A DNA stretch of 64,000 nt from the NCBI GenBank assembly GCA_024398845.1, contig JAKSIM010000006.1, positions 1-64,000 on the forward strand, read 5' to 3'. Origin of the DNA: Fibrobacter sp. (GTDB lineage: Bacteria; Fibrobacterota; Fibrobacteria; Fibrobacterales; Fibrobacteraceae). The notes under the pieces are model-generated. The model made no database searches and had not been told where the DNA came from. It saw only the letters and a program-made list of their open reading frames with translations. Each line of letters opens with the position of its first letter. Positions within the stretch are counted from its first letter, which is position 1. Of this stretch, positions 1 through 64,000 are shown piece by piece. The translations under genes were made by a program, and so were the position numbers.

Positions 1-262
1 TTATGCGCTCAAAAGGGACGAGGACCCGAGACCCCTCGGGGGAGAGGGTGCGGCAGTAGCGCCCAAGGCGAGTGCAAAAAAAAGATATGTTTTTTTTGCC
101 GAGCCGACCAAGCGAACGTCGAAGACGTCAAAAGCACCGTGCGCGAAAGCGCATAAAATAGGTGCTTTTTGAGCTTGAGGCGAGCCTGCGAGCATCGAGC
201 CCGCAAGGGTTGCACGGCAGCCGCGAAGCGGAGACTGACGGGCAACAATCCCTTTTCCCGCT
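1..262. repeat. Hairpin-rich intergenic patch, no convincing gene
   Basis: This GC-rich non-coding stretch holds nested inverted repeats. CCCGAG/CTCGGG lies at 25-40. GCAAAAAAAA/TTTTTTTTGC lies at 74-99 and is bracketed by GGCGAGTGC (67-75) and GCCGAGCCG (98-106). AAAAGCACC/GGTGCTTTT lies at 130-169 and encloses a GCGC-GAAA-GCGC tetraloop hairpin at 141-152. The flank words recur in the array near 52.3-52.5 kb. An open frame on the minus strand crosses the patch, but it is low complexity and is explained by the repeats. Confidence 0.6.
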
Positions 263-295
263 CTAAAACAAAGAAGCCCTCGGAAAACCGAGGGC
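263..295 (-). terminator. Rho-independent terminator of the fibro-slime gene
   Basis: GCCCTCGG-AAAA-CCGAGGGC at 276-295 forms a perfect 8-bp stem. Read on the minus strand it is followed by TTCTTTGTTTT. It lies about 30 nt past the stop codon at 327. Confidence 0.8.
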
Positions 296-326
296 AATTT
301 TAACCAAGATTCAATACTATGCCAAA

Positions 327-3101
327 CTAGTTTTTAGAACGACGATAACCACGACGATAGGTTTCCGTTGTACGCATGTAAGGCATATTCATGATGGTCG
401 GAGAATTACCGCCAGCCATGTAGCAGTATTCATAGGATTCCATCACGATGGTCATTTGATAAATATACGGACCCGTAGCCAACTGGCGACCATCCTGAGA
501 AACAGGGTAAACCTTGATGTTTGCAAGCATAGCGCCTGTTTCGCCATACAACTGAGCGCCCTCGCAGCCAGCCACGGACTTACCCGGACCCAGAGCCTTC
601 TTGAAATCATCTCCGGAAACGCTCTTGTTAAACTGGTTCACAAAGTTACCCAAATGGTCAAACACGCGAATGTTCACGCGGAACGGCTGAGTCGTTACAA
701 AGGAGAAGCTAGAGCAAGTTTCACTACTAGATTGACCAGACTTGCCAGCACCATCATTATAGCACAACGTTGTTGCCGTACCAGCATTCAAACCAGCCAC
801 GTTAGAAGGCAGAAGACCTCCAACAGTACGTCCCTTATCATCGACCACCACAGTCGGCAAAGTTCCGCCCATCTGCGGAGAAAGCATGATCTTATCAGCA
901 TTATCAGAAGCCCAGGTAATCGGGTTTTCACCAGAAACGGCTGGAATAGAGGTAAGCACCATGTCAGCAGTCATATCCTCGGCAAGGCCATTGCTACCAG
1001 CAGCGGCAGACAACTGCGCAGCTTGAACCGTAAAGTCCGGACGAGAAATACCCGGATCATCCGGAATAACTTCCACAACTGCCGTAGCCGTGTACTTAAT
1101 TTCTGCCCAATCTTCCTTAGGATCAAAGCCTTCCACAGACTTACCCGAAGAAGCCGTCACATGATACGTCATCTTGGCACTCCAGGCCTTTAGATGAGTC
1201 CATTCCACATCAGTAAATCCTTCCGGTCTTGCATCGGCTTCGTTCAAGTCATTAATATCCATCGCATTGAAGGCAATCCTATCGCTACCCAAAAGGCCAC
1301 CATCAATCACATTCCCCTGAAGGTCAACCATAGTACCACTGAATTGGTAGAGTATACCATCGGCACCCTTATCCGTCGGCCCTTGGAGGTCATTCACAAT
1401 ATAACCATATACAGCACTAGTCTTTGCACCCGTTACAGGATCAGTGACTTCACGAATCACAATAATAGACGGAGCGCCAGAACTTACCATAGAAGCAGCC
1501 GTAGAATCGCTCAAAGTGGTATTCAAGAACAAGCTATTTGTAGCCACGCCCTGATCGTCCACCTTCACCACAGCGCTACCAACAGCAGGCTGGCCGTAAC
1601 GAGACTTAGCGAGTTCAGACAAAGTTGAATGGATTTTCATGTTAGAACCATCGGTCTGACGGTCAGCATAGAAGAAGTGCAAATGATGCCAAGAACCATT
1701 TTTCCAAGTACCATCGACATCAAGATTGCAGTTTTCATTTTCACCCGTGTAACCAGCAAGCGGGTTCCCCTGATCAGCGTGGCAACCGTGAGCCCAGCTA
1801 GACAGGTAGTCCATGTCGGCCTTGCCAGGAGCGGCCAAGTGCGTACCACCAAGGTCTACCACCATCACACCGTCCACAAAAATCCACATGTCGTCGTCGC
1901 CAGCGAATTCAAAGATTTCTCCGGCACCCTTGTTATACTTGAACTTGGCATAACCCATCATAGTAAAGCCGTAGTTGCGAAGGTGGCGAAGGCCAAGCGT
2001 ACCGCTCTTAGACGCGGCGGTAAAAGCAGCCGTTTCGAAACGCGGACCACCAGCATCTTTCCATGCCTGGCACAAGCTTGCAGTACTTTCGCCCTTGTAA
2101 TCTTGCTGAGAGCTAGCCCACTGATACTGATAAGGCGGGCAGAAAATAGAGAGCGACTGAGCACCCCACTGGAGGGTACCCGGAGCATTGTCAATACGGT
2201 TCATATTGGCATCAACGGAATCAAGCGGGAAATAGCCACCATTATTCCAGTTGTAGTCAATTTCAAAAGTATTCTTGGTTCCTGCAACCAAGGGCAACTG
2301 AAGCGTAGTATTAGATCTCAGGTTCACACTCGGAACATCGGTATACCATTGTTCAAAGAACTGATTATCACAAGCACTACGCTGACGCACAATCGTCGGC
2401 TCATACATCATGTCTTCACCGAGAGCAGGATCAAACTTTAGGTATGTTTCCACCATGCCCGGAGTCGTATACACAATCTGGGACCAACTATGCGTTTTAC
2501 AAATACCGGTACAAGACTTTTCGTTATCCTGGGTGGCCTTAGTCCAAGTACCAGTCACTGCTTCGCTATTGCACAATTCATGAGCATAGCCACGCATAAT
2601 CTTCAAGCTTTCCGGGTTAAGCTTTGCATCGTACTGGCAATCCTTATATTCGCCATACCACACATAGCCCTTGGTCGAAGACTTCTGCTGGAGGTAAACC
2701 GGCAAAGAAGGCGGCATACCATAAGCGTTTGACGGCACTGCAGAAATGGCAGGATAATCCACCTTCGGGTAGGCATCGGTACCTATGGGAACACCAAGGC
2801 TCGGAGTCTGCGTGTTACCGCAACCCCAAGTCAAAGTATCTGCACGACGGGCGACCCAAATATCATTGTCCGTATAACCCGTATATTTCCAGGTCCCATT
2901 AGTATAAGTTTTGGTCGCTTCTTCACTAAAGTTTTCAAAGTCCGGATGAGAGGCCTTAAAATCACGAACCACAACATCAAGTTCAGCACACTGCTTTCCT
3001 GGATATTTAGCGCAATCAACAGTACCCGCAAAAACTCCAGACACTCCGAAGAATAAACCGGCCAACACGATCGACTTTTGTATCGACATTTGCATTTTCA
3101 T
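327..3101 (-). CDS. Secreted fibro-slime domain protein
   Basis: Large exported protein of 924 residues. I chose the ATG at 3101 because GGTGGAG lies 10 nt upstream and a signal peptide follows at once (KSIVLAGLFFGVSGVFAG). A reading frame extending further upstream has no ribosome-binding site. Around residues 395-415 is the hallmark FEFAGDDDMWIFVDG, followed by VVDLGGTH, typical of the fibro-slime/PA14-like beta-sandwich domain known from Fibrobacter surface proteins. The domain spans roughly residues 270-495 and contains several cysteine pairs. The C-terminal part (about 790-900) looks like a FlgD/Ig-type domain (FRVNIRVFDHLGNFVNQF), which often serves in anchoring or secretion. The role is probably cell-surface adhesion or carbohydrate binding; this is inferred from the family, not shown here. 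Confidence 0.85.
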   Translation of the reverse strand: MKMQMSIQKSIVLAGLFFGVSGVFAGTVDCAKYPGKQCAELDVVVRDFKASHPDFENFSEEATKTYTNGTWKYTGYTDNDIWVARRADTLTWGCGNTQTPSLGVPIGTDAYPKVDYPAISAVPSNAYGMPPSLPVYLQQKSSTKGYVWYGEYKDCQYDAKLNPESLKIMRGYAHELCNSEAVTGTWTKATQDNEKSCTGICKTHSWSQIVYTTPGMVETYLKFDPALGEDMMYEPTIVRQRSACDNQFFEQWYTDVPSVNLRSNTTLQLPLVAGTKNTFEIDYNWNNGGYFPLDSVDANMNRIDNAPGTLQWGAQSLSIFCPPYQYQWASSQQDYKGESTASLCQAWKDAGGPRFETAAFTAASKSGTLGLRHLRNYGFTMMGYAKFKYNKGAGEIFEFAGDDDMWIFVDGVMVVDLGGTHLAAPGKADMDYLSSWAHGCHADQGNPLAGYTGENENCNLDVDGTWKNGSWHHLHFFYADRQTDGSNMKIHSTLSELAKSRYGQPAVGSAVVKVDDQGVATNSLFLNTTLSDSTAASMVSSGAPSIIVIREVTDPVTGAKTSAVYGYIVNDLQGPTDKGADGILYQFSGTMVDLQGNVIDGGLLGSDRIAFNAMDINDLNEADARPEGFTDVEWTHLKAWSAKMTYHVTASSGKSVEGFDPKEDWAEIKYTATAVVEVIPDDPGISRPDFTVQAAQLSAAAGSNGLAEDMTADMVLTSIPAVSGENPITWASDNADKIMLSPQMGGTLPTVVVDDKGRTVGGLLPSNVAGLNAGTATTLCYNDGAGKSGQSSSETCSSFSFVTTQPFRVNIRVFDHLGNFVNQFNKSVSGDDFKKALGPGKSVAGCEGAQLYGETGAMLANIKVYPVSQDGRQLATGPYIYQMTIVMESYEYCYMAGGNSPTIMNMPYMRTTETYRRGYRRSKN

Positions 3102-3115
3102 ATAATCCAATCTCC

Positions 3116-3142
3116 ACCTATATAAATATAGGTTCAAATATA
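3116..3142 (-). promoter_or_regulatory. TATATTTG promoter box and 5'-UTR hairpin
   Basis: On the minus strand TATATTTG (3142-3135) matches the TAnnTTTG box exactly. It is followed by ACCTATAT-TT-ATATAGGT (3116-3133), a perfect 8-bp hairpin that would sit at the 5' end of the fibro-slime mRNA just before its ribosome-binding site. A role in mRNA stability is possible but not shown. Confidence 0.5.
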
Positions 3143-3253
3143 CACCTTAAATATAACCCCAAAATCGGGAATTCAAGCCTCAATTTTGTGAAAAAACTAT
3201 GTAAAAAAAGGGTTTTGCAAGTTTTTCGTGATAGACGCCCCCTTTTTTTTGCA

Positions 3254-3261
3254 TAAATTTG
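3254..3261 (+). promoter_or_regulatory. TAAATTTG box directly before the start codon
   Basis: TAAATTTG ends 4 nt before the ATG at 3266 and there is no Shine-Dalgarno sequence between. This is one of eight such cases in the window and suggests a leaderless or near-leaderless transcript. Confidence 0.5.
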
Positions 3262-3265
3262 TTTT

Positions 3266-3880
3266 ATGAACTGGACCATTCTATTTACCATCGTCATTTT
3301 CGCCATCCTTTTACGCGTTTTTTGGCTCCATGTTAAAGCAAACAGCGCCAAAACGGAGTCATATAACAAACTTGAGCCAAAAGACAAAATGGCTGTACTC
3401 AAGGAATGTTTGTTAAACAACCCCACCGAAACCAATCTTTCAAATTTAAAAGACTTCTGCACAGCCCAAAATATCGATTTTAATGCGGAAAGTTACCGTC
3501 CATTCTTAAAAAAACAGCTTGAATTAGCCGATATTCGTGCAAACTACAAAGAATGCGACGAACTATACGTTGAAGAATGCGTTTTTTTGGACCAAATTCG
3601 CCCTATGGAATTCGCCGAGGCCGAACTTGCCAAGAAAAATGGCAAAAAAAACGCCTATGTGGAAAGATTTCTCGAAGGGATATCTCGCTTGTATTCAGAC
3701 AATGCCATCGATGAGGCGCTGGCAACACTCCTGCCGGATTACCCCAAAAGCGAGCAATTACTCACCATGCACAAAGAGCTTGAAAAGGCCGTCGAAGAAA
3801 GTGAAGCCGACGAAAAATCACTCGAAGCTCTCCGGCAAAAGAAAGACTCCTGGCTCAACGAGCTCTTGAACATTGAATAA
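3266..3880 (+). CDS. Membrane-anchored hypothetical protein
   Basis: Protein of 204 residues that I do not recognise. Residues 3-22 form one hydrophobic helix (WTILFTIVIFAILLRVFWL) with no cleavage site. The rest is a charged, mostly helical domain rich in Glu and Lys with no cysteines after the first half, probably cytoplasmic. Two short helical repeats with TPR-like spacing are visible around residues 45-170, but I would not name a family. It stands alone between the divergent fibro-slime gene and a convergent DUF3078 gene, and ends at a strong terminator. Confidence 0.75.
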   Translation: MNWTILFTIVIFAILLRVFWLHVKANSAKTESYNKLEPKDKMAVLKECLLNNPTETNLSNLKDFCTAQNIDFNAESYRPFLKKQLELADIRANYKECDELYVEECVFLDQIRPMEFAEAELAKKNGKKNAYVERFLEGISRLYSDNAIDEALATLLPDYPKSEQLLTMHKELEKAVEESEADEKSLEALRQKKDSWLNELLNIE

Positions 3881-3907
3881 AAAAAACTCCCTTTCGGGAG
3901 TTTTTTT
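3881..3907. terminator. Bidirectional terminator
   Basis: An A6 tract, CTCCC-TTTC-GGGAG and a T7 tract (3881-3907) can terminate both the plus-strand gene ending at 3880 and the minus-strand gene ending at 3946. Confidence 0.85.
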
Positions 3908-3945
3908 GTAAGACCTAGTTCAGACGAACTGAGGGAACGGTCTTA

Positions 3946-4842
3946 TTAAAACAGGCGCCAAGTAAGGCCGAAGAGCACCATGTTCTTATACTGAGCATCT
4001 TCGTCCAAATCCTTGTCGTAGGCCATGTCAAAGCCGACCTGAATTTCAATAAGCGGAGCAAGCGTAACGGTCAAAAGGTTTTCCCATGTACCGTCAATTT
4101 CGTCAACACCCTCGAAGTTGCAGAAAGCCCAAAGGCGAGACTTGAAGCCAACAACATCAGAGAAAGAATACTTGAATTCCGTGATGGATTCAAGACCAGG
4201 TTCGTCCTTGAATTCCTTGATTTGATCCTTGTGGCCAGCAGCAACCTTGTCTGCATAGTGTTCATCGGCATAACCATATCCCTTAGAAATGGTCATACGG
4301 TTTGCAAAGCCCAAACGCTGAGAGAACATATCGTTCGGAATATAGGCAATACCAGCAACCTGCGTTTCGTATGCCGGATCCATAAAGCTAGACACAGCGG
4401 TCTTCACTTCGTTGCCGTCTTCGTCTTCGCTGTATTCATAGCCAGCCATAATCTGAGTTTCAAAACGGTTGCCCACATACGGCTTAATGACTTCCGTCAT
4501 ATTGAAGTCAACCATAGATTCCCAGAAAAGCTTGTCTGCAGACTTGCGCTTACCGAGACCGTCGGTCCAAGTTTGTCCGAGATCAATGTCAATGAGGTTG
4601 CGCCAGTTAGCGACCTTCCACTTGCCCTGAACATCGGCATCAAACGTAGCAAGCCACGTGTAGTTGGAGGTCCCATCTTGCTGCCAGTTGCTAAAATTGT
4701 AGTAGTTGTACTTAACGCCAGCAACAACGTTTGCAGTCCAATTCTCTGGGAGAAGGGCTTCAAACATACCGCCTTCCGCCATAGCCGGAGTGGCAACAGC
4801 GCATGCGACGGCGCAAGTCATGAGAATATTTTTCATTTTCAT
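3946..4842 (-). CDS. DUF3078-type outer-membrane protein
   Basis: Protein of 298 residues with a clear signal peptide (MKMKNILMTCAVACAVATPAMA) and a ribosome-binding site (GAGGAA) 4 nt before the ATG. The mature part is rich in aromatic and alternating beta-strand segments. It includes the NWTANVVAGVKYNYYNFSNW opening and the WRNLIDIDLGQTWTDG segment that I associate with DUF3078 proteins, which are predicted outer-membrane beta-barrels of the FCB group. The C-terminus ends in FGLTWRLF, an aromatic terminal residue suitable for BAM recognition. The transported substrate is unknown. Confidence 0.75.
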   Translation of the reverse strand: MKMKNILMTCAVACAVATPAMAEGGMFEALLPENWTANVVAGVKYNYYNFSNWQQDGTSNYTWLATFDADVQGKWKVANWRNLIDIDLGQTWTDGLGKRKSADKLFWESMVDFNMTEVIKPYVGNRFETQIMAGYEYSEDEDGNEVKTAVSSFMDPAYETQVAGIAYIPNDMFSQRLGFANRMTISKGYGYADEHYADKVAAGHKDQIKEFKDEPGLESITEFKYSFSDVVGFKSRLWAFCNFEGVDEIDGTWENLLTVTLAPLIEIQVGFDMAYDKDLDEDAQYKNMVLFGLTWRLF

Positions 4843-4960
4843 AAATTTCCTCTTTTCTTTGGTGTGGCCCTCGACATTACAATCACCGGACCGGTTGCAC
4901 AGCTAAAAGATAGTACATTTGGCAATTTTTTGAACTACAACGACAACCGCGCCCTTCATT

Positions 4961-4992
4961 TTGTGAGATTAATTACATCTTTGCTATAATTG
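4961..4992 (+). promoter_or_regulatory. Promoter with -35 and -10 next to the start codon
   Basis: TTGTGA (4961-4966), an 18-nt spacer and TATAAT (4985-4990, within TATAATTG) place the expected transcription start at or within a base or two of the ATG at 4998. There is no ribosome-binding site. Confidence 0.55.
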
Positions 4993-4997
4993 TGCAC

Positions 4998-5507
4998 ATG
5001 AAATCGCACCTGTTATTACGAAAAGTCTTGTTCGCCATCTTCTTTTTGGCAATTTGCGCATTCGCCACCCCATGGCGTTTAGAAACAGGAGTTTCTGTAG
5101 GGAATCCTACCCCATTGGCCCTTGTTGCAGGAGTTGGATACAAATCAGCAATTTTCCACATTGAAGGACTCGGAGCCCACAACGGGCCAAACGATTTTTG
5201 GTGCGGCATACGAGGAAGTCTAGACTGGACATTTTTTAAAGAATTGCCCTTTTCTTTAGATGTAGGCTTTGGTGGAGGCTACGAATATGCGGAAGCCCCA
5301 AACAAAATGCACCAAGCCATGAACAAGGCCAACAACGCCTTGCTACTATATCCATACAACTTTGTAGAAACTCTCGATATTGCACCCGAAATTTGGGTTC
5401 ACCTATACGGCTTTTTCACACAGGTCATCTACCCCGTCCACTACTTTAAAAAACACGACGCTCCAGAATACATTCATTGGCGCGCCGGATACCTCGTGAA
5501 ATTCTAG
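4998..5507 (+). CDS. Exported hypothetical protein
   Basis: Protein of 169 residues starting at the ATG at 4998; a GTG two codons upstream overlaps the promoter and is less likely. Residues 1-24 form a signal peptide (LLLRKVLFAIFFLAICAFAT). The mature part is short, Gly- and aromatic-rich and patterned like a small beta-barrel or periplasmic beta-sandwich, ending in AGYLVKF. No family recognised. It is convergent with argG and shares a bidirectional terminator with it. Confidence 0.7.
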   Translation: MKSHLLLRKVLFAIFFLAICAFATPWRLETGVSVGNPTPLALVAGVGYKSAIFHIEGLGAHNGPNDFWCGIRGSLDWTFFKELPFSLDVGFGGGYEYAEAPNKMHQAMNKANNALLLYPYNFVETLDIAPEIWVHLYGFFTQVIYPVHYFKKHDAPEYIHWRAGYLVKF

Positions 5508-5540
5508 CCGAACTTTATTTAATTCAGCTGTTATCAAAAA

Positions 5541-5570
5541 AACACCTCGCGAAAATCACGAGGTGTTTTT
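5541..5570. terminator. Bidirectional terminator
   Basis: AACACCTCG (5541-5549) pairs with CGAGGTGTT (5559-5567), with an A-rich tract on one side and a T tract on the other. It separates the convergent gene ending at 5507 from argG. Confidence 0.85.
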
Positions 5571-5630
5571 AGCAGAATCAAAAAGCGAGCGCCAACCAGC
5601 AGTTTCACCCTGCCTTAGCGCGAGCGCTCA

Positions 5631-6899
5631 CTACTTCTTCAAGCTCGGGACGCCGCCGAACTTGACGTTCGTCTTCTTGCCGAGCAAGAGGGCGCGAGTC
5701 TTGAGCGGAAGGCCGTAGCAACGGATGAAGCCGGTTGCATCCTTCTGGTCGTACATGTCGACGTCGGTGAATCCACCGAGGCCCATGTCGTAGAGGCTGT
5801 ACGGGCTCTTGATGCCGGCCGGGATGATGTTGCCCTTGTAAAGCTTGAGGGTAACTTCACCTGTCACGACGCTGTTGACTTCGTCAAAGAATGCGTCCAT
5901 AGCCTGGCGGAGCGGAGTGAACCACTGGCCATTGTACACAAGGTTTGCATAGGTCATGGACATCTTCTGGGCTTCGAACAAAGTTTCCTTGTCGAGCACG
6001 AGCTGTTCCAGGCATTCGTGAGCCTTGTAAAGGAGGGTGCCACCCGGAGTTTCGTACACGCCGCGGCTCTTGAGGCCGACGAGGCGGTTTTCAACGATGT
6101 CCAGGAGACCGCAGGCATTGTCGCCACCGATCTTGTTCAGGAATTCGAGGAGTTCCACAGCGCCCATCTTCTTGCCGTTGATGGAAACCGGGTTGCCCTT
6201 TTCGAAACCGATGGTCACGTGAGCGGCACTGTTCGGAGCCTTTTCAAAGGTCTTGGTATGCTTGAGGAATTCGTACTTGTGTTCCTGTTCCGGGAATTCC
6301 AGAACGCCACCTTCGTGGGAAAGGTGCCAGAGGTTACCGTCTTCGGAGTAAATCTTCTTCTTGGAGATGCCGTTCAGCGGAATCTTGTGGGCGGCTGCGT
6401 AGTCGATAGCGTCTTCGCGGCTATGGAACGTCCAGCGAGGATCCTTCCACGGAGCGATGACTTCGAGCTTCGGGTTAAGAGCGGCGTAGGTCAGTTCGAA
6501 ACGGACCTGGTCGTTACCCTTACCGGTAGCGCCGTGAGCAACAGCGTAAGCGCCTTCCTTTTCGGCGATCTTCACCTGGTACTTGGCGATAAGCGGACGA
6601 GCGAAAGAGGTACCCAGGAGGTAGGTGCTTTCGTACTTGGCACCGGCACGGACGGTCGGCCAAACGTATTCTTCAAGGAATTCCTTCTTGAGGTCGAGAA
6701 CGTAGCACTTGCTGGCACCGGTCTTGAGAGCCTTCTCTTCGAGGGCCTTAGCATCCGGGAAATCGTTCTGACCGAGGTCTGCGGCGAAAGCAATCACTTC
6801 AACGTCGTAGGTTTCCTTGAGCCACGGGATAATGATGGATGTATCAAGTCCGCCGCTGTAAGCGAGGACAACCTTCTTCTTGGATTCATTCTTAGCCAT
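5631..6899 (-). CDS. argG: Argininosuccinate synthase
   Basis: Joins citrulline and aspartate using ATP to form argininosuccinate, the penultimate step of arginine synthesis. The protein has 422 residues. The N-terminal PP-loop AYSGGLDTS (residues 13-21) is intact and followed by AFAADLGQ. The substrate-binding stretch HGATGKGNDQVRFE is present near residue 121. The start follows an AAAGGA ribosome-binding site. No other arginine genes are nearby, so the gene appears to stand alone. Just past the stop, 5580-5630 is a GC-rich stretch with two copies of GCGAGCGC. Confidence 0.97.
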   Translation of the reverse strand: MAKNESKKKVVLAYSGGLDTSIIIPWLKETYDVEVIAFAADLGQNDFPDAKALEEKALKTGASKCYVLDLKKEFLEEYVWPTVRAGAKYESTYLLGTSFARPLIAKYQVKIAEKEGAYAVAHGATGKGNDQVRFELTYAALNPKLEVIAPWKDPRWTFHSREDAIDYAAAHKIPLNGISKKKIYSEDGNLWHLSHEGGVLEFPEQEHKYEFLKHTKTFEKAPNSAAHVTIGFEKGNPVSINGKKMGAVELLEFLNKIGGDNACGLLDIVENRLVGLKSRGVYETPGGTLLYKAHECLEQLVLDKETLFEAQKMSMTYANLVYNGQWFTPLRQAMDAFFDEVNSVVTGEVTLKLYKGNIIPAGIKSPYSLYDMGLGGFTDVDMYDQKDATGFIRCYGLPLKTRALLLGKKTNVKFGGVPSLKK

Positions 6900-6944
6900 T
6901 TTTTATGTCCTTTAAGAAAATTTTAGACGAAACAAAGATAGGAA

Positions 6945-7763
6945 TTAAATACCAACTTGCAATCCTAAATATCCAGAAATAGCCCATTCCGACACCCCTC
7001 GATTGAAGTACCGCTGGAAGCCCACTTCTAAGGAAATCCACGTAGACAACAAATTATTTTGAGCCCAAGTCCACGCATTACCTAAATTAAAAGCAGTTCC
7101 CGGAGTAAGAGTCAAAAGCTGAGCTCCAGCAAAATTGTATTCGTAAAGAGCACTCCCCGTCAAGCCGACGAGGTTAGAAAAACGCCAACCAACACCAAAT
7201 TCCGCACCAATCGTAAACCCACTAAGTGAAAACATTTTTTCGCAGTCATCCACCTCCTTTACAGAATCCACCTTTGTTCCTGGACGCCACCAATAACGTT
7301 CACGATGATGCCATTCTTCGCGGAATTCCTCAATATCTGTTGTCTCTAGACCAAGTGAAGGAGACAAATACATATCAAAAGTTTCATGAGGAAAATGGAA
7401 TCTGGCATTTATTCGATAGCGCTGGTAAAGAAGATTTACTTCGGGGTCTAGATCACCACCAAAAAAACGAACATCCAGAACTCCACTCACCCAATCCGAA
7501 TAGAAATACTCTAACTGCCCCTGCCAAACCCCCAAACAGTCACAGTCTTCGGTCGGGTTAAAAACACCCGCAGCAATACCCACCGATATCCCTTTGGCAA
7601 TGTATGCAGACTGTCGCGGCAACGGAAGAGAAATCGTTTTCTCTTCTTTAACAATTTCACTAGAAGATGATTCTTGCGAGGACGAAGACTGCACCAGCAA
7701 AGAATCCTCGGCCGAAAAAGCCGATAAGATTAGGCAGCATATCCACAGCAACATTTTTTTCAC
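6945..7763 (-). CDS. Probable outer-membrane protein with Ser-rich linker
   Basis: Protein of 272 residues if started at the GTG at 7763. That start gives a proper signal peptide (MKKMLLWICCLILSAFSA) and lies 5 nt after a TATATTG box; the in-frame ATG at 7754 is the alternative. After the signal comes a Ser/Glu-rich linker (SSSSQESSSSE), then a series of amphipathic strands ending in SGYLGLQVGI. This is consistent with a small outer-membrane beta-barrel, but I recognise no named family. It is divergent from the FliB-like gene. Confidence 0.65.
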   Translation of the reverse strand: MKKMLLWICCLILSAFSAEDSLLVQSSSSQESSSSEIVKEEKTISLPLPRQSAYIAKGISVGIAAGVFNPTEDCDCLGVWQGQLEYFYSDWVSGVLDVRFFGGDLDPEVNLLYQRYRINARFHFPHETFDMYLSPSLGLETTDIEEFREEWHHRERYWWRPGTKVDSVKEVDDCEKMFSLSGFTIGAEFGVGWRFSNLVGLTGSALYEYNFAGAQLLTLTPGTAFNLGNAWTWAQNNLLSTWISLEVGFQRYFNRGVSEWAISGYLGLQVGI

Positions 7764-7766
7764 ACC

Positions 7767-7775
7767 CACAATATA
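7767..7775 (-). promoter_or_regulatory. TATATTG box before a GTG start
   Basis: Minus-strand TATATTGTG (7775-7767). The G of TATATTG is 5 nt from the GTG at 7763. This supports GTG as the start and fits the leaderless pattern seen elsewhere in the window. Confidence 0.45.
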
Positions 7776-7793
7776 AATAACTAGCTTTACGTC

Positions 7794-8885
7794 ATGTTGC
7801 TCCGAACTCCAAATTTTTACCCAAAATTTCACTGCATCGCCGATAAATGCACAGACACCTGCTGCATTGGTTGGGAAATAGACATTGATAAAAATTCCAT
7901 GAAAAGGTATAAAAACGTAAAAGGAGAATTTGGCGACAAACTGCGCGCAAGTATTCATGATGGTTGTTTCGCGCTCAAAGAAGGAGATCGTTGTTCCCTT
8001 TTAAATTCCTGCGGTCTGTGTGAACTCATCATCAATCTTGGCGAAGAAGCACTCTGCGACATTTGTCGAGAACATCCACGTTTTGTAGAAGTGTACGGAG
8101 ACGTGATGGAAAAAGGCATTGGACTTTGCTGCGAAGAAGGCGCTCGATTACTACTGTGTGCGGATTCCAAGAGCAAAACCGACAATCTTGCTCCGGTTTT
8201 AGAATTCACAGAAGGTAACATCAACGAACCCGAAGACGAATTACCAGATGACGCAAGAGAAGCGCGAGACGCCATCTTTTTGGAACGAGAAGATTTATTC
8301 CATATATTAGAACAACGTAACATACCATTAAACAAGCGATTACTAATGCTTCTAGAGTATGTTGCCGGGGAAAATTTCGCGCACGAAAGTTCCAATAAAA
8401 ATGATAGTACATCGTCTTCTCGCCACAAACTCCAAAATGCTTGGATAAAGCTCCTTGGAAAAGGAGAAAGTTACGGTACCGAATGGGACAAAGCCTACGA
8501 GCGCATTGTTCAAAATGGCTGGAGCAAGGAAATTTCCGCCAAGTCCATATTTACCGATGAAGACGGAGCGAGAATAGTCGCCTACATGCTGTTCCGCTAC
8601 TACGCGAAATCACTATTCGACGGAGACAGTCTAGGCAAAGTACAATTCGCCATTTTCTTTTGGACAATACTTAAAGAATTTGGCGCAGAACTTGCAGGCA
8701 GTTCACAATTCGCCGACGAAAACGACATCCGCAAGAATTCTACCAAGCTAGATCCTCGCATCACGGCCCTCAAGCTCTTGTCCAAACAAATTGAATACTC
8801 AGACGAGGTTATGAACCTGCTCGCAAGGAACTTCATCGAAAACGAAGCCTTCAGTATTGAAGCCTTTTTTAAGATACTGGAATAA
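7794..8885 (+). CDS. FliB-like lysine-N-methylase (flagellin methylase family)
   Basis: Protein of 363 residues with the cysteine pattern of the FliB family: CIADKCTDTCCIGWEIDID near residue 15, CSLLNSCGLCELIINLGEEA near residue 66, CDICREHPRF near residue 85 and GLCCEEGARLLL near residue 108. FliB methylates flagellin lysines in Salmonella, and the cysteines are thought to bind a metal cluster. The C-terminal 200 residues are helical and poorly conserved. No flagellar gene is present in the window and Fibrobacter is regarded as non-flagellated, so the substrate is probably another protein. Confidence 0.8.
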   Translation: MLLRTPNFYPKFHCIADKCTDTCCIGWEIDIDKNSMKRYKNVKGEFGDKLRASIHDGCFALKEGDRCSLLNSCGLCELIINLGEEALCDICREHPRFVEVYGDVMEKGIGLCCEEGARLLLCADSKSKTDNLAPVLEFTEGNINEPEDELPDDAREARDAIFLEREDLFHILEQRNIPLNKRLLMLLEYVAGENFAHESSNKNDSTSSSRHKLQNAWIKLLGKGESYGTEWDKAYERIVQNGWSKEISAKSIFTDEDGARIVAYMLFRYYAKSLFDGDSLGKVQFAIFFWTILKEFGAELAGSSQFADENDIRKNSTKLDPRITALKLLSKQIEYSDEVMNLLARNFIENEAFSIEAFFKILE

Positions 8886-8939
8886 AAAAAACGCCCTTCA
8901 TTAAGAAAGACGTTCTCATTACAAATTGCTTCGCGCTCC

Positions 8940-9005
8940 CACGGCTTGTTAATACAAGCCGTGTCCGCTTGACTCCGTGAACCGAAGTCGCCGATATTAA
9001 TCGGC
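8940..9005. repeat. Two perfect hairpins in the 8.9-9.07 kb intergenic region
   Basis: CACGGCTTGT-TAAT-ACAAGCCGTG (8940-8963) has 10-bp arms and GCCGAT-ATTA-ATCGGC (8990-9005) has 6-bp arms. They are joined by a GC-rich spacer and followed by GAAGGCGAGAGTGAGTG. Neither has a T tract. They resemble the modular hairpin patches at 1-262 and 52.3-52.5 kb. The rest of 8886-9066 holds only a weak imperfect stem (8890-8913) just after the FliB-like stop. Confidence 0.6.
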
Positions 9006-9066
9006 AACGAAGGCGAGAGTGAGTGAAAAAACGGAGGTTCTTCACACAACGTACTGAACGAACGGT

Positions 9067-10062
9067 CTAGTAAGTTCCCAGCAGTTCGCGGACCTTCTGC
9101 ATCATAGGAATCGACTTGGCACGGGCTTTCTCTTTACCGTAGGCGAGAATCTTGTCGATTTCTTCGGTGTGCGAAAGGAGGTAGAAGTACTTTTCACGGG
9201 CGGGGCCGAGGTGTTCCTCGAGCACGCTCTGGAGTTCGGCCTTGGCGTGTCCCCAGCCCATGCCACCGGCGCGGTAACGAGCGGCGAGAGCCTCGGCCTG
9301 TTCCGGAGTTGCAAACAACTTATACAGGCGGAACACGTTGCAGGTGTCCGGATCCTTCGGTTCTTCGATGCCCTGGGAGTTCGTGACAATCTTGCCAATC
9401 TTCTTTTTGAGCGCCTTGCTTTCGAGGAAGATGTCGATGACATTATCGTAAGACTTGCTCATCTTGCGACCGTCAAGACCGGGGATGACACCCGTCGTTT
9501 CCTGGAACACAGGTTCCGGGATGGTGAACACGTCCTCTCCGAAGTGCTTGTTGAACTTGATGGCGATATCGCGGGCGAATTCCACGTGCTGCTTCTGGTC
9601 CTTGCCAACAGGGACGATGTCCGCGTTGAACATGAGGATGTCGGCATCCATGAGGCACGGGTAGCAGTAAAGGCCCATGTTCACGTTCGCATCCGGGTCT
9701 TCGCCGGCGGCGGTGTTCGCTTCGACTTTTGCCTTGTAGGCGTGGGCGCGGTTCATGAAGCCCTTCGGGGTAAAGCAGCTGAGAGCCCAGCTGAGTTCAA
9801 AGATTTCCGGGATGTCGCTCTGCTTGTAGAAGAGGCCTTCTTCCGGGTTCAATCCAAGGGCAAGCCAGGTGGCCGCAATCTTGTAGATGTTTGCGCGCAT
9901 GTCCGCACCGTTCTGCACGGTGGTGAGCGCGTGGTAGTCTGCGATGAAATAGACCGTGTCGTAGGTCTTGGAAAGTTCAAGAGCCGGGCGAATGGCGCCC
10001 AGATAGTTGCCGAGGTGCGGCGTGCCGGTAGGCTTGATGCCTGTAAGAGAAACTTTTTTCAT
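9067..10062 (-). CDS. trpS: Tryptophanyl-tRNA synthetase
   Basis: Charges tRNA-Trp with tryptophan. The protein has 331 residues, the usual length for the bacterial class Ic enzyme. The HIGH-type motif appears as GIKPTGTPHLGNYLG (residues 8-22) and the KMSKS loop as GRKMSKSYDN (near residue 198). The ATG at 10062 lies 5 nt after a TAAATTTG box and has no ribosome-binding site, so the message may be leaderless. It is monocistronic and divergent from the RNase D operon. Confidence 0.97.
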   Translation of the reverse strand: MKKVSLTGIKPTGTPHLGNYLGAIRPALELSKTYDTVYFIADYHALTTVQNGADMRANIYKIAATWLALGLNPEEGLFYKQSDIPEIFELSWALSCFTPKGFMNRAHAYKAKVEANTAAGEDPDANVNMGLYCYPCLMDADILMFNADIVPVGKDQKQHVEFARDIAIKFNKHFGEDVFTIPEPVFQETTGVIPGLDGRKMSKSYDNVIDIFLESKALKKKIGKIVTNSQGIEEPKDPDTCNVFRLYKLFATPEQAEALAARYRAGGMGWGHAKAELQSVLEEHLGPAREKYFYLLSHTEEIDKILAYGKEKARAKSIPMMQKVRELLGTY

Positions 10063-10067
10063 GATGC

Positions 10068-10075
10068 CAAATTTA
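10068..10075 (-). promoter_or_regulatory. TAAATTTG box before trpS
   Basis: Minus-strand TAAATTTG (10075-10068), 5 nt before the trpS ATG, with no ribosome-binding site between. Confidence 0.5.
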
Positions 10076-10232
10076 AGAAAAAAATTTGATTATTTCACAA
10101 TCAAATACTTGAGCCTAGTTCAAATACACCCTTTTTCACCTCGTTTCACGAAACTTACTTTGTACACAATCGACAAAAATCCTGTTTTTTCTTAGAAAAA
10201 GCAACTCATTTCTCGTAAAATCTTGATAATAG

Positions 10233-10274
10233 GCCTTCAACCAAGGGGTTGCAACAAAAAAGAAGGCTTTTTTT
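10233..10274 (+). terminator. Orphan terminator, possible end of a small RNA or leader
   Basis: GCCTTC (10233-10238) pairs with GAAGGC (10262-10267) and is followed by T7. The alternative inner hairpin CAACC-AAGG-GGTTG (10238-10251) overlaps the left arm. No open reading frame ends before it: the upstream gene trpS is transcribed away. It therefore ends either a small RNA starting near 10165 or an attenuated leader of the RNase D operon. Confidence 0.55.
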
Positions 10275-10335
10275 GCATAAAAAGCATATTTCTTTAATCT
10301 TAATTTACAATGCTTTATTATTTTTCATTAAAAAT

Positions 10336-11493
10336 ATGATTCAAGACGAGAAATACATATTAGTAGATAGCGAAGAGTCGCTCGCAAACTTGCTAGCGGA
10401 CTTGGAACTTTATGATATGGCCGCGGTCGATACCGAAGCAGATTCGATGTATCATTACACCGCTCGTCTTTGCCTTATACAAATCACCATCGGGGATCAC
10501 CACTACATTGTGGACCCACTCTGTGGAATGGACCTTGCACCGCTCTTTAAAGCAAAAGCTATGCAAACATTGATTTTCCACGGAGCCGATTATGATTTGC
10601 GTTTACTTTGGCAAACTTACCAATTTTCGCCGGCCCACATCTTTGATACGATGCTGGCAGCAAAACTTTTGAACGAGCCCAGACTCGGGCTCGCCGATCT
10701 TGTTCGCGAATATTTTGGCGATGAACTCAAAAAAGAAAACCAGCGCGCAGACTGGACCATCCGTCCACTTCCTCTTGAAATGTGCGAATACGCCATTCAT
10801 GACACGTTCTATTTACATGAACTCTGCGCGATTCTCGTTGAAAAGCTCCAGGCCGCAGGCCGCCTGAGTTGGCTCACAGAGCAATGCGAAGCTCTTATCG
10901 AGCATTCCAAACACCCAGCTCCGGCTAAAAAAGACCCGTGGCGCATCCCAGGCAGTAACATTTACAGCCCTTGCGCCCTCAACATTTTGAAACATCTTTG
11001 GGAGTGGCGCGAAAAACAAGCCGAGGAACTGGACCGACCGCCTTACAAGGTGATGCCAGCCGAACTGATGCTCGCCATTGTTCGAGCCGAGCAAGCTCAT
11101 TTCCCCGAAGTCGACGAAAAATTTTTGCCAAAGCTACCTCGTAACTTTAAGGGCGACCGCCTGGACTCGTTCCTCAACATGATGCGCGAAGCCACGTCCG
11201 TACCCGAGGCAGAATGGCCGGTCAAACTTCCCAAGGCTCCCCCACCACCGGTAGTGCCCCATTCAGACCTGCTAATCGCGCTCAAAATTTGGAGAGACGA
11301 AAAAGCAGAACAACTTGGCCTTGACAGTTCCATGCTCGCTAACAAAGCGCAACTCATTTGGCTTGCTGCCCCAGGCGACATGCCTTGGACAGCACGTTAC
11401 GACGAAGCACACCTTATGAACTGGCAGCGCCAGATTTGGAACGAAATTCTACAAGAAAAGCTCCCCTCAGCGAAAAGAGTTGGAGAGGATTAG
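10336..11493 (+). CDS. rnd: Ribonuclease D (3'-5' exoribonuclease)
   Basis: Trims 3' ends of tRNA precursors and other small RNAs. The protein has 385 residues from the ATG at 10336; the longer frame before it is AT-rich promoter sequence. The DEDDy exonuclease sites are visible: DTEAD (Exo I, residues 33-37), HGADYDLRLLWQ (Exo II, near residue 81) and HDTFYLHEL (Exo III, near residue 155). Two HRDC-like helical segments follow, near residues 220-300 and 335-375 (LWEWREKQAEELDRPPYKVM and ALKIWRDEKAEQLGLDSSML). It is first in a run of ten closely spaced plus-strand genes, and the next start lies 3 nt after its stop. Confidence 0.93.
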   Translation: MIQDEKYILVDSEESLANLLADLELYDMAAVDTEADSMYHYTARLCLIQITIGDHHYIVDPLCGMDLAPLFKAKAMQTLIFHGADYDLRLLWQTYQFSPAHIFDTMLAAKLLNEPRLGLADLVREYFGDELKKENQRADWTIRPLPLEMCEYAIHDTFYLHELCAILVEKLQAAGRLSWLTEQCEALIEHSKHPAPAKKDPWRIPGSNIYSPCALNILKHLWEWREKQAEELDRPPYKVMPAELMLAIVRAEQAHFPEVDEKFLPKLPRNFKGDRLDSFLNMMREATSVPEAEWPVKLPKAPPPPVVPHSDLLIALKIWRDEKAEQLGLDSSMLANKAQLIWLAAPGDMPWTARYDEAHLMNWQRQIWNEILQEKLPSAKRVGED

Positions 11494-11496
11494 TCT

Positions 11497-12090
11497 ATGA
11501 GTACCATAAGCGCCATTGTTGTATTCATTTTGGTTATACTGATTTTTGGCAGTAGTCAAATTGTAGACCTAGTCCTCAAAAAACGCCGCGAGAAAAAAGG
11601 CGAAGATATTATCAAGGATCCATGGCAGCAAATCCACGATATCCCGGGATACAGAAACTCTCGCCACATTGCAGCTTTTTACCCGGTTAAAGGCGAGCCC
11701 AACCTAATGCCTATTCTCGAAGAACTAGCCATGGAGGGGCGCCTTCTTTTGCCACGCTGCGAAAGCGAAGGCATCATGAATTTTTACAAGATTGACAACC
11801 TTAAAAAAGATTTAATCAAAGGTCACTTTGGAATTATGGAACCACGCGAAGGTCTGGAAATATTCCAGGACGAAATTCCCATATTCCTTGTACCCGGAAC
11901 AAAATTTAACTGGGATGGTTCCAGACAGGGGCACGGCAAGGGCTACTATGACCGGTTCCTAGCCAAGCACCCCAAGGCGTATAAAGCCGGAATCGCCACC
12001 CCTGCACAGATTTTTAAAGATCCTCTTGAGCAAAAAGAAACGGACATCAAAATGGACGTGATAATTGCTTGCAAAGAAAAAGAGTATTAA
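11497..12090 (+). CDS. 5-formyltetrahydrofolate cyclo-ligase-like, membrane-anchored
   Basis: The C-terminal two-thirds is the 5-formyl-THF cyclo-ligase fold, which converts 5-formyl-THF to methenyl-THF with ATP. The signature is VPGTKFNWDGSRQGHGKGYY followed by DRFL (about residues 129-152). The N-terminus is unusual: residues 4-20 are a hydrophobic helix (ISAIVVFILVILIFGSS) followed by a basic stretch (KKRREKKGE), where the family normally starts with a soluble helix and a nucleotide-binding lysine. The protein is 197 residues, near normal length, so the helix replaces rather than precedes the usual segment. It sits between RNase D and an rRNA methylase gene. Confidence 0.85.
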   Translation: MSTISAIVVFILVILIFGSSQIVDLVLKKRREKKGEDIIKDPWQQIHDIPGYRNSRHIAAFYPVKGEPNLMPILEELAMEGRLLLPRCESEGIMNFYKIDNLKKDLIKGHFGIMEPREGLEIFQDEIPIFLVPGTKFNWDGSRQGHGKGYYDRFLAKHPKAYKAGIATPAQIFKDPLEQKETDIKMDVIIACKEKEY

Positions 12091-12117
12091 ACCGAATTAG
12101 AAATTCAGGAGTTCTTA

Positions 12118-13119
12118 ATGAGTTTTGACAATGACGACAATCGTCGCGATTTTGACGAGAACCGCAACAGCTTTAGCGGAGGACGAAATCGCAGCTTTGG
12201 ACGAAGTGACCGTCCGCGTTTTGGCGGAGTTCATGGCGGGGAACGCCGAGAAGGCTTCCGCCCACGTAACGATTTTCGCCCACGCAACGAAGGTTTCCAT
12301 CCTCGTGGCGAGGGAAACGACAACTTTCGTCCTCGCCCAGAAAATGTAGTGACTGCCATGGGCGATGCTGATGCCGCACCGCAGGTTGCCGTTGGAGGTC
12401 TCAAAGAAGTCGAAGAACTTTTGACCAAAAACCCGTTGCAAGTTCATCGCGTGCTTTTTATGCACCAGTCGGGCAACCCCAAGCTATATGAACTGCAAAA
12501 ACTCGCCAAGCGTGCCCACGTTCACGTACAGCAAGTGGACTCAAAAATTCTCGACAGCTACGCACGTCCAAACCACGGCGTTGTAGCCTTGATGAATGAA
12601 AAAGAACTCCTCAACTGGATGGATGTTCGCGAAGAATTTTTCAAAGCTCGCGACAACGGTGAAAAGAAATTGGTCGCTGTAGCCACAAACATTGAAGACC
12701 CGCGTAACTTGGGCGCATGCATTCGTAGTTCACTCGCTCTGGGGGTCGATATTCTTTTGCTTCCGGCCAAGGGAATGTGTGGTATCACCCCAAGTGTCGC
12801 TCGCACTTCTGCAGGCGCACTTGAAAAGCTTCGCATTTGCAGACCGGACAATTTAGAAGGCGCTGTTGGTGAACTTAAAATGGCAGGCTACCAAATTCTT
12901 GGACTTGACGCCGACACAGAAACGAACCTCGCCGATTTCAATTTCGCAGACCAGGTCGTGCTCGCCGTAGGTGGTGAAGACGTCGGTCTTCCTCCATTTA
13001 TAAAAAAGCAATGCGATGCCGTTCTCCGCATTCCCATGAAGCCCGAAGCCCATTCGTACAACGCTTCCGTGGCACTATCCCTTGGGCTATACGAATACGC
13101 CAGACTTCGCATAAAGTAA
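12118..13119 (+). CDS. rlmB: TrmH/SpoU-family rRNA 2'-O-methyltransferase (RlmB-like)
   Basis: Predicted SAM-dependent 2'-O-methylation of a guanosine in 23S rRNA. The protein has 333 residues. From residue 85 on it follows the RlmB layout: a substrate-binding domain (VEELLTKNPLQVHRVLFM), then the SPOUT knot with NIEDPRNLGACIRSS (motif 1), VLAVGGEDVGLPP (motif 2) and IPMKPEAHSYNASVALSLGL (motif 3). Residues 1-80 are an extra tail very rich in Arg, Gly, Asn and Phe with RPRN/FRPR-type repeats, probably disordered and RNA-binding. The start follows CAGGAG. Confidence 0.9.
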   Translation: MSFDNDDNRRDFDENRNSFSGGRNRSFGRSDRPRFGGVHGGERREGFRPRNDFRPRNEGFHPRGEGNDNFRPRPENVVTAMGDADAAPQVAVGGLKEVEELLTKNPLQVHRVLFMHQSGNPKLYELQKLAKRAHVHVQQVDSKILDSYARPNHGVVALMNEKELLNWMDVREEFFKARDNGEKKLVAVATNIEDPRNLGACIRSSLALGVDILLLPAKGMCGITPSVARTSAGALEKLRICRPDNLEGAVGELKMAGYQILGLDADTETNLADFNFADQVVLAVGGEDVGLPPFIKKQCDAVLRIPMKPEAHSYNASVALSLGLYEYARLRIK

Positions 13120-13156
13120 GATTTTGAATTCATAAACCTCAAACGAAAGGTAACTT

Positions 13157-14881
13157 ATGGAAAGTGCAACCAAAATCATAAACCAGTTTCTGAAGAGCAA
13201 ACTCACGGGTAATGAACTCAAGAGTGAATTGTTCAAGGCGGGAGAAGCCGCTCAACAAGATGGCTGGACCTTTATGGACGCCTCGTTCCAGCTTGGCGGG
13301 TATGCCCGCGACAACGGCCTTTCGGGTGATGAAGTTGAACAAATTCTCCGCCGCGCCTTCTCTGCAGAAAAGAGAGCTGTGGAACGAGAAGAGGCGAAAC
13401 CAGCAGAAGCCCCAAAAGCCGAAACGGTTGCAGCACCTATACAGCCGACCATCATTTCGCCTATGCCAGCAGGCATGTTCTCCATGGAACAAATGCTCGC
13501 CATGGGCCTTGATACGCAGTCCTTGACTTTGCTGCAGAACCACAAGATTGACCCCGAAGCGCTCTCCATTCCATGGCCGAGCCATGACTGGCGTAAGGAC
13601 CTCGCCAAGCTTTTGGAAGCCGTTTTTGAAGAAGATGAAACTATTGAATTCAAGGTTTCAGAAACTCCAAATACCACATCGGAACTCGTTTCAAACATTG
13701 TTGGGCAAGACGCTTCCATCACCAAAATCATGAAGAGCCTTGACAGTCCTGAAGGCGCTTTGATTTGCGTAAACGCAACACAAGGCAGCAAGGACGCCAC
13801 AGACGAAAGCTTCCGTTATCGTTATGTGGTCGTAGACAGCCCTAAGATGCTTTTGGCAAAACAGCTCGCTTATTATAAGGCCTTGAACCTGCCCTGCGCC
13901 GCCATCGTGAATACGCTAGGAGCAAACTCCGCTCAAGCCTGGATTAAAATTGGCGCAAGCAACCTCGATGAGTACAACGACCGCGTAGACTTCCTTTTTA
14001 AAACACTGGAAGAACAGGGCTTTAAAGTTGACCCATCTAACAAGAACCCGAACATGATGGCCCGAATGCCTGGCGTGCTTCGCGGCGGTAAGCAGCAATA
14101 TCTCATTGGCCTGGAACAGGGCGCCAAAAACTTCCAGGAGTGGCGCGAATGGGTGGAATACTCACTTGACGGCAAGCCACTTGTGGAACTCGCTAGCGAT
14201 AGTGAAGAAGCTCCGAAAAAAGACGCAAGCATTATTGAAAACGTTTTACGTACCGGAGAATTTTTCTTGTTCACCGCCCCTCCCAAAAGCGGCAAGTCCT
14301 TTGCTCTTATGGACCTCGGGCTTTCCATTTGCTACGGTGAAGACTGGTTCGGCAACACCACAACCTCGAACGACGTTCTATTTATTAACTACGAACTCAC
14401 GAGATCCGTATTCCTGAACCGTCTGTATTTACTGGGCGGAATTCGAGGCCTCAACGCAAGTACTCCAAAGTTTGGTTTTTTGAATCTGCGCGGCACAGCC
14501 CTCTCGCCGATTGAAACCGCACAGCTCATCGCGAAACGTATTGAAGGCGCCAAGAAAATGGAAAACCATGACTACCGCGTTGTGGTCATAGACCCGATTT
14601 CGGCAGTGTTACACAATCCCAAATCTCTGCGTTTGACAGGCGCCCCGCACCAAATGCTTATGCAAATGATCGACACAATTATCGCCTTAACCGGTTGTGC
14701 CGTGGTAACAGCCTGCAATAACGATGAATTCCCATACCTAAGCTCCCGCGCCGATAGCGTCATGTCGCTCACTCCTGTAGAAGGTAGTCTCGATCTGTAC
14801 CAAATCAACGGTTCATTCCGTGAATTCCCAAAGATGATTGCACGTGAATGTTCTTGGATCTACCCGCGTTTCTTGGTATAA
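13157..14881 (+). CDS. Primase-like domain fused to RepA-like AAA ATPase
   Basis: Protein of 574 residues. The N-terminal 75 residues are helical. Residues about 190-330 resemble an archaeo-eukaryotic primase/RepB-primase fold: RYVVVDS, NTLGANSAQAWIKI, then FKVDPSNKNPNMMARMPGVL, close to the 'NPxRlxRxPG' signature of plasmid and phage primases. The expected SxH motif histidine is not seen (AQAW instead). Residues about 345-560 form a RecA-like ATPase of the RepA type with Walker A APPKSGKS (near 374) and Walker B YRVVVIDPIS (near 475). Family members usually replicate mobile elements, but no other mobile-element gene is nearby. The gene has the same codon style as its neighbours and lies inside an RNA-metabolism operon. 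Confidence 0.75.
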   Translation: MESATKIINQFLKSKLTGNELKSELFKAGEAAQQDGWTFMDASFQLGGYARDNGLSGDEVEQILRRAFSAEKRAVEREEAKPAEAPKAETVAAPIQPTIISPMPAGMFSMEQMLAMGLDTQSLTLLQNHKIDPEALSIPWPSHDWRKDLAKLLEAVFEEDETIEFKVSETPNTTSELVSNIVGQDASITKIMKSLDSPEGALICVNATQGSKDATDESFRYRYVVVDSPKMLLAKQLAYYKALNLPCAAIVNTLGANSAQAWIKIGASNLDEYNDRVDFLFKTLEEQGFKVDPSNKNPNMMARMPGVLRGGKQQYLIGLEQGAKNFQEWREWVEYSLDGKPLVELASDSEEAPKKDASIIENVLRTGEFFLFTAPPKSGKSFALMDLGLSICYGEDWFGNTTTSNDVLFINYELTRSVFLNRLYLLGGIRGLNASTPKFGFLNLRGTALSPIETAQLIAKRIEGAKKMENHDYRVVVIDPISAVLHNPKSLRLTGAPHQMLMQMIDTIIALTGCAVVTACNNDEFPYLSSRADSVMSLTPVEGSLDLYQINGSFREFPKMIARECSWIYPRFLV

Positions 14882-14901
14882 TTTTTTTCAGCAAGTATTA
14901 T

Positions 14902-16239
14902 ATGTACACAAGACAAAGTCGCAACGCAAGTTTAAAGTTCAAAGCCCCCAAAAAACTGGTGGCCAGTAAATTCCGTTCTAAAGCAACTGCAGAAAAGGAA
15001 GAAGCCGTTGCCGTTAAACCCGTTTCCGCAAAAGTTCTCTCCTTTGACGATTTAAAGCGCCAACTGACCGCCTGGACCGAAAACGAAAATATCCCCGGCA
15101 AGTTCCAAGCCTGGTTTACCCAAGACGCAATCGCCGAACACTCAGACTGGCGAATCATCTCGAAAAAACAAGGTGAGCATGAAGTCTTGACACTTGATGC
15201 ACCCGCCAAGGATATGGAAGTTCCCGAAGTCGTCAAGACAATTAATGAACAACTCCACAAAGACCACCTGCGCATTTTCCGCAAGGCCATCCGCCAAATT
15301 TGGTTTAGAGCCACAGGCGACGGTCGATACGCACTTTTAGTCCAAGCCAACTGCCACGGTCGAAATTCCGCGCATGGTTACAAAACCTTCTCGGACTTTG
15401 TCGAACGCAGTTGTCCAGAAATCATCAGCTGCCATCAAATCCAGTGCCAACCCGACAAGACATTTGACCCAGCCTTCAAGCAGTCGGTTCGCGTTGACTG
15501 CAAGAGTAGCTTTGGAAGCGACTTTATGCCTCTCGCCGACACGGGTTTCCATATGCACGTGCTAGATTGGGCACCACGCATCAAGGACGCCTGGCTCGGT
15601 CTTCCCGCACGCATTAAGGACGCCATTCACCCAGCCGTAGGCGATAAACTTTTTGAATTTTATTCCGGTTGTTCTTACGTTAGCGCCTCGCTCGCCAGCT
15701 ATTTTACCCAAGTAGAGGCTTTGGACTGCCGAGAATCGGCCATGCTCTCGACCCGTTACAACAGCAAGAGTCTCGCCGAAGATAAATTACGATTCCATCG
15801 CAGTCAACTAGAAGCAGGTTTCTTCGCCAAGTTTTTCGCCAAAGAAGAAAACGAAGGACGCTGGACCCTTTACTTCAATTTGCCCGCCGGAGAATCCCTT
15901 CCATCAGGTGTGGAACAAGCAGCCGCCCTATCCCGCCCGGAGCGCATTTTGCTACAACTTTCGGATCTTGAAATCGCAGCAAAGGAAATTCGTCATTTCC
16001 GTCGCGAAGGGTACGTTCTGCGTAAAAACATTCCCCTCTACCTTGAACCAGGTAGCGGGAAAATGGAACTTTTGATGCTCTTTGTCCCCGACAGAGCGGG
16101 TCTTTTGAGCCAAAATTCGGCCCAAATGCACAAATCTCGCAACGTTCAACGACCCAAAGAGCGCATAAACACGCAAAAACAGGGAGATATTCCCTATTTT
16201 GTGCAATCAAAGCCTACTTTTAAGCAAAGAAAAGATTAA
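14902..16239 (+). CDS. TrmA/RumA-like class I methyltransferase, catalytic Cys missing
   Basis: Protein of 445 residues from the ATG at 14902. The first 30 residues are basic. The C-terminal half resembles RNA 5-methyluridine methyltransferases. A glycine-rich SAM segment KLFEFYSGCSYVSASLASYF lies near residue 250, and NSKSLAEDKLRFHRS corresponds to the adenine-binding region. At the place of the family's DPPR motif is NLPAGES (near 325), and at the place of the nucleophile strand (VSCNP) is LQLSDLE (near 350). The catalytic cysteine and the DPPR proline-arginine pair are therefore absent. The end is basic and disordered. It may be a non-catalytic RNA-binding relative or have changed chemistry. 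Confidence 0.7.
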   Translation: MYTRQSRNASLKFKAPKKLVASKFRSKATAEKEEAVAVKPVSAKVLSFDDLKRQLTAWTENENIPGKFQAWFTQDAIAEHSDWRIISKKQGEHEVLTLDAPAKDMEVPEVVKTINEQLHKDHLRIFRKAIRQIWFRATGDGRYALLVQANCHGRNSAHGYKTFSDFVERSCPEIISCHQIQCQPDKTFDPAFKQSVRVDCKSSFGSDFMPLADTGFHMHVLDWAPRIKDAWLGLPARIKDAIHPAVGDKLFEFYSGCSYVSASLASYFTQVEALDCRESAMLSTRYNSKSLAEDKLRFHRSQLEAGFFAKFFAKEENEGRWTLYFNLPAGESLPSGVEQAAALSRPERILLQLSDLEIAAKEIRHFRREGYVLRKNIPLYLEPGSGKMELLMLFVPDRAGLLSQNSAQMHKSRNVQRPKERINTQKQGDIPYFVQSKPTFKQRKD

Positions 16240-16284
16240 ATTATTACATAACTTGTTCACGTTCAAAGAGTTACAAGGATAATT

Positions 16285-17448
16285 ATGCGATTTTTCAAAT
16301 GTGCAACACTCTGCCTTGGCCTCACAGCCTTGATCGCTTCCGCCTACATCGTCAAGGAAGGCGATACCTTGTGGGATCTGAGCGACGAATTCCTGAAAGA
16401 CCCGTTCGCATGGCCTGACCTTTGGGAAAACAACCGCCACATCCAGGACCCGCACTGGATTTATCCAGGTGACTCCATTTACTTTGGCGAGAACGTTCGA
16501 GACGAACACGTTCTGCAAACCCCAAGCAAGAACCCTTGCGTAACAGCCGTAGCAGATTCCAACCTTCCCAAGGGAGTAACCGCAGTTGGCTGTGATGACG
16601 CCGACGGACGTAACGGCGACTTCGAGGACATGTTGGGCGACCTTCGCAACCGCGACAAGAAACAAAAGAAGAAAAAAGCCGCTGCAGATGAGTTCTATTA
16701 CCAGCAACGACCGGCTCCAAAGATTTTCAACGCCTATTACCAAATTCACGCACCCCTGCTATACTCTCTGGATTCCCTTAAAAAAGACAGTTCGTTCATC
16801 TCCATCAAATCGGGCGAAAAGAAGGAACCCATCATTCACATTCCCGAAATGGAAATTGTCATAGGCATTGGCAAAAAGACTAACGCCAATCTCAAAAAAG
16901 GCGATCTCGTAGAAATCTTTGACGCTCGCCGCATTGAAGTCGCGCAGGCTAAGTCCTCCAGCTTCAAGAAATACGCTATGCTCCGTTTGAACGGCATTGC
17001 CAAGATTACCGCAATTGGCGACACGCTTTCTCGAGCACAAATTGTTCAAAGCTTCCACGAAATCAAGATTCACCAGGCCAAAGCAAGACTCAAACAGCCT
17101 CTGCAAGCAATCAACGTATCAAGCTATTCTGCCGTTCCAGAATCAAAGCTTGAGGATATGGCCATTATCACCTTCTCAGTGGACCCGATGCTCATTATCG
17201 GCGCTTATTCTTACGTGCTCATTGACAAAGGTTACGCCCAAAACTACAAAACAGGCGATGCCATTGCCATTTGGGAAGAAGACAAATCTGACGCAACCAT
17301 TCCTCCGCGTCTCCTCGGTCGAGGCGTACTTGTTCGCGCAAACGCAAACGAATCGGCAATTTTGATTCGCGAAATTTATTCGAACAACCGCCGCATTGAG
17401 CCCGGCCATAAAGTTTCTGTAACCCATACCGCGAATACAGTCCAGTGA
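16285..17448 (+). CDS. Exported LysM-domain protein
   Basis: Protein of 387 residues with an AAGGA ribosome-binding site. Residues 1-18 form a signal peptide (MRFFKCATLCLGLTALIA). A single LysM domain follows immediately (AYIVKEGDTLWDLSDEFLKD to IYPGDSIYF, residues 19-70) and should bind peptidoglycan. A Lys-rich linker (KKQKKKKAA) leads to a C-terminal region of about 240 residues with repeated beta-strand blocks. FimV- and YgaU-like proteins use a similar layout. Its stop overlaps a 38-codon membrane ORF, so translation of the two is probably coupled. Confidence 0.88.
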   Translation: MRFFKCATLCLGLTALIASAYIVKEGDTLWDLSDEFLKDPFAWPDLWENNRHIQDPHWIYPGDSIYFGENVRDEHVLQTPSKNPCVTAVADSNLPKGVTAVGCDDADGRNGDFEDMLGDLRNRDKKQKKKKAAADEFYYQQRPAPKIFNAYYQIHAPLLYSLDSLKKDSSFISIKSGEKKEPIIHIPEMEIVIGIGKKTNANLKKGDLVEIFDARRIEVAQAKSSSFKKYAMLRLNGIAKITAIGDTLSRAQIVQSFHEIKIHQAKARLKQPLQAINVSSYSAVPESKLEDMAIITFSVDPMLIIGAYSYVLIDKGYAQNYKTGDAIAIWEEDKSDATIPPRLLGRGVLVRANANESAILIREIYSNNRRIEPGHKVSVTHTANTVQ

Positions 17449-17561
17449 CCAAGGTCCTTGCCATAGTTGCCGCAACGGCATTCACTCTCATGACGCTCCT
17501 CATGGGGAGTAGCGTACTTATACTGCTATTCCCCAGCATATCGGCGAGCCTCCCCCTGTAG
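17445..17561 (+). CDS. Small single-helix membrane protein, 38 residues
   Basis: A GTG at 17445 overlaps the LysM gene's TGA (GTGA) and opens a frame of 38 residues ending in TAG at 17559-17561. Its sequence begins MTKVLAIVAATAFTLMTLLM and continues GSSVLILLFPSISASLPL: one Lys, then almost entirely hydrophobic or small residues. It ends 9 nt before the histidine kinase ATG, whose ribosome-binding site (GAGGTGGA) lies just past the stop. The position, overlap and transmembrane composition favour a real coupled ORF that could modulate the kinase, but a chance frame cannot be excluded. Confidence 0.5.
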   Translation: MTKVLAIVAATAFTLMTLLMGSSVLILLFPSISASLPL

Positions 17562-17570
17562 CGAGGTGGA

Positions 17571-19622
17571 ATGCCGATTAAGTTCTCAAAAAACAATCTT
17601 TTGTTTGTAGCGTTATTCGCTGGCGGTATTGTTTTGCCGACGGCGATTCTTTCGTTTTTGAGTTTTCGTAATATTCAAAACGAAATCTTTTTAGCGCAAA
17701 AAACATTTGACGAGAACAGAACATCATTCCAAAAAGAAGTTGAAGAAGCCATTGCCAAAGAGCAAGAAAAAATTTATCAGGAAACCAAAGCGGCATCGTT
17801 ATTTTTATACGAACAGCCCCGCAGTCTTTTGGAATTTGGTAACGCAACAGCCTTTAAAGATGTCAACGGCATTGAAGCCATTTTTTTATACAATGACGGG
17901 AAACTAATTTACCCTGACATTTCATCGCGCTACTTTTATAAAACGGCAGAATTTTCAGATGCCGTAGCAAGCCCCATTGAGCAGCAACTCTTTCAAGAAG
18001 AACAGCAAAGTCTCCAAGATAATGCAAGCTTTATAGCGCGATCCATGCGCATGCTTCATTCCCCCTTTGAAACAAAGAATGAGCAAGTCCAAAATATTTT
18101 GGGTTTAACCCGCCTCGCCTATAAAAGTCAAAACTATCCCGAAGCATTGAAACTACTCAAGGTGTTGGAGCAGCACCCACACCTGCAAGGCTACCTGCAC
18201 GCGGACCTCACCCGCTCGGTCAACTTATTGCACTTCGAAATTTTGGTCAAGCAAAAAAAACACCAGGAAGCCGAAGACTACTGTCTTGAAGTTCTCAACC
18301 AGTTTTTGCAAAGCGAGCACATTGAAAACATCGCCTCGGCAAGATTCTTCTTTGAAGAAGCTTTTACGCAAATCCTCTCTTTTGAAGACCTGAGTCAAGA
18401 AAAACGCGAAGCGTTCTGGAACCTCCGCTCCAATTTCAACCATCAATTGGGTTATACCAACATTCTTGCAAAATACAAGGATCAATTCATTGAGTTGATG
18501 GATAACGAATACATGTCCAAGGACGGCATTCTCTACCGAAGCGAAGGAAATACCACGTTGTTCAAAATGAGTTACCCGCAACTCTCGGGAAACCAAATTG
18601 TCATTGCGAAAATTGACAACGAGAATTACCAGAACCGCCTTTTGGACCGAGTCAAATCGGTTTCACGTAGTTGGAAAAATATCCCCTACACCATTATCAA
18701 CGAAAACAACGACATTTTAATGGGAGCAGTCCCTGACAGCGCCTCTGTACTCACGCAGGTTCGCATCAGCGACGCTTTTAATTGGGAATTTACGCTCTAC
18801 GAAAAAGACGTCAAGGAAATCCGCAACGAATCCCGTCAACGCATGTTCCTCATGTACGGGCTTCTATCGTTCTCGCTTATTACAGTCATCCTCGGTTCCT
18901 TCTTTATGCTCCGCTTTATTTCACAGGAACATAAACTTCTCGCCATGAAGGCGAACTTCCTCTCGAGCGTTTCGCACGAACTCAAGACACCACTCACATC
19001 CATCAAAATGTTCGCCGAAATGATGGCGCGCGGTCGCGTTCAAAAAACTGAAAAAGTTCAAGAATATTCAGGCCTTATAGGCAAAGAAGCTACGCGTCTT
19101 GAGAACCTTATTGGAGCCATTTTGAACTACACTCGTATGGAGCACGGGACCGGAGCCTTCAAGTGGGAAAAATTGGATTTTTCTATTTGTGTCCAAAAAG
19201 TTTTTGACGCCGTTGAAGATATCGGTGTCGAGAAGGGACTTTCGTTCCATACTCACTTTGCTCCAAACGTTTTTGTAATGGGCGACTATACAGCACTATA
19301 CAGCTTAGCCCAAAATCTCATTGAAAACGCCATCAAGTATACCAACGCCCCCGGTGATATTACCATTAACGTATACAACGAAGAAAATCGCGGCGTATTT
19401 TCTGTTGCCGATACCGGAGTTGGCATTCCTTCTTCGGAACAAAAAAATATATTTAATGACTTTTATAGAGTGGGCGATGAAATGACTCGCAGTACAAAAG
19501 GTTCTGGTCTTGGGCTAGCCATTGTAAAACGTGTCGCCGAGACCCACAAAGCCACAATTTCTCTTACCAGTAAACCCGGCAAAGGTTCAACCTTTACGGT
19601 TAAATTCAAAAAGGTAGACTGA
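17571..19622 (+). CDS. Sensor histidine kinase with large TPR-like extracytoplasmic domain
   Basis: Protein of 683 residues. One membrane helix near residues 8-28 and a second near 425-447 bound an extracytoplasmic sensor of about 390 residues. That region includes a PDC-like stretch (GIEAIFLYNDGKLIYPDISS) and TPR-like helices (SQNYPEALKLLKVLEQHPHL, KKHQEAEDYCLEVL). The cytoplasmic part has the H-box SVSHELKTPL with His469, the N-box NLIENAIKYT, G1 DTGVGIP and G2 GSGLGLAIV. There is no HAMP domain. The partner regulator starts 2 nt after its stop. The signal is unknown; its neighbours (LysM protein, small membrane ORF, propeller protein) suggest envelope or cell-wall state. Confidence 0.93.
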   Translation: MPIKFSKNNLLFVALFAGGIVLPTAILSFLSFRNIQNEIFLAQKTFDENRTSFQKEVEEAIAKEQEKIYQETKAASLFLYEQPRSLLEFGNATAFKDVNGIEAIFLYNDGKLIYPDISSRYFYKTAEFSDAVASPIEQQLFQEEQQSLQDNASFIARSMRMLHSPFETKNEQVQNILGLTRLAYKSQNYPEALKLLKVLEQHPHLQGYLHADLTRSVNLLHFEILVKQKKHQEAEDYCLEVLNQFLQSEHIENIASARFFFEEAFTQILSFEDLSQEKREAFWNLRSNFNHQLGYTNILAKYKDQFIELMDNEYMSKDGILYRSEGNTTLFKMSYPQLSGNQIVIAKIDNENYQNRLLDRVKSVSRSWKNIPYTIINENNDILMGAVPDSASVLTQVRISDAFNWEFTLYEKDVKEIRNESRQRMFLMYGLLSFSLITVILGSFFMLRFISQEHKLLAMKANFLSSVSHELKTPLTSIKMFAEMMARGRVQKTEKVQEYSGLIGKEATRLENLIGAILNYTRMEHGTGAFKWEKLDFSICVQKVFDAVEDIGVEKGLSFHTHFAPNVFVMGDYTALYSLAQNLIENAIKYTNAPGDITINVYNEENRGVFSVADTGVGIPSSEQKNIFNDFYRVGDEMTRSTKGSGLGLAIVKRVAETHKATISLTSKPGKGSTFTVKFKKVD

Positions 19623-19624
19623 CC

Positions 19625-20335
19625 ATGCAATACAAAATACTCATCGTCGAAGACGAAGAAATAATCCGCCTCGGTCTCCAAGACAATTTCGAGCTGGAAA
19701 ACTACATCGTAGAAACTGCATGTGATGGCGAAGAAGCCATAGCGAAAGCAGACTCCTTCCAGCCCAATCTGGTCCTTTTGGACTTAATGATTCCCAAAAA
19801 GAGTGGCTTTGAAGTTTGCCGCGTAATTCGCAAAAAGCATCCGGAATGCTTCATTATTATGCTTACGGCCAAAACCGAAGAAACAAGCAAAGTTGCAGGC
19901 CTTGAAATGGGCGCCGATGACTACGTGACAAAGCCCTTCTCCATTTTGGAACTGCTTGCTCGCGTCAAGGCGTTTCTCCGTCGCGCAGAAACAGCAACCC
20001 CAAAAGTGGAAGCGGCACCCTCATCGCAGGACGCTATTGATTTTGCCGACATCCATTTGGACTTCAAAAAGTACGAAGCCACAAAAGCCGGCGAACCGCT
20101 CGAAATGTCGGCCAGAGAATTCCAGATTCTCAAATACTTTTGGTCGCACCGCGGTGAGGTGGTTCTCCGTGAAGACCTGCTTCAAGAAATTTGGGGCTAC
20201 ACCCCCGACAATATGCCGTCAACACGCACTATCGACAACCACATAGTAAATCTCCGAAAAAAATTGGAAGAAGACCAAGCGAACCCCAAGATTATTCTTT
20301 CAATTCGCGGTGCCGGCTATAAATTCGACGTATAA
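19625..20335 (+). CDS. OmpR/PhoB-family response regulator
   Basis: Protein of 236 residues. The receiver domain has the acidic pocket VEDEE (residues 8-12), phospho-acceptor Asp53 in LVLLDLMIP, Thr81 and Lys103 (VTKPFS). The C-terminal winged-helix domain (residues about 135-236) ends with RTIDNHIVNLRKKLE and IRGAGYKFDV, typical of PhoB-type DNA binding. It should be phosphorylated by the kinase encoded directly upstream. No PhoB-like operator could be identified reliably, so the regulon is unknown. Confidence 0.95.
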   Translation: MQYKILIVEDEEIIRLGLQDNFELENYIVETACDGEEAIAKADSFQPNLVLLDLMIPKKSGFEVCRVIRKKHPECFIIMLTAKTEETSKVAGLEMGADDYVTKPFSILELLARVKAFLRRAETATPKVEAAPSSQDAIDFADIHLDFKKYEATKAGEPLEMSAREFQILKYFWSHRGEVVLREDLLQEIWGYTPDNMPSTRTIDNHIVNLRKKLEEDQANPKIILSIRGAGYKFDV

Positions 20336-20339
20336 GACT

Positions 20340-22859
20340 ATGGTTAAAGCATTGTTCAAAAATTGCAAGGTTCGTGGGCTCGCCGCATTGCTAGCCCTGC
20401 TTTACGTATTTTCGGGCAATGTTTTTGCAAGCAAAATGTCCTACACCCTTCAAGAAGCCATTTACCGCTTTGAAATGAAGGGCGAAAACGAAGAAGCATT
20501 TAGGCTTCTCGAGAAAGTAGCCAAAGAAGGGGACAAAGAGGATCGCGAGGCCGCCTATTTTTACCTCGGTAAAATTCAGGAACTTTCGGGAAATATTTCT
20601 TCTGCAAATTTTTACTACGGTCAAAGTCTTTCCCATACCACTGAAACAGCAAAAGCCTATTGGCTCGCCACACGAGAAGCCCAAACCAGCACTACCCACG
20701 AAAAACTTTTAAAGAAGCGCATCCCGCTAAATTCCCCCATCAAAAAAATTTTCAAGGGGCAAACCACCTACCTTCTATTAGAGAATCATTCCGTAAAACG
20801 ATTCGAAAACGACACCCTGATTACGGTAAAGACTTTTATAAATGCAGAGTCAGATATTCTACATATTGACGATCAAGGCATTTGGTACCAGTCTCCCGAA
20901 AAAGACAGTCTACAATTCAAAGCCTTCGGCAACACCAACGCATCAAGAGCATACCCCATAGCAGCAACAACGTCTCTCTTTATTAAGGGCGACAACGCAC
21001 TTGTTCAAAGTCCCCACACCTTGACCCTACTCAACAAAAAAGGCATCAAGGTCCAAATCGACGAGAAATACGCCAACTGCAACATTGAAACTTTTTACGC
21101 AACCACTGGGCACTACATTTTAAACTGCCCCGACAATTCACTGCATTTTGTATCGGACGAGGATGGCGAAGAAACCTACACCATCACCCAGTTCGAAAAC
21201 ATCAAGCAGGTTCTAGTTGATAAAAAAGACATCCTTTTACTTTCGGGCAACACTCTTTACTGCTATCAACCCAAAATCAGTGCGAACGCCCGCTGGAAAC
21301 TCACCTTTAGTAATGCAGATAAAATAATCTCATTTGAGAACCGCATTGTAATTCTCGAAGCATCTGGAAAAATTTCACTGATTGATAAAAACGCAGGAAA
21401 AATCATATCTATTATCCACAGCGACGCCGATGAAATTCAAGAACTCGCCCAAGGCACACTCGGGCTATTCACCAACGAAGGGTCCCTAACCGTCGTTGAC
21501 ACAATCCTACGTCCCATGTGGAATTTCAATTTTGCAAAACCCATTACAAACGCAGTCATCCATACCGAAGACAACATTTACCTTTCGTTTGGAGACAAGT
21601 ACCTACAGGGAATTGCACCGCACTATTACGGTATGCGACCGCTACTCTCGGAATACCTGGCAAGACGCGCAAGCATTTACACCGAGAACGGGGAATGGGA
21701 CATTCTGCCCGACATTTTGGATTCCATCTTTAAGTTGGAACCAGGCAACGCCGAGGCGTGGCTATTCAAGGCACTATATTTAGAGCACAACCAAGGAAAT
21801 GAAAAAGAACGTCAAAAAGCTTGGGCCGAAGCCGTTCGTCATTCGGTGAGCAACCCCTACGCCACACCGCTCATTTTAAACCGCTATGGAAAAACCATTG
21901 GTGCCAAGTTCGTTAGTCTTTTAAACATTTCTCCAAAGACCCGCTACCCACAGCTGTTCGGAAGCAAAAAGAATCTGTACACCATTGATCCAGCCGCCGA
22001 GCGGCTCCTGTGTCTTAATGGAGAAACCGGTGAATTGCGTTGGCACAAAGCCCTACCGAAATTAGATAAAAGTCCCGTTATGGCCAACGACGAAAACACT
22101 TTGGCGTTGGTATCAGGTTTTACACTCAACATTTTTGATTTAGGCAAAGATCTTCCTCCAGCAACGTTGCAACTTCCAGGAAAGGCGTTCAACATACAGA
22201 TTAACGAAAATGCGATTTACATAGCCACTTGGAATGGATTCTTGCTAAAGGTACTCCGTCCCGAAGGGAAGCTCGCCTGGTCCAGAAAAATCTTCTCCAT
22301 TCCATTCTTGTTCGCCAAAAAAGACTCTGAATTAAACTTGACCAGCCTAGAAGGGGACATCGTCCACCTATGGGATGGTTCCGGACAAATTAAAAGCAAT
22401 GGTCTAAAACTGCAAACGGGTGTTTCTCTTTTAACTCAAGCCGATTCCATATTGGCCATCGCCTCGCAAGACAATAAAATTTACCTCTACAAATCAGCAG
22501 ACAAGACCGAGCCGACCCAGCTTTTAATGGAATCTCCCATAGTATCCCTACAAACGGCCTCAAGCCAGGGGAAGTCCTACCTTATAGTAGGCCTCTCGGA
22601 CCAGACCCTTTTGTGCTACACCCCGAACGGGACCCCCGTCTGGAAGTTCCAAGGCAAGAACAGCGTATTCAACACGCCGTTCATTCATGACGGCAATATC
22701 TGGATCGACCAGGGCAATGAGGTCGTCTCGATATCGTTAAAAACAGGAAAAATTTCCCAAAAATTCAGCACCCCAGGGGGCGCCGGAACTCCGTTTGTTT
22801 TAAACAAAATTTTATATACGGCCTCTTCGAAAAGACTTCTTTACGGTTTTTCTCTGTAA
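20340..22859 (+). CDS. Exported TPR and beta-propeller (PQQ-like) protein
   Basis: Protein of 839 residues. The ATG at 20340 lies 4 nt past the regulator stop and gives a signal peptide (LAALLALLYVFSGNVFA); a longer frame overlapping the regulator is less likely. Residues 35-95 look like Sel1/TPR helices (EEAFRLLEKVAKEGDKEDRE). Most of the rest alternates short beta-strands with WxxG/D blades, and GETGELRWHKALPKLDKSPV near residue 560 and TPNGTPVWKFQGKNSVFNTP near 770 resemble PQQ/WD-like propeller blades. A second TPR-like segment lies near 450-500. It is last in the operon and probably works in the periplasm with the two-component pair. Confidence 0.75.
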   Translation: MVKALFKNCKVRGLAALLALLYVFSGNVFASKMSYTLQEAIYRFEMKGENEEAFRLLEKVAKEGDKEDREAAYFYLGKIQELSGNISSANFYYGQSLSHTTETAKAYWLATREAQTSTTHEKLLKKRIPLNSPIKKIFKGQTTYLLLENHSVKRFENDTLITVKTFINAESDILHIDDQGIWYQSPEKDSLQFKAFGNTNASRAYPIAATTSLFIKGDNALVQSPHTLTLLNKKGIKVQIDEKYANCNIETFYATTGHYILNCPDNSLHFVSDEDGEETYTITQFENIKQVLVDKKDILLLSGNTLYCYQPKISANARWKLTFSNADKIISFENRIVILEASGKISLIDKNAGKIISIIHSDADEIQELAQGTLGLFTNEGSLTVVDTILRPMWNFNFAKPITNAVIHTEDNIYLSFGDKYLQGIAPHYYGMRPLLSEYLARRASIYTENGEWDILPDILDSIFKLEPGNAEAWLFKALYLEHNQGNEKERQKAWAEAVRHSVSNPYATPLILNRYGKTIGAKFVSLLNISPKTRYPQLFGSKKNLYTIDPAAERLLCLNGETGELRWHKALPKLDKSPVMANDENTLALVSGFTLNIFDLGKDLPPATLQLPGKAFNIQINENAIYIATWNGFLLKVLRPEGKLAWSRKIFSIPFLFAKKDSELNLTSLEGDIVHLWDGSGQIKSNGLKLQTGVSLLTQADSILAIASQDNKIYLYKSADKTEPTQLLMESPIVSLQTASSQGKSYLIVGLSDQTLLCYTPNGTPVWKFQGKNSVFNTPFIHDGNIWIDQGNEVVSISLKTGKISQKFSTPGGAGTPFVLNKILYTASSKRLLYGFSL

Positions 22860-22863
22860 AAAA

Positions 22864-22885
22864 AATAAAAAAGGGCCTTTTTATT
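22864..22885. terminator. Probable bidirectional terminator
   Basis: AATAAAAA (22864-22871), loop AGGGCC, TTTTTATT (22878-22885). It sits 4 nt past the last gene of the ten-gene run. The stem is AT-only, so it may be weak. Confidence 0.45.
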
Positions 22886-23006
22886 CCATTTTGGCCTAAT
22901 CTGTAAATTTTTTTTAGTGGCTTTTTTTGCAAAAACTCACTACATTTTCATTATAATGTGGTGTTTCTTTTATGTTAAAAGAAACATATATGTTGATGAA
23001 GGGATT

Positions 23007-24782
23007 ATGAGCGTTTTGAGACAAATTTGTGGGTTCTTAGGCAATACCGTTTTATTGTTTTCGGCAATAGGACTAGTCGCTTGCAAAGAAACTCCAAAAG
23101 ACAACACCATTGCAGACGATTCTGAGTTTCCGCGTAACGAAACTCTGTATATTGGAGGTTATGATTGGGCTCCTCCGGCAACATTCAACCCGTTGGATTA
23201 TAACCCGAACTTCCCGATTGATGGCAACATTCGTTTAATGTACGAAACTTTGGTGACTTACAACCAGCTGAGCGGTAATCTTGAGCCAATGCTTGCCGAT
23301 AGTTTCGTTCAAACAGATTCTTCTGTGACCGTTCACTTGGATTCGAGGGCAAAGTGGAATAACGGCCAACCGGTGACCATAGATGACGTCTTATACACAT
23401 TCCACATAGACTCTATTTTACCGACGCCGCGCCACGAGAATTGGGAGTATATCAGCTCTATTGACGTTTCCAACGACAACAAGATTACTTTCAATTTTGC
23501 AAAGAATAAAATCAACCCGCTCATTATTTTGAACGCCATTGCAGAAACTTCGATTTTGCCAAAATCCATTTTTGAGCCTTTGATTAAATCAGCTCAGAAG
23601 GGAAAGAACTTCGACTTTGCCACCATTACCGATTTTAAGAACGACTCCATTCCGGTAGTCTCTGGACCGTACAACCTCAAGACTTACTCTCCCGACAAGA
23701 TTGTTCTTGAACGCGATGACAACTATTGGGGAAACGTCAAGCACGATGGTAAGAAACCTGCACCCAAGTATATTATCCACTCGCTCTACAACGGAAACAA
23801 TCACTTTAATAGTGCAATGACCAAGGGCAACCTGGATATTTCTTCCATATTCCTCCCGAGAATTTGGGACAAGGCAAAAGACAGCATCCGCGCATGGAGC
23901 CGTAACGAGCCCTACCATCTTCCGGGATCCATCACAACGCTTATCGTTTCTCACCTTGACGCTCCGATGAATGACGTAGCATTCCGCCACGCCATGGCCG
24001 CAGCCATCAACTACGAAAAGATTAAAACTCGCGCCATTTCGAACTACACTCCCGCCCTCCAAGCTGGATTTATTCTGCCGTTTGGTGCCGAGAGCAAGTT
24101 CTTTAACAAGAGCGATGCCGATGAATTCAACTACGGCTACGACGCCGAAAAGGCCAAGAAGATTCTCTCCGATGCAGGCTACACTTGGAATGGCGAAGGC
24201 AAGCTACTGGATCCCAAGGGCGCTCCCGTTAGAACCATTAGCATTGAATGCCCGTCCGGCTGGACCGATTGGGAAGACGCCATCAAGGTGATTGTATCGT
24301 CCTTCCAGGAAGTCGGTATTCCGGCAGAAGAAAAGTTCGTGGACTTCAGCATTTGGGATAAGGACCTGCGCCAAGGTACATTCGATCTCGCTATGAAGAC
24401 CCAAACCGCAGACCTCTCTTCGGCAACGCCGTGGGCCCGCTTTGATCAAGTTATGGGCACTGTAGGCGGTGTCAAGGCTCGCGGCGAAGACGCCTTCTCG
24501 AACCAAGGCCGCTTTGAAGACGCCAAGGCAAACGAGTTGCTCGCCAAGATTCCGACAATTACCAACGAAGCTCAACTCGTAGAAGCCTATCGCGAACTGA
24601 ATAAAATCTTCATGCAAACGATTCCGGTAATCCCAGTGATGTACCGCCCAACGCACTTCTACCAGTTCTCCACGAAGCATTGGACCAACTTCCCGACCGA
24701 AGAAAATCCATACGCTCCGCCACTGAACCTGGTGGTCGCCGCAGGTGTGAACGCCCTCTGGGAAATTCAACCCGCGAAATAA
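23007..24782 (+). CDS. Family 5 extracellular solute-binding lipoprotein (oligopeptide-type)
   Basis: Protein of 591 residues from the ATG at 23007, preceded by GAAGGGATT. The signal peptide ends at the lipobox SAIGLVAC, so it should be lipid-anchored. The body follows the OppA/DppA family: LMYETLVTYNQLSGNLEPML (near 78), WNNGQPVTIDDVLYTFH (near 117), FRHAMAAAINYEKI (near 330) and a late VIPVMYRPTHFYQFS. Family members bind peptides or nickel for an ABC importer. No permease or ATPase gene is nearby, so the partner transporter must lie elsewhere or the protein works alone. Confidence 0.9.
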   Translation: MSVLRQICGFLGNTVLLFSAIGLVACKETPKDNTIADDSEFPRNETLYIGGYDWAPPATFNPLDYNPNFPIDGNIRLMYETLVTYNQLSGNLEPMLADSFVQTDSSVTVHLDSRAKWNNGQPVTIDDVLYTFHIDSILPTPRHENWEYISSIDVSNDNKITFNFAKNKINPLIILNAIAETSILPKSIFEPLIKSAQKGKNFDFATITDFKNDSIPVVSGPYNLKTYSPDKIVLERDDNYWGNVKHDGKKPAPKYIIHSLYNGNNHFNSAMTKGNLDISSIFLPRIWDKAKDSIRAWSRNEPYHLPGSITTLIVSHLDAPMNDVAFRHAMAAAINYEKIKTRAISNYTPALQAGFILPFGAESKFFNKSDADEFNYGYDAEKAKKILSDAGYTWNGEGKLLDPKGAPVRTISIECPSGWTDWEDAIKVIVSSFQEVGIPAEEKFVDFSIWDKDLRQGTFDLAMKTQTADLSSATPWARFDQVMGTVGGVKARGEDAFSNQGRFEDAKANELLAKIPTITNEAQLVEAYRELNKIFMQTIPVIPVMYRPTHFYQFSTKHWTNFPTEENPYAPPLNLVVAAGVNALWEIQPAK

Positions 24783-24797
24783 CTTATTTTAAACTGC

Positions 24798-24824
24798 AAA
24801 CGCGTCCAATGGGGCGCGTTTTTA
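24798..24824 (+). terminator. Terminator after the solute-binding protein gene
   Basis: AACGCG-TCC and GGG-CGCGTT form a GC-rich stem (24799-24820) with a TTTTTATTT tail. Confidence 0.8.
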
Positions 24825-24860
24825 TTTATTTTTAGGAAAAATATTTAAAGGAGTAGAATC

Positions 24861-25652
24861 GTGGGAAAGACACGTTTTATTTTGCCTAATGCATTTACAA
24901 GCATGAACTTTTTACTCGGCGTATTTTCGATATGCTGGGTGACGGGGGCATTTACCGCGAAAGACCCGATCCTCATGGGTGCGTACTTTATTATTCTCTG
25001 CGTGCTCCTCGACAAATTGGATGGTTTTGCCGCACGTCTCGTCAACGCAAGTTCTGAATTCGGCGCTCAGTTCGACAGCCTTGCCGACCTCATCGCCTTT
25101 GGACTCGCCCCCGCCTTCTGTATTCTTTTTGCCTACAAGGGCATGGCCCCCTCGTTCTTTGAAGCGAACATTCCTCTTATGGCAGTAGCCTTCTCGGTAT
25201 ACGTACTCTGTGCAGCTATGCGTCTCGCCAAGTACAACGCCTGCGACTCCGACAGCTACCACCACCATTTTTCTGGTATGCCGTCCACCTTCGCCGGTGC
25301 GATTAACGCAATCCTCGTGGTGTTCCTCAAGAACAAGGACGCCTTTAGCGACGTCACTTCCCCGGTGATTTACATTCCGGTGATTGTCATGCTCATTACG
25401 GGCATTCTAATGGTGAGCCCGCTCTTCCTCCCGAAGCTCCAGCCACGCAAGAACAAGGCATTCAATTTGTTCCAAGCTGTACTCATCGTCATCACCTACA
25501 TCGCAGGCTTTATGTTCATCTCCCAAAAGATGATCATTCTCGAATACCTGCTGTTGCTCGTGGCCTGCTACATTGTAATCGGTTTTGGCGTGGGTCTTGT
25601 GCAGCGTAGCAAGATTATCGAAGAAGCCAAGGCTTGCTCTAGCGATAAGTAA
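24861..25652 (+). CDS. pssA: CDP-diacylglycerol--serine O-phosphatidyltransferase
   Basis: Makes phosphatidylserine from CDP-diacylglycerol and serine, the precursor of phosphatidylethanolamine. The protein has 263 residues. The GTG start follows AAAGGAG with a 7-nt spacer. The CDP-alcohol phosphotransferase motif is complete: DGFAARLVNASSEFGAQFDS followed by LAD (D54, G55, A58, R59, G68, D72, D76). About eight membrane helices are visible, the last with LLLLVACYIVIGFGVGLV. It is flanked by terminators and so is monocistronic. No psd gene is adjacent. Confidence 0.93.
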   Translation: MGKTRFILPNAFTSMNFLLGVFSICWVTGAFTAKDPILMGAYFIILCVLLDKLDGFAARLVNASSEFGAQFDSLADLIAFGLAPAFCILFAYKGMAPSFFEANIPLMAVAFSVYVLCAAMRLAKYNACDSDSYHHHFSGMPSTFAGAINAILVVFLKNKDAFSDVTSPVIYIPVIVMLITGILMVSPLFLPKLQPRKNKAFNLFQAVLIVITYIAGFMFISQKMIILEYLLLLVACYIVIGFGVGLVQRSKIIEEAKACSSDK

Positions 25653-25671
25653 TCGAGATTAAACTTTTAAG

Positions 25672-25697
25672 ACGCGCCCCTTGGGCGCGTTTTTTTG
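25672..25697. terminator. Strong terminator between convergent genes
   Basis: ACGCGCCC-CTT-GGGCGCGT (25672-25690) followed by T7 separates pssA from the convergent peptidase operon. Confidence 0.9.
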
Positions 25698-25717
25698 TTA
25701 GCCTACACGGTCAAAGA

Positions 25718-26419
25718 TTAGCAAGTGCGGTCAAAGCGTTCCAGGAACTCCGCAAAAGGGGCGCCATAGCGTTCAAACAGGAGTTCCGAAGCCAAGCGAG
25801 GAAGTTCAAGAGTTACGCACTCCAGATGGCGCTCTTTGCACCACGTTCCAAGGCTCCCCGGTGTGCTGTAGCCAATGTCCGGGACCCAAGGTAACCCGAA
25901 CGTGGACCGAAGTCCCTGCACCAAAGACGTTTGTGCGGGAGCATCGACACAACCTATTGGCGAATGCATCGACAGGATGGAAACGGGCTTTAGCCCCTCA
26001 ATTAACGCGGTCAAAGCCCGCGTTTCGGGTTCACCACCGGGAGCACTACCCGGTGACAAAAGCGTGTCCCTAGAGGCCTCCAGAATGGAGCGAGAGGGGA
26101 CCGGAGACGCCACCCAGTTGCTTGTGGCAAAATTGCGGTTCAGGTCCACGCCATTTGCGTTTCCACGGGTCCCGAGCACGACTCCGTCGGGATTGGCGCA
26201 CAGTACAAATGCAATAGACCTGAAGTTTGCGTCAAATGCACGAAGGGCGCGACTGAGCAAGAAGGTCGTCTCGGCTTCCTCACCGTGAATTGCGGCAAGA
26301 ACCAAAAGTCGGCAAGAATCGCTACACGGGAAGTACCGCAGTGGAGCGCCCAGGACGCTCGTACCGTAGACCTCTGATTTTAGCCGGAGGACGCCACGAT
26401 GCTCTTTAGAAAACTCCAT
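25718..26419 (-). CDS. M14-family murein peptide amidase (MpaA-like)
   Basis: Protein of 233 residues. The ATG at 26419 lies 9 nt after GGAGG; the TTG at 26428 directly abuts that site and is rejected. Zinc-carboxypeptidase residues are visible: HGEE (His and Glu ligands, near residue 46), the arginine/asparagine stretch NANGVDLNRNF (near 88), SMHSP (third ligand, near 150) and TLELP (general-base Glu, near 205). Such enzymes cleave the L-Ala-gamma-D-Glu-mDAP bond during murein peptide recycling. No signal peptide, so probably cytoplasmic. It is last in the operon ruvC-M15-M14. Confidence 0.85.
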   Translation of the reverse strand: MEFSKEHRGVLRLKSEVYGTSVLGAPLRYFPCSDSCRLLVLAAIHGEEAETTFLLSRALRAFDANFRSIAFVLCANPDGVVLGTRGNANGVDLNRNFATSNWVASPVPSRSILEASRDTLLSPGSAPGGEPETRALTALIEGLKPVSILSMHSPIGCVDAPAQTSLVQGLRSTFGLPWVPDIGYSTPGSLGTWCKERHLECVTLELPRLASELLFERYGAPFAEFLERFDRTC

Positions 26420-26439
26420 ACGAAACAACCTCCATTGAC

Positions 26440-27120
26440 CTACACAAAGTACGGATAAATGTATTCTTCGGCAAGACTATCCAAGCGGGCAAGAACCACC
26501 TTTTTGCAGGCCATGTCGGACTGTTCGTAAATGCGGCGGAGCGTCTCGAGCGAAAAGTTCTGCAGGCGTTTTCGTGACGTGGGCAAGTGGGCTATATGCC
26601 AACCCTCGGGTCGAATTTTCCCGCGTCCCGGAACAAACACGCGGTCAAAACCAAACGCCTCGCCCGCCTCAAACCGACTGGTCAAAAACTCATGGAACTT
26701 GGCGAACATTCCCGTGCATTCGGCGGGCGTGAGTTCCACCTCGTAACCTTCGGGGCAAGCAGCCGCATCGACCACGTCAATGTCCGTCCCCAAGTGGTGG
26801 CGGCTCGCTCCAGGTAATGCAGACCAGGTAAGTATGGCATACATCAGTTCCTCTTCGTCTTGCGGGCGCACCATCACATTGCCCTTATCATCAAGCAAGG
26901 GAAGTTCCCCGCGGGCCTTGCGATTCCAAATGGAGAGTTGCTTTTCGAATGGACGGTACGCCGATTCGATACGCAGTTCAAAACCACACACCTTGGCTGA
27001 TTGCGTTAATTTATCTAAAAAAAGAGTAACTTCACTATCAACAAAGTAACCCGGTTGCGCTTCTACAAGGTTAGGCCGGCCTAAACCATACGGCAAAAAT
27101 TCATCACCATCAAAATTCAC
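26440..27120 (-). CDS. M15-family D,D-carboxypeptidase-like protein (VanY type)
   Basis: Protein of 226 residues. The M15B signature is present: SAYRPFEKQLSIW (near residue 58), SRHHLGTDIDVVDA with zinc-binding His and Asp (near 103) and GWHIAHLP with the third ligand (near 170). Homologues trim D-Ala from murein peptides. There is no signal peptide, which is odd for a D,D-carboxypeptidase and suggests intracellular processing of recycled peptides, matching its M14 neighbour. The GTG start overlaps the ruvC stop (GTGA) and GGAGGGG lies upstream within ruvC. Confidence 0.87.
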   Translation of the reverse strand: MNFDGDEFLPYGLGRPNLVEAQPGYFVDSEVTLFLDKLTQSAKVCGFELRIESAYRPFEKQLSIWNRKARGELPLLDDKGNVMVRPQDEEELMYAILTWSALPGASRHHLGTDIDVVDAAACPEGYEVELTPAECTGMFAKFHEFLTSRFEAGEAFGFDRVFVPGRGKIRPEGWHIAHLPTSRKRLQNFSLETLRRIYEQSDMACKKVVLARLDSLAEEYIYPYFV

Positions 27121-27686
27121 GGGATTACCCCTCCCATTTTTTCAATCAAATCCTTCCACTGTTGCACCGAAGCCTTTTTCTTAGAAGGTTTACCACGCCC
27201 CTTGAGGGCTACCGCAAGCGGAGCCGGCGTACAATGCGTAAAGGCTATGGCAAGGGCATCGGAAGCATCAAGCGGAAGGTCCGAAGATTCTATTCCGAGG
27301 CGAGCAAAAACCATGTTTGCCACCTGTTCCTTGGAAGCGGCTCCATTCCCGGTCACCGATTGCTTTACCACCTTGGGCGGGTACTCGTTAAACGTCATCC
27401 CGTGTTTGCGGCAGGCCACAAGAACGGCCCCGCGAATATGCCCTAATACCAAGGCGCTCTTTGCATTCTTTGCAAAGAACACTCCCTCCATAGCCAAAGC
27501 TTTAGGATGATAACGGTCAATCAATTTTTCAAGTTCGCTCACAATGTGCAGCAATCGATCTTCGAGTGCATGAGTAGCGGGAGCATGAAGCGTACCATAT
27601 TCCAACACCCGAAAAGAACTTCCGGAATTATCTAAAAAAGCATAACCTGTCGTTATGGAACCTGGGTCAATACCTAGAACAACCAT
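27117..27686 (-). CDS. ruvC: Holliday junction resolvase RuvC
   Basis: Cuts Holliday junctions during recombination, together with RuvAB. The protein has 189 residues from the ATG at 27686. The four acidic catalytic residues are present: Asp7 in GIDPGS, Glu67 in MEGVFF, and Asp140/Asp143 in LDASDALAIAFTH. The C-terminus carries an extra basic tail of about 35 residues (KGRGKPSKKKAS). The start lies 4 nt after TATAATTG with no ribosome-binding site. No ruvA or ruvB is adjacent; instead the operon continues into two peptidoglycan peptidase genes. Confidence 0.95.
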   Translation of the reverse strand: MVVLGIDPGSITTGYAFLDNSGSSFRVLEYGTLHAPATHALEDRLLHIVSELEKLIDRYHPKALAMEGVFFAKNAKSALVLGHIRGAVLVACRKHGMTFNEYPPKVVKQSVTGNGAASKEQVANMVFARLGIESSDLPLDASDALAIAFTHCTPAPLAVALKGRGKPSKKKASVQQWKDLIEKMGGVIP

Positions 27687-27690
27687 ATTC

Positions 27691-27698
27691 CAATTATA
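27691..27698 (-). promoter_or_regulatory. TATAATTG box before ruvC
   Basis: Minus-strand TATAATTG (27698-27691), 4 nt before the ruvC ATG and with no Shine-Dalgarno sequence. It fits the leaderless pattern. Confidence 0.5.
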
Positions 27699-27801
27699 AT
27701 TAACTAAAGTCCTCCCGAATTGCCTAAAATTCTTGTTTTTCTGCAATAAATAGTATGTTTTACGCCTCTTTCTTTATTAGATTTCTAATGTGGAGGCTGC
27801 T

Positions 27802-29685
27802 ATGCTAATCGATCAAGAACATGCGGGCATTATGCGTATTAAGACCCATCCCCGTCAATTGGGAATTCCCCTGAGCCGTTGGGGTCGTAACCTTATTGCT
27901 TGTTGCCCGTTCCATTCTCCCGAAGAGACGTCCCTGTTCTTTTACGACGCACTGGGATATTGGCGTTATCGCTGTCTGCAATGCGGTAGCGAAGGTGACC
28001 TGATTGAATTTGTAATGCGCAGCCGTTTCAACGGCATGGAAGAACCCCAGGCCCGTAATGAAGCCATTGAATTTTTAGGAGCCCAAGAAGTAGAGCAGCA
28101 GGAATCCCTGCAAGATGAACACCCCTGGATCAAGGAAATCGGCGGTGAAAAATCTCGCGTTCTCGAAAGTTTTGTAAGATACTGCCATTGGGCTGCTTGT
28201 AAAAGTCCTTCTTCCGCGGAATTTCTTGAAAAGCGCGGTTGGAGTATTGGTCAAGCCCAGCTTTACGGTTTGGGCTATTACAGCGGCGATCCAGACCCAT
28301 TTGTAAGCTACTGTATGCTCTCGGGTATCGAGCGCCATCAAATCAGTTTTTATTTGGATAACTTGGAAGCCTACCACGAACCCCGTATTACCATCCCGGC
28401 TCGCAATTCCAAGGGCCTCATCCATTCCGTTTACGGACGTCTTATTGACGACGACTGCAAGAGCCACGCCTACATTTCGTACGCCTCCGGTCCAAGCGAC
28501 ATTCCGTTCAATATCCAACCCGAAAACGAAAAACCCGTGATTGTGGAAGGATTCTTTGACGCCTTGACCGCAGATCTCGCCGGTATCCCCGGTGTGGTTT
28601 CAACCATGTACCAGGAAGTCTCCTTGAGCCACTTGTACAAGCTCAAAGCCTGCGGTGCAGAATCGGTCACCATTATTCTTCGCCGGGAAGCCAACCGTCG
28701 CGATCAGGAACAGCGCATCCAGCACTACCTGAAAATGGCGGAATCCCTGAACTTGAAGTTCAAATCCATTGTTCTTCCAAAAGACGAAACTATTGACCAG
28801 GTCGTTCGAAACAATGGAGCCGACGCGCTCATCTCGCTCATTGAGCAGACCGAAGAAGACACCATGCATACGCATCGTCGTACCATGCTGTTGCAAGACA
28901 TCAAGGAAAACTTCGACAACGCCATGGGTTGCCCGTCCGATGTGAGCGTAGGTTACTCCTTGAGCACCTTCCCGAAACTCACCAAAGAAATCGACGGCAT
29001 TCAATCTGGCTGTTTTTACGTTTCATCGAGCCCGTTTGGTTTAAAAACAACTTTGCTCTCGAGCATTTCGCTCGACATGCTTCAAAGCAACCCGAAGCTC
29101 AAACTCATTTACGTGGCACTTGAAACACCTCGACGTCAAATTTTTGACCGAATGGTGGCCATGATGATTGGAGAATCCGTACTGACGGTTCGCAAGCAAA
29201 ACGAATCCGAAGAAATAAACCAGAGAATTCTGGAAGCCACTCGCGAATTGATGGGCTACGTGCGCAACAACCGCCTTGAAATTTGGGAAGACACTCCGGC
29301 ATTTGACAGCACCGAATTGATGAACACCCTCAAGGACGAGCAAAAGGAACATCCGGACCTCGTCGTGGTTATCGATGGCATTGACCACTTGAAAATTTCG
29401 GACCACGCAGACCTCACCGACGTTCACGAACGACGTTCTTCCGTTATGTTAGACTTGTACAAGGCTCTTGATATTCCGCTTTTCTTAGGAGCAGAACTCA
29501 TTGATTCCGAAAACGGGCTCATTGGGCCTAGAGCCTACCTCCGCGATTCCGACGCCATTTACTGGTTAGAATCTAAGGGCGGGAACCTCTTCTTGACAGT
29601 CAATTCCAAACGACTCGGCAGCAACAACCTTTACAAGGGAACGCTCTACATGGACCCTGAATCGAATAAGATGCAGGAAGCCTAA
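27802..29685 (+). CDS. CHC2 zinc finger / Toprim / DnaB-like helicase protein with eroded active sites
   Basis: Protein of 627 residues starting at the ATG at 27802 after GTGGAGG. Residues 30-72 form a CHC2 zinc finger as in DnaG (Cys35, His38, Cys58, Cys61). Residues about 245-330 form a Toprim domain with VIVEG intact, but the DxD strand reads ILRREANRR, lacking both Asp residues. Residues about 375-620 form a DnaB/RecA-like ATPase: the P-loop reads SSPFGLKTT (second Gly missing, Lys and Thr kept), the Walker B is VVVIDGIDH and LETPRRQIFDRM matches a DnaB motif. The layout is that of T7 gp4 or Twinkle-type primase-helicases. Cell role unknown. Its stop overlaps the start of a glycosyltransferase gene (TAATG). 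Confidence 0.8.
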   Translation: MLIDQEHAGIMRIKTHPRQLGIPLSRWGRNLIACCPFHSPEETSLFFYDALGYWRYRCLQCGSEGDLIEFVMRSRFNGMEEPQARNEAIEFLGAQEVEQQESLQDEHPWIKEIGGEKSRVLESFVRYCHWAACKSPSSAEFLEKRGWSIGQAQLYGLGYYSGDPDPFVSYCMLSGIERHQISFYLDNLEAYHEPRITIPARNSKGLIHSVYGRLIDDDCKSHAYISYASGPSDIPFNIQPENEKPVIVEGFFDALTADLAGIPGVVSTMYQEVSLSHLYKLKACGAESVTIILRREANRRDQEQRIQHYLKMAESLNLKFKSIVLPKDETIDQVVRNNGADALISLIEQTEEDTMHTHRRTMLLQDIKENFDNAMGCPSDVSVGYSLSTFPKLTKEIDGIQSGCFYVSSSPFGLKTTLLSSISLDMLQSNPKLKLIYVALETPRRQIFDRMVAMMIGESVLTVRKQNESEEINQRILEATRELMGYVRNNRLEIWEDTPAFDSTELMNTLKDEQKEHPDLVVVIDGIDHLKISDHADLTDVHERRSSVMLDLYKALDIPLFLGAELIDSENGLIGPRAYLRDSDAIYWLESKGGNLFLTVNSKRLGSNNLYKGTLYMDPESNKMQEA

Positions 29686-30893
29686 TGCCCAGCGGAAACA
29701 AGCCGTTTACCATCGTTGATTTGAACAACTTCTGGAGCCCCTCCGGAGGAGGCGTGCGCAGGTACCATCTTCAAAAGATGGCCTACTACGAATCTCTGTG
29801 CAAGCAAAACAACCAGCAGAAAGCCCTGCTGGTATTCGTGATGCCCGATAGCAAGACCTATACAGAAATCAAAAGCGACAGTCTTGTCATTGAGCACGTA
29901 GAGGCGTTCAAGTTCCCTGGTAATTGGGAGTACCGCTTTATTTGGAAGCGATCTCAAGTGGAACCCGTACTCGCAAAATACACACCTCAAATTATTGAGG
30001 TGGGCTCCCCCTACATTTTGCCTACAGTTGTCCGACATGCCGCCAAAAAAGTTTCGCCAAATTCCAAGTTGGTTGGATTTTGGCACGCTGACTTCCCCGT
30101 GACATACGTGGGGCGTCCAGTCGCTAAAAAAGTTGGCGCAGGCATAGGCACTTTTTGTCGCAAAGAAGCTTTCTGGTACGCCCGCAAGGAATTCAAGGAT
30201 TTTGATTGCATACAAGCGTCCTCCAAAGAGGTTATGGCGAGGCTTAAAAAGAACAACCTGCCGGACCCTCGCTGGATTCCACTCGGTTGCGACATCCACA
30301 TGTTCGCCCCCTCCAAGCGCGACGAAAATTTGGTGCGGGAACTCAAAGCAGGAAATCCCGAGCGCCTAACGATGTTCTTCCCGCATAGGCACTGTAAGGA
30401 AAAAGGCATAGATCTGGTTTTGGACGCCTACGACATTTTAACCGAAAAACTCGGACACGAACCAGCCATTGTTTTCGCAGGGACTGGTCCATCTCTCCCA
30501 GCCGTGCAAGAAACTGCATCAAAGTACACGCACGTACGCTACATTGGTTTTGTCAATTCTATTGACGAGATGGCTCGCTATTATGCCAGCGTCGATTTGG
30601 GTCTCGCCCTCTCGGGTTGGGAAACATTCGGTCTTTCCATTCTCGAAAGCATGGCCAGCGGAAATGCTCAAGTCGGAGCGAACGCCGGTGCCGCCTTTGA
30701 GCACGTCACCGAATCCAAGGCAGGTATTGTTTTAAATGAGCGCACCCCACAAGCTCTTGCCAACGCCATTGTAGAATTATACCATTCGGACATGCAAGCC
30801 ATGAAGCAAAATGCTCGCGCCTACGCAGAGAATTACAGTTGGGAAGATTGCTTTAAAAGACAATTTGAATTGTATAAAGAATTAACGAGATAA
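29685..30893 (+). CDS. GT4-family glycosyltransferase
   Basis: Protein of 402 residues with a GT-B fold. The N-terminal domain starts FTIVDLNNFWSPSGGGVRRY. The C-terminal donor domain has FFPHRHCKEKGIDLVLDAYD and the retaining motif LALSGWETFGLSILESMASG (E-x7-E type, near residue 308). The start overlaps the preceding stop codon and the next gene begins 4 nt past its own stop, so it is translated from a three-gene operon. Donor and acceptor sugars cannot be told from sequence. Confidence 0.9.
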   Translation: MPSGNKPFTIVDLNNFWSPSGGGVRRYHLQKMAYYESLCKQNNQQKALLVFVMPDSKTYTEIKSDSLVIEHVEAFKFPGNWEYRFIWKRSQVEPVLAKYTPQIIEVGSPYILPTVVRHAAKKVSPNSKLVGFWHADFPVTYVGRPVAKKVGAGIGTFCRKEAFWYARKEFKDFDCIQASSKEVMARLKKNNLPDPRWIPLGCDIHMFAPSKRDENLVRELKAGNPERLTMFFPHRHCKEKGIDLVLDAYDILTEKLGHEPAIVFAGTGPSLPAVQETASKYTHVRYIGFVNSIDEMARYYASVDLGLALSGWETFGLSILESMASGNAQVGANAGAAFEHVTESKAGIVLNERTPQALANAIVELYHSDMQAMKQNARAYAENYSWEDCFKRQFELYKELTR

Positions 30894-30897
30894 ACCA

Positions 30898-32880
30898 ATG
30901 AAATTGTTTGTAAAAGAACTTGTCGAAAAAATCGCAAGCTACTTGTCGCCTTTTAAAAGACTTTTATTTATTTCGCTCGCCGCCTGGATTATTCACGCTT
31001 GCTTGCGCGCCTTTTTACTGTTCCGCGTAAACCCCTATGGATTTCCATTTGTAAGCAAGCCGGACTGGTACATTTTCCATGCTATATGCTTTGATTTTAT
31101 TTGGATTTGCAATGCTCTTGTTATTTTCGCGATTATCGGTGGAGCGCTCAATCGCCTTACCAATGGTAAAAAAATCAACCTCAAAATTTCAACCATCGTT
31201 ACCGTCATTTACGCGGCCTTCCATTCTGTTCTTTTATTCCTCACATATCTCGACCACGAGCTATTGCGCTTTTTAGGTTGTCACTTATCCATAGGCTTGG
31301 TAAGCACCTACAAGGACACATCTTCTGTTATGATGTTTGGCGACTATTCCGCCAACGACAATTCCATCCCGTTCATCCATTTCTTTATTTTCGCTTTACT
31401 CTTGCCCGCCACCTATGGCGTTTACCGCTTTATTAAGTCGCACAAGTTCTCTTTGAAAAAATGCATTATATCTATGCTCTGCTTTTACGTGGCCTCGTAT
31501 GCCTTTGTCAATTTCATTTGGACTGGCAATGCTCGCGCCACAAAACTCCGCCCAGTAATAGCGCTTTTATATAATGAAATTTTTGAATCCCACAAAAAGA
31601 ACGAAATTTCTAACGAGCAGTTGCAGCAATTCGCCAAAACTTACCAAAATCTTTGGCAAAAAGTGGAAGGCGATTCCCTGTGGCATTTTTCAAGCGAAGG
31701 TCCCGGTGACAAGATGCCGCTTTACCGCATCCCCACTCAAGAACTTCTCCAGAGCGAAAAGTTGCAAGCACAACGTCTCCAAAAGCCAAACTTCATTCTC
31801 GTATTCATGGAATCGCACCGCGGTATGAATGTGGGATTTTTGAATCCCGATTTAAAACCGTCACCAACCCCTTACTACGATTCTATTGCGACCTACTCTC
31901 GCATTTGGGAACGAATGCACACAAGCGGGCTTCCAACCACAGGTGGAGTTTTATCGACCCACATTGGCATACCACACCACTCCACGCTCGCTCAGGCCAC
32001 AGACCTCGCCCATGTCACACTCCCTAGCTTTGCCTCCGTTTTAACGGATTCCGGTTACACAACGCATTACTTTTCGGCAGCAGACCCCGCCTGGGATAAT
32101 CTTGGTGTTTGGATGTCAAAGTGGTACAGCGCCCAGCATTACGACCGCAATCACGAGGACGACTCCACATTCTTTGACCACGCTATTTCGTACGTGAATG
32201 ACACTTTGGCCAAGCAAGAAAAACCATTCCTCGCCACCCTCATGACGCGTTCCAATCATTATCCCTTTAACTTTGCCGCAGGCATGAGCGACGAAGAAAA
32301 GCAAAAGCCGCATACAGAACGCATCAAGTACACCATGAATTACGCCGACCGACAACTCGCCCGGTTCATGCGTTCCATCGAGAAAAAAGATTGGTTCCAA
32401 AACACCTACGTCATTATCATGGCAGACCACGGATTCCCTCTAGGCGAAAACGGAATTTCCACAATGAACGGCGGTGGATTCTCGAACGCCACCTGGATTC
32501 CATTCCTCATTTACGGAAAAGGCATTGAAGTCGGGCGAGACACCGCAACTGCCGCCCAAATTGACATCGCCCCGACGATTCTGGAACTTGCGGGTATTGC
32601 AGTACCGAACATTTTTATGGGCCACAACCTGCTTCGCGGTTATGGCGAAGGACTCTCTCTGGGCGCATACCTCAACGCAGCCGCCGTAGGTTACAACGGC
32701 TTACGCCTAATTGAAAAATATCCACTCGGAAATCACGATGTAGACGGCCTTTTTGCCGAAGAAGACACCCACCAGAAAAACAATCTCGCCGAGAGTCTCG
32801 TCGAAGAAGCGCGCAAGCATACCGAATTGCTAGACTCCCTCATTCGACTTTCTGATTACACGTTAGAAAAAGGAATTTAA
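30898..32880 (+). CDS. LtaS-like membrane phosphoglycerol/phosphoethanolamine transferase
   Basis: Protein of 660 residues. About five membrane helices lie in residues 15-210, followed by a periplasmic sulfatase/alkaline-phosphatase domain. Metal ligands are recognisable: ILVFMESHRGMN (near 300), the Thr nucleophile region TSGLPTTGGVLS (near 342) and MADHGFPLGENG (near 508). The layout matches LtaS, MdoB and EptA-type enzymes that move a phospho-headgroup from a lipid to a glycan or lipid A. Here it follows a GT4 gene in the surface-glycan locus, so decoration of that glycan is the likely job. Confidence 0.85.
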   Translation: MKLFVKELVEKIASYLSPFKRLLFISLAAWIIHACLRAFLLFRVNPYGFPFVSKPDWYIFHAICFDFIWICNALVIFAIIGGALNRLTNGKKINLKISTIVTVIYAAFHSVLLFLTYLDHELLRFLGCHLSIGLVSTYKDTSSVMMFGDYSANDNSIPFIHFFIFALLLPATYGVYRFIKSHKFSLKKCIISMLCFYVASYAFVNFIWTGNARATKLRPVIALLYNEIFESHKKNEISNEQLQQFAKTYQNLWQKVEGDSLWHFSSEGPGDKMPLYRIPTQELLQSEKLQAQRLQKPNFILVFMESHRGMNVGFLNPDLKPSPTPYYDSIATYSRIWERMHTSGLPTTGGVLSTHIGIPHHSTLAQATDLAHVTLPSFASVLTDSGYTTHYFSAADPAWDNLGVWMSKWYSAQHYDRNHEDDSTFFDHAISYVNDTLAKQEKPFLATLMTRSNHYPFNFAAGMSDEEKQKPHTERIKYTMNYADRQLARFMRSIEKKDWFQNTYVIIMADHGFPLGENGISTMNGGGFSNATWIPFLIYGKGIEVGRDTATAAQIDIAPTILELAGIAVPNIFMGHNLLRGYGEGLSLGAYLNAAAVGYNGLRLIEKYPLGNHDVDGLFAEEDTHQKNNLAESLVEEARKHTELLDSLIRLSDYTLEKGI

Positions 32881-32886
32881 AACCAC

Positions 32887-32930
32887 TAAAATGCGGGTCC
32901 CCAAAAAGGGAAAGACAGACCTCATTTTTT
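32887..32930. terminator. Probable bidirectional terminator
   Basis: AAAATG-C-GGGTC pairs imperfectly with GACC-T-CATTTT around an inner CCC-AAAAA-GGG hairpin, with A and T tracts on the two sides. It lies between two convergent transferase genes. Confidence 0.5.
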
Positions 32931-32936
32931 AGCGAT

Positions 32937-34928
32937 TCACAATTCAGGCTGCATGTTATCGTTGCGAAGCAAGGACCGCAAGACCTTGCTTGCGCCCGCG
33001 GCCTTATTTTTCCAAGCAACGGACTCTGCGTCTTCGGTCACAGAAAATGTACCATCGACACCCTTGTAAACATCTTCGTTATCAAGGCCACCCGTCAAAA
33101 CATGATCGCGGAAACCTAGGTAATAAGCATTTTGAGAATAGAATACAGCCGGCTGTTCGGCAGGACGCTGTTGCACCAGCAAGTCGTAACCCCAAAAATG
33201 ATTGGCCGGTCGAACTTGAGCCAAGTCAAAAATAGTCGGGCCAATATCGTGCTGCGAAGCGACATCTTCTCGTACTTCAAGGCCATTAAATAAACTTGAA
33301 TCCGCCGAGAAAATACCAATAAAAATCTGCGCCGCGGCAACGCCCAAAGGTTGCGGAATAGCGTAATCCACAGAATCCACAGGTGTATCATGATCACCCA
33401 ACAAAACAACAACAGTGCGTTCAAAATCTGGACGATTTGCAAGAGCCTCAAACAAGCGTCCCAATTGAGCGTCGGTATAACGAACAGCATTACGATAACG
33501 TTCCATGGCGTCGTCCGGCTTCGGCGCAAAATCTGCTGGATAGTTATAAAACGGGATATGTGTAGAAATCGTATTAGCAGCAAGCATCCACGGCTTATCC
33601 GCGGGCATATCGCCTAGCATTTGAATGGCCAAATTCATCCCCAAGCTATCAACGGTTCCTTCAACTTTGGGTTCTTCGGCAAGTTTCCAATTATCTCCGT
33701 AGAACTTTTCGACAAAGGGAAGCGTATGGTCAAATACCGGATTCGAAACCGTCATATACGCTTTGGTGTAATCCGTCAAGAATTCCTGAAATCCTGTAAA
33801 ATGGTTCGACGCATAAAAACAGGGAACATCGCGATTCGGGTGAGAAGGGAACCCCAAATACGTAGCAGTAGTCCCGCGCACTGTCGGGTACCCACCGCTA
33901 AAAGCGTTTTTGAACCACAGGGCGCCGCCACCATTTTGGAACATTTGACCACTTGCCAACTTCCAAACGTTCGGAGCAAGCGTCGTATCGCCTTCGAGCA
34001 TTTGGTTAAAGATACGACCCTTAAAGGATTCGCCAAAAATGAATACAATATTGTAGGGTTTTTGAGCCCTGTATTCGTATTGCGGAGCCGAGCGATACCC
34101 CGGAAATTCCTTTACGTTCGGGCGATTCTTGACAAAATCCTCAGGCAAAAAAGCATCCAAGTCCGCCAGCAGTTCATCGGTAATGGTGTAATTATCGCGA
34201 ACAAATTCAAACGTTTCTTCGGCAGCGATATGCAAAACCGGAGCTGTCAGCGTATGCTTACCAAGCGTAAAACGCATATCCACCGGGAAATTGAGAATCG
34301 GGACAGTCACGACACCCCGAGTTCCCGCAATAAACAAAATCAGCGGAATTACCGAAAGGACCATCCCCACAGAAACGAACCAAACAGGAACTTTTTTGCT
34401 GTACGTAGCCGGTGACGAAATTCCATTTTTTGCAAGTTTCTTTTTGCGGAGCGTGTACATCACTACGAAGGTCACGGCCCCTGCAATAATCAAGAACAAA
34501 AGTAAAAGCCAAAGAGCGGTACCAACGCCATCGCCACCGAGCGTAGAAACCGTAGTTTCATCAAAAATATTAGACGGATGAAAATAGGTACGAATAAACG
34601 AGTAAGAAAGGCGCTGGTGCGAAAAACGAAAAACCTCGTAATCGGCGATGGCTAAAAAGAAATAGCACACATAAAAAATAGCAAGCGCCCTAGGCTTTTT
34701 TAAAAATGCAAAAATTGCAGACATTACCAGAATGGCGCCAAAAGCCATGGAGACTTGCCAAATCGTTTTGCCGGAGAACATTTCAACAAGCGAGAGGCCT
34801 AGCGGGTCCGGTAAATTGTAGAACAACATCAACATGACGACTTGCACCACGAGGGCAATGGCCGTAATCATGACAAACGGATTCTTCGCAAGAATCAAAA
34901 AAGTATTTTTCACTTTATCAAGTTTCAT
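32937..34928 (-). CDS. Second LtaS-like sulfatase-fold membrane transferase
   Basis: Protein of 663 residues. Five N-terminal membrane helices (such as FVMITAIALVVQVVMLMLFY) occupy residues 18-210. The extracytoplasmic domain has IVFIFGESFKGRI (Glu ligand, near 295), SGGYPTVRGTTATYLG (Thr nucleophile, near 345) and VVVLLGDHDTPVD (Asp-His ligands, near 510). It is only distantly similar to the convergent transferase encoded at 30898..32880, so the two probably use different acceptors. It is last in a six-gene minus-strand operon and its first 11 nt overlap the GT4 gene. Confidence 0.85.
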   Translation of the reverse strand: MKLDKVKNTFLILAKNPFVMITAIALVVQVVMLMLFYNLPDPLGLSLVEMFSGKTIWQVSMAFGAILVMSAIFAFLKKPRALAIFYVCYFFLAIADYEVFRFSHQRLSYSFIRTYFHPSNIFDETTVSTLGGDGVGTALWLLLLFLIIAGAVTFVVMYTLRKKKLAKNGISSPATYSKKVPVWFVSVGMVLSVIPLILFIAGTRGVVTVPILNFPVDMRFTLGKHTLTAPVLHIAAEETFEFVRDNYTITDELLADLDAFLPEDFVKNRPNVKEFPGYRSAPQYEYRAQKPYNIVFIFGESFKGRIFNQMLEGDTTLAPNVWKLASGQMFQNGGGALWFKNAFSGGYPTVRGTTATYLGFPSHPNRDVPCFYASNHFTGFQEFLTDYTKAYMTVSNPVFDHTLPFVEKFYGDNWKLAEEPKVEGTVDSLGMNLAIQMLGDMPADKPWMLAANTISTHIPFYNYPADFAPKPDDAMERYRNAVRYTDAQLGRLFEALANRPDFERTVVVLLGDHDTPVDSVDYAIPQPLGVAAAQIFIGIFSADSSLFNGLEVREDVASQHDIGPTIFDLAQVRPANHFWGYDLLVQQRPAEQPAVFYSQNAYYLGFRDHVLTGGLDNEDVYKGVDGTFSVTEDAESVAWKNKAAGASKVLRSLLRNDNMQPEL

Positions 34929-36102
34929 TTTTTAAAATAAACTCCACCGCGTGTTCCAAATCTTTTTGCTGGCGTTCGCGAACTTTGACATAACGAACCA
35001 GGGCACGTTCCGCATAAGTCTTGTAAATCTTTCTGTCCAAAAGTTGGAGCATACGATTCTTGATTTCGCTCACCGAATACGGATCAAAATACAAAGCTGC
35101 TTCACCGCAAATTTCGGGAATGGAAGTCGTACCACTTGCCGCCACAGGGACGCCATAGCGCATGGATTGCACTGGTGGGTAACCAAAGCCCTCATTCAAG
35201 CTCGGGAAAACAAAGGCATAGGCATTCTTGTGCAAGAACTCCAGTTCCTTGGATTCCACATAGCCAAGCAAAATAAAACGATCTTTATTTTTCAAATGAC
35301 GCAAATAGGCTTTTGCATTCGTCACGCCAGTAATCACCATCTTATAATCAAAAGATTCGCCTGTCAAAACCATCATCGAGGCGAGCTCATCAAAAGCCTT
35401 AGCCGCGCGCAGGTTGTTTTTTTCCCAGCGGGCGCCACTCGTAAGCAAAAAGAACTTTTTGCTTTGGATTTCCTTAGGCAAAAATCCTTCCGGTTCGTAT
35501 TCCGTCATCGGACTATAAAAAACGGGAATTTCCGTATTCATAAGTTCCGGGAAAAAAGAACGGATAGAAGCTCGGCTGTGTTCACTGACCGTAATGGCGC
35601 TTGCACGACCCGCAGCAATCTTCGCCGCAAGTTCATTATACTTAGGCTTGTAATAGCATTTTTTCCACCATTCACGATAGCGGAACAACGCCTCGAATTT
35701 TTGCGAGAACTTTTTCGCAAATGCAATACCGTCGCAGCGATATTGCATTTCAAGAGCGCGAACGCCATGCCATGTAAGCACAAAGCGCTTGACATCAATC
35801 TGCCACTTCTTTTCAAGTGAATAGAGAGGCGTATAGAATACGTCAATTGCGTTCACATCAATTATCTTTTGCGGTTCGCATTCATTGATATCAATTAACG
35901 GAATATTTTGCTTTTGGCAAGCTTCAACGATATCTTCATGCAGGAATTTTTTTGCGTCATAAACGCAAAAAAGATGTACCGAAGCATCCGTTGAAAGGTG
36001 TTTCAATACAGCCCCAAAAAGGACCTCGCCATACGAGCCGCCCCCGTGGAACTTTGCACTGTGAATGGGCTGTACCGCCACTAAGTTAAAAAGCAAATTC
36101 AT
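34918..36102 (-). CDS. GT4-family glycosyltransferase
   Basis: Protein of 394 residues. GT-B fold with the acceptor domain opening NLLFNLVAVQPIHSAKFHGG and the donor motif AFVFPSLNEGFGYPPVQSMR (near residue 290), then GVPVAASGTTSIPEICGEAA. This pattern resembles mannosyl- and glucosyltransferases of O-antigen loci, but specificity is not predictable. The ATG overlaps the stop of the preceding gene (TAATG) and the 3' end overlaps the next gene by 11 nt. Confidence 0.9.
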   Translation of the reverse strand: MNLLFNLVAVQPIHSAKFHGGGSYGEVLFGAVLKHLSTDASVHLFCVYDAKKFLHEDIVEACQKQNIPLIDINECEPQKIIDVNAIDVFYTPLYSLEKKWQIDVKRFVLTWHGVRALEMQYRCDGIAFAKKFSQKFEALFRYREWWKKCYYKPKYNELAAKIAAGRASAITVSEHSRASIRSFFPELMNTEIPVFYSPMTEYEPEGFLPKEIQSKKFFLLTSGARWEKNNLRAAKAFDELASMMVLTGESFDYKMVITGVTNAKAYLRHLKNKDRFILLGYVESKELEFLHKNAYAFVFPSLNEGFGYPPVQSMRYGVPVAASGTTSIPEICGEAALYFDPYSVSEIKNRMLQLLDRKIYKTYAERALVRYVKVRERQQKDLEHAVEFILKNET

Positions 36103-37118
36103 TAAAGAATCTTCCCTATGAACGATAACAAAGGCAAAACAAACGGCAATTTTTTGTACACGTAACCCAGCGACTTTGCAAATGCGTAAGAGCGGATAAT
36201 GTCTGCGCCAAGCAGGCCGGCATGCTTTGTTTGGTAAAGGAATTCTTCTTTCGCATGCGCAATCACGTCATCGTAGTATTCGTTAATCGAGATTGTCTTG
36301 TCTGCATTGACCGTCACCGGAATTTCTTTGAGGTCCGTATAAAAGCTCTTGCGAAGAATTTTCGGGAGGAATACATTCATGCTTTCGGGAACCTTGCGAC
36401 CACGCGTATCAATAATGCGGGAACCAAAGAAGTGAAGAACCTTTCCCTTAGGGAGGAATTCCCTGCCGTAGGCAAGTTGGCAATTCCATTCACCGGAAGC
36501 CTTCTTTGTGATGTAGCCAAACTTAAAGTTCGTCTCGGCGAGACTCGCCATATCGTACGGGAAATCCTTGGACACGCAATAGAGCCAGAGTTCATGCCAC
36601 GTTTCAAAGAACTTGTGAGCTTCCGGCGTATCGGCGGCAAACATCACGCCCCCGTTAAAGATTTCGTCATTTAGAATCGGCGAGAATCCCATGCGTTTGG
36701 CATTGTTCAGAACCTTTTTGCGATTGATGGCCTTGGAGAGATTCGTGTGAAAATCAAGCACAGCGTAAATACCACCGCGCCATTCTTCGGGAATACTCAA
36801 GTCACCCACAATCGCGATGTCGGAATCCATATACAAAAAATCGCCCTCAATGACGTTACGCATAACCGTTTTAAGATAACGCGAACGAAGCATCGGCGTA
36901 AACTTTTCATCAAGCGTCAAAACCTTGAATTCATCCACCGCATCCTTCAGAGCAGAGCGTTTCCCGGTAAGAGTCGCGGCCGTCTTGTCGTCGGTCAAAA
37001 GCGTCACAAAGGCGCCCGGATTGTGTACGCGCAAAGAGGCGATGGCGACGAGCGTCTGCTCGCAAAAGAAATCCTTCGGGGAACTCGTCAAAACAAATAG
37101 GTACTTGACAGATGGCAT
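36102..37118 (-). CDS. GT-A glycosyltransferase, GT8-like
   Basis: Protein of 338 residues. It has a nucleotide-diphospho-sugar fold: YLFVLTSSPKDFFCEQTLVA at the N-terminus, the metal-binding DxD in FLYMDSDIAIVGDL (near residue 96) and FNGGVMFAADTPEAH (near 154), which is typical of GT8. The final 40 residues include a hydrophobic segment (LPFVLPLLSFIGKIL) that may touch the membrane. It is the fourth gene of the glycan operon. Confidence 0.8.
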   Translation of the reverse strand: MPSVKYLFVLTSSPKDFFCEQTLVAIASLRVHNPGAFVTLLTDDKTAATLTGKRSALKDAVDEFKVLTLDEKFTPMLRSRYLKTVMRNVIEGDFLYMDSDIAIVGDLSIPEEWRGGIYAVLDFHTNLSKAINRKKVLNNAKRMGFSPILNDEIFNGGVMFAADTPEAHKFFETWHELWLYCVSKDFPYDMASLAETNFKFGYITKKASGEWNCQLAYGREFLPKGKVLHFFGSRIIDTRGRKVPESMNVFLPKILRKSFYTDLKEIPVTVNADKTISINEYYDDVIAHAKEEFLYQTKHAGLLGADIIRSYAFAKSLGYVYKKLPFVLPLLSFIGKIL

Positions 37119-37127
37119 ACATTAACC

Positions 37128-37937
37128 TCAAATCGTTATAGGGTCCTTGCCTTCGTATTCCTTTAGGCGGTCTTCTATGGTACCACGGGGGGCATTCTTC
37201 AAAAAACGAACAATTCGCTGCATTAGAGGGCGCCAACTTCCATTAGTCACATGAACGGCAAATGGCTTTTTCTTGGAAGGATTCAAACTGGGGAGAAAAA
37301 CATCTCCAGAGTAAATCGTCACCCCATCTTCTAGATTCTGCATTTCGTTCTTATACCGGAAACCATACTTCTGCGCCGCATGAGCATAAACATGGGGCGA
37401 AATGTTCTGAATATTCAATTGACCATCGGGCAAAATGAACTTTTGAGTTTCGTAATATTCCATGCAACTCTTGACAAAAGAATGATTGGGTTCAGCCCCA
37501 AAAATCGCAGCCTGCAACGCCATGCCAGGAATTATAATTTGATTCGGATCCTTCTTTGTACCATCCTCATTCAGGAATTTCCAAGAACGATTTTTCTTAA
37601 AGTGAGAAGTATACTCCACATTCGTAAAGTAACGATTGTTCAAGAACGGATCGAAGTTCTGAAACATAAACACATCGGTATCGCAGTATATGCCACCTTC
37701 ATGATATACCGCATACAACCTGATGTAGTCGCTAATAAAAGCCCACTTAGAAACGCTGGCCGCCTCACGCAGATAAGGAACGCTCTCAATAATGTCTTTG
37801 CATTTTTCCATTCCCCAATTGACAATTTCATAGTCGGGACATTGGCGTTTCCAGCTATCGACACAAAGTTGCGAAAGCGGAGGAAGAGGCGCGTTATTTT
37901 TGGAAAACCAAATAAGGTGTAACTTTTTAGGAATCAT
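37128..37937 (-). CDS. GT32-family glycosyltransferase (DXD sugar-binding)
   Basis: Protein of 269 residues. The opening IPKKLHLIWFSKNNAPLPP and the motif SDYIRLYAVYHEGGIYCDTD (near residue 69) are typical of GT32 / Gly_transf_sug capsular enzymes, and DTD is the metal-binding site. It sits 35 nt past the flippase stop. A TAAATTTG box lies 4 nt before its ATG, so it may also be transcribed from its own promoter within the operon. Confidence 0.92.
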   Translation of the reverse strand: MIPKKLHLIWFSKNNAPLPPLSQLCVDSWKRQCPDYEIVNWGMEKCKDIIESVPYLREAASVSKWAFISDYIRLYAVYHEGGIYCDTDVFMFQNFDPFLNNRYFTNVEYTSHFKKNRSWKFLNEDGTKKDPNQIIIPGMALQAAIFGAEPNHSFVKSCMEYYETQKFILPDGQLNIQNISPHVYAHAAQKYGFRYKNEMQNLEDGVTIYSGDVFLPSLNPSKKKPFAVHVTNGSWRPLMQRIVRFLKNAPRGTIEDRLKEYEGKDPITI

Positions 37938-37941
37938 TTCA

Positions 37942-37949
37942 CAAATTTA
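37942..37949 (-). promoter_or_regulatory. TAAATTTG box inside the glycan operon
   Basis: Minus-strand TAAATTTG (37949-37942), 4 nt before the GT32 ATG and with no ribosome-binding site. It is a candidate internal leaderless promoter. Confidence 0.45.
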
Positions 37950-37972
37950 GAAATAACTCCCAAAGTAAGAGT

Positions 37973-39433
37973 CTATTCCAAATTTTTTGGAGGCTTTTCT
38001 GCCGCCCTCTTCACCAACAGATAAACCAAAGCTGATGCGGAAGACGCAAATATCACTATTTTCAGCCACAACTCCGGATTAAACACGGTATTCAGCAAAA
38101 TGAACAAGACAAGCAGGGCAACAGACCAAGCCAATTGAACAAACAGTCCACGGCGATAGGGCCATAACTTGTGGCGGATTAATTCCACGTTCATCCAAAT
38201 TCCTTGGAAAATCTGGAAACTCAAAGTAGAAAGCGCAGCCCCCACCAAGCCGAACATGGGAATCAAAAGCAGGTTCAGCGTCACCGCCAAAATCAGGGAA
38301 TACACGTTCAATTTCAAAAGGAACTTGCTCTTGCCCATACCGTTCAGAATCATTCCCGTAAAGCAGAAGGAGCCATCGAACAACCCAGCAAATAGCAGAA
38401 TTCCCAAGACTTCGGGATTCTGTACAAATTCCTTACCAGCAAGCATTAAGGTCTCTTCGGGGAACAAGACAATAAAAAAGCCAATGCCAATCTGAATAGT
38501 CGAAATCAGTGAAACGCAATAGGAATACACATGAGGCAGGTTGCGTTTCATCTTCTCGGGTTCCATGCCGGCAACCACGGGGAACAAAATAGAATTGAAG
38601 TTCTGCCTTACAGTCTTAATAGCGTTGGATATAGTCACCATGATGGCGTATACGCCAGCGTTTTCGGGGCCAAGCAGCACAAGAACCATCCACAAGTCCG
38701 CTCTCAAGAGGAACGCCACAACAAATTCCGAAAATCCTATGGGCAACGAAAAAGAAAGCAGAGCCTTAGGAATCTTGGTTTCAGTTATCCACTTCAATCC
38801 CGGGAACTGCCTTGGCATAATAAAAACATAAAGAATGACAGCAATCATATTTGCTGCAAACAAACCCATCGGCAAAGAAAGAGCCTTATCATCCGTCACA
38901 AAGAAAATTACCAAAGCAATCAAGGGAGCAAAGGTAAATACAGCAAAATCATTGATAAAAATTCGATACTGCGGTTTTCTGTTCCCCTCGGACGCACCTG
39001 CAAAAATCAGGTTAAACACCCAAGGTATAATGGACACAATATAAAAGATTATTTCTTGGGGAGAAAGGGACTCAAGGCCAGAAAAAACCGTGTAGGAACC
39101 AGTCAAGGCCATCACGGCAATTACAGAAAAAACAATTATTGCAAAAATCAGGCCCCACCGTAAAGATTCGGCAATACCTTCAAACCAGAGGCGACCATGA
39201 AGTTTGTTCTGAGGTACATACCAGGTAAGGCCTTTATCTAGGCCTAGTACCGCAGCACGACTCATCATGGCAACCCAAAGTTGGGTAGAAATATAAATGC
39301 CAAAGGCCTCCTTTCCAAAATAGCGGGCCACAACAAAATTAAGGGCAGGGCCAGACACCTTCAGCACAGCGCCAAAGATGTTCAGCAACGAACTTCGCAA
39401 AAGAAATTTTTGATCGTTTTCAATAGAAGACAT
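37973..39433 (-). CDS. Wzx-type polysaccharide flippase
   Basis: Protein of 486 residues with about 14 hydrophobic helices, for example ALNLLLIPMFGLVGAALSTL and LFVQLAWSVALLVLFILLN. It has the MATE/MVF-like layout of lipid-linked oligosaccharide flippases (LLRSSLLNIFGAVLKVSGPA at the start). It should move the undecaprenyl-linked repeat made by the neighbouring glycosyltransferases to the periplasm. No Wzy polymerase or Wzz regulator is visible in the locus. The start overlaps the GT2 stop (TAATG). Confidence 0.9.
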   Translation of the reverse strand: MSSIENDQKFLLRSSLLNIFGAVLKVSGPALNFVVARYFGKEAFGIYISTQLWVAMMSRAAVLGLDKGLTWYVPQNKLHGRLWFEGIAESLRWGLIFAIIVFSVIAVMALTGSYTVFSGLESLSPQEIIFYIVSIIPWVFNLIFAGASEGNRKPQYRIFINDFAVFTFAPLIALVIFFVTDDKALSLPMGLFAANMIAVILYVFIMPRQFPGLKWITETKIPKALLSFSLPIGFSEFVVAFLLRADLWMVLVLLGPENAGVYAIMVTISNAIKTVRQNFNSILFPVVAGMEPEKMKRNLPHVYSYCVSLISTIQIGIGFFIVLFPEETLMLAGKEFVQNPEVLGILLFAGLFDGSFCFTGMILNGMGKSKFLLKLNVYSLILAVTLNLLLIPMFGLVGAALSTLSFQIFQGIWMNVELIRHKLWPYRRGLFVQLAWSVALLVLFILLNTVFNPELWLKIVIFASSASALVYLLVKRAAEKPPKNLE

Positions 39434-40308
39434 TAACGACCCTTTTCAATATCCTGCAAAATGTCCAATAACACTTCAGATGATTTTAAATAGTGGGTAT
39501 AGAAAAATATCTGTTTTTTGCGAGAGCCCTTACATACAGAATTAGTAGATGCATTTTCCATGTGGTAAATTTTTAAAGCAGGATTATACACCATCAGCAT
39601 TCCGTCACGAAGCATCTGGGCAAAAAGGATATCCTCTTCCTGGTATAGGAACGTATTGGGATTCAAACCTTCATACCGAGCCACAAAAACAGGCGAGAAA
39701 ACCAGACAGCAACCATGCAGTTCCACGTTTTCCTGACGTCGGTCATTGGCAGGCTGCGAAACATGGGGACCAGGTCCCAGACGATCCGCAATAAAGGAAT
39801 ACAAGGTATCAAAGAACCCCAAATGCAAAATATTGCGCATTCGACGACGACGCCAGCGAGCCCGCTTTTTCTGGAGTTCCGCAACAGTCATTAACGAACT
39901 CTTTACAGGATTGGGGTTAAGCCCATTGGGGCAATGAATTTCAGGCCCCAGAACGGCAAAGTGACTCTGATTGAATTCGTCTTCGATTACCTTGCAAAAA
40001 TCATCCTGAATCAAATAGGTATCGTTATTCATCATTACGATAAAATCGCATGACTTTTCACGTTTTAAATACTGAAAGCCGACATTATTCCCTCTGGCAA
40101 AACCAACATTCTCCTTGTTCAAGATAACCGACACATGCTCTTTTCCAGCAAAAATCCGCTGTATTTCGGGGCCGGACTTGTTTGGGGAACAATTGTCAAC
40201 AACAACAATTTCAAAATTTTCGGCATCCACCCTTTCAAGGATTGAAGCCACGCATTTTTCGGTTTCAGCAACCACATTGTAATGAAGAATGACGAAACCA
40301 AATCGCAT
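39433..40308 (-). CDS. GT2-family glycosyltransferase (rhamnosyltransferase-like)
   Basis: Protein of 291 residues and first gene of the minus-strand glycan operon. The GT-A fold signature is clear: FGFVILHYNVVAETEKCVAS, IVVVDNCSPNKSG (first Asp, near residue 36), MMNNDTYL (DxD equivalent, near 95) and LYQEEDILFAQMLRDG (near 225). It resembles WbbL-type rhamnosyltransferases, although the sugar is not certain. Confidence 0.92.
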   Translation of the reverse strand: MRFGFVILHYNVVAETEKCVASILERVDAENFEIVVVDNCSPNKSGPEIQRIFAGKEHVSVILNKENVGFARGNNVGFQYLKREKSCDFIVMMNNDTYLIQDDFCKVIEDEFNQSHFAVLGPEIHCPNGLNPNPVKSSLMTVAELQKKRARWRRRRMRNILHLGFFDTLYSFIADRLGPGPHVSQPANDRRQENVELHGCCLVFSPVFVARYEGLNPNTFLYQEEDILFAQMLRDGMLMVYNPALKIYHMENASTNSVCKGSRKKQIFFYTHYLKSSEVLLDILQDIEKGR

Positions 40309-40407
40309 GAATACCCTAATTGTTGAATTAAATTAAAAACCACGACAAAGTTAAGATTTTTTTTACCCCTAACGAGGTAAAATTCCATTTTCTTTCCCAT
40401 CTTTTAC

Positions 40408-40416
40408 TACATTTTG
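40408..40416 (+). promoter_or_regulatory. TACATTTTG box before the START-like gene
   Basis: TACATTTTG (40408-40416) ends 5 nt before the ATG at 40422 with no ribosome-binding site. The 40309-40421 gap between this divergent pair holds nothing else I can support. Confidence 0.5.
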
Positions 40417-40421
40417 TGTAT

Positions 40422-40916
40422 ATGGTTCAGTTTAGTCAGACTTCATGGCAAGAATATTCCCTCGCAAACCTGCTGGGAACACTCAATTATGCGCCCATGA
40501 AGTTGACAATCGGCACAACACCTGTGCTGTACTACACTCTCCCGCAATCTCTAGAAAAGGGCGATTTAATTAAGTACACCCTTATGGTGGGCTTTAAAAA
40601 GATAACCTGGACAGGTTGTATCGCCGCAGTAAACGGCTATTCCATTACAGTCCGTCTGGGAAGTGGTCCCTTCCGCGGTTTTAACGCGAAACACGAATTT
40701 GAATCCGACGGAAGCCTTACCCGCTGTTACGATGAATTTTCTTTCCAGGGATTCCAGAATATCTCCGAAGACTTGTTTGCAGACATTATATCCAAGGCCG
40801 GTCTTGTATATGCTATCGCCAGCCGCAAGGAAACGCAAAGCCTTATAACCGCCCTCGCCGACAAAAAGCAGACCCAGGCCATCAGCGCACTGGATCAATC
40901 CGCTACCGCAGGTTAA
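40422..40916 (+). CDS. START/SRPBCC-like small protein
   Basis: Protein of 164 residues from the ATG at 40422; a GTG two codons upstream overlaps the promoter box. The alternation of strands and a long C-terminal helix (WTGCIAAVNGYSITVRLGSG, then FADIISKAGLVYAIASRKET) is typical of ligand-binding SRPBCC (polyketide-cyclase-like) proteins. In context it precedes a UbiD decarboxylase gene by 21 nt, so a role in quinone synthesis or binding is plausible but unproven. Confidence 0.65.
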   Translation: MVQFSQTSWQEYSLANLLGTLNYAPMKLTIGTTPVLYYTLPQSLEKGDLIKYTLMVGFKKITWTGCIAAVNGYSITVRLGSGPFRGFNAKHEFESDGSLTRCYDEFSFQGFQNISEDLFADIISKAGLVYAIASRKETQSLITALADKKQTQAISALDQSATAG

Positions 40917-40937
40917 AGCCAACCGGGTGGAGGCTCC

Positions 40938-42800
40938 ATGTACAATTCTCTTGAACAGGCTCTGCTGGACTTAGAAAAAGCAGGCATGCTTAAACGTATC
41001 CACGAGGAAGTGGATACGTATCTGGAGATGGCCGAAATTGCACGCGAAGCTTTTGACAACAACGGTCCTGCGCTCCTGTTCGAAAAAGTCAAGGGAAGCA
41101 AGTTTCAGGCCGCCGCCAACATATTCGGTTCACGCGAGCGCATTGAATTTTTATTCCGCGATACGTTAAAGTCTACGCAGGCCGCCGTCCAGTTCAAATC
41201 AAATCCAGTTGAATTCTTCAAGAGGTTCAACCCCGCTGAACTGACACGAGCCGCCTTTGCGGGAATGCGCGCCCTCCCCAAGAAGAGCGGAAGCATACGT
41301 GACTTTGAGGAATGCACCCTCGCTGACCTGCCGCAAATTGTGAGTTGGCCCGAAGATGGCGGGGCCTTCATCACGCTCCCGCAGGTGGCCACACGCCCAA
41401 GCGAAAACGCAGGAATCTTGCAGACCAATGTCGGCATGTACCGTGTGCAAATTTCGGGCAACGATTACCAGAAGGCCGAAGGCGTGTTCTGCGGCGAATG
41501 CGGGCTCCACTACCAAATCAAGCGCGACATCGCTCGCCACCACCAGAAAGCGATTGACGAAGGCCGCCCTCTCAAGGTGAGCATCTTTATTGGAGGCGCT
41601 CCGGCCCATACCATCGCTGCAGTCATGCCCATGCCCGAGAATCTCTCGGAACTCGTTTTTGCAGGCATGCTCGGCGGAAGGCGATTCCGTTACTTTATTC
41701 ATGATGGCTACGTTATTTCGAGCGACGCTGATTTTTGCATTCTAGGCGAAATGGCAAGCGACTTGAAACCCGAAGGACCTTTCGGCGACCACGTGGGGTA
41801 CTATTCCGGCAAGCACCCGTTCCCTTACCTCAATGTGAAAAAGGTCCTCTGCAAAAAAGGAGCCATTTACCCGTTTACCGTCGTAGGGCGCCCACCCAAA
41901 GAAGACACGCTCTTTGGAGAATTCATCCATGAGATTACGCGGCCCATGGTTCCCGCCTCCATCCCCGGCGTACACGCCGTACACGCCGTCGATGCCGCCG
42001 GAGTACACCCGCTTTGCCTCGCCCTCGGAAGTGAGCGATTCCGCCCGTACGCCTCCCCCGCCGAACGCGAACCCATGGAACTTTTAAAAACGGCAAACGC
42101 ACTGCTCGGTTTTAACCAAGTTTCGCTCAGCAAATACCTGATGCTTGCCGCCAAAGAAGATTGCCCGAACTTAAATGTCAACGATATTCCAGCCTTCTTT
42201 ACGCACCTCTTGGAGCGCGTCGATTTCAAGCGCGACCTGCATTTTCAAACGTCCACAACTATCGACACGCTAGACTATACGGGAACATCGCTCAATCACG
42301 GTTCTAAACTCGTAATGGTCGCCGCAGGAGCCAAGCGCCGCGAACTTCGCAAATTTGCAAGTGATTTAAATTCGCTACAGCTTCCGGCCAATTTCACAAA
42401 CGCACGTATTGCCATGTCTGGCGTTATCGCCATTCAATGGATCGGAAGCGACGTGAACTCAGGAATTAACGAACTGCGCGAAGCACTCGCCCGCTGGGAA
42501 TTCCACGAAAATTACCCATGGGTAAGCATCGTAGACGACACATCCACCATCAATTTAGAAGCCAATGACTGCCAGAGTCTCAATGACTTTTTATGGATGA
42601 CCTTTACGCGTTCCAATCCGGCACAAGACATTTATGGCGTAAACGAGCACTTTATAGACAAGCATTGGGCCATTGACGCCCCCATGATTGTTGACGCACG
42701 CATTAAGCCGCGCCATCAAAAAGTTTTGAGCGTTTCTACGCAAGTCAAAACACGCGCCAAGCAAATCTTGCAAAAAGCAGGTATCGGGAGGAGCGCCTAA
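40938..42800 (+). CDS. UbiD-family decarboxylase (prenylated-FMN enzyme)
   Basis: Protein of 620 residues, longer than E. coli UbiD by about 120. The N-terminal LEKAGMLKRIHEEVDTYLEM is typical. MYRVQISGNDYQ (near residue 160) and EGPFGDHVGYYSG (near 278) hold the prFMN- and metal-binding residues and the catalytic acid. In anaerobes such enzymes act in menaquinone synthesis (naphthoate or hydroxybenzoate decarboxylation). The matching UbiX prenyltransferase is not in the window. Its stop overlaps the ATG of the next gene. Confidence 0.9.
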   Translation: MYNSLEQALLDLEKAGMLKRIHEEVDTYLEMAEIAREAFDNNGPALLFEKVKGSKFQAAANIFGSRERIEFLFRDTLKSTQAAVQFKSNPVEFFKRFNPAELTRAAFAGMRALPKKSGSIRDFEECTLADLPQIVSWPEDGGAFITLPQVATRPSENAGILQTNVGMYRVQISGNDYQKAEGVFCGECGLHYQIKRDIARHHQKAIDEGRPLKVSIFIGGAPAHTIAAVMPMPENLSELVFAGMLGGRRFRYFIHDGYVISSDADFCILGEMASDLKPEGPFGDHVGYYSGKHPFPYLNVKKVLCKKGAIYPFTVVGRPPKEDTLFGEFIHEITRPMVPASIPGVHAVHAVDAAGVHPLCLALGSERFRPYASPAEREPMELLKTANALLGFNQVSLSKYLMLAAKEDCPNLNVNDIPAFFTHLLERVDFKRDLHFQTSTTIDTLDYTGTSLNHGSKLVMVAAGAKRRELRKFASDLNSLQLPANFTNARIAMSGVIAIQWIGSDVNSGINELREALARWEFHENYPWVSIVDDTSTINLEANDCQSLNDFLWMTFTRSNPAQDIYGVNEHFIDKHWAIDAPMIVDARIKPRHQKVLSVSTQVKTRAKQILQKAGIGRSA

Positions 42801-44449
42801 TGCGATTTACCTACGCCGGAGTCTGTTCAAAATTATTAACGGCCATTTTATTTATGGCCATTTCGGGTGCATTCGCAAGCGAAAGCGCTCCAAGCATCGA
42901 AAGCCACTGCGGCACCATGCATGCCGTTCAAGCGCACGCTAAGAACAAAGGAAAAAACATCGTTGCAAGAACCTACCCAGGGCAATGCAAAGTAGAAGAC
43001 TACTACGATTCTGTCTACACGCGCAAAACAGATCACTTTGAAATATTCTACACCCTCAAAGGCGTGCATGCAACCACAAAAGCATTCGTTGACAGCGTTG
43101 CCACCGATATGGAAATGGCTTGGAATTTTCACGTCAACAAAATGGGCATGAAAAATCCAATTGCCACAACCCAAACTTACCATTACCAAAAACCAATTGA
43201 GCCGGGGCTTTACCCCATTGAAATCGTCGATTTAAACAATGTTCGAAATTCCGACATCGTTGGTACTGACGGCTGTACAAGCGGTTGCTTTGGAATTACG
43301 CATCCCACCGACAACAGCGACCCGCAGAAAACTCAAATTTTTTTGGACAACGATTTTTACTTCGTCCCTACATACAACATAAAATATGGCAACATAAGCA
43401 TCAACGGCAAAAATTGCACATACCCGGAACCTTCAGCGCCTCTTATTAGCTACGACCGAGACTACACAAAAAAATGGGGTCTCGGAATTCGCGTCACGGC
43501 ATTCCATGAATTGTATCACGCCGTACAACTACGCTACATGGATTTCAGGGTTCATTGGTCATTTTGGTTTGAAGCCTCCGCCTCGGGCGTCGAAGAAATC
43601 ACAGCTCCAGATATTGACGACTACATTTCTCATATAAGCCAAATCTTTTACACTCCAGGATTCCCTCTGGATCAAATGGAAGATTCCTACGCCATGGGAA
43701 TTCTATACCTTTACTTGTACAATCATTACGATAAACATTTTGACAAAAAAATTTGGGAGGGATTCGCTAAAAATCCCAATACCGATTTCAAGGAACAACT
43801 ATCAAATCTATTCAAATCCAAAAATTTATCGGCAGACAGTATCTTTCACGATTTCATCACTCGACTTGCATTTTCGGGAAGCCGCAGCAATGCAGTTGAT
43901 TCGTCTTATTGGATATGCAAAGATCAGCCTCAATGGCCCAGCGCTAGATTCTTCACAAATGAAGCCACCAGCCCAAAAATTGAGCCATTCTCTTATTACT
44001 ATTACAGCGGCATTGACATGGATTTGTCCCATTACATAGGGAAAGCCAGCGTCATTCAGTATCATCACGACAAAGCCTCTATTAAACCTATTGTCAATAC
44101 CGCAAGCCTCGACACCATTCAAAGTCAAGTAAACTCCTACGATTCCCTCGTATGGGTTTTTAGCAGGTTTGAAGCATCACAGCCCATCCCCGCAGAAGTT
44201 CGCGATTCCACATTTAAAGCATACCCCACGCCCTGGCGCAGCGGAAATCTATGTTTTTCACCACTTCCGTTAGACAAAGACTTCATTGAAATTCGCACTC
44301 GTCGCGGAGACCTTGTGATGCGCGAACCATACACAACCGCAACGCATTGCATTGACGAAGCTACCGTAAAATCAAATATGCGACCGGGGCTTTACCGATT
44401 CCGTGCAGGTACAAAAGGCAAGACCAAAGATATTCTGATTATATACTGA
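42800..44449 (+). CDS. Exported zinc metalloprotease-like protein
   Basis: Protein of 549 residues. Signal peptide at residues 1-26 (LLTAILFMAISGAFA). The zinc motif HELYH is in TAFHELYHAVQLRYMDF (near residue 237) with a downstream Glu in FWFEASASGVEEI (near 258), the gluzincin arrangement. Cysteine pairs (DGCTSGCFG) suggest disulphides. The last 90 residues (SGNLCFSPLPLDKDFIEIRT, GLYRFRAGTKGKTKDILIIY) look like a beta-sandwich sorting or carbohydrate-binding tail. Substrate unknown. It is coupled to ubiD by TAATG, an odd pairing. Confidence 0.8.
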   Translation: MRFTYAGVCSKLLTAILFMAISGAFASESAPSIESHCGTMHAVQAHAKNKGKNIVARTYPGQCKVEDYYDSVYTRKTDHFEIFYTLKGVHATTKAFVDSVATDMEMAWNFHVNKMGMKNPIATTQTYHYQKPIEPGLYPIEIVDLNNVRNSDIVGTDGCTSGCFGITHPTDNSDPQKTQIFLDNDFYFVPTYNIKYGNISINGKNCTYPEPSAPLISYDRDYTKKWGLGIRVTAFHELYHAVQLRYMDFRVHWSFWFEASASGVEEITAPDIDDYISHISQIFYTPGFPLDQMEDSYAMGILYLYLYNHYDKHFDKKIWEGFAKNPNTDFKEQLSNLFKSKNLSADSIFHDFITRLAFSGSRSNAVDSSYWICKDQPQWPSARFFTNEATSPKIEPFSYYYYSGIDMDLSHYIGKASVIQYHHDKASIKPIVNTASLDTIQSQVNSYDSLVWVFSRFEASQPIPAEVRDSTFKAYPTPWRSGNLCFSPLPLDKDFIEIRTRRGDLVMREPYTTATHCIDEATVKSNMRPGLYRFRAGTKGKTKDILIIY

Positions 44450-44463
44450 TTTAAGCCGGTATA

Positions 44464-46053
44464 TTACAGCAGTTCGCCAATCCAGGGGAACAAATTATTT
44501 TTCTTTTCGAGGACTTCCAACAAACGTGAATCTAGTTGCGAGGCTGTTGCAGCCGCATAAAGAGCGCACACGTTTTCGTAATGTCCGTTTTGACGAGCAC
44601 GGGCATATTCCGCAGCAGACTTGTTGTGAATCATAAACGCCCAGTCCGACGCCTGGAACAGCACTAATTCGCGGGCCATTTGTGCCAAAAAACGTTTTTG
44701 CAAACGGCCACGAGAAGAATCTGCAACTTTATTTACGCGACACTGCAAATCGTCCAACATTCTGCGCATGCGGAAGAACAGCGGGTAAGCCCAGCTCACT
44801 TCATCGTTCATCCAGACCTCGCCAAAGCCGCCTTCACCCCACGAAGAGAAAATCGGACTGTGGATATCGGGATCGGCAGACGAATGCATCGTTGATTCCA
44901 GCGAAGCCATTTCGACCACATTGGAACTCGCCGCGCGTTCGAACATACGTTCAATAAACACAGGACCTTCAAACCACCAGTGCCCAAACAGTTCCGCATC
45001 GTACGGGCAAAGAATCGAGACCTTGTTGCCTTCCATTTTCGGAAGCAATTCCGAGACGGTCGCTTCACGATTTGCCACAAACAGGCGGGCATGATCTTCA
45101 ACCAGGCGAAGTGCGTTCCACGGACGGTAAATCTGCTTATCCTCGCTTCCCGTGATGCGACAATACTTGAGACCCGTTTCAATGGGAGTATCGCCAGCCA
45201 TAAAGTAATCGCCCAAGTATTCTCGTTCGCGCTCGTGCGCAATATCCCTAAAGAATTCGCGATATTCAGGATGTCCGGGGTAACCCGTTTTGCGGCTCCA
45301 CACTTCCATGGAACTGCTCTGCTCGCGCCCCATGCAGAAAAGTCCCGCAGGAGTCATTATGGGAGTAAACACTCCATACTTGGGAGCGGGTCTTGCCAGC
45401 AAAACGCCATGAGTTTCCAAGAAAAAATACTCAAAGCCAAATTCTGCAAGAATAAAATCCAGGCCTTCAAAATAACCGCATTCGGGAAGCCACAAGCCTT
45501 TAGGTTTGCGCCCAAAGGCCTTTTCAAAAGCACGTACAGTCACACCCAGCTGCAAGCGAATGGCAGCAACGTCCGACTGGTACGCCGGTAAAAACGGGTG
45601 TGTGCCAACACAAGTGAGAAGTGTAAGCTTACCGCGGTCTTCCAGCAACTTAAGCGTTGGAACAATTTCGCACTTGCAGGAATTTTCCCAAGTATCAATC
45701 AAAGCCACTTGGCGACGGTAATAAAAATCAACGAGGTCGCTGCAGGCAACATCCGACGCAACCCGAACCTTTTCTTTTTCGAGCAGTTCCAATTGTTTAT
45801 GTAAATGACGGGTGAACTTGCCAAGCAAAACCTCGTCGGTCAGCATGGAAAGCAACACCGCCGATACACTTAAATTGAGCGTTCCGGGGACACCGCGTTC
45901 ATCCAAGCGCCTAAGCGCCTGGACAAGCGGCAAGTAAGTCTCCGCCATTGCCTCAAAAAACCAGTTCTCTTCCAAGAACCGGTCATAATCGGGCTCGCGC
46001 ACAAAAGGCAAGTGCGCATGCAACAGCAAATGAATCTTACCAGGTGCGCTCAT
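44464..46053 (-). CDS. GH57 1,4-alpha-glucan branching enzyme
   Basis: Protein of 529 residues. The GH57 catalytic fold opens with HLLLHAHLPFVREP. The nucleophile is Glu191 in GLWLPECGYFEG and the acid/base is Asp352 in YDAELFGHWWFEGP. The C-terminal helical domain (WMNDEVSWAYPLFFRMRRML) is the DUF1957-type region of bacterial and archaeal branching enzymes. It should add alpha-1,6 branches to glycogen, which Fibrobacter stores. It lies 9 nt downstream of the DUF4912 gene, a pairing seen in other bacteria. Confidence 0.93.
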   Translation of the reverse strand: MSAPGKIHLLLHAHLPFVREPDYDRFLEENWFFEAMAETYLPLVQALRRLDERGVPGTLNLSVSAVLLSMLTDEVLLGKFTRHLHKQLELLEKEKVRVASDVACSDLVDFYYRRQVALIDTWENSCKCEIVPTLKLLEDRGKLTLLTCVGTHPFLPAYQSDVAAIRLQLGVTVRAFEKAFGRKPKGLWLPECGYFEGLDFILAEFGFEYFFLETHGVLLARPAPKYGVFTPIMTPAGLFCMGREQSSSMEVWSRKTGYPGHPEYREFFRDIAHEREREYLGDYFMAGDTPIETGLKYCRITGSEDKQIYRPWNALRLVEDHARLFVANREATVSELLPKMEGNKVSILCPYDAELFGHWWFEGPVFIERMFERAASSNVVEMASLESTMHSSADPDIHSPIFSSWGEGGFGEVWMNDEVSWAYPLFFRMRRMLDDLQCRVNKVADSSRGRLQKRFLAQMARELVLFQASDWAFMIHNKSAAEYARARQNGHYENVCALYAAATASQLDSRLLEVLEKKNNLFPWIGELL

Positions 46054-46062
46054 CGAGACCGT

Positions 46063-47202
46063 TTATTCAGTGCGCTTTACCACGATCGGGACAATAGTCG
46101 TCGGGAAGTCGCCATCCTTATCGGTAGCAAAAACCGGAATGATTTTCGTAGAATCCGGAAGATCTTCTTCAAAGCTGAAAGTGCCATCCGGGTTCAGCGG
46201 GAACGGTTCACCACGGACTTGCAAATGAGCGTCCGGACGCGTGCCACCGTAAACGATAAGGCGGGTCTTGACCCACAAGAAGAAGTCCTTGCCATAGTTC
46301 ACGGAATCCTTCGGGAGTTCAAGCTTGTTGCTCTTGAGAGCGGCACTCGAAAGTGCACCCGAGAACATAGAGCCCGAGGAACTCGAAAGCGATTCAAGCC
46401 AGTTCTTGGCAGACATGCTCGAAAGACCAGAGCTACCAAAACCACCCATGGAGGCACCACCCAACGAAGCACGCACAAAGGCGTCTCCGGCATCAATAGA
46501 GGAACCATCCATAGAGAACGGCTGAACCTGAGCAGATTCTACGAGCGGCATGAACTTACCGCCATCGGCAACGCCAAGCACCGCGACGCAACCATCGGTA
46601 GCTTTATTTTCAACATACCAGCTACGAGCATCGGCGGGAACCACCACATCGTGGAACTTGCGCTTTTTACCACGTTTCACCGTCAAGTCATTTGAAATAT
46701 CGAACAAACGAATAACAAGTTTGCCCTTCCCCTTTTTAGCTTGCTTGATTCGATCTTCAGAAACTTCCCAGAACGCCTGCATCCAGTTCGGATCTTTCTG
46801 CATCAGCACCAAGTATTCGGGATCAAAGGACTGAGCCAAAGAAGCCGTCTTTGTAACGGGCTTTGCAGCAGCCTTAGCAGCAGACACCTTGGCAGAAGGC
46901 TTCTGGACCTTCTTGACCGTAGCATTCACAGCAACGTCAGTCTGTTCAGAGGCTCTCGGTGCGGACTTGCCAACTTTAACAGTCGCTTTTGCAGGCTTCT
47001 CGGCAACCTTAGCAGACTTCACAATCTTCGTTGCAACCTTAGCGGGCTTTTCGGCGGCCTTCACCACCTTCTTCGCCACCTTTTCAGCCTTGCCAGCAAC
47101 CGACTTCACAGCAGTCTTAATCTTAGAAGTCGTATCCTTAACCGCTTTTTCGACCTTAGTCTTAGCAGCCTTCGGTGCCGCACTTGTTTTTTTTGTAGCC
47201 AT
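46063..47202 (-). CDS. DUF4912 protein with histone H1-like N-terminus
   Basis: Protein of 379 residues. The ATG at 47202 has GGAGG 8 nt upstream; an ATG at 47220 precedes that site and is rejected. Residues 1-130 are almost only Lys, Ala, Val, Thr and Pro (MATKKTSAAPKAAKTKVEKA), like bacterial histone H1-like tails. Residues 135-230 form the DUF4912 domain (YLVLMQKDPNWMQAFWEVSE, SWYVENKATDGCVAVLG). The final 150 residues hold a Ser/Gly-rich linker and a beta-sandwich ending in IIPVFATDKDGDFPTTIVPI. DUF4912 is usually next to GH57 genes and may bind glucan. Confidence 0.85.
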   Translation of the reverse strand: MATKKTSAAPKAAKTKVEKAVKDTTSKIKTAVKSVAGKAEKVAKKVVKAAEKPAKVATKIVKSAKVAEKPAKATVKVGKSAPRASEQTDVAVNATVKKVQKPSAKVSAAKAAAKPVTKTASLAQSFDPEYLVLMQKDPNWMQAFWEVSEDRIKQAKKGKGKLVIRLFDISNDLTVKRGKKRKFHDVVVPADARSWYVENKATDGCVAVLGVADGGKFMPLVESAQVQPFSMDGSSIDAGDAFVRASLGGASMGGFGSSGLSSMSAKNWLESLSSSSGSMFSGALSSAALKSNKLELPKDSVNYGKDFFLWVKTRLIVYGGTRPDAHLQVRGEPFPLNPDGTFSFEEDLPDSTKIIPVFATDKDGDFPTTIVPIVVKRTE

Positions 47203-47226
47203 TTTATTAGCCTCCTTCATAAAAAC

Positions 47227-48468
47227 TTATCTCTGTGTAGAGCCCCAGTTTCCAATTCCCATCAGCCCTAAGCGAATGCCGACAAAAGATTCTTCCCAAC
47301 TGTGACCATCATCCACAAAGCGCTTGCCGCCCTGAATAGCGAGGTCGACAACAGTCCCCTTTCGACCTAACGGGAAACCTGCGCCAATAGAACCGCCCAC
47401 TTCGTAAGCGTTCTTTATATACCAGCTCTTGTACCAGGCGCCGGCACGGTAAGTGACGCGGTCCCAGAACGGGTCATAAAACAATGTACTTCCATCACGC
47501 TGGAATCCAACCGAGGCAAAAACATCATTTTGCGTTTCAGTGTATTCATCCATGCTAAAACTACGGGAAATGTTTTCGACATCGCCATCCCAAGAACGCC
47601 ACTGCAAATCAAGCATAACGTTATTGCGTTTAAAAAACCTGAAGTTGAGACCCGTCGCAAGCGTCATGGGGATATCAATTTCGCGAGTATACTTTGTGGG
47701 GACAAGCGTATCGATTTCACTAAAGCGGAAGTTATAGTTCAAATCATTGCGGAGCGTATAGGGAGTCGTATACGAGAAATAATACGACATTTGGTGACCA
47801 CGATACTGCAAAGCAGCGGAGTAATATGCAGGATGGTTTTTGATTTCCCAGCTTCCATCCACATAATCCGTGATTTTAGCTTCACTCGTTGCCCAATAAT
47901 CCTCTTTAGAAACTGCAGAATTATCCGGGCCAAGAGTCAAGCTACGTTCGACATTACCCATCACAAAATGCGCCGAAGCACCAAGAGAGAAATTGCGTAA
48001 ATACGGCAATCTAACAGCATAGGTCGGAACAATTTCGTAAACACTACTTTGATACTTTAGTTTTGCAATCACCGAAGATGTAGAATCTTCTACTTCCTCA
48101 TCCATTACCGAAGAGTAATGCTGCCACAAAGAAACACCAGCGGCACCAAACCTACCCATAGGGAACGAAAGATTAAAAGACGGAATCGACACCGAGCTCG
48201 TTGAATAAGCCAAACCAGAATGTTCCAAAGATGTGAATTCCATCAAAAAGTTAACATTAAAAACGACCTTGGTATCAAAAGCCACGCGAGCCGGGTTCAC
48301 AAGAGCCAAGCCCTCAGCATCACCCGTTTTAGCCCCACCTGCAAAACCTCGACCTGCAGATGAAGCCATACCACCAAAAGATTGCTCTTCGCCAAGGGCA
48401 TCAAGACCTATCATCGATGCCGAAGCCACAGCCGCCATGCAAAGGAGAATACCTAAAAACTTTTTCAT
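47227..48468 (-). CDS. Outer-membrane beta-barrel protein (FadL/PorV-like)
   Basis: Protein of 413 residues. Signal peptide MKKFLGILLCMAAVASASM. The region after it (GRGFAGGAKTGDAEGLALVN followed by PA) resembles the 'ANPA' start of FadL-, PorV- and UPF0164-type barrels. The remainder alternates aromatic strands and ends GIRLGLMGIGNWG. Such proteins import hydrophobic compounds or assist secretion. It overlaps the lipoprotein gene upstream (TAATG) and may form an outer-membrane complex with that lipoprotein. Confidence 0.75.
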   Translation of the reverse strand: MKKFLGILLCMAAVASASMIGLDALGEEQSFGGMASSAGRGFAGGAKTGDAEGLALVNPARVAFDTKVVFNVNFLMEFTSLEHSGLAYSTSSVSIPSFNLSFPMGRFGAAGVSLWQHYSSVMDEEVEDSTSSVIAKLKYQSSVYEIVPTYAVRLPYLRNFSLGASAHFVMGNVERSLTLGPDNSAVSKEDYWATSEAKITDYVDGSWEIKNHPAYYSAALQYRGHQMSYYFSYTTPYTLRNDLNYNFRFSEIDTLVPTKYTREIDIPMTLATGLNFRFFKRNNVMLDLQWRSWDGDVENISRSFSMDEYTETQNDVFASVGFQRDGSTLFYDPFWDRVTYRAGAWYKSWYIKNAYEVGGSIGAGFPLGRKGTVVDLAIQGGKRFVDDGHSWEESFVGIRLGLMGIGNWGSTQR

Positions 48469-49889
48469 TATTCATCCCCCCTCTTGGAAGCAAGCCAAAG
48501 CTTGAGGCGCATCGGACTCTTCATGGATTCCGAGAAATCATAGCGAGCAAGATCAAAATTATTAAAGAACACGTAGCTAGTATCTGTCGTCTTCTTTGCA
48601 CTATCAACAACAACAATATGGTCACTGTAAAGGCTATCCTTGGGGCTTAGAACCGGCAAACTCATTCGCATCTTAAATTTGAAATTGCGGCCATCACTAG
48701 CCTTATTGATAAAATTACGCATGCCAGAAGTCACCTGTAACGAAAGGGAATCCCCATCGTAGAACACCATGTTGGGGTGACCTTTTTCATCAATCAACTT
48801 CTTATTCAGTTTGTACCTTTCGTTCAAATGATATACCGAATCGGCGTCATCCATAAAAGAACCTGCTACAATTTGAATCGGGTAACCCAATTCATTGCTT
48901 CCCTGGGAATCGTCCTTAAACATTGTCAATTCCGCAAGAACCACCGCCTGACGTACATCGTACTTGTCACCTCCATTATAGGGGAATTCATCACCATAGA
49001 ACTCGGCCAGCTTTTTGAGAATCGGCTCCGACGGAAGTTCAACCATCAAAGAATCGTAATACAATCCGCCATGCAAAATCGGGCACTCCAGGCAATCTTC
49101 CTTATTTTCTAGAATTTCAGCAGCCCGGTACGGGGTAACGGTTCTTGTAAGGGAATCCGTTTCCGTCGTCATGCGGAATTGAGGCCCATAAGAAGATTCA
49201 GGTCCATAAAAGCGGAGCACGTGCTGAGCCTCAGGAGCCGAAAGACGCAACTGAAGGCGGCAATAAGTCACCTTTTTACGAAGGCTATCAATCAAGGCAG
49301 ACGGCAAAGTCAAGCTGACAACGGAATCTTTTTTCCCTATCGAAATTTCGTAGGAGGTATCAGCGGAACCATCGTTTTCCCAATAAATCAAACTATCACG
49401 CCAAGTCGAGTCCTCAATGTCAACAATGCTCCTTAAAAAGGATTCACCCATACCACGGGTCAAACGCCAACTCACAGTCACATTCATACTTTCTTGAATC
49501 GGGAAGGAATCCTTTGGGAAATTCTTCGCCCCGTAAAATTGGGAATTCAAGCGAAAGTCTATTGAAGATTTTGCAACGTCGGCATCCTTGAGCTTCGCAA
49601 AAAGGAGCGTATCAAACATAAAATCCAAAACCATATCATGGGAAATATTAGCCGAGCGTCCCAAATAAACAATAGAATAGGCATCCCTGGGAGCAAGATT
49701 CTGATAAGACTCCGCCGACACAGGAACAATGCCATCAATTTCCAAGGTTTGGACTTGATAACTATTGGGCAACCCTTGGTCATCAAGCCAGCTGCTTAAA
49801 GCCGATTCATCGGTATCAAAAATGCACGATGTCAGCAGCACCGCCAAAACGAATAAAATCGATAAAATTGCAAATTTTTTCTGTTTCAC
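48468..49889 (-). CDS. Hypothetical lipoprotein
   Basis: Protein of 473 residues. Lipobox at VLAVLLTSC (Cys22). The mature chain is beta-rich with many Ser, Asp and Leu residues and a CLECPILHGGLYYD segment near residue 270. No domain recognised. It is first in a four-gene minus-strand operon (lipoprotein, barrel, DUF4912, GH57). Translational coupling to the barrel suggests an outer-membrane pair. The 49890-50040 gap holds promoter-like AT-rich sequence for this gene and for the divergent thrC. Confidence 0.75.
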   Translation of the reverse strand: MKQKKFAILSILFVLAVLLTSCIFDTDESALSSWLDDQGLPNSYQVQTLEIDGIVPVSAESYQNLAPRDAYSIVYLGRSANISHDMVLDFMFDTLLFAKLKDADVAKSSIDFRLNSQFYGAKNFPKDSFPIQESMNVTVSWRLTRGMGESFLRSIVDIEDSTWRDSLIYWENDGSADTSYEISIGKKDSVVSLTLPSALIDSLRKKVTYCRLQLRLSAPEAQHVLRFYGPESSYGPQFRMTTETDSLTRTVTPYRAAEILENKEDCLECPILHGGLYYDSLMVELPSEPILKKLAEFYGDEFPYNGGDKYDVRQAVVLAELTMFKDDSQGSNELGYPIQIVAGSFMDDADSVYHLNERYKLNKKLIDEKGHPNMVFYDGDSLSLQVTSGMRNFINKASDGRNFKFKMRMSLPVLSPKDSLYSDHIVVVDSAKKTTDTSYVFFNNFDLARYDFSESMKSPMRLKLWLASKRGDE

Positions 49890-50040
49890 TCACAACTCCA
49901 GGTCGTGTTAAAATTTTACATGCCATAATATAGAAAGTTTACATCTGCCAAAAAAGAGCAACCTGCTCTATAAGGCCTATTTCCTTTGACGCTCCCCTTT
50001 CGTTTTTCTAAATTTAGCCTCGTAAATTTTAGAGGAAATC

Positions 50041-51381
50041 ATGACTCAATTTAATGCTCATTTTAGAAACATCAACGGCGACGATACGTACCCGCTGACC
50101 GACGTTATTTACCGTTCCAAGGTGGACAACAGCTTGCTGGAAGTCGAACACGACAGAAGCGCTCTCGCCGAACGCAGCCCGGAAGAATGGAAGAAGTTGT
50201 TCGCAGAACGCCGCATGAGCTTTGAACCCGCCGACCAGAGCGGCATCTGGAGCAAGCGCGAAATGGTCCTCCCCGACATGCCGGTGGAAGACATCGTCAC
50301 CATGCGCGAAGGCTGGAGCCCGCTCTTCGACGCGGCCCCCTTGGCCAAGGAACTCGGCATCGGAAGCCTCAAGGTGAAACTTTGCGGCAACTCCCACACG
50401 GGAAGCTTCAAGGACCTCGGCATGACGGTTCTCGTGAGCCAAGTGAACCACATCATCAAGAAGAACATCCACCCGATCGACGCCGTCGCATGCGCCTCCA
50501 CGGGCGATACTTCCGCAGCCCTCAGCGCCTACTGCGCAAAGGCCGGCATTCCCTCCATCGTGTTCCTCCCGGCTGGCAAGACAAGTACCGCACAGCTCAT
50601 CCAGCCGATCAGTAACGGAAGCATCGTGCTCGCCCTCGACACCGATTTCGACGGCTGCATGAAAATCGTGCAGGAAGTCACGAAGGACAACCGCATCTAT
50701 CTCGCGAACTCCATGAACAGCCTCCGCGTTGAAGGTCAGAAGACCATCTCCCCGGAAATCTGCCAGGAAATGGGCTGGAAGGTCCCGGACACCGTGATTA
50801 TCCCGGGCGGTAACCTCGGTAACGTTTCCGCACTCGCGAAGGGTTTCGAGGACTGCAAGGCCATGGGTCTCATTGACCGCATCCCGCGCATCATCGTCGC
50901 CCAGGCCGAAAACGCGAACCCGTTCTTCCAGGCCTATGAACGCGGCTTCGACAAGCTCGTGCCTGTTCAAGCCAAGAAGACACTCGCAAGCGCCATCCAG
51001 ATTGGTAACCCGGTCAGCTACCCGAAGGCCGTACGCGCCATCCAGAAGACGAACGGCATGGTCGTGAGCGTCACCGAAGAAGAACTCGCAAACGCAGCCC
51101 ACCGCGGCGACCGCATCGGTCTCTACTGCTGCCCGCACACCGGTGTCGCCCTCGGCGCCCTGGAAAAGCTCTGTGCAGAAGGCAAGATTGCGAAGGACGA
51201 AAACGTCGTCGTGATCAGCACCGCACACGGCCTCAAGTTCACCGAATTCAAGGTGGGCTACCACGAACAAAAGCTCGAAGGCATCGCAAGCAAGTACGCG
51301 AACCCCATCTTCAAGGCTCCGGCCGAAATCGGCCCTGTGATGGACATCCTCAAAAAAGAGATGGCAAACCGTCGCAGATAA
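50041..51381 (+). CDS. thrC: Threonine synthase
   Basis: PLP enzyme that converts O-phosphohomoserine to threonine. The protein has 446 residues. PLP-lysine Lys124 is in NSHTGSFKDLGM. The phosphate-cradle sequence IIPGGNLGNVSALAKG lies near residue 256. The ATG follows TAGAGGAA. Codon use is GC-rich and strongly biased (CTC, GGC, ATC), more than in neighbouring genes, which suggests high expression. It is monocistronic and ends at a strong terminator. Confidence 0.95.
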   Translation: MTQFNAHFRNINGDDTYPLTDVIYRSKVDNSLLEVEHDRSALAERSPEEWKKLFAERRMSFEPADQSGIWSKREMVLPDMPVEDIVTMREGWSPLFDAAPLAKELGIGSLKVKLCGNSHTGSFKDLGMTVLVSQVNHIIKKNIHPIDAVACASTGDTSAALSAYCAKAGIPSIVFLPAGKTSTAQLIQPISNGSIVLALDTDFDGCMKIVQEVTKDNRIYLANSMNSLRVEGQKTISPEICQEMGWKVPDTVIIPGGNLGNVSALAKGFEDCKAMGLIDRIPRIIVAQAENANPFFQAYERGFDKLVPVQAKKTLASAIQIGNPVSYPKAVRAIQKTNGMVVSVTEEELANAAHRGDRIGLYCCPHTGVALGALEKLCAEGKIAKDENVVVISTAHGLKFTEFKVGYHEQKLEGIASKYANPIFKAPAEIGPVMDILKKEMANRRR

Positions 51382-51436
51382 CATAACAGCGCGAGCGGGA
51401 TTCGCGGATTCGCTTTTGCACAAACGACTGTGTGCG

Positions 51437-51467
51437 AAAAAAGCAGCTTCACCGGCTGCTTTTTTTA
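51437..51467 (+). terminator. Terminator of thrC
   Basis: AAAAAAGCAGC-TTCACCG-GCTGCTTTTTT (51437-51465) with a further T run. Confidence 0.85.
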
Positions 51468-51533
51468 GTTTTTTTCATTTTTTCAAAAAAAAAAAAAATG
51501 AAACTATATTTCTTGCAAACCAAGGAGTTTGTC

Positions 51534-52217
51534 ATGAAATTTCTACATCTAGCCCCCTCACTCTATTAGCTCCGATTGCCATTTCCTTGAGCGCCTGTGG
51601 CGGAGATTCCTCCAGTTCCGCCCAAGAAACAGGGAACTACTGCCATGTATCCCGCTCCGGGAATACCATAACTCAAGATAAGCAATCTTCAGAACTTGAT
51701 TTGGTCGTCCGCCGCGAGGTTACCGCTACTTTCACAAACAATCTATATTCGTCACACGTTATTATGAGAACTACCAATGCAGCAAAATATGGGTTCTCCC
51801 TTGAAAACGTTTGTGAGGAACAAGTCAAGAGCGCATCCTGCAAATGCAGCGTTGATTTCTGTGAAGTGTCCGGTCACCAGCTGCCAACCCACCCTACAAA
51901 ACGGCGTTTTAACAGTATCTATAGGTGGCGAGAACTTCAATATTTCCATCACCACTTACAAGGAAAACGGTTTGTTCTTTAACAGCGAGGTCTTTGAAGG
52001 CTTTAGCCAAGAATTTATAAACAAATACTATCAAGATCTATTATCCGACGAAGCTTATTCCAATATAGAATATAGTGGGAATACATTCGCATATTATGAA
52101 AACCCAGCCTTTCTAGGTTTTGATACCACCATAGAAGACAACTATACATTAACACAAAGTGTTTGCAGCGCGCTGTTAAGCGGGGATATCACCATAGAAG
52201 AAATGTTTTTCGATTAA
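51534..52217 (+). pseudogene. Lipoprotein gene with two compensating frameshifts
   Basis: AAGGAG precedes the ATG at 51534. The frame opens MKFLHLAPSLY and stops at TAG. One frame over, coding resumes as LLAPIAISLSAC (a lipobox) and runs to about residue 110 with YCHVSRSGN and VCEEQVKSASCKC. Near 51855-51872 the reading must return to the original frame, giving CQPTLQNGVLTVSIGG and the end CSALLSGDITIEEMFFD. That ending matches CNALLDGSLSFEELMFDE of the intact lipoprotein encoded at 61115..62368. The two shifts cancel. It is either a decayed gene or carries two sequencing errors. It has one copy of the C-x-V-S-R module against three in the paralogue. Confidence 0.7.
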
Positions 52218-52243
52218 GTTTTTTCACGGATTCCTCCCACCCT

Positions 52244-52271
52244 AAAGCCGGTTCCAAACCGGCTTTTTTTT
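52244..52271 (+). terminator. Terminator of the frameshifted lipoprotein gene
   Basis: AAAGCCGGTT-CCA-AACCGGCTTT (52244-52266) followed by TTTTT. Perfect 10-bp stem. Confidence 0.9.
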
Positions 52272-52285
52272 ATCATGACCGAAGC

Positions 52286-52544
52286 GCAGGGCCTTCTTTA
52301 TTTTCTGGGCATCAAGCCCTTAATTTTGACGTTCTTAAAAAGACTGCTTCGTAAGGCGAGTGTCGCGGCCATGCTTGCATGGGCATGACCGAGCCGTAGA
52401 AGCAGCTTGTTTGATGGGGCCATGCCCCATCAAACAAGAAAGGCGCACAAGGCGAATGCCGCGACTGGAAAATTTATTTTCCAGGCATGGCTGAGCCGCA
52501 GGGCCTTCTTTATTTTCTGGGCATCAAACCCAGAAAATAAAGAA
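52286..52544. repeat. Array of perfect hairpins with conserved flanking words
   Basis: Non-coding. A 30-bp direct repeat occurs at 52286-52315 and 52498-52527. Hairpins: CTGCTTC/GAAGCAG (52344-52405) enclosing CCATGC-TT-GCATGG (52369-52382); a 15-bp arm pair CTTGTTTGATGGGGC with its complement (52406-52438); CTGGAAAAT-TT-ATTTTCCAG (52465-52484); and a 16-bp arm pair starting TTCTTTATTTTCTGGG (52506-52544). Between them recur GGCGAGTGTCGCG (52355), GGCGAATGCCGCG (52451), CCGAGCCG (52389) and GAGCCGCAG (52493). The first copy of the 30-bp repeat lacks its right-hand complementary arm. No ORF of interest. Confidence 0.8.
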
Positions 52545-52568
52545 AGGGCCCTCTAACGAGGGCCCTTT
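52543..52568 (-). terminator. Strong terminator (minus strand)
   Basis: AAAGGGCCCTC-TAAC-GAGGGCCCTTT (52543-52568), an 11-bp stem. On the minus strand it is followed by CTTTATTTTC. It overlaps the arm of the adjacent 16-bp hairpin, so the two folds exclude each other. Confidence 0.75.
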
Positions 52569-52667
52569 CCTAAGAAGGAGAAAATATTGAGCGGTCTCCG
52601 GAACCTTGAACTTATCAGGAGGGGAGCAATGATATAGTTGTTTGAGGATTTACCCTTCAACCGTCCA
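52543..52667 (-). ncRNA. Candidate small RNA or long 3' UTR
   Basis: Between the terminator above and the stop at 52747 lies sequence without an ORF. On the minus strand TATTAT (52679-52674) and TATAAATGTTG could serve as a promoter, giving an RNA of about 125 nt from near 52667. Its 5' part folds as GTTG...TTGA-A-GG-loop-CC-TCAA...CAAC, and a C-rich single-stranded stretch GCTCCCCTCC follows. It does not match SRP RNA, tmRNA or RNase P RNA as I know them. It could equally be the 3' UTR of the upstream gene. Confidence 0.3.
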
Positions 52668-52746
52668 ACATTTATAATATATTCTATTTTTACGAAATAA
52701 GAACTTTCGTTTTTATTATTTTTCAATAAACTAAACGTTACGAAAG

Positions 52747-54045
52747 TTATTCTTCGCGGAAAACAATCTTACACTTTGGAACAAAACGGAATCCGCCGCG
52801 ACGGTGACGTTCAATTTCAAAGTACTTTTTCACGCCTTCAGTCGGCTTGTTCGGATCGTCATTGCCATTGATATGGGCCACAACACGATTCAGGCGACTT
52901 TCGAAATTCGGGCGGAGCGGGTCCATGCAAATAGCCGGATCGCGCTTAAATTCACGGTTTTCGTATTCTTCACGACCGGTAGCCGTATATTCACGCAGCA
53001 AATTACGCAAAATTCGAGCGGGAACATTACGCATTAAGTGCTTGTTGTTCACCGAGATAGAGTCATCACTCTTATAATAGATAATGGTGACAGAATCATT
53101 CATAGCGTCCAAAAGCTGTTCCTGAGCCTTCTGAATCGGCTGCCAAGCGGCAAATTCCTGCTTCACCACGGAACTCATCAACTTGAGGAACGGTTCCGGA
53201 GCCTTCACATTGGCCTTGAACTTCACATCGAGGATGTTGGACGGCGCCCCGTAGTAGCACCCCTTTTGCACCAGGAGAGCCCCCGTCTTTTCGTCACGGA
53301 CGTCTTCGATAGCGAGCACGCAGCCGACACTCTGTTCAACAGCGTTTTCCCACTTAATTCCGTATTGTTGCAGGCATTCGTCAAAATTGGTAGACTTGCC
53401 AATCAGCTTATCGCCCACATAAATGCAACCATTGTCCTTCATTTCGGCATTTACGCGTTTTTCGAGAGCTTCAATAAAGGAGGTCTGCGTGGCGATGTAC
53501 GACATATGTTCGTAGGCAGGAGTGCTCAAAAGAAGCGGTCCAACACGGAGCATGCCAACAATCCAGCGCATGGGATTCGAGACCAGGGCACCCGGAGTTT
53601 CAAAACGGAATGCAAAATTCATTTCGCGATTTTCGCCAACAATTTCATTGCGAACCACGCGTGCCTCGGTCAAGAACGGGTAACGTTTTGGGATAATTTC
53701 GAGGCAAAGGGCACGAACATCATCGGTAGCATAGAAGCTAGACACGAACGGCAAGTAGGAGCGAAGCACACTACGAGCCGGGACGGCTTCGAACGCAGCG
53801 CAGCGGTTCACTATACGTTCCACAAAATCATCCGGATTTTCGCCACGATCGTAAAGCCAGGCAACCACATTATCCAAAATGAAACGGTGGGAACCCTCGT
53901 CAATTACGGAGTCTTCAAAATGAAGTTCGTTCAACAACTGAACCGTGAAACGAGAGTCTCTCTTCATTAGCGTCAAAATATCCTTAACAGGATAGCTAAT
54001 GAGCAACTCTATATGGGTTAGCTGCAAAAATAGATTCGAAATCAT
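52747..54045 (-). CDS. Unknown protein with possible C-terminal winged-helix-like domain
   Basis: Protein of 432 residues starting at the ATG at 54045 after AAAGGGA; an in-frame ATG at 54087 has no such site. I do not recognise the family. The N-terminal half is helical (VKDILTLMKRDSRFTVQLLN, ILDNVVAWLYDRGENPDDF). The middle is beta-rich. Residues about 335-432 combine a helix-turn-helix-like run (RNVPARILRNLLREYTATGR) with basic strands and end in GGFRFVPKCKIVFREE, which could be a DNA-binding winged helix. No membrane segment or signal peptide. It is divergent from mutL and has its own terminator. Confidence 0.6.
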   Translation of the reverse strand: MISNLFLQLTHIELLISYPVKDILTLMKRDSRFTVQLLNELHFEDSVIDEGSHRFILDNVVAWLYDRGENPDDFVERIVNRCAAFEAVPARSVLRSYLPFVSSFYATDDVRALCLEIIPKRYPFLTEARVVRNEIVGENREMNFAFRFETPGALVSNPMRWIVGMLRVGPLLLSTPAYEHMSYIATQTSFIEALEKRVNAEMKDNGCIYVGDKLIGKSTNFDECLQQYGIKWENAVEQSVGCVLAIEDVRDEKTGALLVQKGCYYGAPSNILDVKFKANVKAPEPFLKLMSSVVKQEFAAWQPIQKAQEQLLDAMNDSVTIIYYKSDDSISVNNKHLMRNVPARILRNLLREYTATGREEYENREFKRDPAICMDPLRPNFESRLNRVVAHINGNDDPNKPTEGVKKYFEIERHRRGGFRFVPKCKIVFREE

Positions 54046-54115
54046 TTCAGTCCCTTTCGTTATTTCTTTACTATACAAATGTAACAATTTCTTTGTTAAA
54101 TTAGTGCTATTTGGC

Positions 54116-54124
54116 TATATTTTG
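54116..54124 (+). promoter_or_regulatory. TATATTTTG box before mutL
   Basis: TATATTTTG (54116-54124) ends 3 nt before the mutL ATG at 54128 with no ribosome-binding site. The shared 54046-54127 gap also has TATAGT on the minus strand for the divergent gene. Confidence 0.5.
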
Positions 54125-54127
54125 TGC

Positions 54128-56008
54128 ATGAAAACCGCAGAAATACGCCTTTTATCGGACGAAATCATCAATAAAATAGCTGCTGGCGAGGTTATAGAGA
54201 GACCCGCCTCTGCGGTTAAAGAGCTAATCGAGAACTCCATAGACGCCGGAGCAACCCGAATCCAGGTTCAAATTGAACAGGGCGGCAAAAAGAAAATCCT
54301 TGTGTCGGACAACGGCAAAGGAATGGGAGCCGCAGACCTCGATTTATGCTACCTACGCCATACCACGTCCAAACTGGTATGCGCAGACGACCTTTTCCAT
54401 TTACAAACCAACGGATTCCGTGGCGAAGCGGTTGCATCCATTGCGGCCGTCTCCAAAATGACCATTACCAGCGCAAACGACGAGGGCGAAAGCAACCGAA
54501 TCACCTTGAGTGGCGGAAATGTCGTTGAAAAAGAACCCGTGGCCGCGAGTCGTGGAACGACCTTCCTTATTGAGGACCTGTTCTTCAACACACCGGTTAG
54601 ACGCACATTCCTCGGGAGCGAGACTTCCGAATGCGCCAAAATCCTGGACGTCATTATAAAAACGGCCATCGCACACCCCGAAATAAGGTTCGACTACAAG
54701 GTTGGCGATAAATCCGTATTCATCGGCGTTCCAGGGGAACTTCGCAGTCGCCTGGCGGAGGCAATTGGTTCCGGCGTGGCAAAAAACTTGCTTCCCGTTG
54801 ATTACACCGAAGCTGGGGTCCACGTTTCTGGATTCATATCCCCCACGACCGAAACGAACGGCAAGCGACACCACCAGTTTTTATTCATGAGGAACCGCCC
54901 CATCGAAAACAAGATGATAGGCAAAGCGGTGACTCAAGCTTACGAGCCCTATGGCGCACAGTGTAAACCCGTGACCGTTTTATTCCTCGATATGCCCGAC
55001 ATGGAATTTGACGTGAACGTCCACCCCGCCAAACGTGAGGTCCGTTTCGCTAATCAAAACCTCGTATTTTTGGTCGTTACCCATGCCATCCGCGAAACCT
55101 TCCGAGAGGAGCTAGAGAAAAATTCTCCGTTTATAGACTTGAGCGACGAAAAATTCGCGGATTTCTCATCTAATCCAGTACTCGGAGTCAGCGTCAATTC
55201 AAGTGCATTCAAGACCGAAACGAATAGTTCCGAAAACACAAATTTCTCTGACGATTGGAAAATGCCTCCCGCGACCACAACCAACTGGACCCGCGAAGCT
55301 AGACCTAGAAAAACATACACACCCGACTGCGACGAGGTTCAAGACCTTTTCTCCCAACCCGAATCAGGGAAATTCATTTCGCTGGAACCCGACCAAGGAA
55401 ACGTTCCACCTTCACCCAAGGAACAGACCCCCTGGACTCCACCAACACTGTTTCAAATTGCGAACACGTACATTGCCGGAGAGGACGCCGAAGGACTTCT
55501 GATTATAGACCAGCACGCCGCACATACACGCATCCTTTATGAGCAAGCTTTAGAGACTTTGCAAAATGGCGGATCCGTTGATAGTCAGGAACTGTTGTTC
55601 CCGGAACTTATTGAACTTTCAAAAATCGAAAAAGAAATTTTCCCGACCGTCGAAGGACAATTAAAGAAGCTCGGATTCTACGTGGAGCCCTTTGGTGGCG
55701 AAACCTACCAAATCCGAGCCATTCCAAGTGCACTCCCGCTCTCCCGTGCAGCCAAGGCAGTCCACGAATTTTTGGATGACTGCGCCGAAAGCGGAGACAA
55801 AGCCGACATGGTTAAAATCCAAGATTCTATTGCCAAGGCTTGGGCTAAAACGAATGCTTTCCAGGCAGGTGACAAGCTCAAACCCGAAGAAATGGCGAAC
55901 CTCATGGGTCAACTCATGACGACTGAAGACCCTCTCAAGTCTCCATACGGGGCACCCACGCTCATGAGAATTACACTCGAAGAACTCGCCAAAAAATTCA
56001 AGCGATAA
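54128..56008 (+). CDS. mutL: DNA mismatch repair protein MutL, endonuclease site degenerate
   Basis: Protein of 626 residues from the ATG at 54128; longer frames run through the promoter. The N-terminal GHKL ATPase is intact: IAAGEVIERPASAVKELIEN, DAGAT, DNGKGM and FRGEAVASIAAVS. The dimerisation domain near the C-terminus has LLIIDQHAAHTRILYE where endonuclease MutL has DQHAxxE; the Glu is Thr. SPYGAP replaces CPHGRP, and SIAKAWAK lacks the Cys of the ACHxxxK-type motif. The metal-dependent nicking activity is therefore probably lost. The last 11 nt overlap the convergent lpxB gene. Confidence 0.95.
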   Translation: MKTAEIRLLSDEIINKIAAGEVIERPASAVKELIENSIDAGATRIQVQIEQGGKKKILVSDNGKGMGAADLDLCYLRHTTSKLVCADDLFHLQTNGFRGEAVASIAAVSKMTITSANDEGESNRITLSGGNVVEKEPVAASRGTTFLIEDLFFNTPVRRTFLGSETSECAKILDVIIKTAIAHPEIRFDYKVGDKSVFIGVPGELRSRLAEAIGSGVAKNLLPVDYTEAGVHVSGFISPTTETNGKRHHQFLFMRNRPIENKMIGKAVTQAYEPYGAQCKPVTVLFLDMPDMEFDVNVHPAKREVRFANQNLVFLVVTHAIRETFREELEKNSPFIDLSDEKFADFSSNPVLGVSVNSSAFKTETNSSENTNFSDDWKMPPATTTNWTREARPRKTYTPDCDEVQDLFSQPESGKFISLEPDQGNVPPSPKEQTPWTPPTLFQIANTYIAGEDAEGLLIIDQHAAHTRILYEQALETLQNGGSVDSQELLFPELIELSKIEKEIFPTVEGQLKKLGFYVEPFGGETYQIRAIPSALPLSRAAKAVHEFLDDCAESGDKADMVKIQDSIAKAWAKTNAFQAGDKLKPEEMANLMGQLMTTEDPLKSPYGAPTLMRITLEELAKKFKR

Positions 56009-57173
56009 ACGATTGAACCAAAGACTCGGCCGACACTCCCGCCGATAAGATTTGAGTTAAAGATTCCGCAACTTGCCTTGCGGAATTTTTATTTGCCGTT
56101 TGAAGAGCTTTTTGTATTTCATCAATTTGATTTCGCCATGCCCAAGGAGTGCAAACATATTCTTCGCAAGCCTTTTGGGGGCAAGTTTCTTTTGACGTAT
56201 TATTTTTCAACAAGATATTGGGCATCGCAAAAATTTTCGTTTTTACAAACAAATCACCCATAATGTACGTTAACACATCGGGAATCGTAGCAACTACAAG
56301 TGGGCACCCCGAAAGCGCAAGCTCCAGAGTCACGGTACCCGGTGACGCAAGGGCCGCATTTGCACTCGCATAGAATTCCCGGCGTTTTGCAATATTTGGG
56401 GGAGCAAGTTTCACGCAAATCCATTCAGGGATTTTCCCTGCGAAAAACTGGGCCATATTTTTTTCAAAAACGGGAATCAGGGACGCACGAGCAGCGACGA
56501 CCACAAAATTTGTTTGCAACGCATCGTGTATTTGCGCATCGTACATTTGTGCATCATGTATTTGACACGCCACATTCAGGTACAACCGCAAGTTTCGCAG
56601 GGCTTGCGACTTGCGACTTCCAGGAAGTAAAAGCGTTGAAGGCAAAGCAGACGTTTCTCCAGCGGGCATAAATTCTCCATCTGGTAAAAACGGATGTCGC
56701 AACAATGTAGCTTGGCACGCAAGCGTCTTGTACGCCGCGCGTTCAAATTCAAAAAGAACCGCAAGATCCGTGCCGCGAAGTTCTTTCGCGCGGCGTTGTT
56801 TCCACGCCCACACCTGCGGAGGCGCCACGTACAAAACCCGCTTTTGCAATCGCTTGGCAAGCGCGTTCAAGCGCATGTTAAACCCAGGATAATCAATGGC
56901 AATAAGCCCCACGCAATCCGGAGATTTTAAGGCCTTCACTAAACGAACGTACAAGCGACGCAGGCGAAAATACCGCGGCAAAACGTCGCCAAAACCCGAC
57001 ACAGGAAGTTCTTCAAAAGGAACAATCGGTTCTAAACCAGCGGCTTGCATACGTGCGCCACCCGAACCGCACGCTCGAAGACCGCGCGCCACAACCGAAA
57101 CGACAAAGCGTTCGCCAAGTACATCGCCAGAATCCTCGCCAGCGCAAAACAAAACGAACGGCGAGTTCATCAT
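55998..57173 (-). CDS. lpxB: Lipid-A-disaccharide synthase
   Basis: GT19 enzyme that joins UDP-diacylglucosamine and lipid X to form the lipid A disaccharide. The protein has 391 residues. FVLFCAGEDSGDVLGERFV at the start, LIAIDYPGFNMRLNALAKR (near residue 90), YVAPPQVWAWKQRRAKELR (near 114) and TVTLELALSGCPLVVATIPD (near 280) are family hallmarks. The stop of dnaE lies 1 nt before the start, so the two are co-transcribed. It indicates a Gram-negative outer membrane with lipid A. The start could also be the next ATG at 57170. Confidence 0.96.
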   Translation of the reverse strand: MMNSPFVLFCAGEDSGDVLGERFVVSVVARGLRACGSGGARMQAAGLEPIVPFEELPVSGFGDVLPRYFRLRRLYVRLVKALKSPDCVGLIAIDYPGFNMRLNALAKRLQKRVLYVAPPQVWAWKQRRAKELRGTDLAVLFEFERAAYKTLACQATLLRHPFLPDGEFMPAGETSALPSTLLLPGSRKSQALRNLRLYLNVACQIHDAQMYDAQIHDALQTNFVVVAARASLIPVFEKNMAQFFAGKIPEWICVKLAPPNIAKRREFYASANAALASPGTVTLELALSGCPLVVATIPDVLTYIMGDLFVKTKIFAMPNILLKNNTSKETCPQKACEEYVCTPWAWRNQIDEIQKALQTANKNSARQVAESLTQILSAGVSAESLVQSFIA

Positions 57174-57174
57174 A

Positions 57175-60100
57175 TTACCGTCTGGGTTTTGCGGAAACCC
57201 AAAGTTTCAAGACGCCCATGTCGCGCTTGAGCCAATTCATCAATTCGCTAGAATAGCAGACCTTGTACTTTTTAAGCACAACGCCATGTTCATAGTTTGA
57301 TTCCGTTTCCACATGGCAAACCAACTGCGCTGAGGTTTCGCCTTCAAATGCCTCGTACTGTTGTAGGCCTTCTTCAAGCTTCGTGATAAAATCATCCGTC
57401 AGCATTTGCGAGAACAGCGAAACGTGAATATACTTGACCATCTTGCTGCGCACGTAATCAAGCTGGAAGGCTTCTTCCACAATAATCTGCGTTTCTTCAG
57501 TTTCCTTACGATCTCTATCGCGTTGGTGTTCAAGCACACCCTTCACCAAAATGCGATCATCTTGAGAAATCACATCACGGAAACGTTCCCAGTTGTCCTT
57601 TTTAAAGAACATACCCGTTTCACCGTGGAAATCTTGAATGGTGCCAAAGCCAATGGTATCACCCTTCTTGGTTTCAATGGAACGCATCGATGTCACCACA
57701 CCACCTACAATGACGGTATTTCCAACCTTGCGTTCCAAATCATCGGGGGCGAGACTGCTTGTGGTAAAGCCCTGAAGCTCCGGACGGAATTCATCGAGCG
57801 GATGACCAGAGAGGAACATGCCCAGAACTTCGCGTTCCTTGTTGAGCATTTCCATGCAACTCCATTCTTCGGCATCTTCCAGAACTTCTGCGGTATTGGG
57901 CATGGATTCAGCTCCACCCAAATCGAACAAAGTCATTTGTCCCTTGGCCTTGTCTTCTTGATGGCGGGCAGCGACTTCCATTGCACGGTCAACAGACGCC
58001 ATAAGCACGGCACGACTTCCCGGGAAACCATCCAAGGCGCCGGCCATAATGAGACATTCCAAAAGTTTTTTCCCTATCGGCGGGCGCTTTTCTTTTTGAG
58101 CACCTTGGTATTCGGCTACACGCTTGCAAAAATCAAAGATATCCTTGAAAGGACCGTTCTTATCGCGCTCGGCCACCACGTCTTCAATCACGGCGAGACC
58201 TACGTTACGCACGCCAGCAAGTCCGTAAAGGATTTGTCCCTTTTCGTTTGCGGTAAACACACCGTAAGACTTATTTATATTCGGCGAAAGCACTTCGATT
58301 CCAAGGCGTTTGCATTCCAAGATGATGGTCACGATATCTTCGGTTTTCCCCATCTTCGAGGTCATGGAAGCAGCCATGTATTCAGGGCCGTAATGCGTTT
58401 TGAGGAAGGCCGTTTGGTACGCCACATAAGCATATGCCGCAGCATGGCTCTTGTTGAAAGCGTATCCGCAGAACGGAAGCACGGCATTCCAGACCTTTTG
58501 AATCATGGCCTTGTCGTAGCCCTTCGCCAAGCACTTGGCAAAGAATTCAGGCTCGAGTTTCGCCATTTTATCTGGCATTTTCTTTGCCATGATACGACGA
58601 ATGTTGTCTGCACCGCCCAAGGAGTAACCACCCAAAATCTGGGCAAGCTTCATCACCTGTTCCTGGTACACAATCACGCCGTACGTTTCGCCAAGCACCT
58701 GCTCCAAATCCGGATGGTAGCAGTCAATCTCTTCGTTCCCGTTCTTACGGGCAATAAAGTGAGGAATCTGGTCAATAGGCCCCGGACGGTACAGGGCGTT
58801 CATAGCAATCAAGTCCGCAATACGGTTCGGCTTCAGTTCGCGAAGGTATTTTTGCATACCCGGAGATTCGAACTGGAACACAGTCGTCGTAAGACCCTTA
58901 CTGAGAAGAGCGAAGGTTTCCTGGTCATCCAGAGGAATATGGCTCATATCCAATTCTATCTGACGGTTCTTCTTGACCATGGCAACGGTATCTTGAATGA
59001 TGGACAAGTTGATGAGCCCAAGGAAGTCCATCTTCAAAAGGCCGATATCTTCGGCGTAGTGCTTATCGTACATCACCACCGGAGTGTCGGCAGGAGCGGC
59101 TCGGTAAAGCGGAGCCAAATTGTAAATCGGAGTCGGCGTAATCACCACGCCACAAGCATGCACACCTGTTTGACGCGGCAAATCTTCTAGCGTCAAAGCA
59201 AGGTTCCACAAGTTCTGGTAAGAGGCTCGACTCCCAATCATCGCCTGCAGAGGTTCCGGACTGTAGCCATCTTCCAGATTGTTACCCTTTTTGTCCTTAC
59301 CCGTCCAAGCCTGATTAAGAGAAAAGTTCAATGTACGTTGCGGGAACAACTTGGTAATCATCTTGGCTTCCTGCGGAGGCAAGCCAAGAACACGTGCCAC
59401 GTCAGTAATCACCGCCTTGGACTTTAGCATACCATAGGTAATGATTTGCCCCACGCACTCCTTGCCATACTTTTGCGTCACGTAGTCAATCACGCGACCG
59501 CGGTCTCTATCGGCAAAGTCCGTATCAATATCAGGCATGCTCACACGTTCCGGATTCAAGAAACGTTCAAAAAGCAGGTCAAACTTTAAAGGGTCAATGT
59601 CTGTAATACCAATGATGTAAGTGACCAGGGAACCAGCTGCAGAACCACGCCCCGGGCCCACGGGGATTCCATTACGGCGGGCCCAGTTGATGAAATCCCA
59701 CACAATCAAAAGGTAACCCGCCACGTTCATGTTGCGGATACAGTTCAGTTCCTTGTACAAGCGCTTGCCCACATCGGTTTCGTGGGTCGGGAACTTGAAG
59801 TTTTCATCCGGGAAACGCCAATGCAAAAAGTCGTTGCAAAGGTGAATGATGTAGATATCGGAATCGGAACCAGGTTTGCACCAACGATGCACCGCCTTGT
59901 CCCACGCCTTGTTGTCGTCTTCGTCAAAGAATTCCGGAGCGGAAAGGCGATCGATTTCAGCCTTGTCCTCGTCGGTCAGGGCATCGGGCTCGATTCCCTT
60001 TTCGACGCAAATCTTATCCTGGATTTTCTTCTTTTTGTCCTTGATGACGCCATTCAATTCGCGCTCGCGCACCACAGGGTATTCCGCATCGTATTCGGCC

Positions 60101-61047
60101 TTCATTATAGCCTTGATGCTCTGGTACTCTTCGCCCTGCAAAAAGTCGTCCGGAATCTTGAAGCGCGGCCAGAATTCATCGCCGATACCCGTCTTGACGG
60201 TGTAATTGCAACGTTCCGCAATCTTCACCGTATTGTCGATAGCGCCAGGGATGTTCCCAAAGAGTTCGCGCATTTCCGCTTCGCTCTTGAAATAGAACCC
60301 TTCCGTAGGGAAGCGCTTGTCGTTGGATTCCGCGAGAGTCGTCTTCGTAGAAATGCAACGCAACACCTTGTGCGCCATGGCGTCTTCAGGCTTGATGTAG
60401 TGGACATCGCCCACCGCCACGATTTCACGACCAAGTTCATTGGCGAGTTGCACGTTGTAGTCGTTCACAGCCCTCTGTTGCGGCACGCCGTTATCGCAAA
60501 CGGAAATGTACAGGTGGTCGTGATCGAAAATCTTGTCCAAGGAATCGATATATTCACGGGCAAGCGAAGTTCTACCGGCAGCCACGTTCTGCCCGTAACG
60601 GCTAAAGAAGTCGCCCGCTATCGCGATAAGCCCTTCCTTGAAATTGTTGATGACCTCAAGCGGTACGGAAGGGATTTCCGCCCAGCGGTCGCCATCTTCG
60701 TAACGGTGACTCACTATGCGGAGCAGGTTGTAGTAGCCCTTTTCGTTTTCGACAAGCAACGTGAGGCGTTCAAAAGTAATCGGGTCCTTCTGGCTTGCGC
60801 TCGGAGTATCTACGTAAATGTGGCAGCCGTAAATCGTCTTGACAGGCGGAAGCCCCTGCTCCTTGCGCTTCTTGTTCATGTCCTTACCGCGAGTCTGGAT
60901 TTCAAGAATACCAAACATAGCACCATGGTCCGTAAGGGCAATAGCAGGCGCATTTTCGGCAGCAGCAGCGGCCAAGATATCGTCTAGGCGAGCGGAAGCC
61001 TGTAAAACAGAAAACTCGGAATGAACTTGCAGGTGAACAAAAGCCAT
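57175..61047 (-). CDS. dnaE: DNA polymerase III alpha subunit
   Basis: Replicative polymerase of 1290 residues from the ATG at 61047; the longer frame runs into the upstream terminator. The PHP domain opens FVHLQVHSEFSVLQASARLD and ALTDHGAMFG. The polymerase core has GPGRGSAAGSLVTYIIGITD and PDIDTDFADRDRG (catalytic Asp pair). The finger and thumb region includes FQFESPGMQKYLREL. A helix-hairpin-helix and an OB fold (VIVGGVVTSMRSIETKKGDT) follow near 1000-1110. It belongs to the DnaE1 type that lacks a built-in exonuclease. Confidence 0.97.
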   Translation of the reverse strand: MAFVHLQVHSEFSVLQASARLDDILAAAAAENAPAIALTDHGAMFGILEIQTRGKDMNKKRKEQGLPPVKTIYGCHIYVDTPSASQKDPITFERLTLLVENEKGYYNLLRIVSHRYEDGDRWAEIPSVPLEVINNFKEGLIAIAGDFFSRYGQNVAAGRTSLAREYIDSLDKIFDHDHLYISVCDNGVPQQRAVNDYNVQLANELGREIVAVGDVHYIKPEDAMAHKVLRCISTKTTLAESNDKRFPTEGFYFKSEAEMRELFGNIPGAIDNTVKIAERCNYTVKTGIGDEFWPRFKIPDDFLQGEEYQSIKAIMKAEYDAEYPVVRERELNGVIKDKKKKIQDKICVEKGIEPDALTDEDKAEIDRLSAPEFFDEDDNKAWDKAVHRWCKPGSDSDIYIIHLCNDFLHWRFPDENFKFPTHETDVGKRLYKELNCIRNMNVAGYLLIVWDFINWARRNGIPVGPGRGSAAGSLVTYIIGITDIDPLKFDLLFERFLNPERVSMPDIDTDFADRDRGRVIDYVTQKYGKECVGQIITYGMLKSKAVITDVARVLGLPPQEAKMITKLFPQRTLNFSLNQAWTGKDKKGNNLEDGYSPEPLQAMIGSRASYQNLWNLALTLEDLPRQTGVHACGVVITPTPIYNLAPLYRAAPADTPVVMYDKHYAEDIGLLKMDFLGLINLSIIQDTVAMVKKNRQIELDMSHIPLDDQETFALLSKGLTTTVFQFESPGMQKYLRELKPNRIADLIAMNALYRPGPIDQIPHFIARKNGNEEIDCYHPDLEQVLGETYGVIVYQEQVMKLAQILGGYSLGGADNIRRIMAKKMPDKMAKLEPEFFAKCLAKGYDKAMIQKVWNAVLPFCGYAFNKSHAAAYAYVAYQTAFLKTHYGPEYMAASMTSKMGKTEDIVTIILECKRLGIEVLSPNINKSYGVFTANEKGQILYGLAGVRNVGLAVIEDVVAERDKNGPFKDIFDFCKRVAEYQGAQKEKRPPIGKKLLECLIMAGALDGFPGSRAVLMASVDRAMEVAARHQEDKAKGQMTLFDLGGAESMPNTAEVLEDAEEWSCMEMLNKEREVLGMFLSGHPLDEFRPELQGFTTSSLAPDDLERKVGNTVIVGGVVTSMRSIETKKGDTIGFGTIQDFHGETGMFFKKDNWERFRDVISQDDRILVKGVLEHQRDRDRKETEETQIIVEEAFQLDYVRSKMVKYIHVSLFSQMLTDDFITKLEEGLQQYEAFEGETSAQLVCHVETESNYEHGVVLKKYKVCYSSELMNWLKRDMGVLKLWVSAKPRR

Positions 61048-61060
61048 AAAAAACTCACAA

Positions 61061-61086
61061 AAAAAAGGACCCGGAACAGGTCCTTT
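61061..61086 (-). terminator. Terminator between the lipoprotein gene and dnaE
   Basis: AAAGGACC (61064-61071) pairs with GGTCCTTT (61079-61086); on the minus strand a T tract follows. It ends the cysteine-module lipoprotein transcript, so dnaE must have its own promoter within the following 20 nt or rely on readthrough. Confidence 0.85.
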
Positions 61087-61114
61087 AAGTATAGCAAATT
61101 TTGTTTTATTCAAC

Positions 61115-62368
61115 CTATTCGTCGAACATCAATTCTTCAAAAGAGAGGGATCCGTCAAGCAAGGCGTTGCACACTTCATCAGAAAAAGACTTCATTTCAG
61201 CAAGAGTCAAGGGTTCGTCCCAAACTCCGTCAAAGGAAATCTTGCCGCCATCGCAATTAACGGACGCATTGCCTGGATCATTCATATCAGAAAGGCAAGT
61301 CCTTTCGGCCATATCTCCGTAATTACCAATAAACTCATCCACTCCATGAATCGAGGAACCGATTATCTGAATCGTCGATGAATAAGACCAATCGCTGAAA
61401 CTTATGTTCATCGTAAGCGATGATTCACCTTCGGTCACTTTGCACGAAGTCGGAATATCGCTCGGTACTTCACGAGGACCGTCAAAATCCAAGCCATTGT
61501 AATCCGACTCCATTTCTTCACATTCTTTCTGAAGAAACGCCACCAGTTCATCTGCATCGCCAACGCCACCGAAATACATGCTGTAACTCACCTTGTTTCC
61601 TGTACAAGAAACATTTTTGGACTCACTTTTGAATTCTTCGCACGCATCCGCCGCCATAGATTCTGCAGCAAAGCCATCAAACGACAATTCGGCAGAAAAA
61701 GTCCATCCATCTGCACCGGGAGCATACGTGAGCGTATTTTTTTCGATGACGCCAAACTCATTCAAATTCATATGCTGAACGATATTGTCACCTTCCCTCG
61801 AGACATCGCACGTAAAGGATTTTTTAAAGCTGCTTCCTTCGGGCGAACTAAAGCTAGAACTGCTGAAAACGAAATTAGATTCACTGGATTCAACAGGACT
61901 GTTCCCAGATTGCGATTTCTCCTTATATTCAGCCTCATTATTCTCGCATTCAATTTTCGCATCCTGTTCTACTTCATCCAAGTTAATTTTATTATTGTCC
62001 ATCAAAATCTTGAATTTAAAATAGCCGTTCTTGCACTGATAGGAACCGGGAACAAACACATTGGACATTTCAGACAAGCTATCACAAATAAATTCATACT
62101 CCTCTGCAGACTTTCCATAAACCATCATTTCAGTACTCATCAGAGAAGTTCCGTCGCCATTATCGACAATTTCGGCAAAAGCTTCGCATTTTCCAGGAAT
62201 ATTCGCCACTTGTTCTAAATTTCCGCCATTGCGAGTGACCTTGCAGTAAAATTCGTCACCATTGCCAGAGCGCAACGGATTTCCATTGTCACTAGACGAT
62301 CCGCCATCGCAAGCCACGAAGAGGAACGGAAGCAAGGAAATCATAAGGCAAAGGCCCAAATTTTTCAT
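61115..62368 (-). CDS. Lipoprotein with three cysteine modules
   Basis: Protein of 417 residues. The ribosome-binding site AAGGAAC precedes the ATG, and the lipobox is LPFLFVAC (Cys20). The mature chain has three related blocks beginning FYCKVTRNGG, FTCDVSREGD and SCKVTEGES (near residues 41, 190 and 307). Each is followed by beta-strand segments and two or three further cysteines, likely disulphides. The end CNALLDGSLSFEELMFDE matches that of the frameshifted gene at 51534..52217. No known family recognised; it probably sits on the outer membrane. Confidence 0.8.
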   Translation of the reverse strand: MKNLGLCLMISLLPFLFVACDGGSSSDNGNPLRSGNGDEFYCKVTRNGGNLEQVANIPGKCEAFAEIVDNGDGTSLMSTEMMVYGKSAEEYEFICDSLSEMSNVFVPGSYQCKNGYFKFKILMDNNKINLDEVEQDAKIECENNEAEYKEKSQSGNSPVESSESNFVFSSSSFSSPEGSSFKKSFTCDVSREGDNIVQHMNLNEFGVIEKNTLTYAPGADGWTFSAELSFDGFAAESMAADACEEFKSESKNVSCTGNKVSYSMYFGGVGDADELVAFLQKECEEMESDYNGLDFDGPREVPSDIPTSCKVTEGESSLTMNISFSDWSYSSTIQIIGSSIHGVDEFIGNYGDMAERTCLSDMNDPGNASVNCDGGKISFDGVWDEPLTLAEMKSFSDEVCNALLDGSLSFEELMFDE

Positions 62369-62433
62369 AAAAGTTCCTTTTTAAAGTTTTTCGTCGAAGA
62401 AAATATTTTATATCGCCGGTATATAATTATTGG

Positions 62434-63399
62434 TTATAAACAATATTTTTTTTGCAAGTCTATAACTTTATTTTGAACATTCCCATACATTTTCTTGTAC
62501 TTGCAACGCTTGGCTAGCTCAAAAGGCAACAAGCCCAAAACCTGCAGCCACGCCTTCGCAATAGCCGTACAAATGGAAATCTTCGAAAGCTTTTTCCCAT
62601 CGCCCGACTTTCCGGGAACACCCCCCTTTGCCATGTTCAAGTAGCGTTTCACCGCAAGAACAGGCAACTGAAACACCCTCGTCCAAGGCAAAAGCCTTAT
62701 TGCCGAGCGCAACCGATTTCGTTCAGAGTAGAACAATTTTCGAGGCGAATAGCGAACCGTTGTAAGGGATCGTTCATGAAACACTTTCGCATTCGGGCAA
62801 AATACCGTTTCAAATCCCGCAAGATTATGTCTAAAATACCACTCCGTTTCTTCAAAGAACAAAAAGAAGCTATCATCCATACGCCCTGCGGCTTCAGCAG
62901 CCTTGCGCCGGAAACTCATAACAGCTCCATAGCAACCAAATACCTTCTTTTCACGAACGTCAACATCATTCACGGTAAGACCGCTGCCTTCATTTTGGGC
63001 AAACAAATCTTTTCCAAGCAAGACGCCCACGGCATTGACGTAGCCGCTCTTTTCCATCACAAGGCTTGCAACAGAGCCACATTCCGGATAGCGTTCAAAA
63101 CAAGCCAGCAATTCCGTGGACCAGTTTTCGTCAAACTCCAAGTCCATATTGCAAAGTACTTGGATTTCGCTATCCATGCACTTTAACAAGCCATTGCAAG
63201 CACCCGCGTAGCCAAGATTTGTATTACAACAAATAACTTTATAGACCTTTTCTAAATCAGTAAACTTATCTGCAGAGCCGTCTTTTGACGCATTATCAAA
63301 AATGAATATGCGAACAGGAGTTTTTTGGTGCACAAGACTATCTACGCAACGTTCCAGTTCTTCGCCACCATTGTAATTAATAATTCCGACGTCAATCAT
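62434..63399 (-). CDS. GT2-family glycosyltransferase
   Basis: Protein of 321 residues from the ATG at 63399 (CAGGTG upstream). GT-A features: IDVGIINYNGGEELERCVDS, IFIFDNASKDGSAD (first Asp, near residue 33), LCNMDLEFDENW (DxD region, near 83) and FFLFFEETEWYFRHNLAGFE (near 190). It resembles rhamnosyl- or galactofuranosyltransferases of the GT2 clan. It lies outside the main glycan locus and is preceded by its own terminator-bounded interval. Confidence 0.9.
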   Translation of the reverse strand: MIDVGIINYNGGEELERCVDSLVHQKTPVRIFIFDNASKDGSADKFTDLEKVYKVICCNTNLGYAGACNGLLKCMDSEIQVLCNMDLEFDENWSTELLACFERYPECGSVASLVMEKSGYVNAVGVLLGKDLFAQNEGSGLTVNDVDVREKKVFGCYGAVMSFRRKAAEAAGRMDDSFFLFFEETEWYFRHNLAGFETVFCPNAKVFHERSLTTVRYSPRKLFYSERNRLRSAIRLLPWTRVFQLPVLAVKRYLNMAKGGVPGKSGDGKKLSKISICTAIAKAWLQVLGLLPFELAKRCKYKKMYGNVQNKVIDLQKKYCL

Positions 63400-63410
63400 A
63401 ACGCACCTGC

Positions 63411-63439
63411 AAAAAAAAGTGGAGCTCAACAGCTCCACT
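63411..63439 (-). terminator. Terminator of the LamG-domain gene
   Basis: AGTGGAGCT-CAAC-AGCTCCACT (63418-63439), 9-bp stem, with T8 on the minus strand. Confidence 0.9.
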
Positions 63440-63462
63440 CAAATATAACTTATTGCAAACTG

Positions 63463-64000
63463 TTAAAGGCCATAATAGCGGATGTAATCGATGCTACCCT
63501 TGAAGAAACGATTATGAATAGCCTGATACATAGCATCATAACCAAGACCTATATCGTAAGTCAACTGGGAAACATCACCTGCGTAAGCAGCAGCAACAGT
63601 CTGTTTACCATTTTGAAACACTTTAACGCTATCAGCGGTGCGTTCCATACGGATATCAGTCCATTCATCTAATGCCAAGGTATCACCCGCAAAAACCTGC
63701 CATTCCGTACCATCGGTATCCTCATCTCGGAAATGTACGCGAAGCACGCCATTGTCAATGCGCACCATCCAACCATCGCCATAACGTCCAGGAGGCTCAG
63801 CAACAATAATGTTTTGCATATCGCCAAAAGCAGTTGGTTTAACACGAGCTTCCACAGCAAATTCATTGCGCAAGAACGTCTTGGAAAGGTAAACCATAAG
63901 ACCAGATTCGCCATCCATATTAACAACACCTTCAGAAGCGGTCAAATGACCCACCTGAATTTTAGACGTGTTGTTGCTCATTGAATCAAGGCCAACAAAG
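63463..64000 (-). CDS. LamG/concanavalin-like domain protein, 5' end outside the window
   Basis: Partial: the frame stays open to the window edge, so the ATG at 63981 is not necessarily the true start. The visible part, about 178 residues, is a beta-sandwich of the LamG/concanavalin A-like type: FAVEARVKPTAFGDMQNIIV, WMVRIDNGVLRVHFRD, DEWTDIRMERTADSVKVFQN, then FFKGSIDYIRYYGL at the end. Such domains bind glycans and are common at the ends of secreted carbohydrate-active proteins. Total size and partner domains cannot be seen. Confidence 0.75.
   Translation of the reverse strand, partial: FVGLDSMSNNTSKIQVGHLTASEGVVNMDGESGLMVYLSKTFLRNEFAVEARVKPTAFGDMQNIIVAEPPGRYGDGWMVRIDNGVLRVHFRDEDTDGTEWQVFAGDTLALDEWTDIRMERTADSVKVFQNGKQTVAAAYAGDVSQLTYDIGLGYDAMYQAIHNRFFKGSIDYIRYYGL

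Follow-up and report, generated by a model that had tools for sequence, protein, structure and literature searches.

The window analysed here, a 64,000-nucleotide stretch of a Fibrobacter sp. genome, carries a gene, here called Q, for a relative of the T7 gp4/Twinkle primase-helicases. Judged from the aligned sequences, the primase site and the canonical P-loop glycine have been lost in every Q orthologue counted; the gene is under strong purifying selection and coexists with normal DnaG, DnaB, DciA and PriA genes. We tentatively read Q as a non-priming nucleic-acid-binding scaffold or regulator that would act on the chromosome, perhaps forming a ring.

Gene and domain architecture

The Q frame (27790-29685, + strand) runs for 631 codons without a stop. 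ATG 27802 is the likely start, giving 627 aa, and the sole stop reported in the frame (in genome G118) falls immediately upstream of this ATG. The features of the gene are as follows.

27792..27796, + strand: GGAGG, ribosome-binding-site-like, 5 bases before ATG 27802 (sequence)
27802..29685, + strand: Q, 627-aa degenerate primase-helicase with CHC2, DnaG core, Toprim and DnaB-like RecA domains (ORF, profile and structure searches)
27847..28071, + strand: CHC2 zinc ribbon, residues 16-90, ligands C35, H38, C58 and C61 (Pfam scan, residue counts)
28144..28521, + strand: N-terminal half of the DnaG RNA-polymerase core, residues 115-240 (profile-profile alignment, Aquifex DnaG match)
28522..28851, + strand: Toprim domain, residues 241-350 (profile-profile alignment, residue counts)
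28681..28689, + strand: former DxD site, now RRE, residues 294-296 (residue counts, profile-profile alignment)
28972..29682, + strand: DnaB-type RecA domain, residues 391-627 (Pfam scan, structure alignment)
29026..29049, + strand: atypical P-loop SSPFGLKT, residues 409-416 (residue counts)
29362..29379, + strand: Walker B VVVIDG, including D525 (residue counts)

The Pfam scan matched CHC2 at E=1.8e-9, DnaB_C at 8e-6 (slightly under the Pfam cut-off, 25.9 vs 27 bits) and, weakly, Toprim_4 at 0.06; it gave no match to the DnaB N-terminal domain in Q. The NCBIfam dnaG model matched ORF residues 26-363 at 1.2e-24, with 86.9 bits lying far below its cut-off of 283.6, and the curated DnaB model gave 22.2 bits, below its cut-off of 385.25. 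HHalign of Q with a DnaG profile of the phylum (36 rows/genomes) gave a probability of 99.7 and E=2.9e-25 over residues 22-352, with the DGD of DnaG aligned opposite RRE.

An AlphaFold2 monomer model made from 44 sequences had a pLDDT of 76.6 and a pTM of 0.52, so that the relative placement of its domains is unreliable. The top PDB matches of this model by Foldseek were human Twinkle (8.6e-16), T7 gp4 (4e-14) and Aquifex DnaG (1.4e-13). VIA-align gave Z 26.7 for DnaB over Q 356-627 (rmsd 2.6, 261 aligned), Z 25.8 for the G40P C-terminal domain against the RecA-fold domain, Z 22.8 for T7 gp4 over Q 115-627, where the rmsd of 16.4 reflects shifted domains, and Z 20.3 for Aquifex DnaG over Q 46-360. 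A CHC2 domain, an RNA-polymerase/Toprim core and a RecA domain lie in one chain, as in the gp4/Twinkle group. The domain order put forward in the initial annotation is borne out by the profile, Foldseek and VIA-align matches, and the structure prediction that it proposed as a check returned Twinkle, T7 gp4, DnaG and DnaB.

Residues kept and lost

Residues were counted in 89 distinct Q orthologues, which are open frames of at least 600 aa by construction. The zinc ligands C35, H38, C58 and C61, which match those of DnaG CHC2, are kept in 89/89, and so is the Walker-B aspartate D525; the initial annotation had read both sites as retained. It had likewise read the Toprim DxD as RRE, which in the window is R294-R295-E296, and no orthologue has a DxD: the triplets at this position are RRE (69), RKE (8), RRD (6) and others (six). 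The Toprim catalytic glutamate, E249 in the window, is found in 76 orthologues (Gln in 11, Ser in 1, Pro in 1), and D332, close to the later acidic motif of DnaG, in 86. Since the metals of DnaG-type primases are coordinated by DxD, according to excerpts of PMC4538821 and PMC5517523, and DxD is absent from all orthologues, primase activity of Q is very unlikely.

The P-loop of the window, SSPFGLKT, has no glycine preceding the lysine, as had been noticed at the outset, and this glycine is missing from all 89 sequences, none of which has the canonical GK[ST]; the losses first read in one sequence are therefore consistent among the aligned orthologues. The lysine is present in 88/89, the next Thr/Ser in 88/89 and both in 87. 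The DnaB-type glutamate E441 is kept in 81 (Asp in 7, Lys in 1) and Arg 604, which we take to lie close to the arginine finger of DnaB, in 80. The initial claim that catalysis is lost stands for the primase site but is weakened for ATP use by the retained lysine and Thr/Ser. Individual genera show further P-loop losses: Ser replaces the lysine in L041 (g2), Gly replaces the threonine in L042 (g5), and L048/L049 (g8/g9) have no glycine anywhere in the loop.

Mean pairwise identity falls from 0.85 in CHC2, the most conserved of the four domains, through 0.80 in the N-terminal half of the DnaG core and 0.73 in Toprim to 0.67 in RecA, the least conserved. Net charge is negative in all five segments computed, which does not favour a broad affinity of Q for nucleic acids. 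R145, aligned to the arginine of DnaG YLxxRG, is Arg in 87/89 and Lys in 2. The DnaG-family arginine of T7 gp4, R84, is described in an excerpt of PMC9198812 as required for ssDNA binding and not for hexamer formation; by analogy, we infer that R145 may be its equivalent.

Selection and canonical replication genes

Of 238 pairs, 60 were sampled, and over the 58 of them that were usable the median dN/dS of Q was 0.043, a rough ratio because dS is about 1 and near saturation; by domain it was 0.026 for CHC2, 0.022 for the N-terminal half of the core, and 0.055 for both Toprim and RecA. This is strong purifying selection, and a decaying pseudogene was rejected on this ground. A dN/dS of about 0.04 together with the loss of catalytic sites fits the structural or regulatory role suggested in the initial annotation. 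Of 14 genomes compared with that of the window, 11 were closer to it in Q than in DnaG, which carries a variable C-terminal part, and three (G001, G093, G108) were less close in Q.

The separate canonical DnaG and DnaB looked for on the strength of the initial annotation both lie elsewhere in the window genome, scoring 396 and 487 bits, each over its cut-off, and canonical DnaG was found in 15/15 Q-bearing genomes searched. A replacement of the helicase loader by Q was rejected, as DciA was found in genomes with and without Q alike (24/26; missed in G074 and G130), and so was a replacement in replication restart, as PriA was over cut-off in 26/26, with and without Q.

A separate DnaG-like protein of ~355 aa with a DxD-like motif is encoded at L008 1381-2460 (contig C67 of the window's own genome; LDKDDAG) and at L231 1495-2556 (FDQDEPG), and dnaG-model matches of similar size, below cut-off, occur in other Fibrobacteraceae. 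The gene beside it in both genomes read is presumably murB.

Distribution

Full-length Q was called present at E of at most 1e-100 in 150 genomes of the phylum, the kinship of eight non-matching genomes being inferred from listing order. It was found in 67/67 genomes of the genus, 15/27 other genomes of the family and 0/56 elsewhere in the phylum. The 12 family genomes lacking Q are ten of g7, one of g11 and one of g3 (71% complete); the window genome assembly is itself incomplete (83% complete). A profile search of 33 genomes found no full-length relative, and the matches in 27 of them were mostly to the CHC2 part of DnaG-like proteins. A scan of a species-genome collection, seeded by short peptides so that distant relatives could escape, gave 71 loci, all labelled Fibrobacter, Fibrobacteraceae, Fibrobacterales, Fibrobacteria or Fibrobacteres; the nearest named ones (Fibrobacter/Fibrobacteraceae) have 86-88% protein identity. 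The cultured strain F. intestinalis ATCC 43854 also has a Q gene (locus L118). The Q tree separates genera as expected. One genome, G123, has two full-length copies (contigs C11 and C15; 82% and 76% identity to that of the window) and is perhaps a mixed bin.

The short-peptide-seeded scan found no relative on viral contigs. Phage (190) and plasmid (111) records were matched, each over less than 80% of the Q length. Those listed, 40 in number, span Q residues 25-26 to 328-434, and most are annotated DNA primase. Prophage or plasmid cargo was rejected as an account of Q on these grounds.

Full-text searches of open-licence papers listed no title describing the Q protein. The fold and domain order are already known; the combination of a kept zinc ribbon with a primase site and P-loop altered in every orthologue examined, in a bacterial core gene, was not recognisable among the papers listed.

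Neighbouring genes

The genes flanking Q are the following.

27117..27746, - strand: ruvC, adjacent divergent neighbour of Q (Pfam, locus comparison)
29683..29687, + strand: TAATG stop/start overlap of Q with GT (sequence)
29685..30893, + strand: GT4-type glycosyltransferase (GT), directly after Q (Pfam, locus comparison)

GT lies directly 3′ of Q in 91/91 orthologous loci checked (some genomes counted twice) and is the only neighbour present in every one; no replication gene is. At least one candidate GT start falls within -38 to +24 of the Q stop in 89/89 loci, and in 59 of these there is a candidate that shares 1 or 4 bases with the stop. The ruvC gene adjoins Q divergently in 85/91 loci, is 3.9 kb off in two (one genome) and was not found at the four g8/g9 loci. 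In g8/g9, the deepest genera, Q and GT are inverted, beside a CDP-alcohol phosphatidyltransferase gene. In the window a gene for a sulfatase-domain protein (30898-32880, + strand) comes after GT; a sulfatase-like gene holds this place in some of the related loci and not in others, which makes the distal end of the cluster variable. Rfam gave no match to a structured RNA in the window, and promoter and terminator scans gave no clear excess over shuffles.

Close relatives of GT also occur without Q, in 6/10 g7 genomes, in g11 (where a contig end cuts GT), in 1/5 f3 genomes and in the sole f5 genome, which makes GT independent of Q; the other four g7 genomes have weak GT matches only. An RNase H1-like gene precedes GT in 7/7 g7/g11 loci read (L159-L164, L167), two of which were scanned with Pfam. 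A role of Q as an RNase H1 substitute was rejected, as RNase H was found in most Q-bearing genomes too (49/61 overall, a lower bound, since G131 and G133 gave no hit although the RNase H1-like frame is present at their loci, L161 and L159 respectively).

The upstream proteins P13 and P463

About 13 kb upstream of Q, in the same long-conserved block, lies P13, which is followed by P463.

13157..14881, + strand: P13, AEP-type primase domain and AAA_25 ATPase (profile searches, alignment)
14848-16239, + strand: P463, gene after P13, relative of RumA-type RNA m5U methyltransferases (PDB 5xj1 and 1uwv matches)

P13 matches the phage primase family phrog_2597 at 2.9e-71 and has 29.6-34.6% identity to phage proteins among the matches listed (15 of 49). 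In an alignment of 14 genomes with six phage relatives, the histidine of motif II is Gln in 14/14, the second acid of motif I is Pro, Asn, Lys or Arg in 14/14, and Walker A and B are intact. The active AEP PolpTN2 has Gln in motif II, according to an excerpt of PMC5862659, so this change alone is no proof of inactivity; with the second acid of motif I also lost, P13 is probably primase-dead.

P13 was found in 14/14 Q-bearing and 0/5 Q-lacking family genomes tested, the latter (four g7, one g11) being assemblies 73-94% complete, and it occurs without Q in two genomes of the sister family f2. In the DnaG tree g8 and g9, which have both Q and P13, branch before a nested g7+g11 clade that has neither (100/100 support), so a single shared loss is the simplest account. 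Presence of Q and P13 changes three times in all on this tree, one change coming from the incomplete g3 genome. The block was not simply lost, since P463 (kept in 9/10 g7/g11 genomes) and GT mostly survive there, dispersed. As this is one event, and Q and P13 share one long-conserved block, a functional coupling of the two is no more than suggested. The initial annotation had counted P13 as a second unusual primase-helicase relative, in keeping with its altered primase motifs and its absence from the same clade as Q.

P463 itself matches PDB 5xj1 (SP_1029) at E=3e-15 and RumA 1uwv at 4e-10. Its ISCN-motif cysteine is absent in 10/10 aligned orthologues and DPPR reads NPPxG or similar; it is a probable dead methyltransferase and would be a third likely pseudoenzyme near Q.

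Comparison with known systems

T7 gp4 has the same order of zinc ribbon, RNA-polymerase domain and RecA helicase in a single chain; unlike gp4, Q has neither the Toprim DxD nor a canonical Walker A, and is a chromosomal core gene alongside normal DnaG and DnaB. Metazoan Twinkle, a gp4-like protein whose primase function is lost, differs in another way: human Twinkle is described in an excerpt of PMC3610141 as a working helicase without the zinc cysteines, so the pattern of loss is opposite to that of Q, where the zinc ligands are universal and the P-loop is altered. Bacterial DnaG shares CHC2, the N-terminal subdomain and Toprim with Q, but in Q the DxD is gone and RecA replaces the helicase-binding C-terminal domain of DnaG. 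The C-terminal domain of DnaB and G40P has the RecA fold of Q, whose P-loop is altered and which falls far below the cut-off of the DnaB model. Archaeal DnaG, an exosome subunit, is a Toprim protein that is related to primases and also serves outside replication; in the domain description excerpted from PMC4227792 it has N-terminal, Toprim and C-terminal domains and lacks CHC2 and RecA.

Possible roles of Q

In the reading that we hold tentatively, Q would have descended from a T7 gp4/Twinkle-type primase-helicase and would now be a primase-dead pseudoenzyme fixed in the Fibrobacteraceae chromosome. It may still bind single-stranded or primed nucleic acid through its zinc ribbon and DnaG core, may assemble a DnaB-like ring, and would then scaffold or regulate, without catalysis, at intermediates of replication or repair; more weakly, it might share one pathway with P13. 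What favours such a role is that conservation is highest in the zinc ribbon and in the DnaG subdomain next to it rather than in the motor. We count against it that the link to P13 is one shared absence, seen partly in incomplete assemblies, that the sole universal neighbour is a glycosyltransferase, and that P13 is found without Q in f2. An extended form of the same reading, in which Q and P13, unrelated and both without primase sites, would act together as a non-catalytic 'pseudo-primosome', their rings marking or holding chromosomal priming or repair sites for the normal DnaG/DnaB machinery, as a Fibrobacteraceae-only pathway lost as a unit in g7/g11, seems to us quite improbable.

With the P-loop lysine and Thr/Ser, Walker-B aspartate, E441 and Arg 604 kept at the frequencies given above, and with human Twinkle as the top structural match, Q could be Twinkle-like, its primase dead and its RecA ring hydrolysing NTP via PFGLK[TS] to translocate on or unwind DNA; an excerpt of PMC3610141 describes animal Twinkle as a helicase without priming. 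As the P-loop Lys/Thr, Walker-B aspartate and glutamate are kept in most of the genus, a motor is possible there. We nonetheless consider this unlikely, because the glycine before the lysine is missing in every orthologue, RecA is the least conserved domain, and the further breakage of the P-loop in g2, g5, g8 and g9 (L041, L042, L048/L049) makes unwinding an unlikely conserved job. That Q still makes primers by way of an unusual metal site is barely credible: the frequent retention of E249 and D332 would allow it, but the residue triplet that is mostly RRE replaces the metal-coordinating DxD throughout and E249 is itself Gln, Ser or Pro in 13 sequences.

The constancy of GT, which follows Q even in g8/g9 with their different surroundings and whose candidate start so often overlaps the Q stop, would instead suit a regulator that binds nucleic acid, works in RNA or envelope biology and is coupled to GT, translated from the same message, and archaeal DnaG offers a Toprim protein that binds RNA in the exosome (excerpt of PMC4227792). 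Against this stand the close GT relatives in genomes without Q and the RNase H1-like gene before GT in seven g7/g11 loci, by which a nucleic-acid gene at that place may be incidental; we regard this reading as distinctly unlikely. Domestication of a phage replication protein that would now be turned against phages, either as a decoy primase-helicase or as a dominant-negative one, would explain the many phage primase-helicases among the fold matches of Q and the clear phage relatives of P13, at about 30-35% identity. Defence genes are usually patchy in distribution, though, and Q is in every sampled genome of its genus, with a tree that separates genera as expected, a low dN/dS, no relative on viral contigs in the peptide scan and no phage or plasmid record over 80% of its length. 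The PADLOC matches are N-terminal only, to RT_UG29 (residues 18-161) and RTasDnaG-like (residues 18-75), with E up to 1, and an anti-phage role is very improbable.

Significance

As a rule, a replication protein is retained for its chemistry. Here the metal site of primer synthesis is missing from every relative examined, yet within the main group of genera Q is conserved to about the same degree as the true primase. The Q gene should not be annotated DNA primase. Q is a natural case of separation of function: what remains of a primase-helicase once priming is gone should reveal whether site recognition, loading, scaffolding or another non-catalytic job merits keeping such a protein. The family also offers a ready comparison, because P13 is present or absent together with Q in those of its genomes that were tested and a sister clade lacks both.
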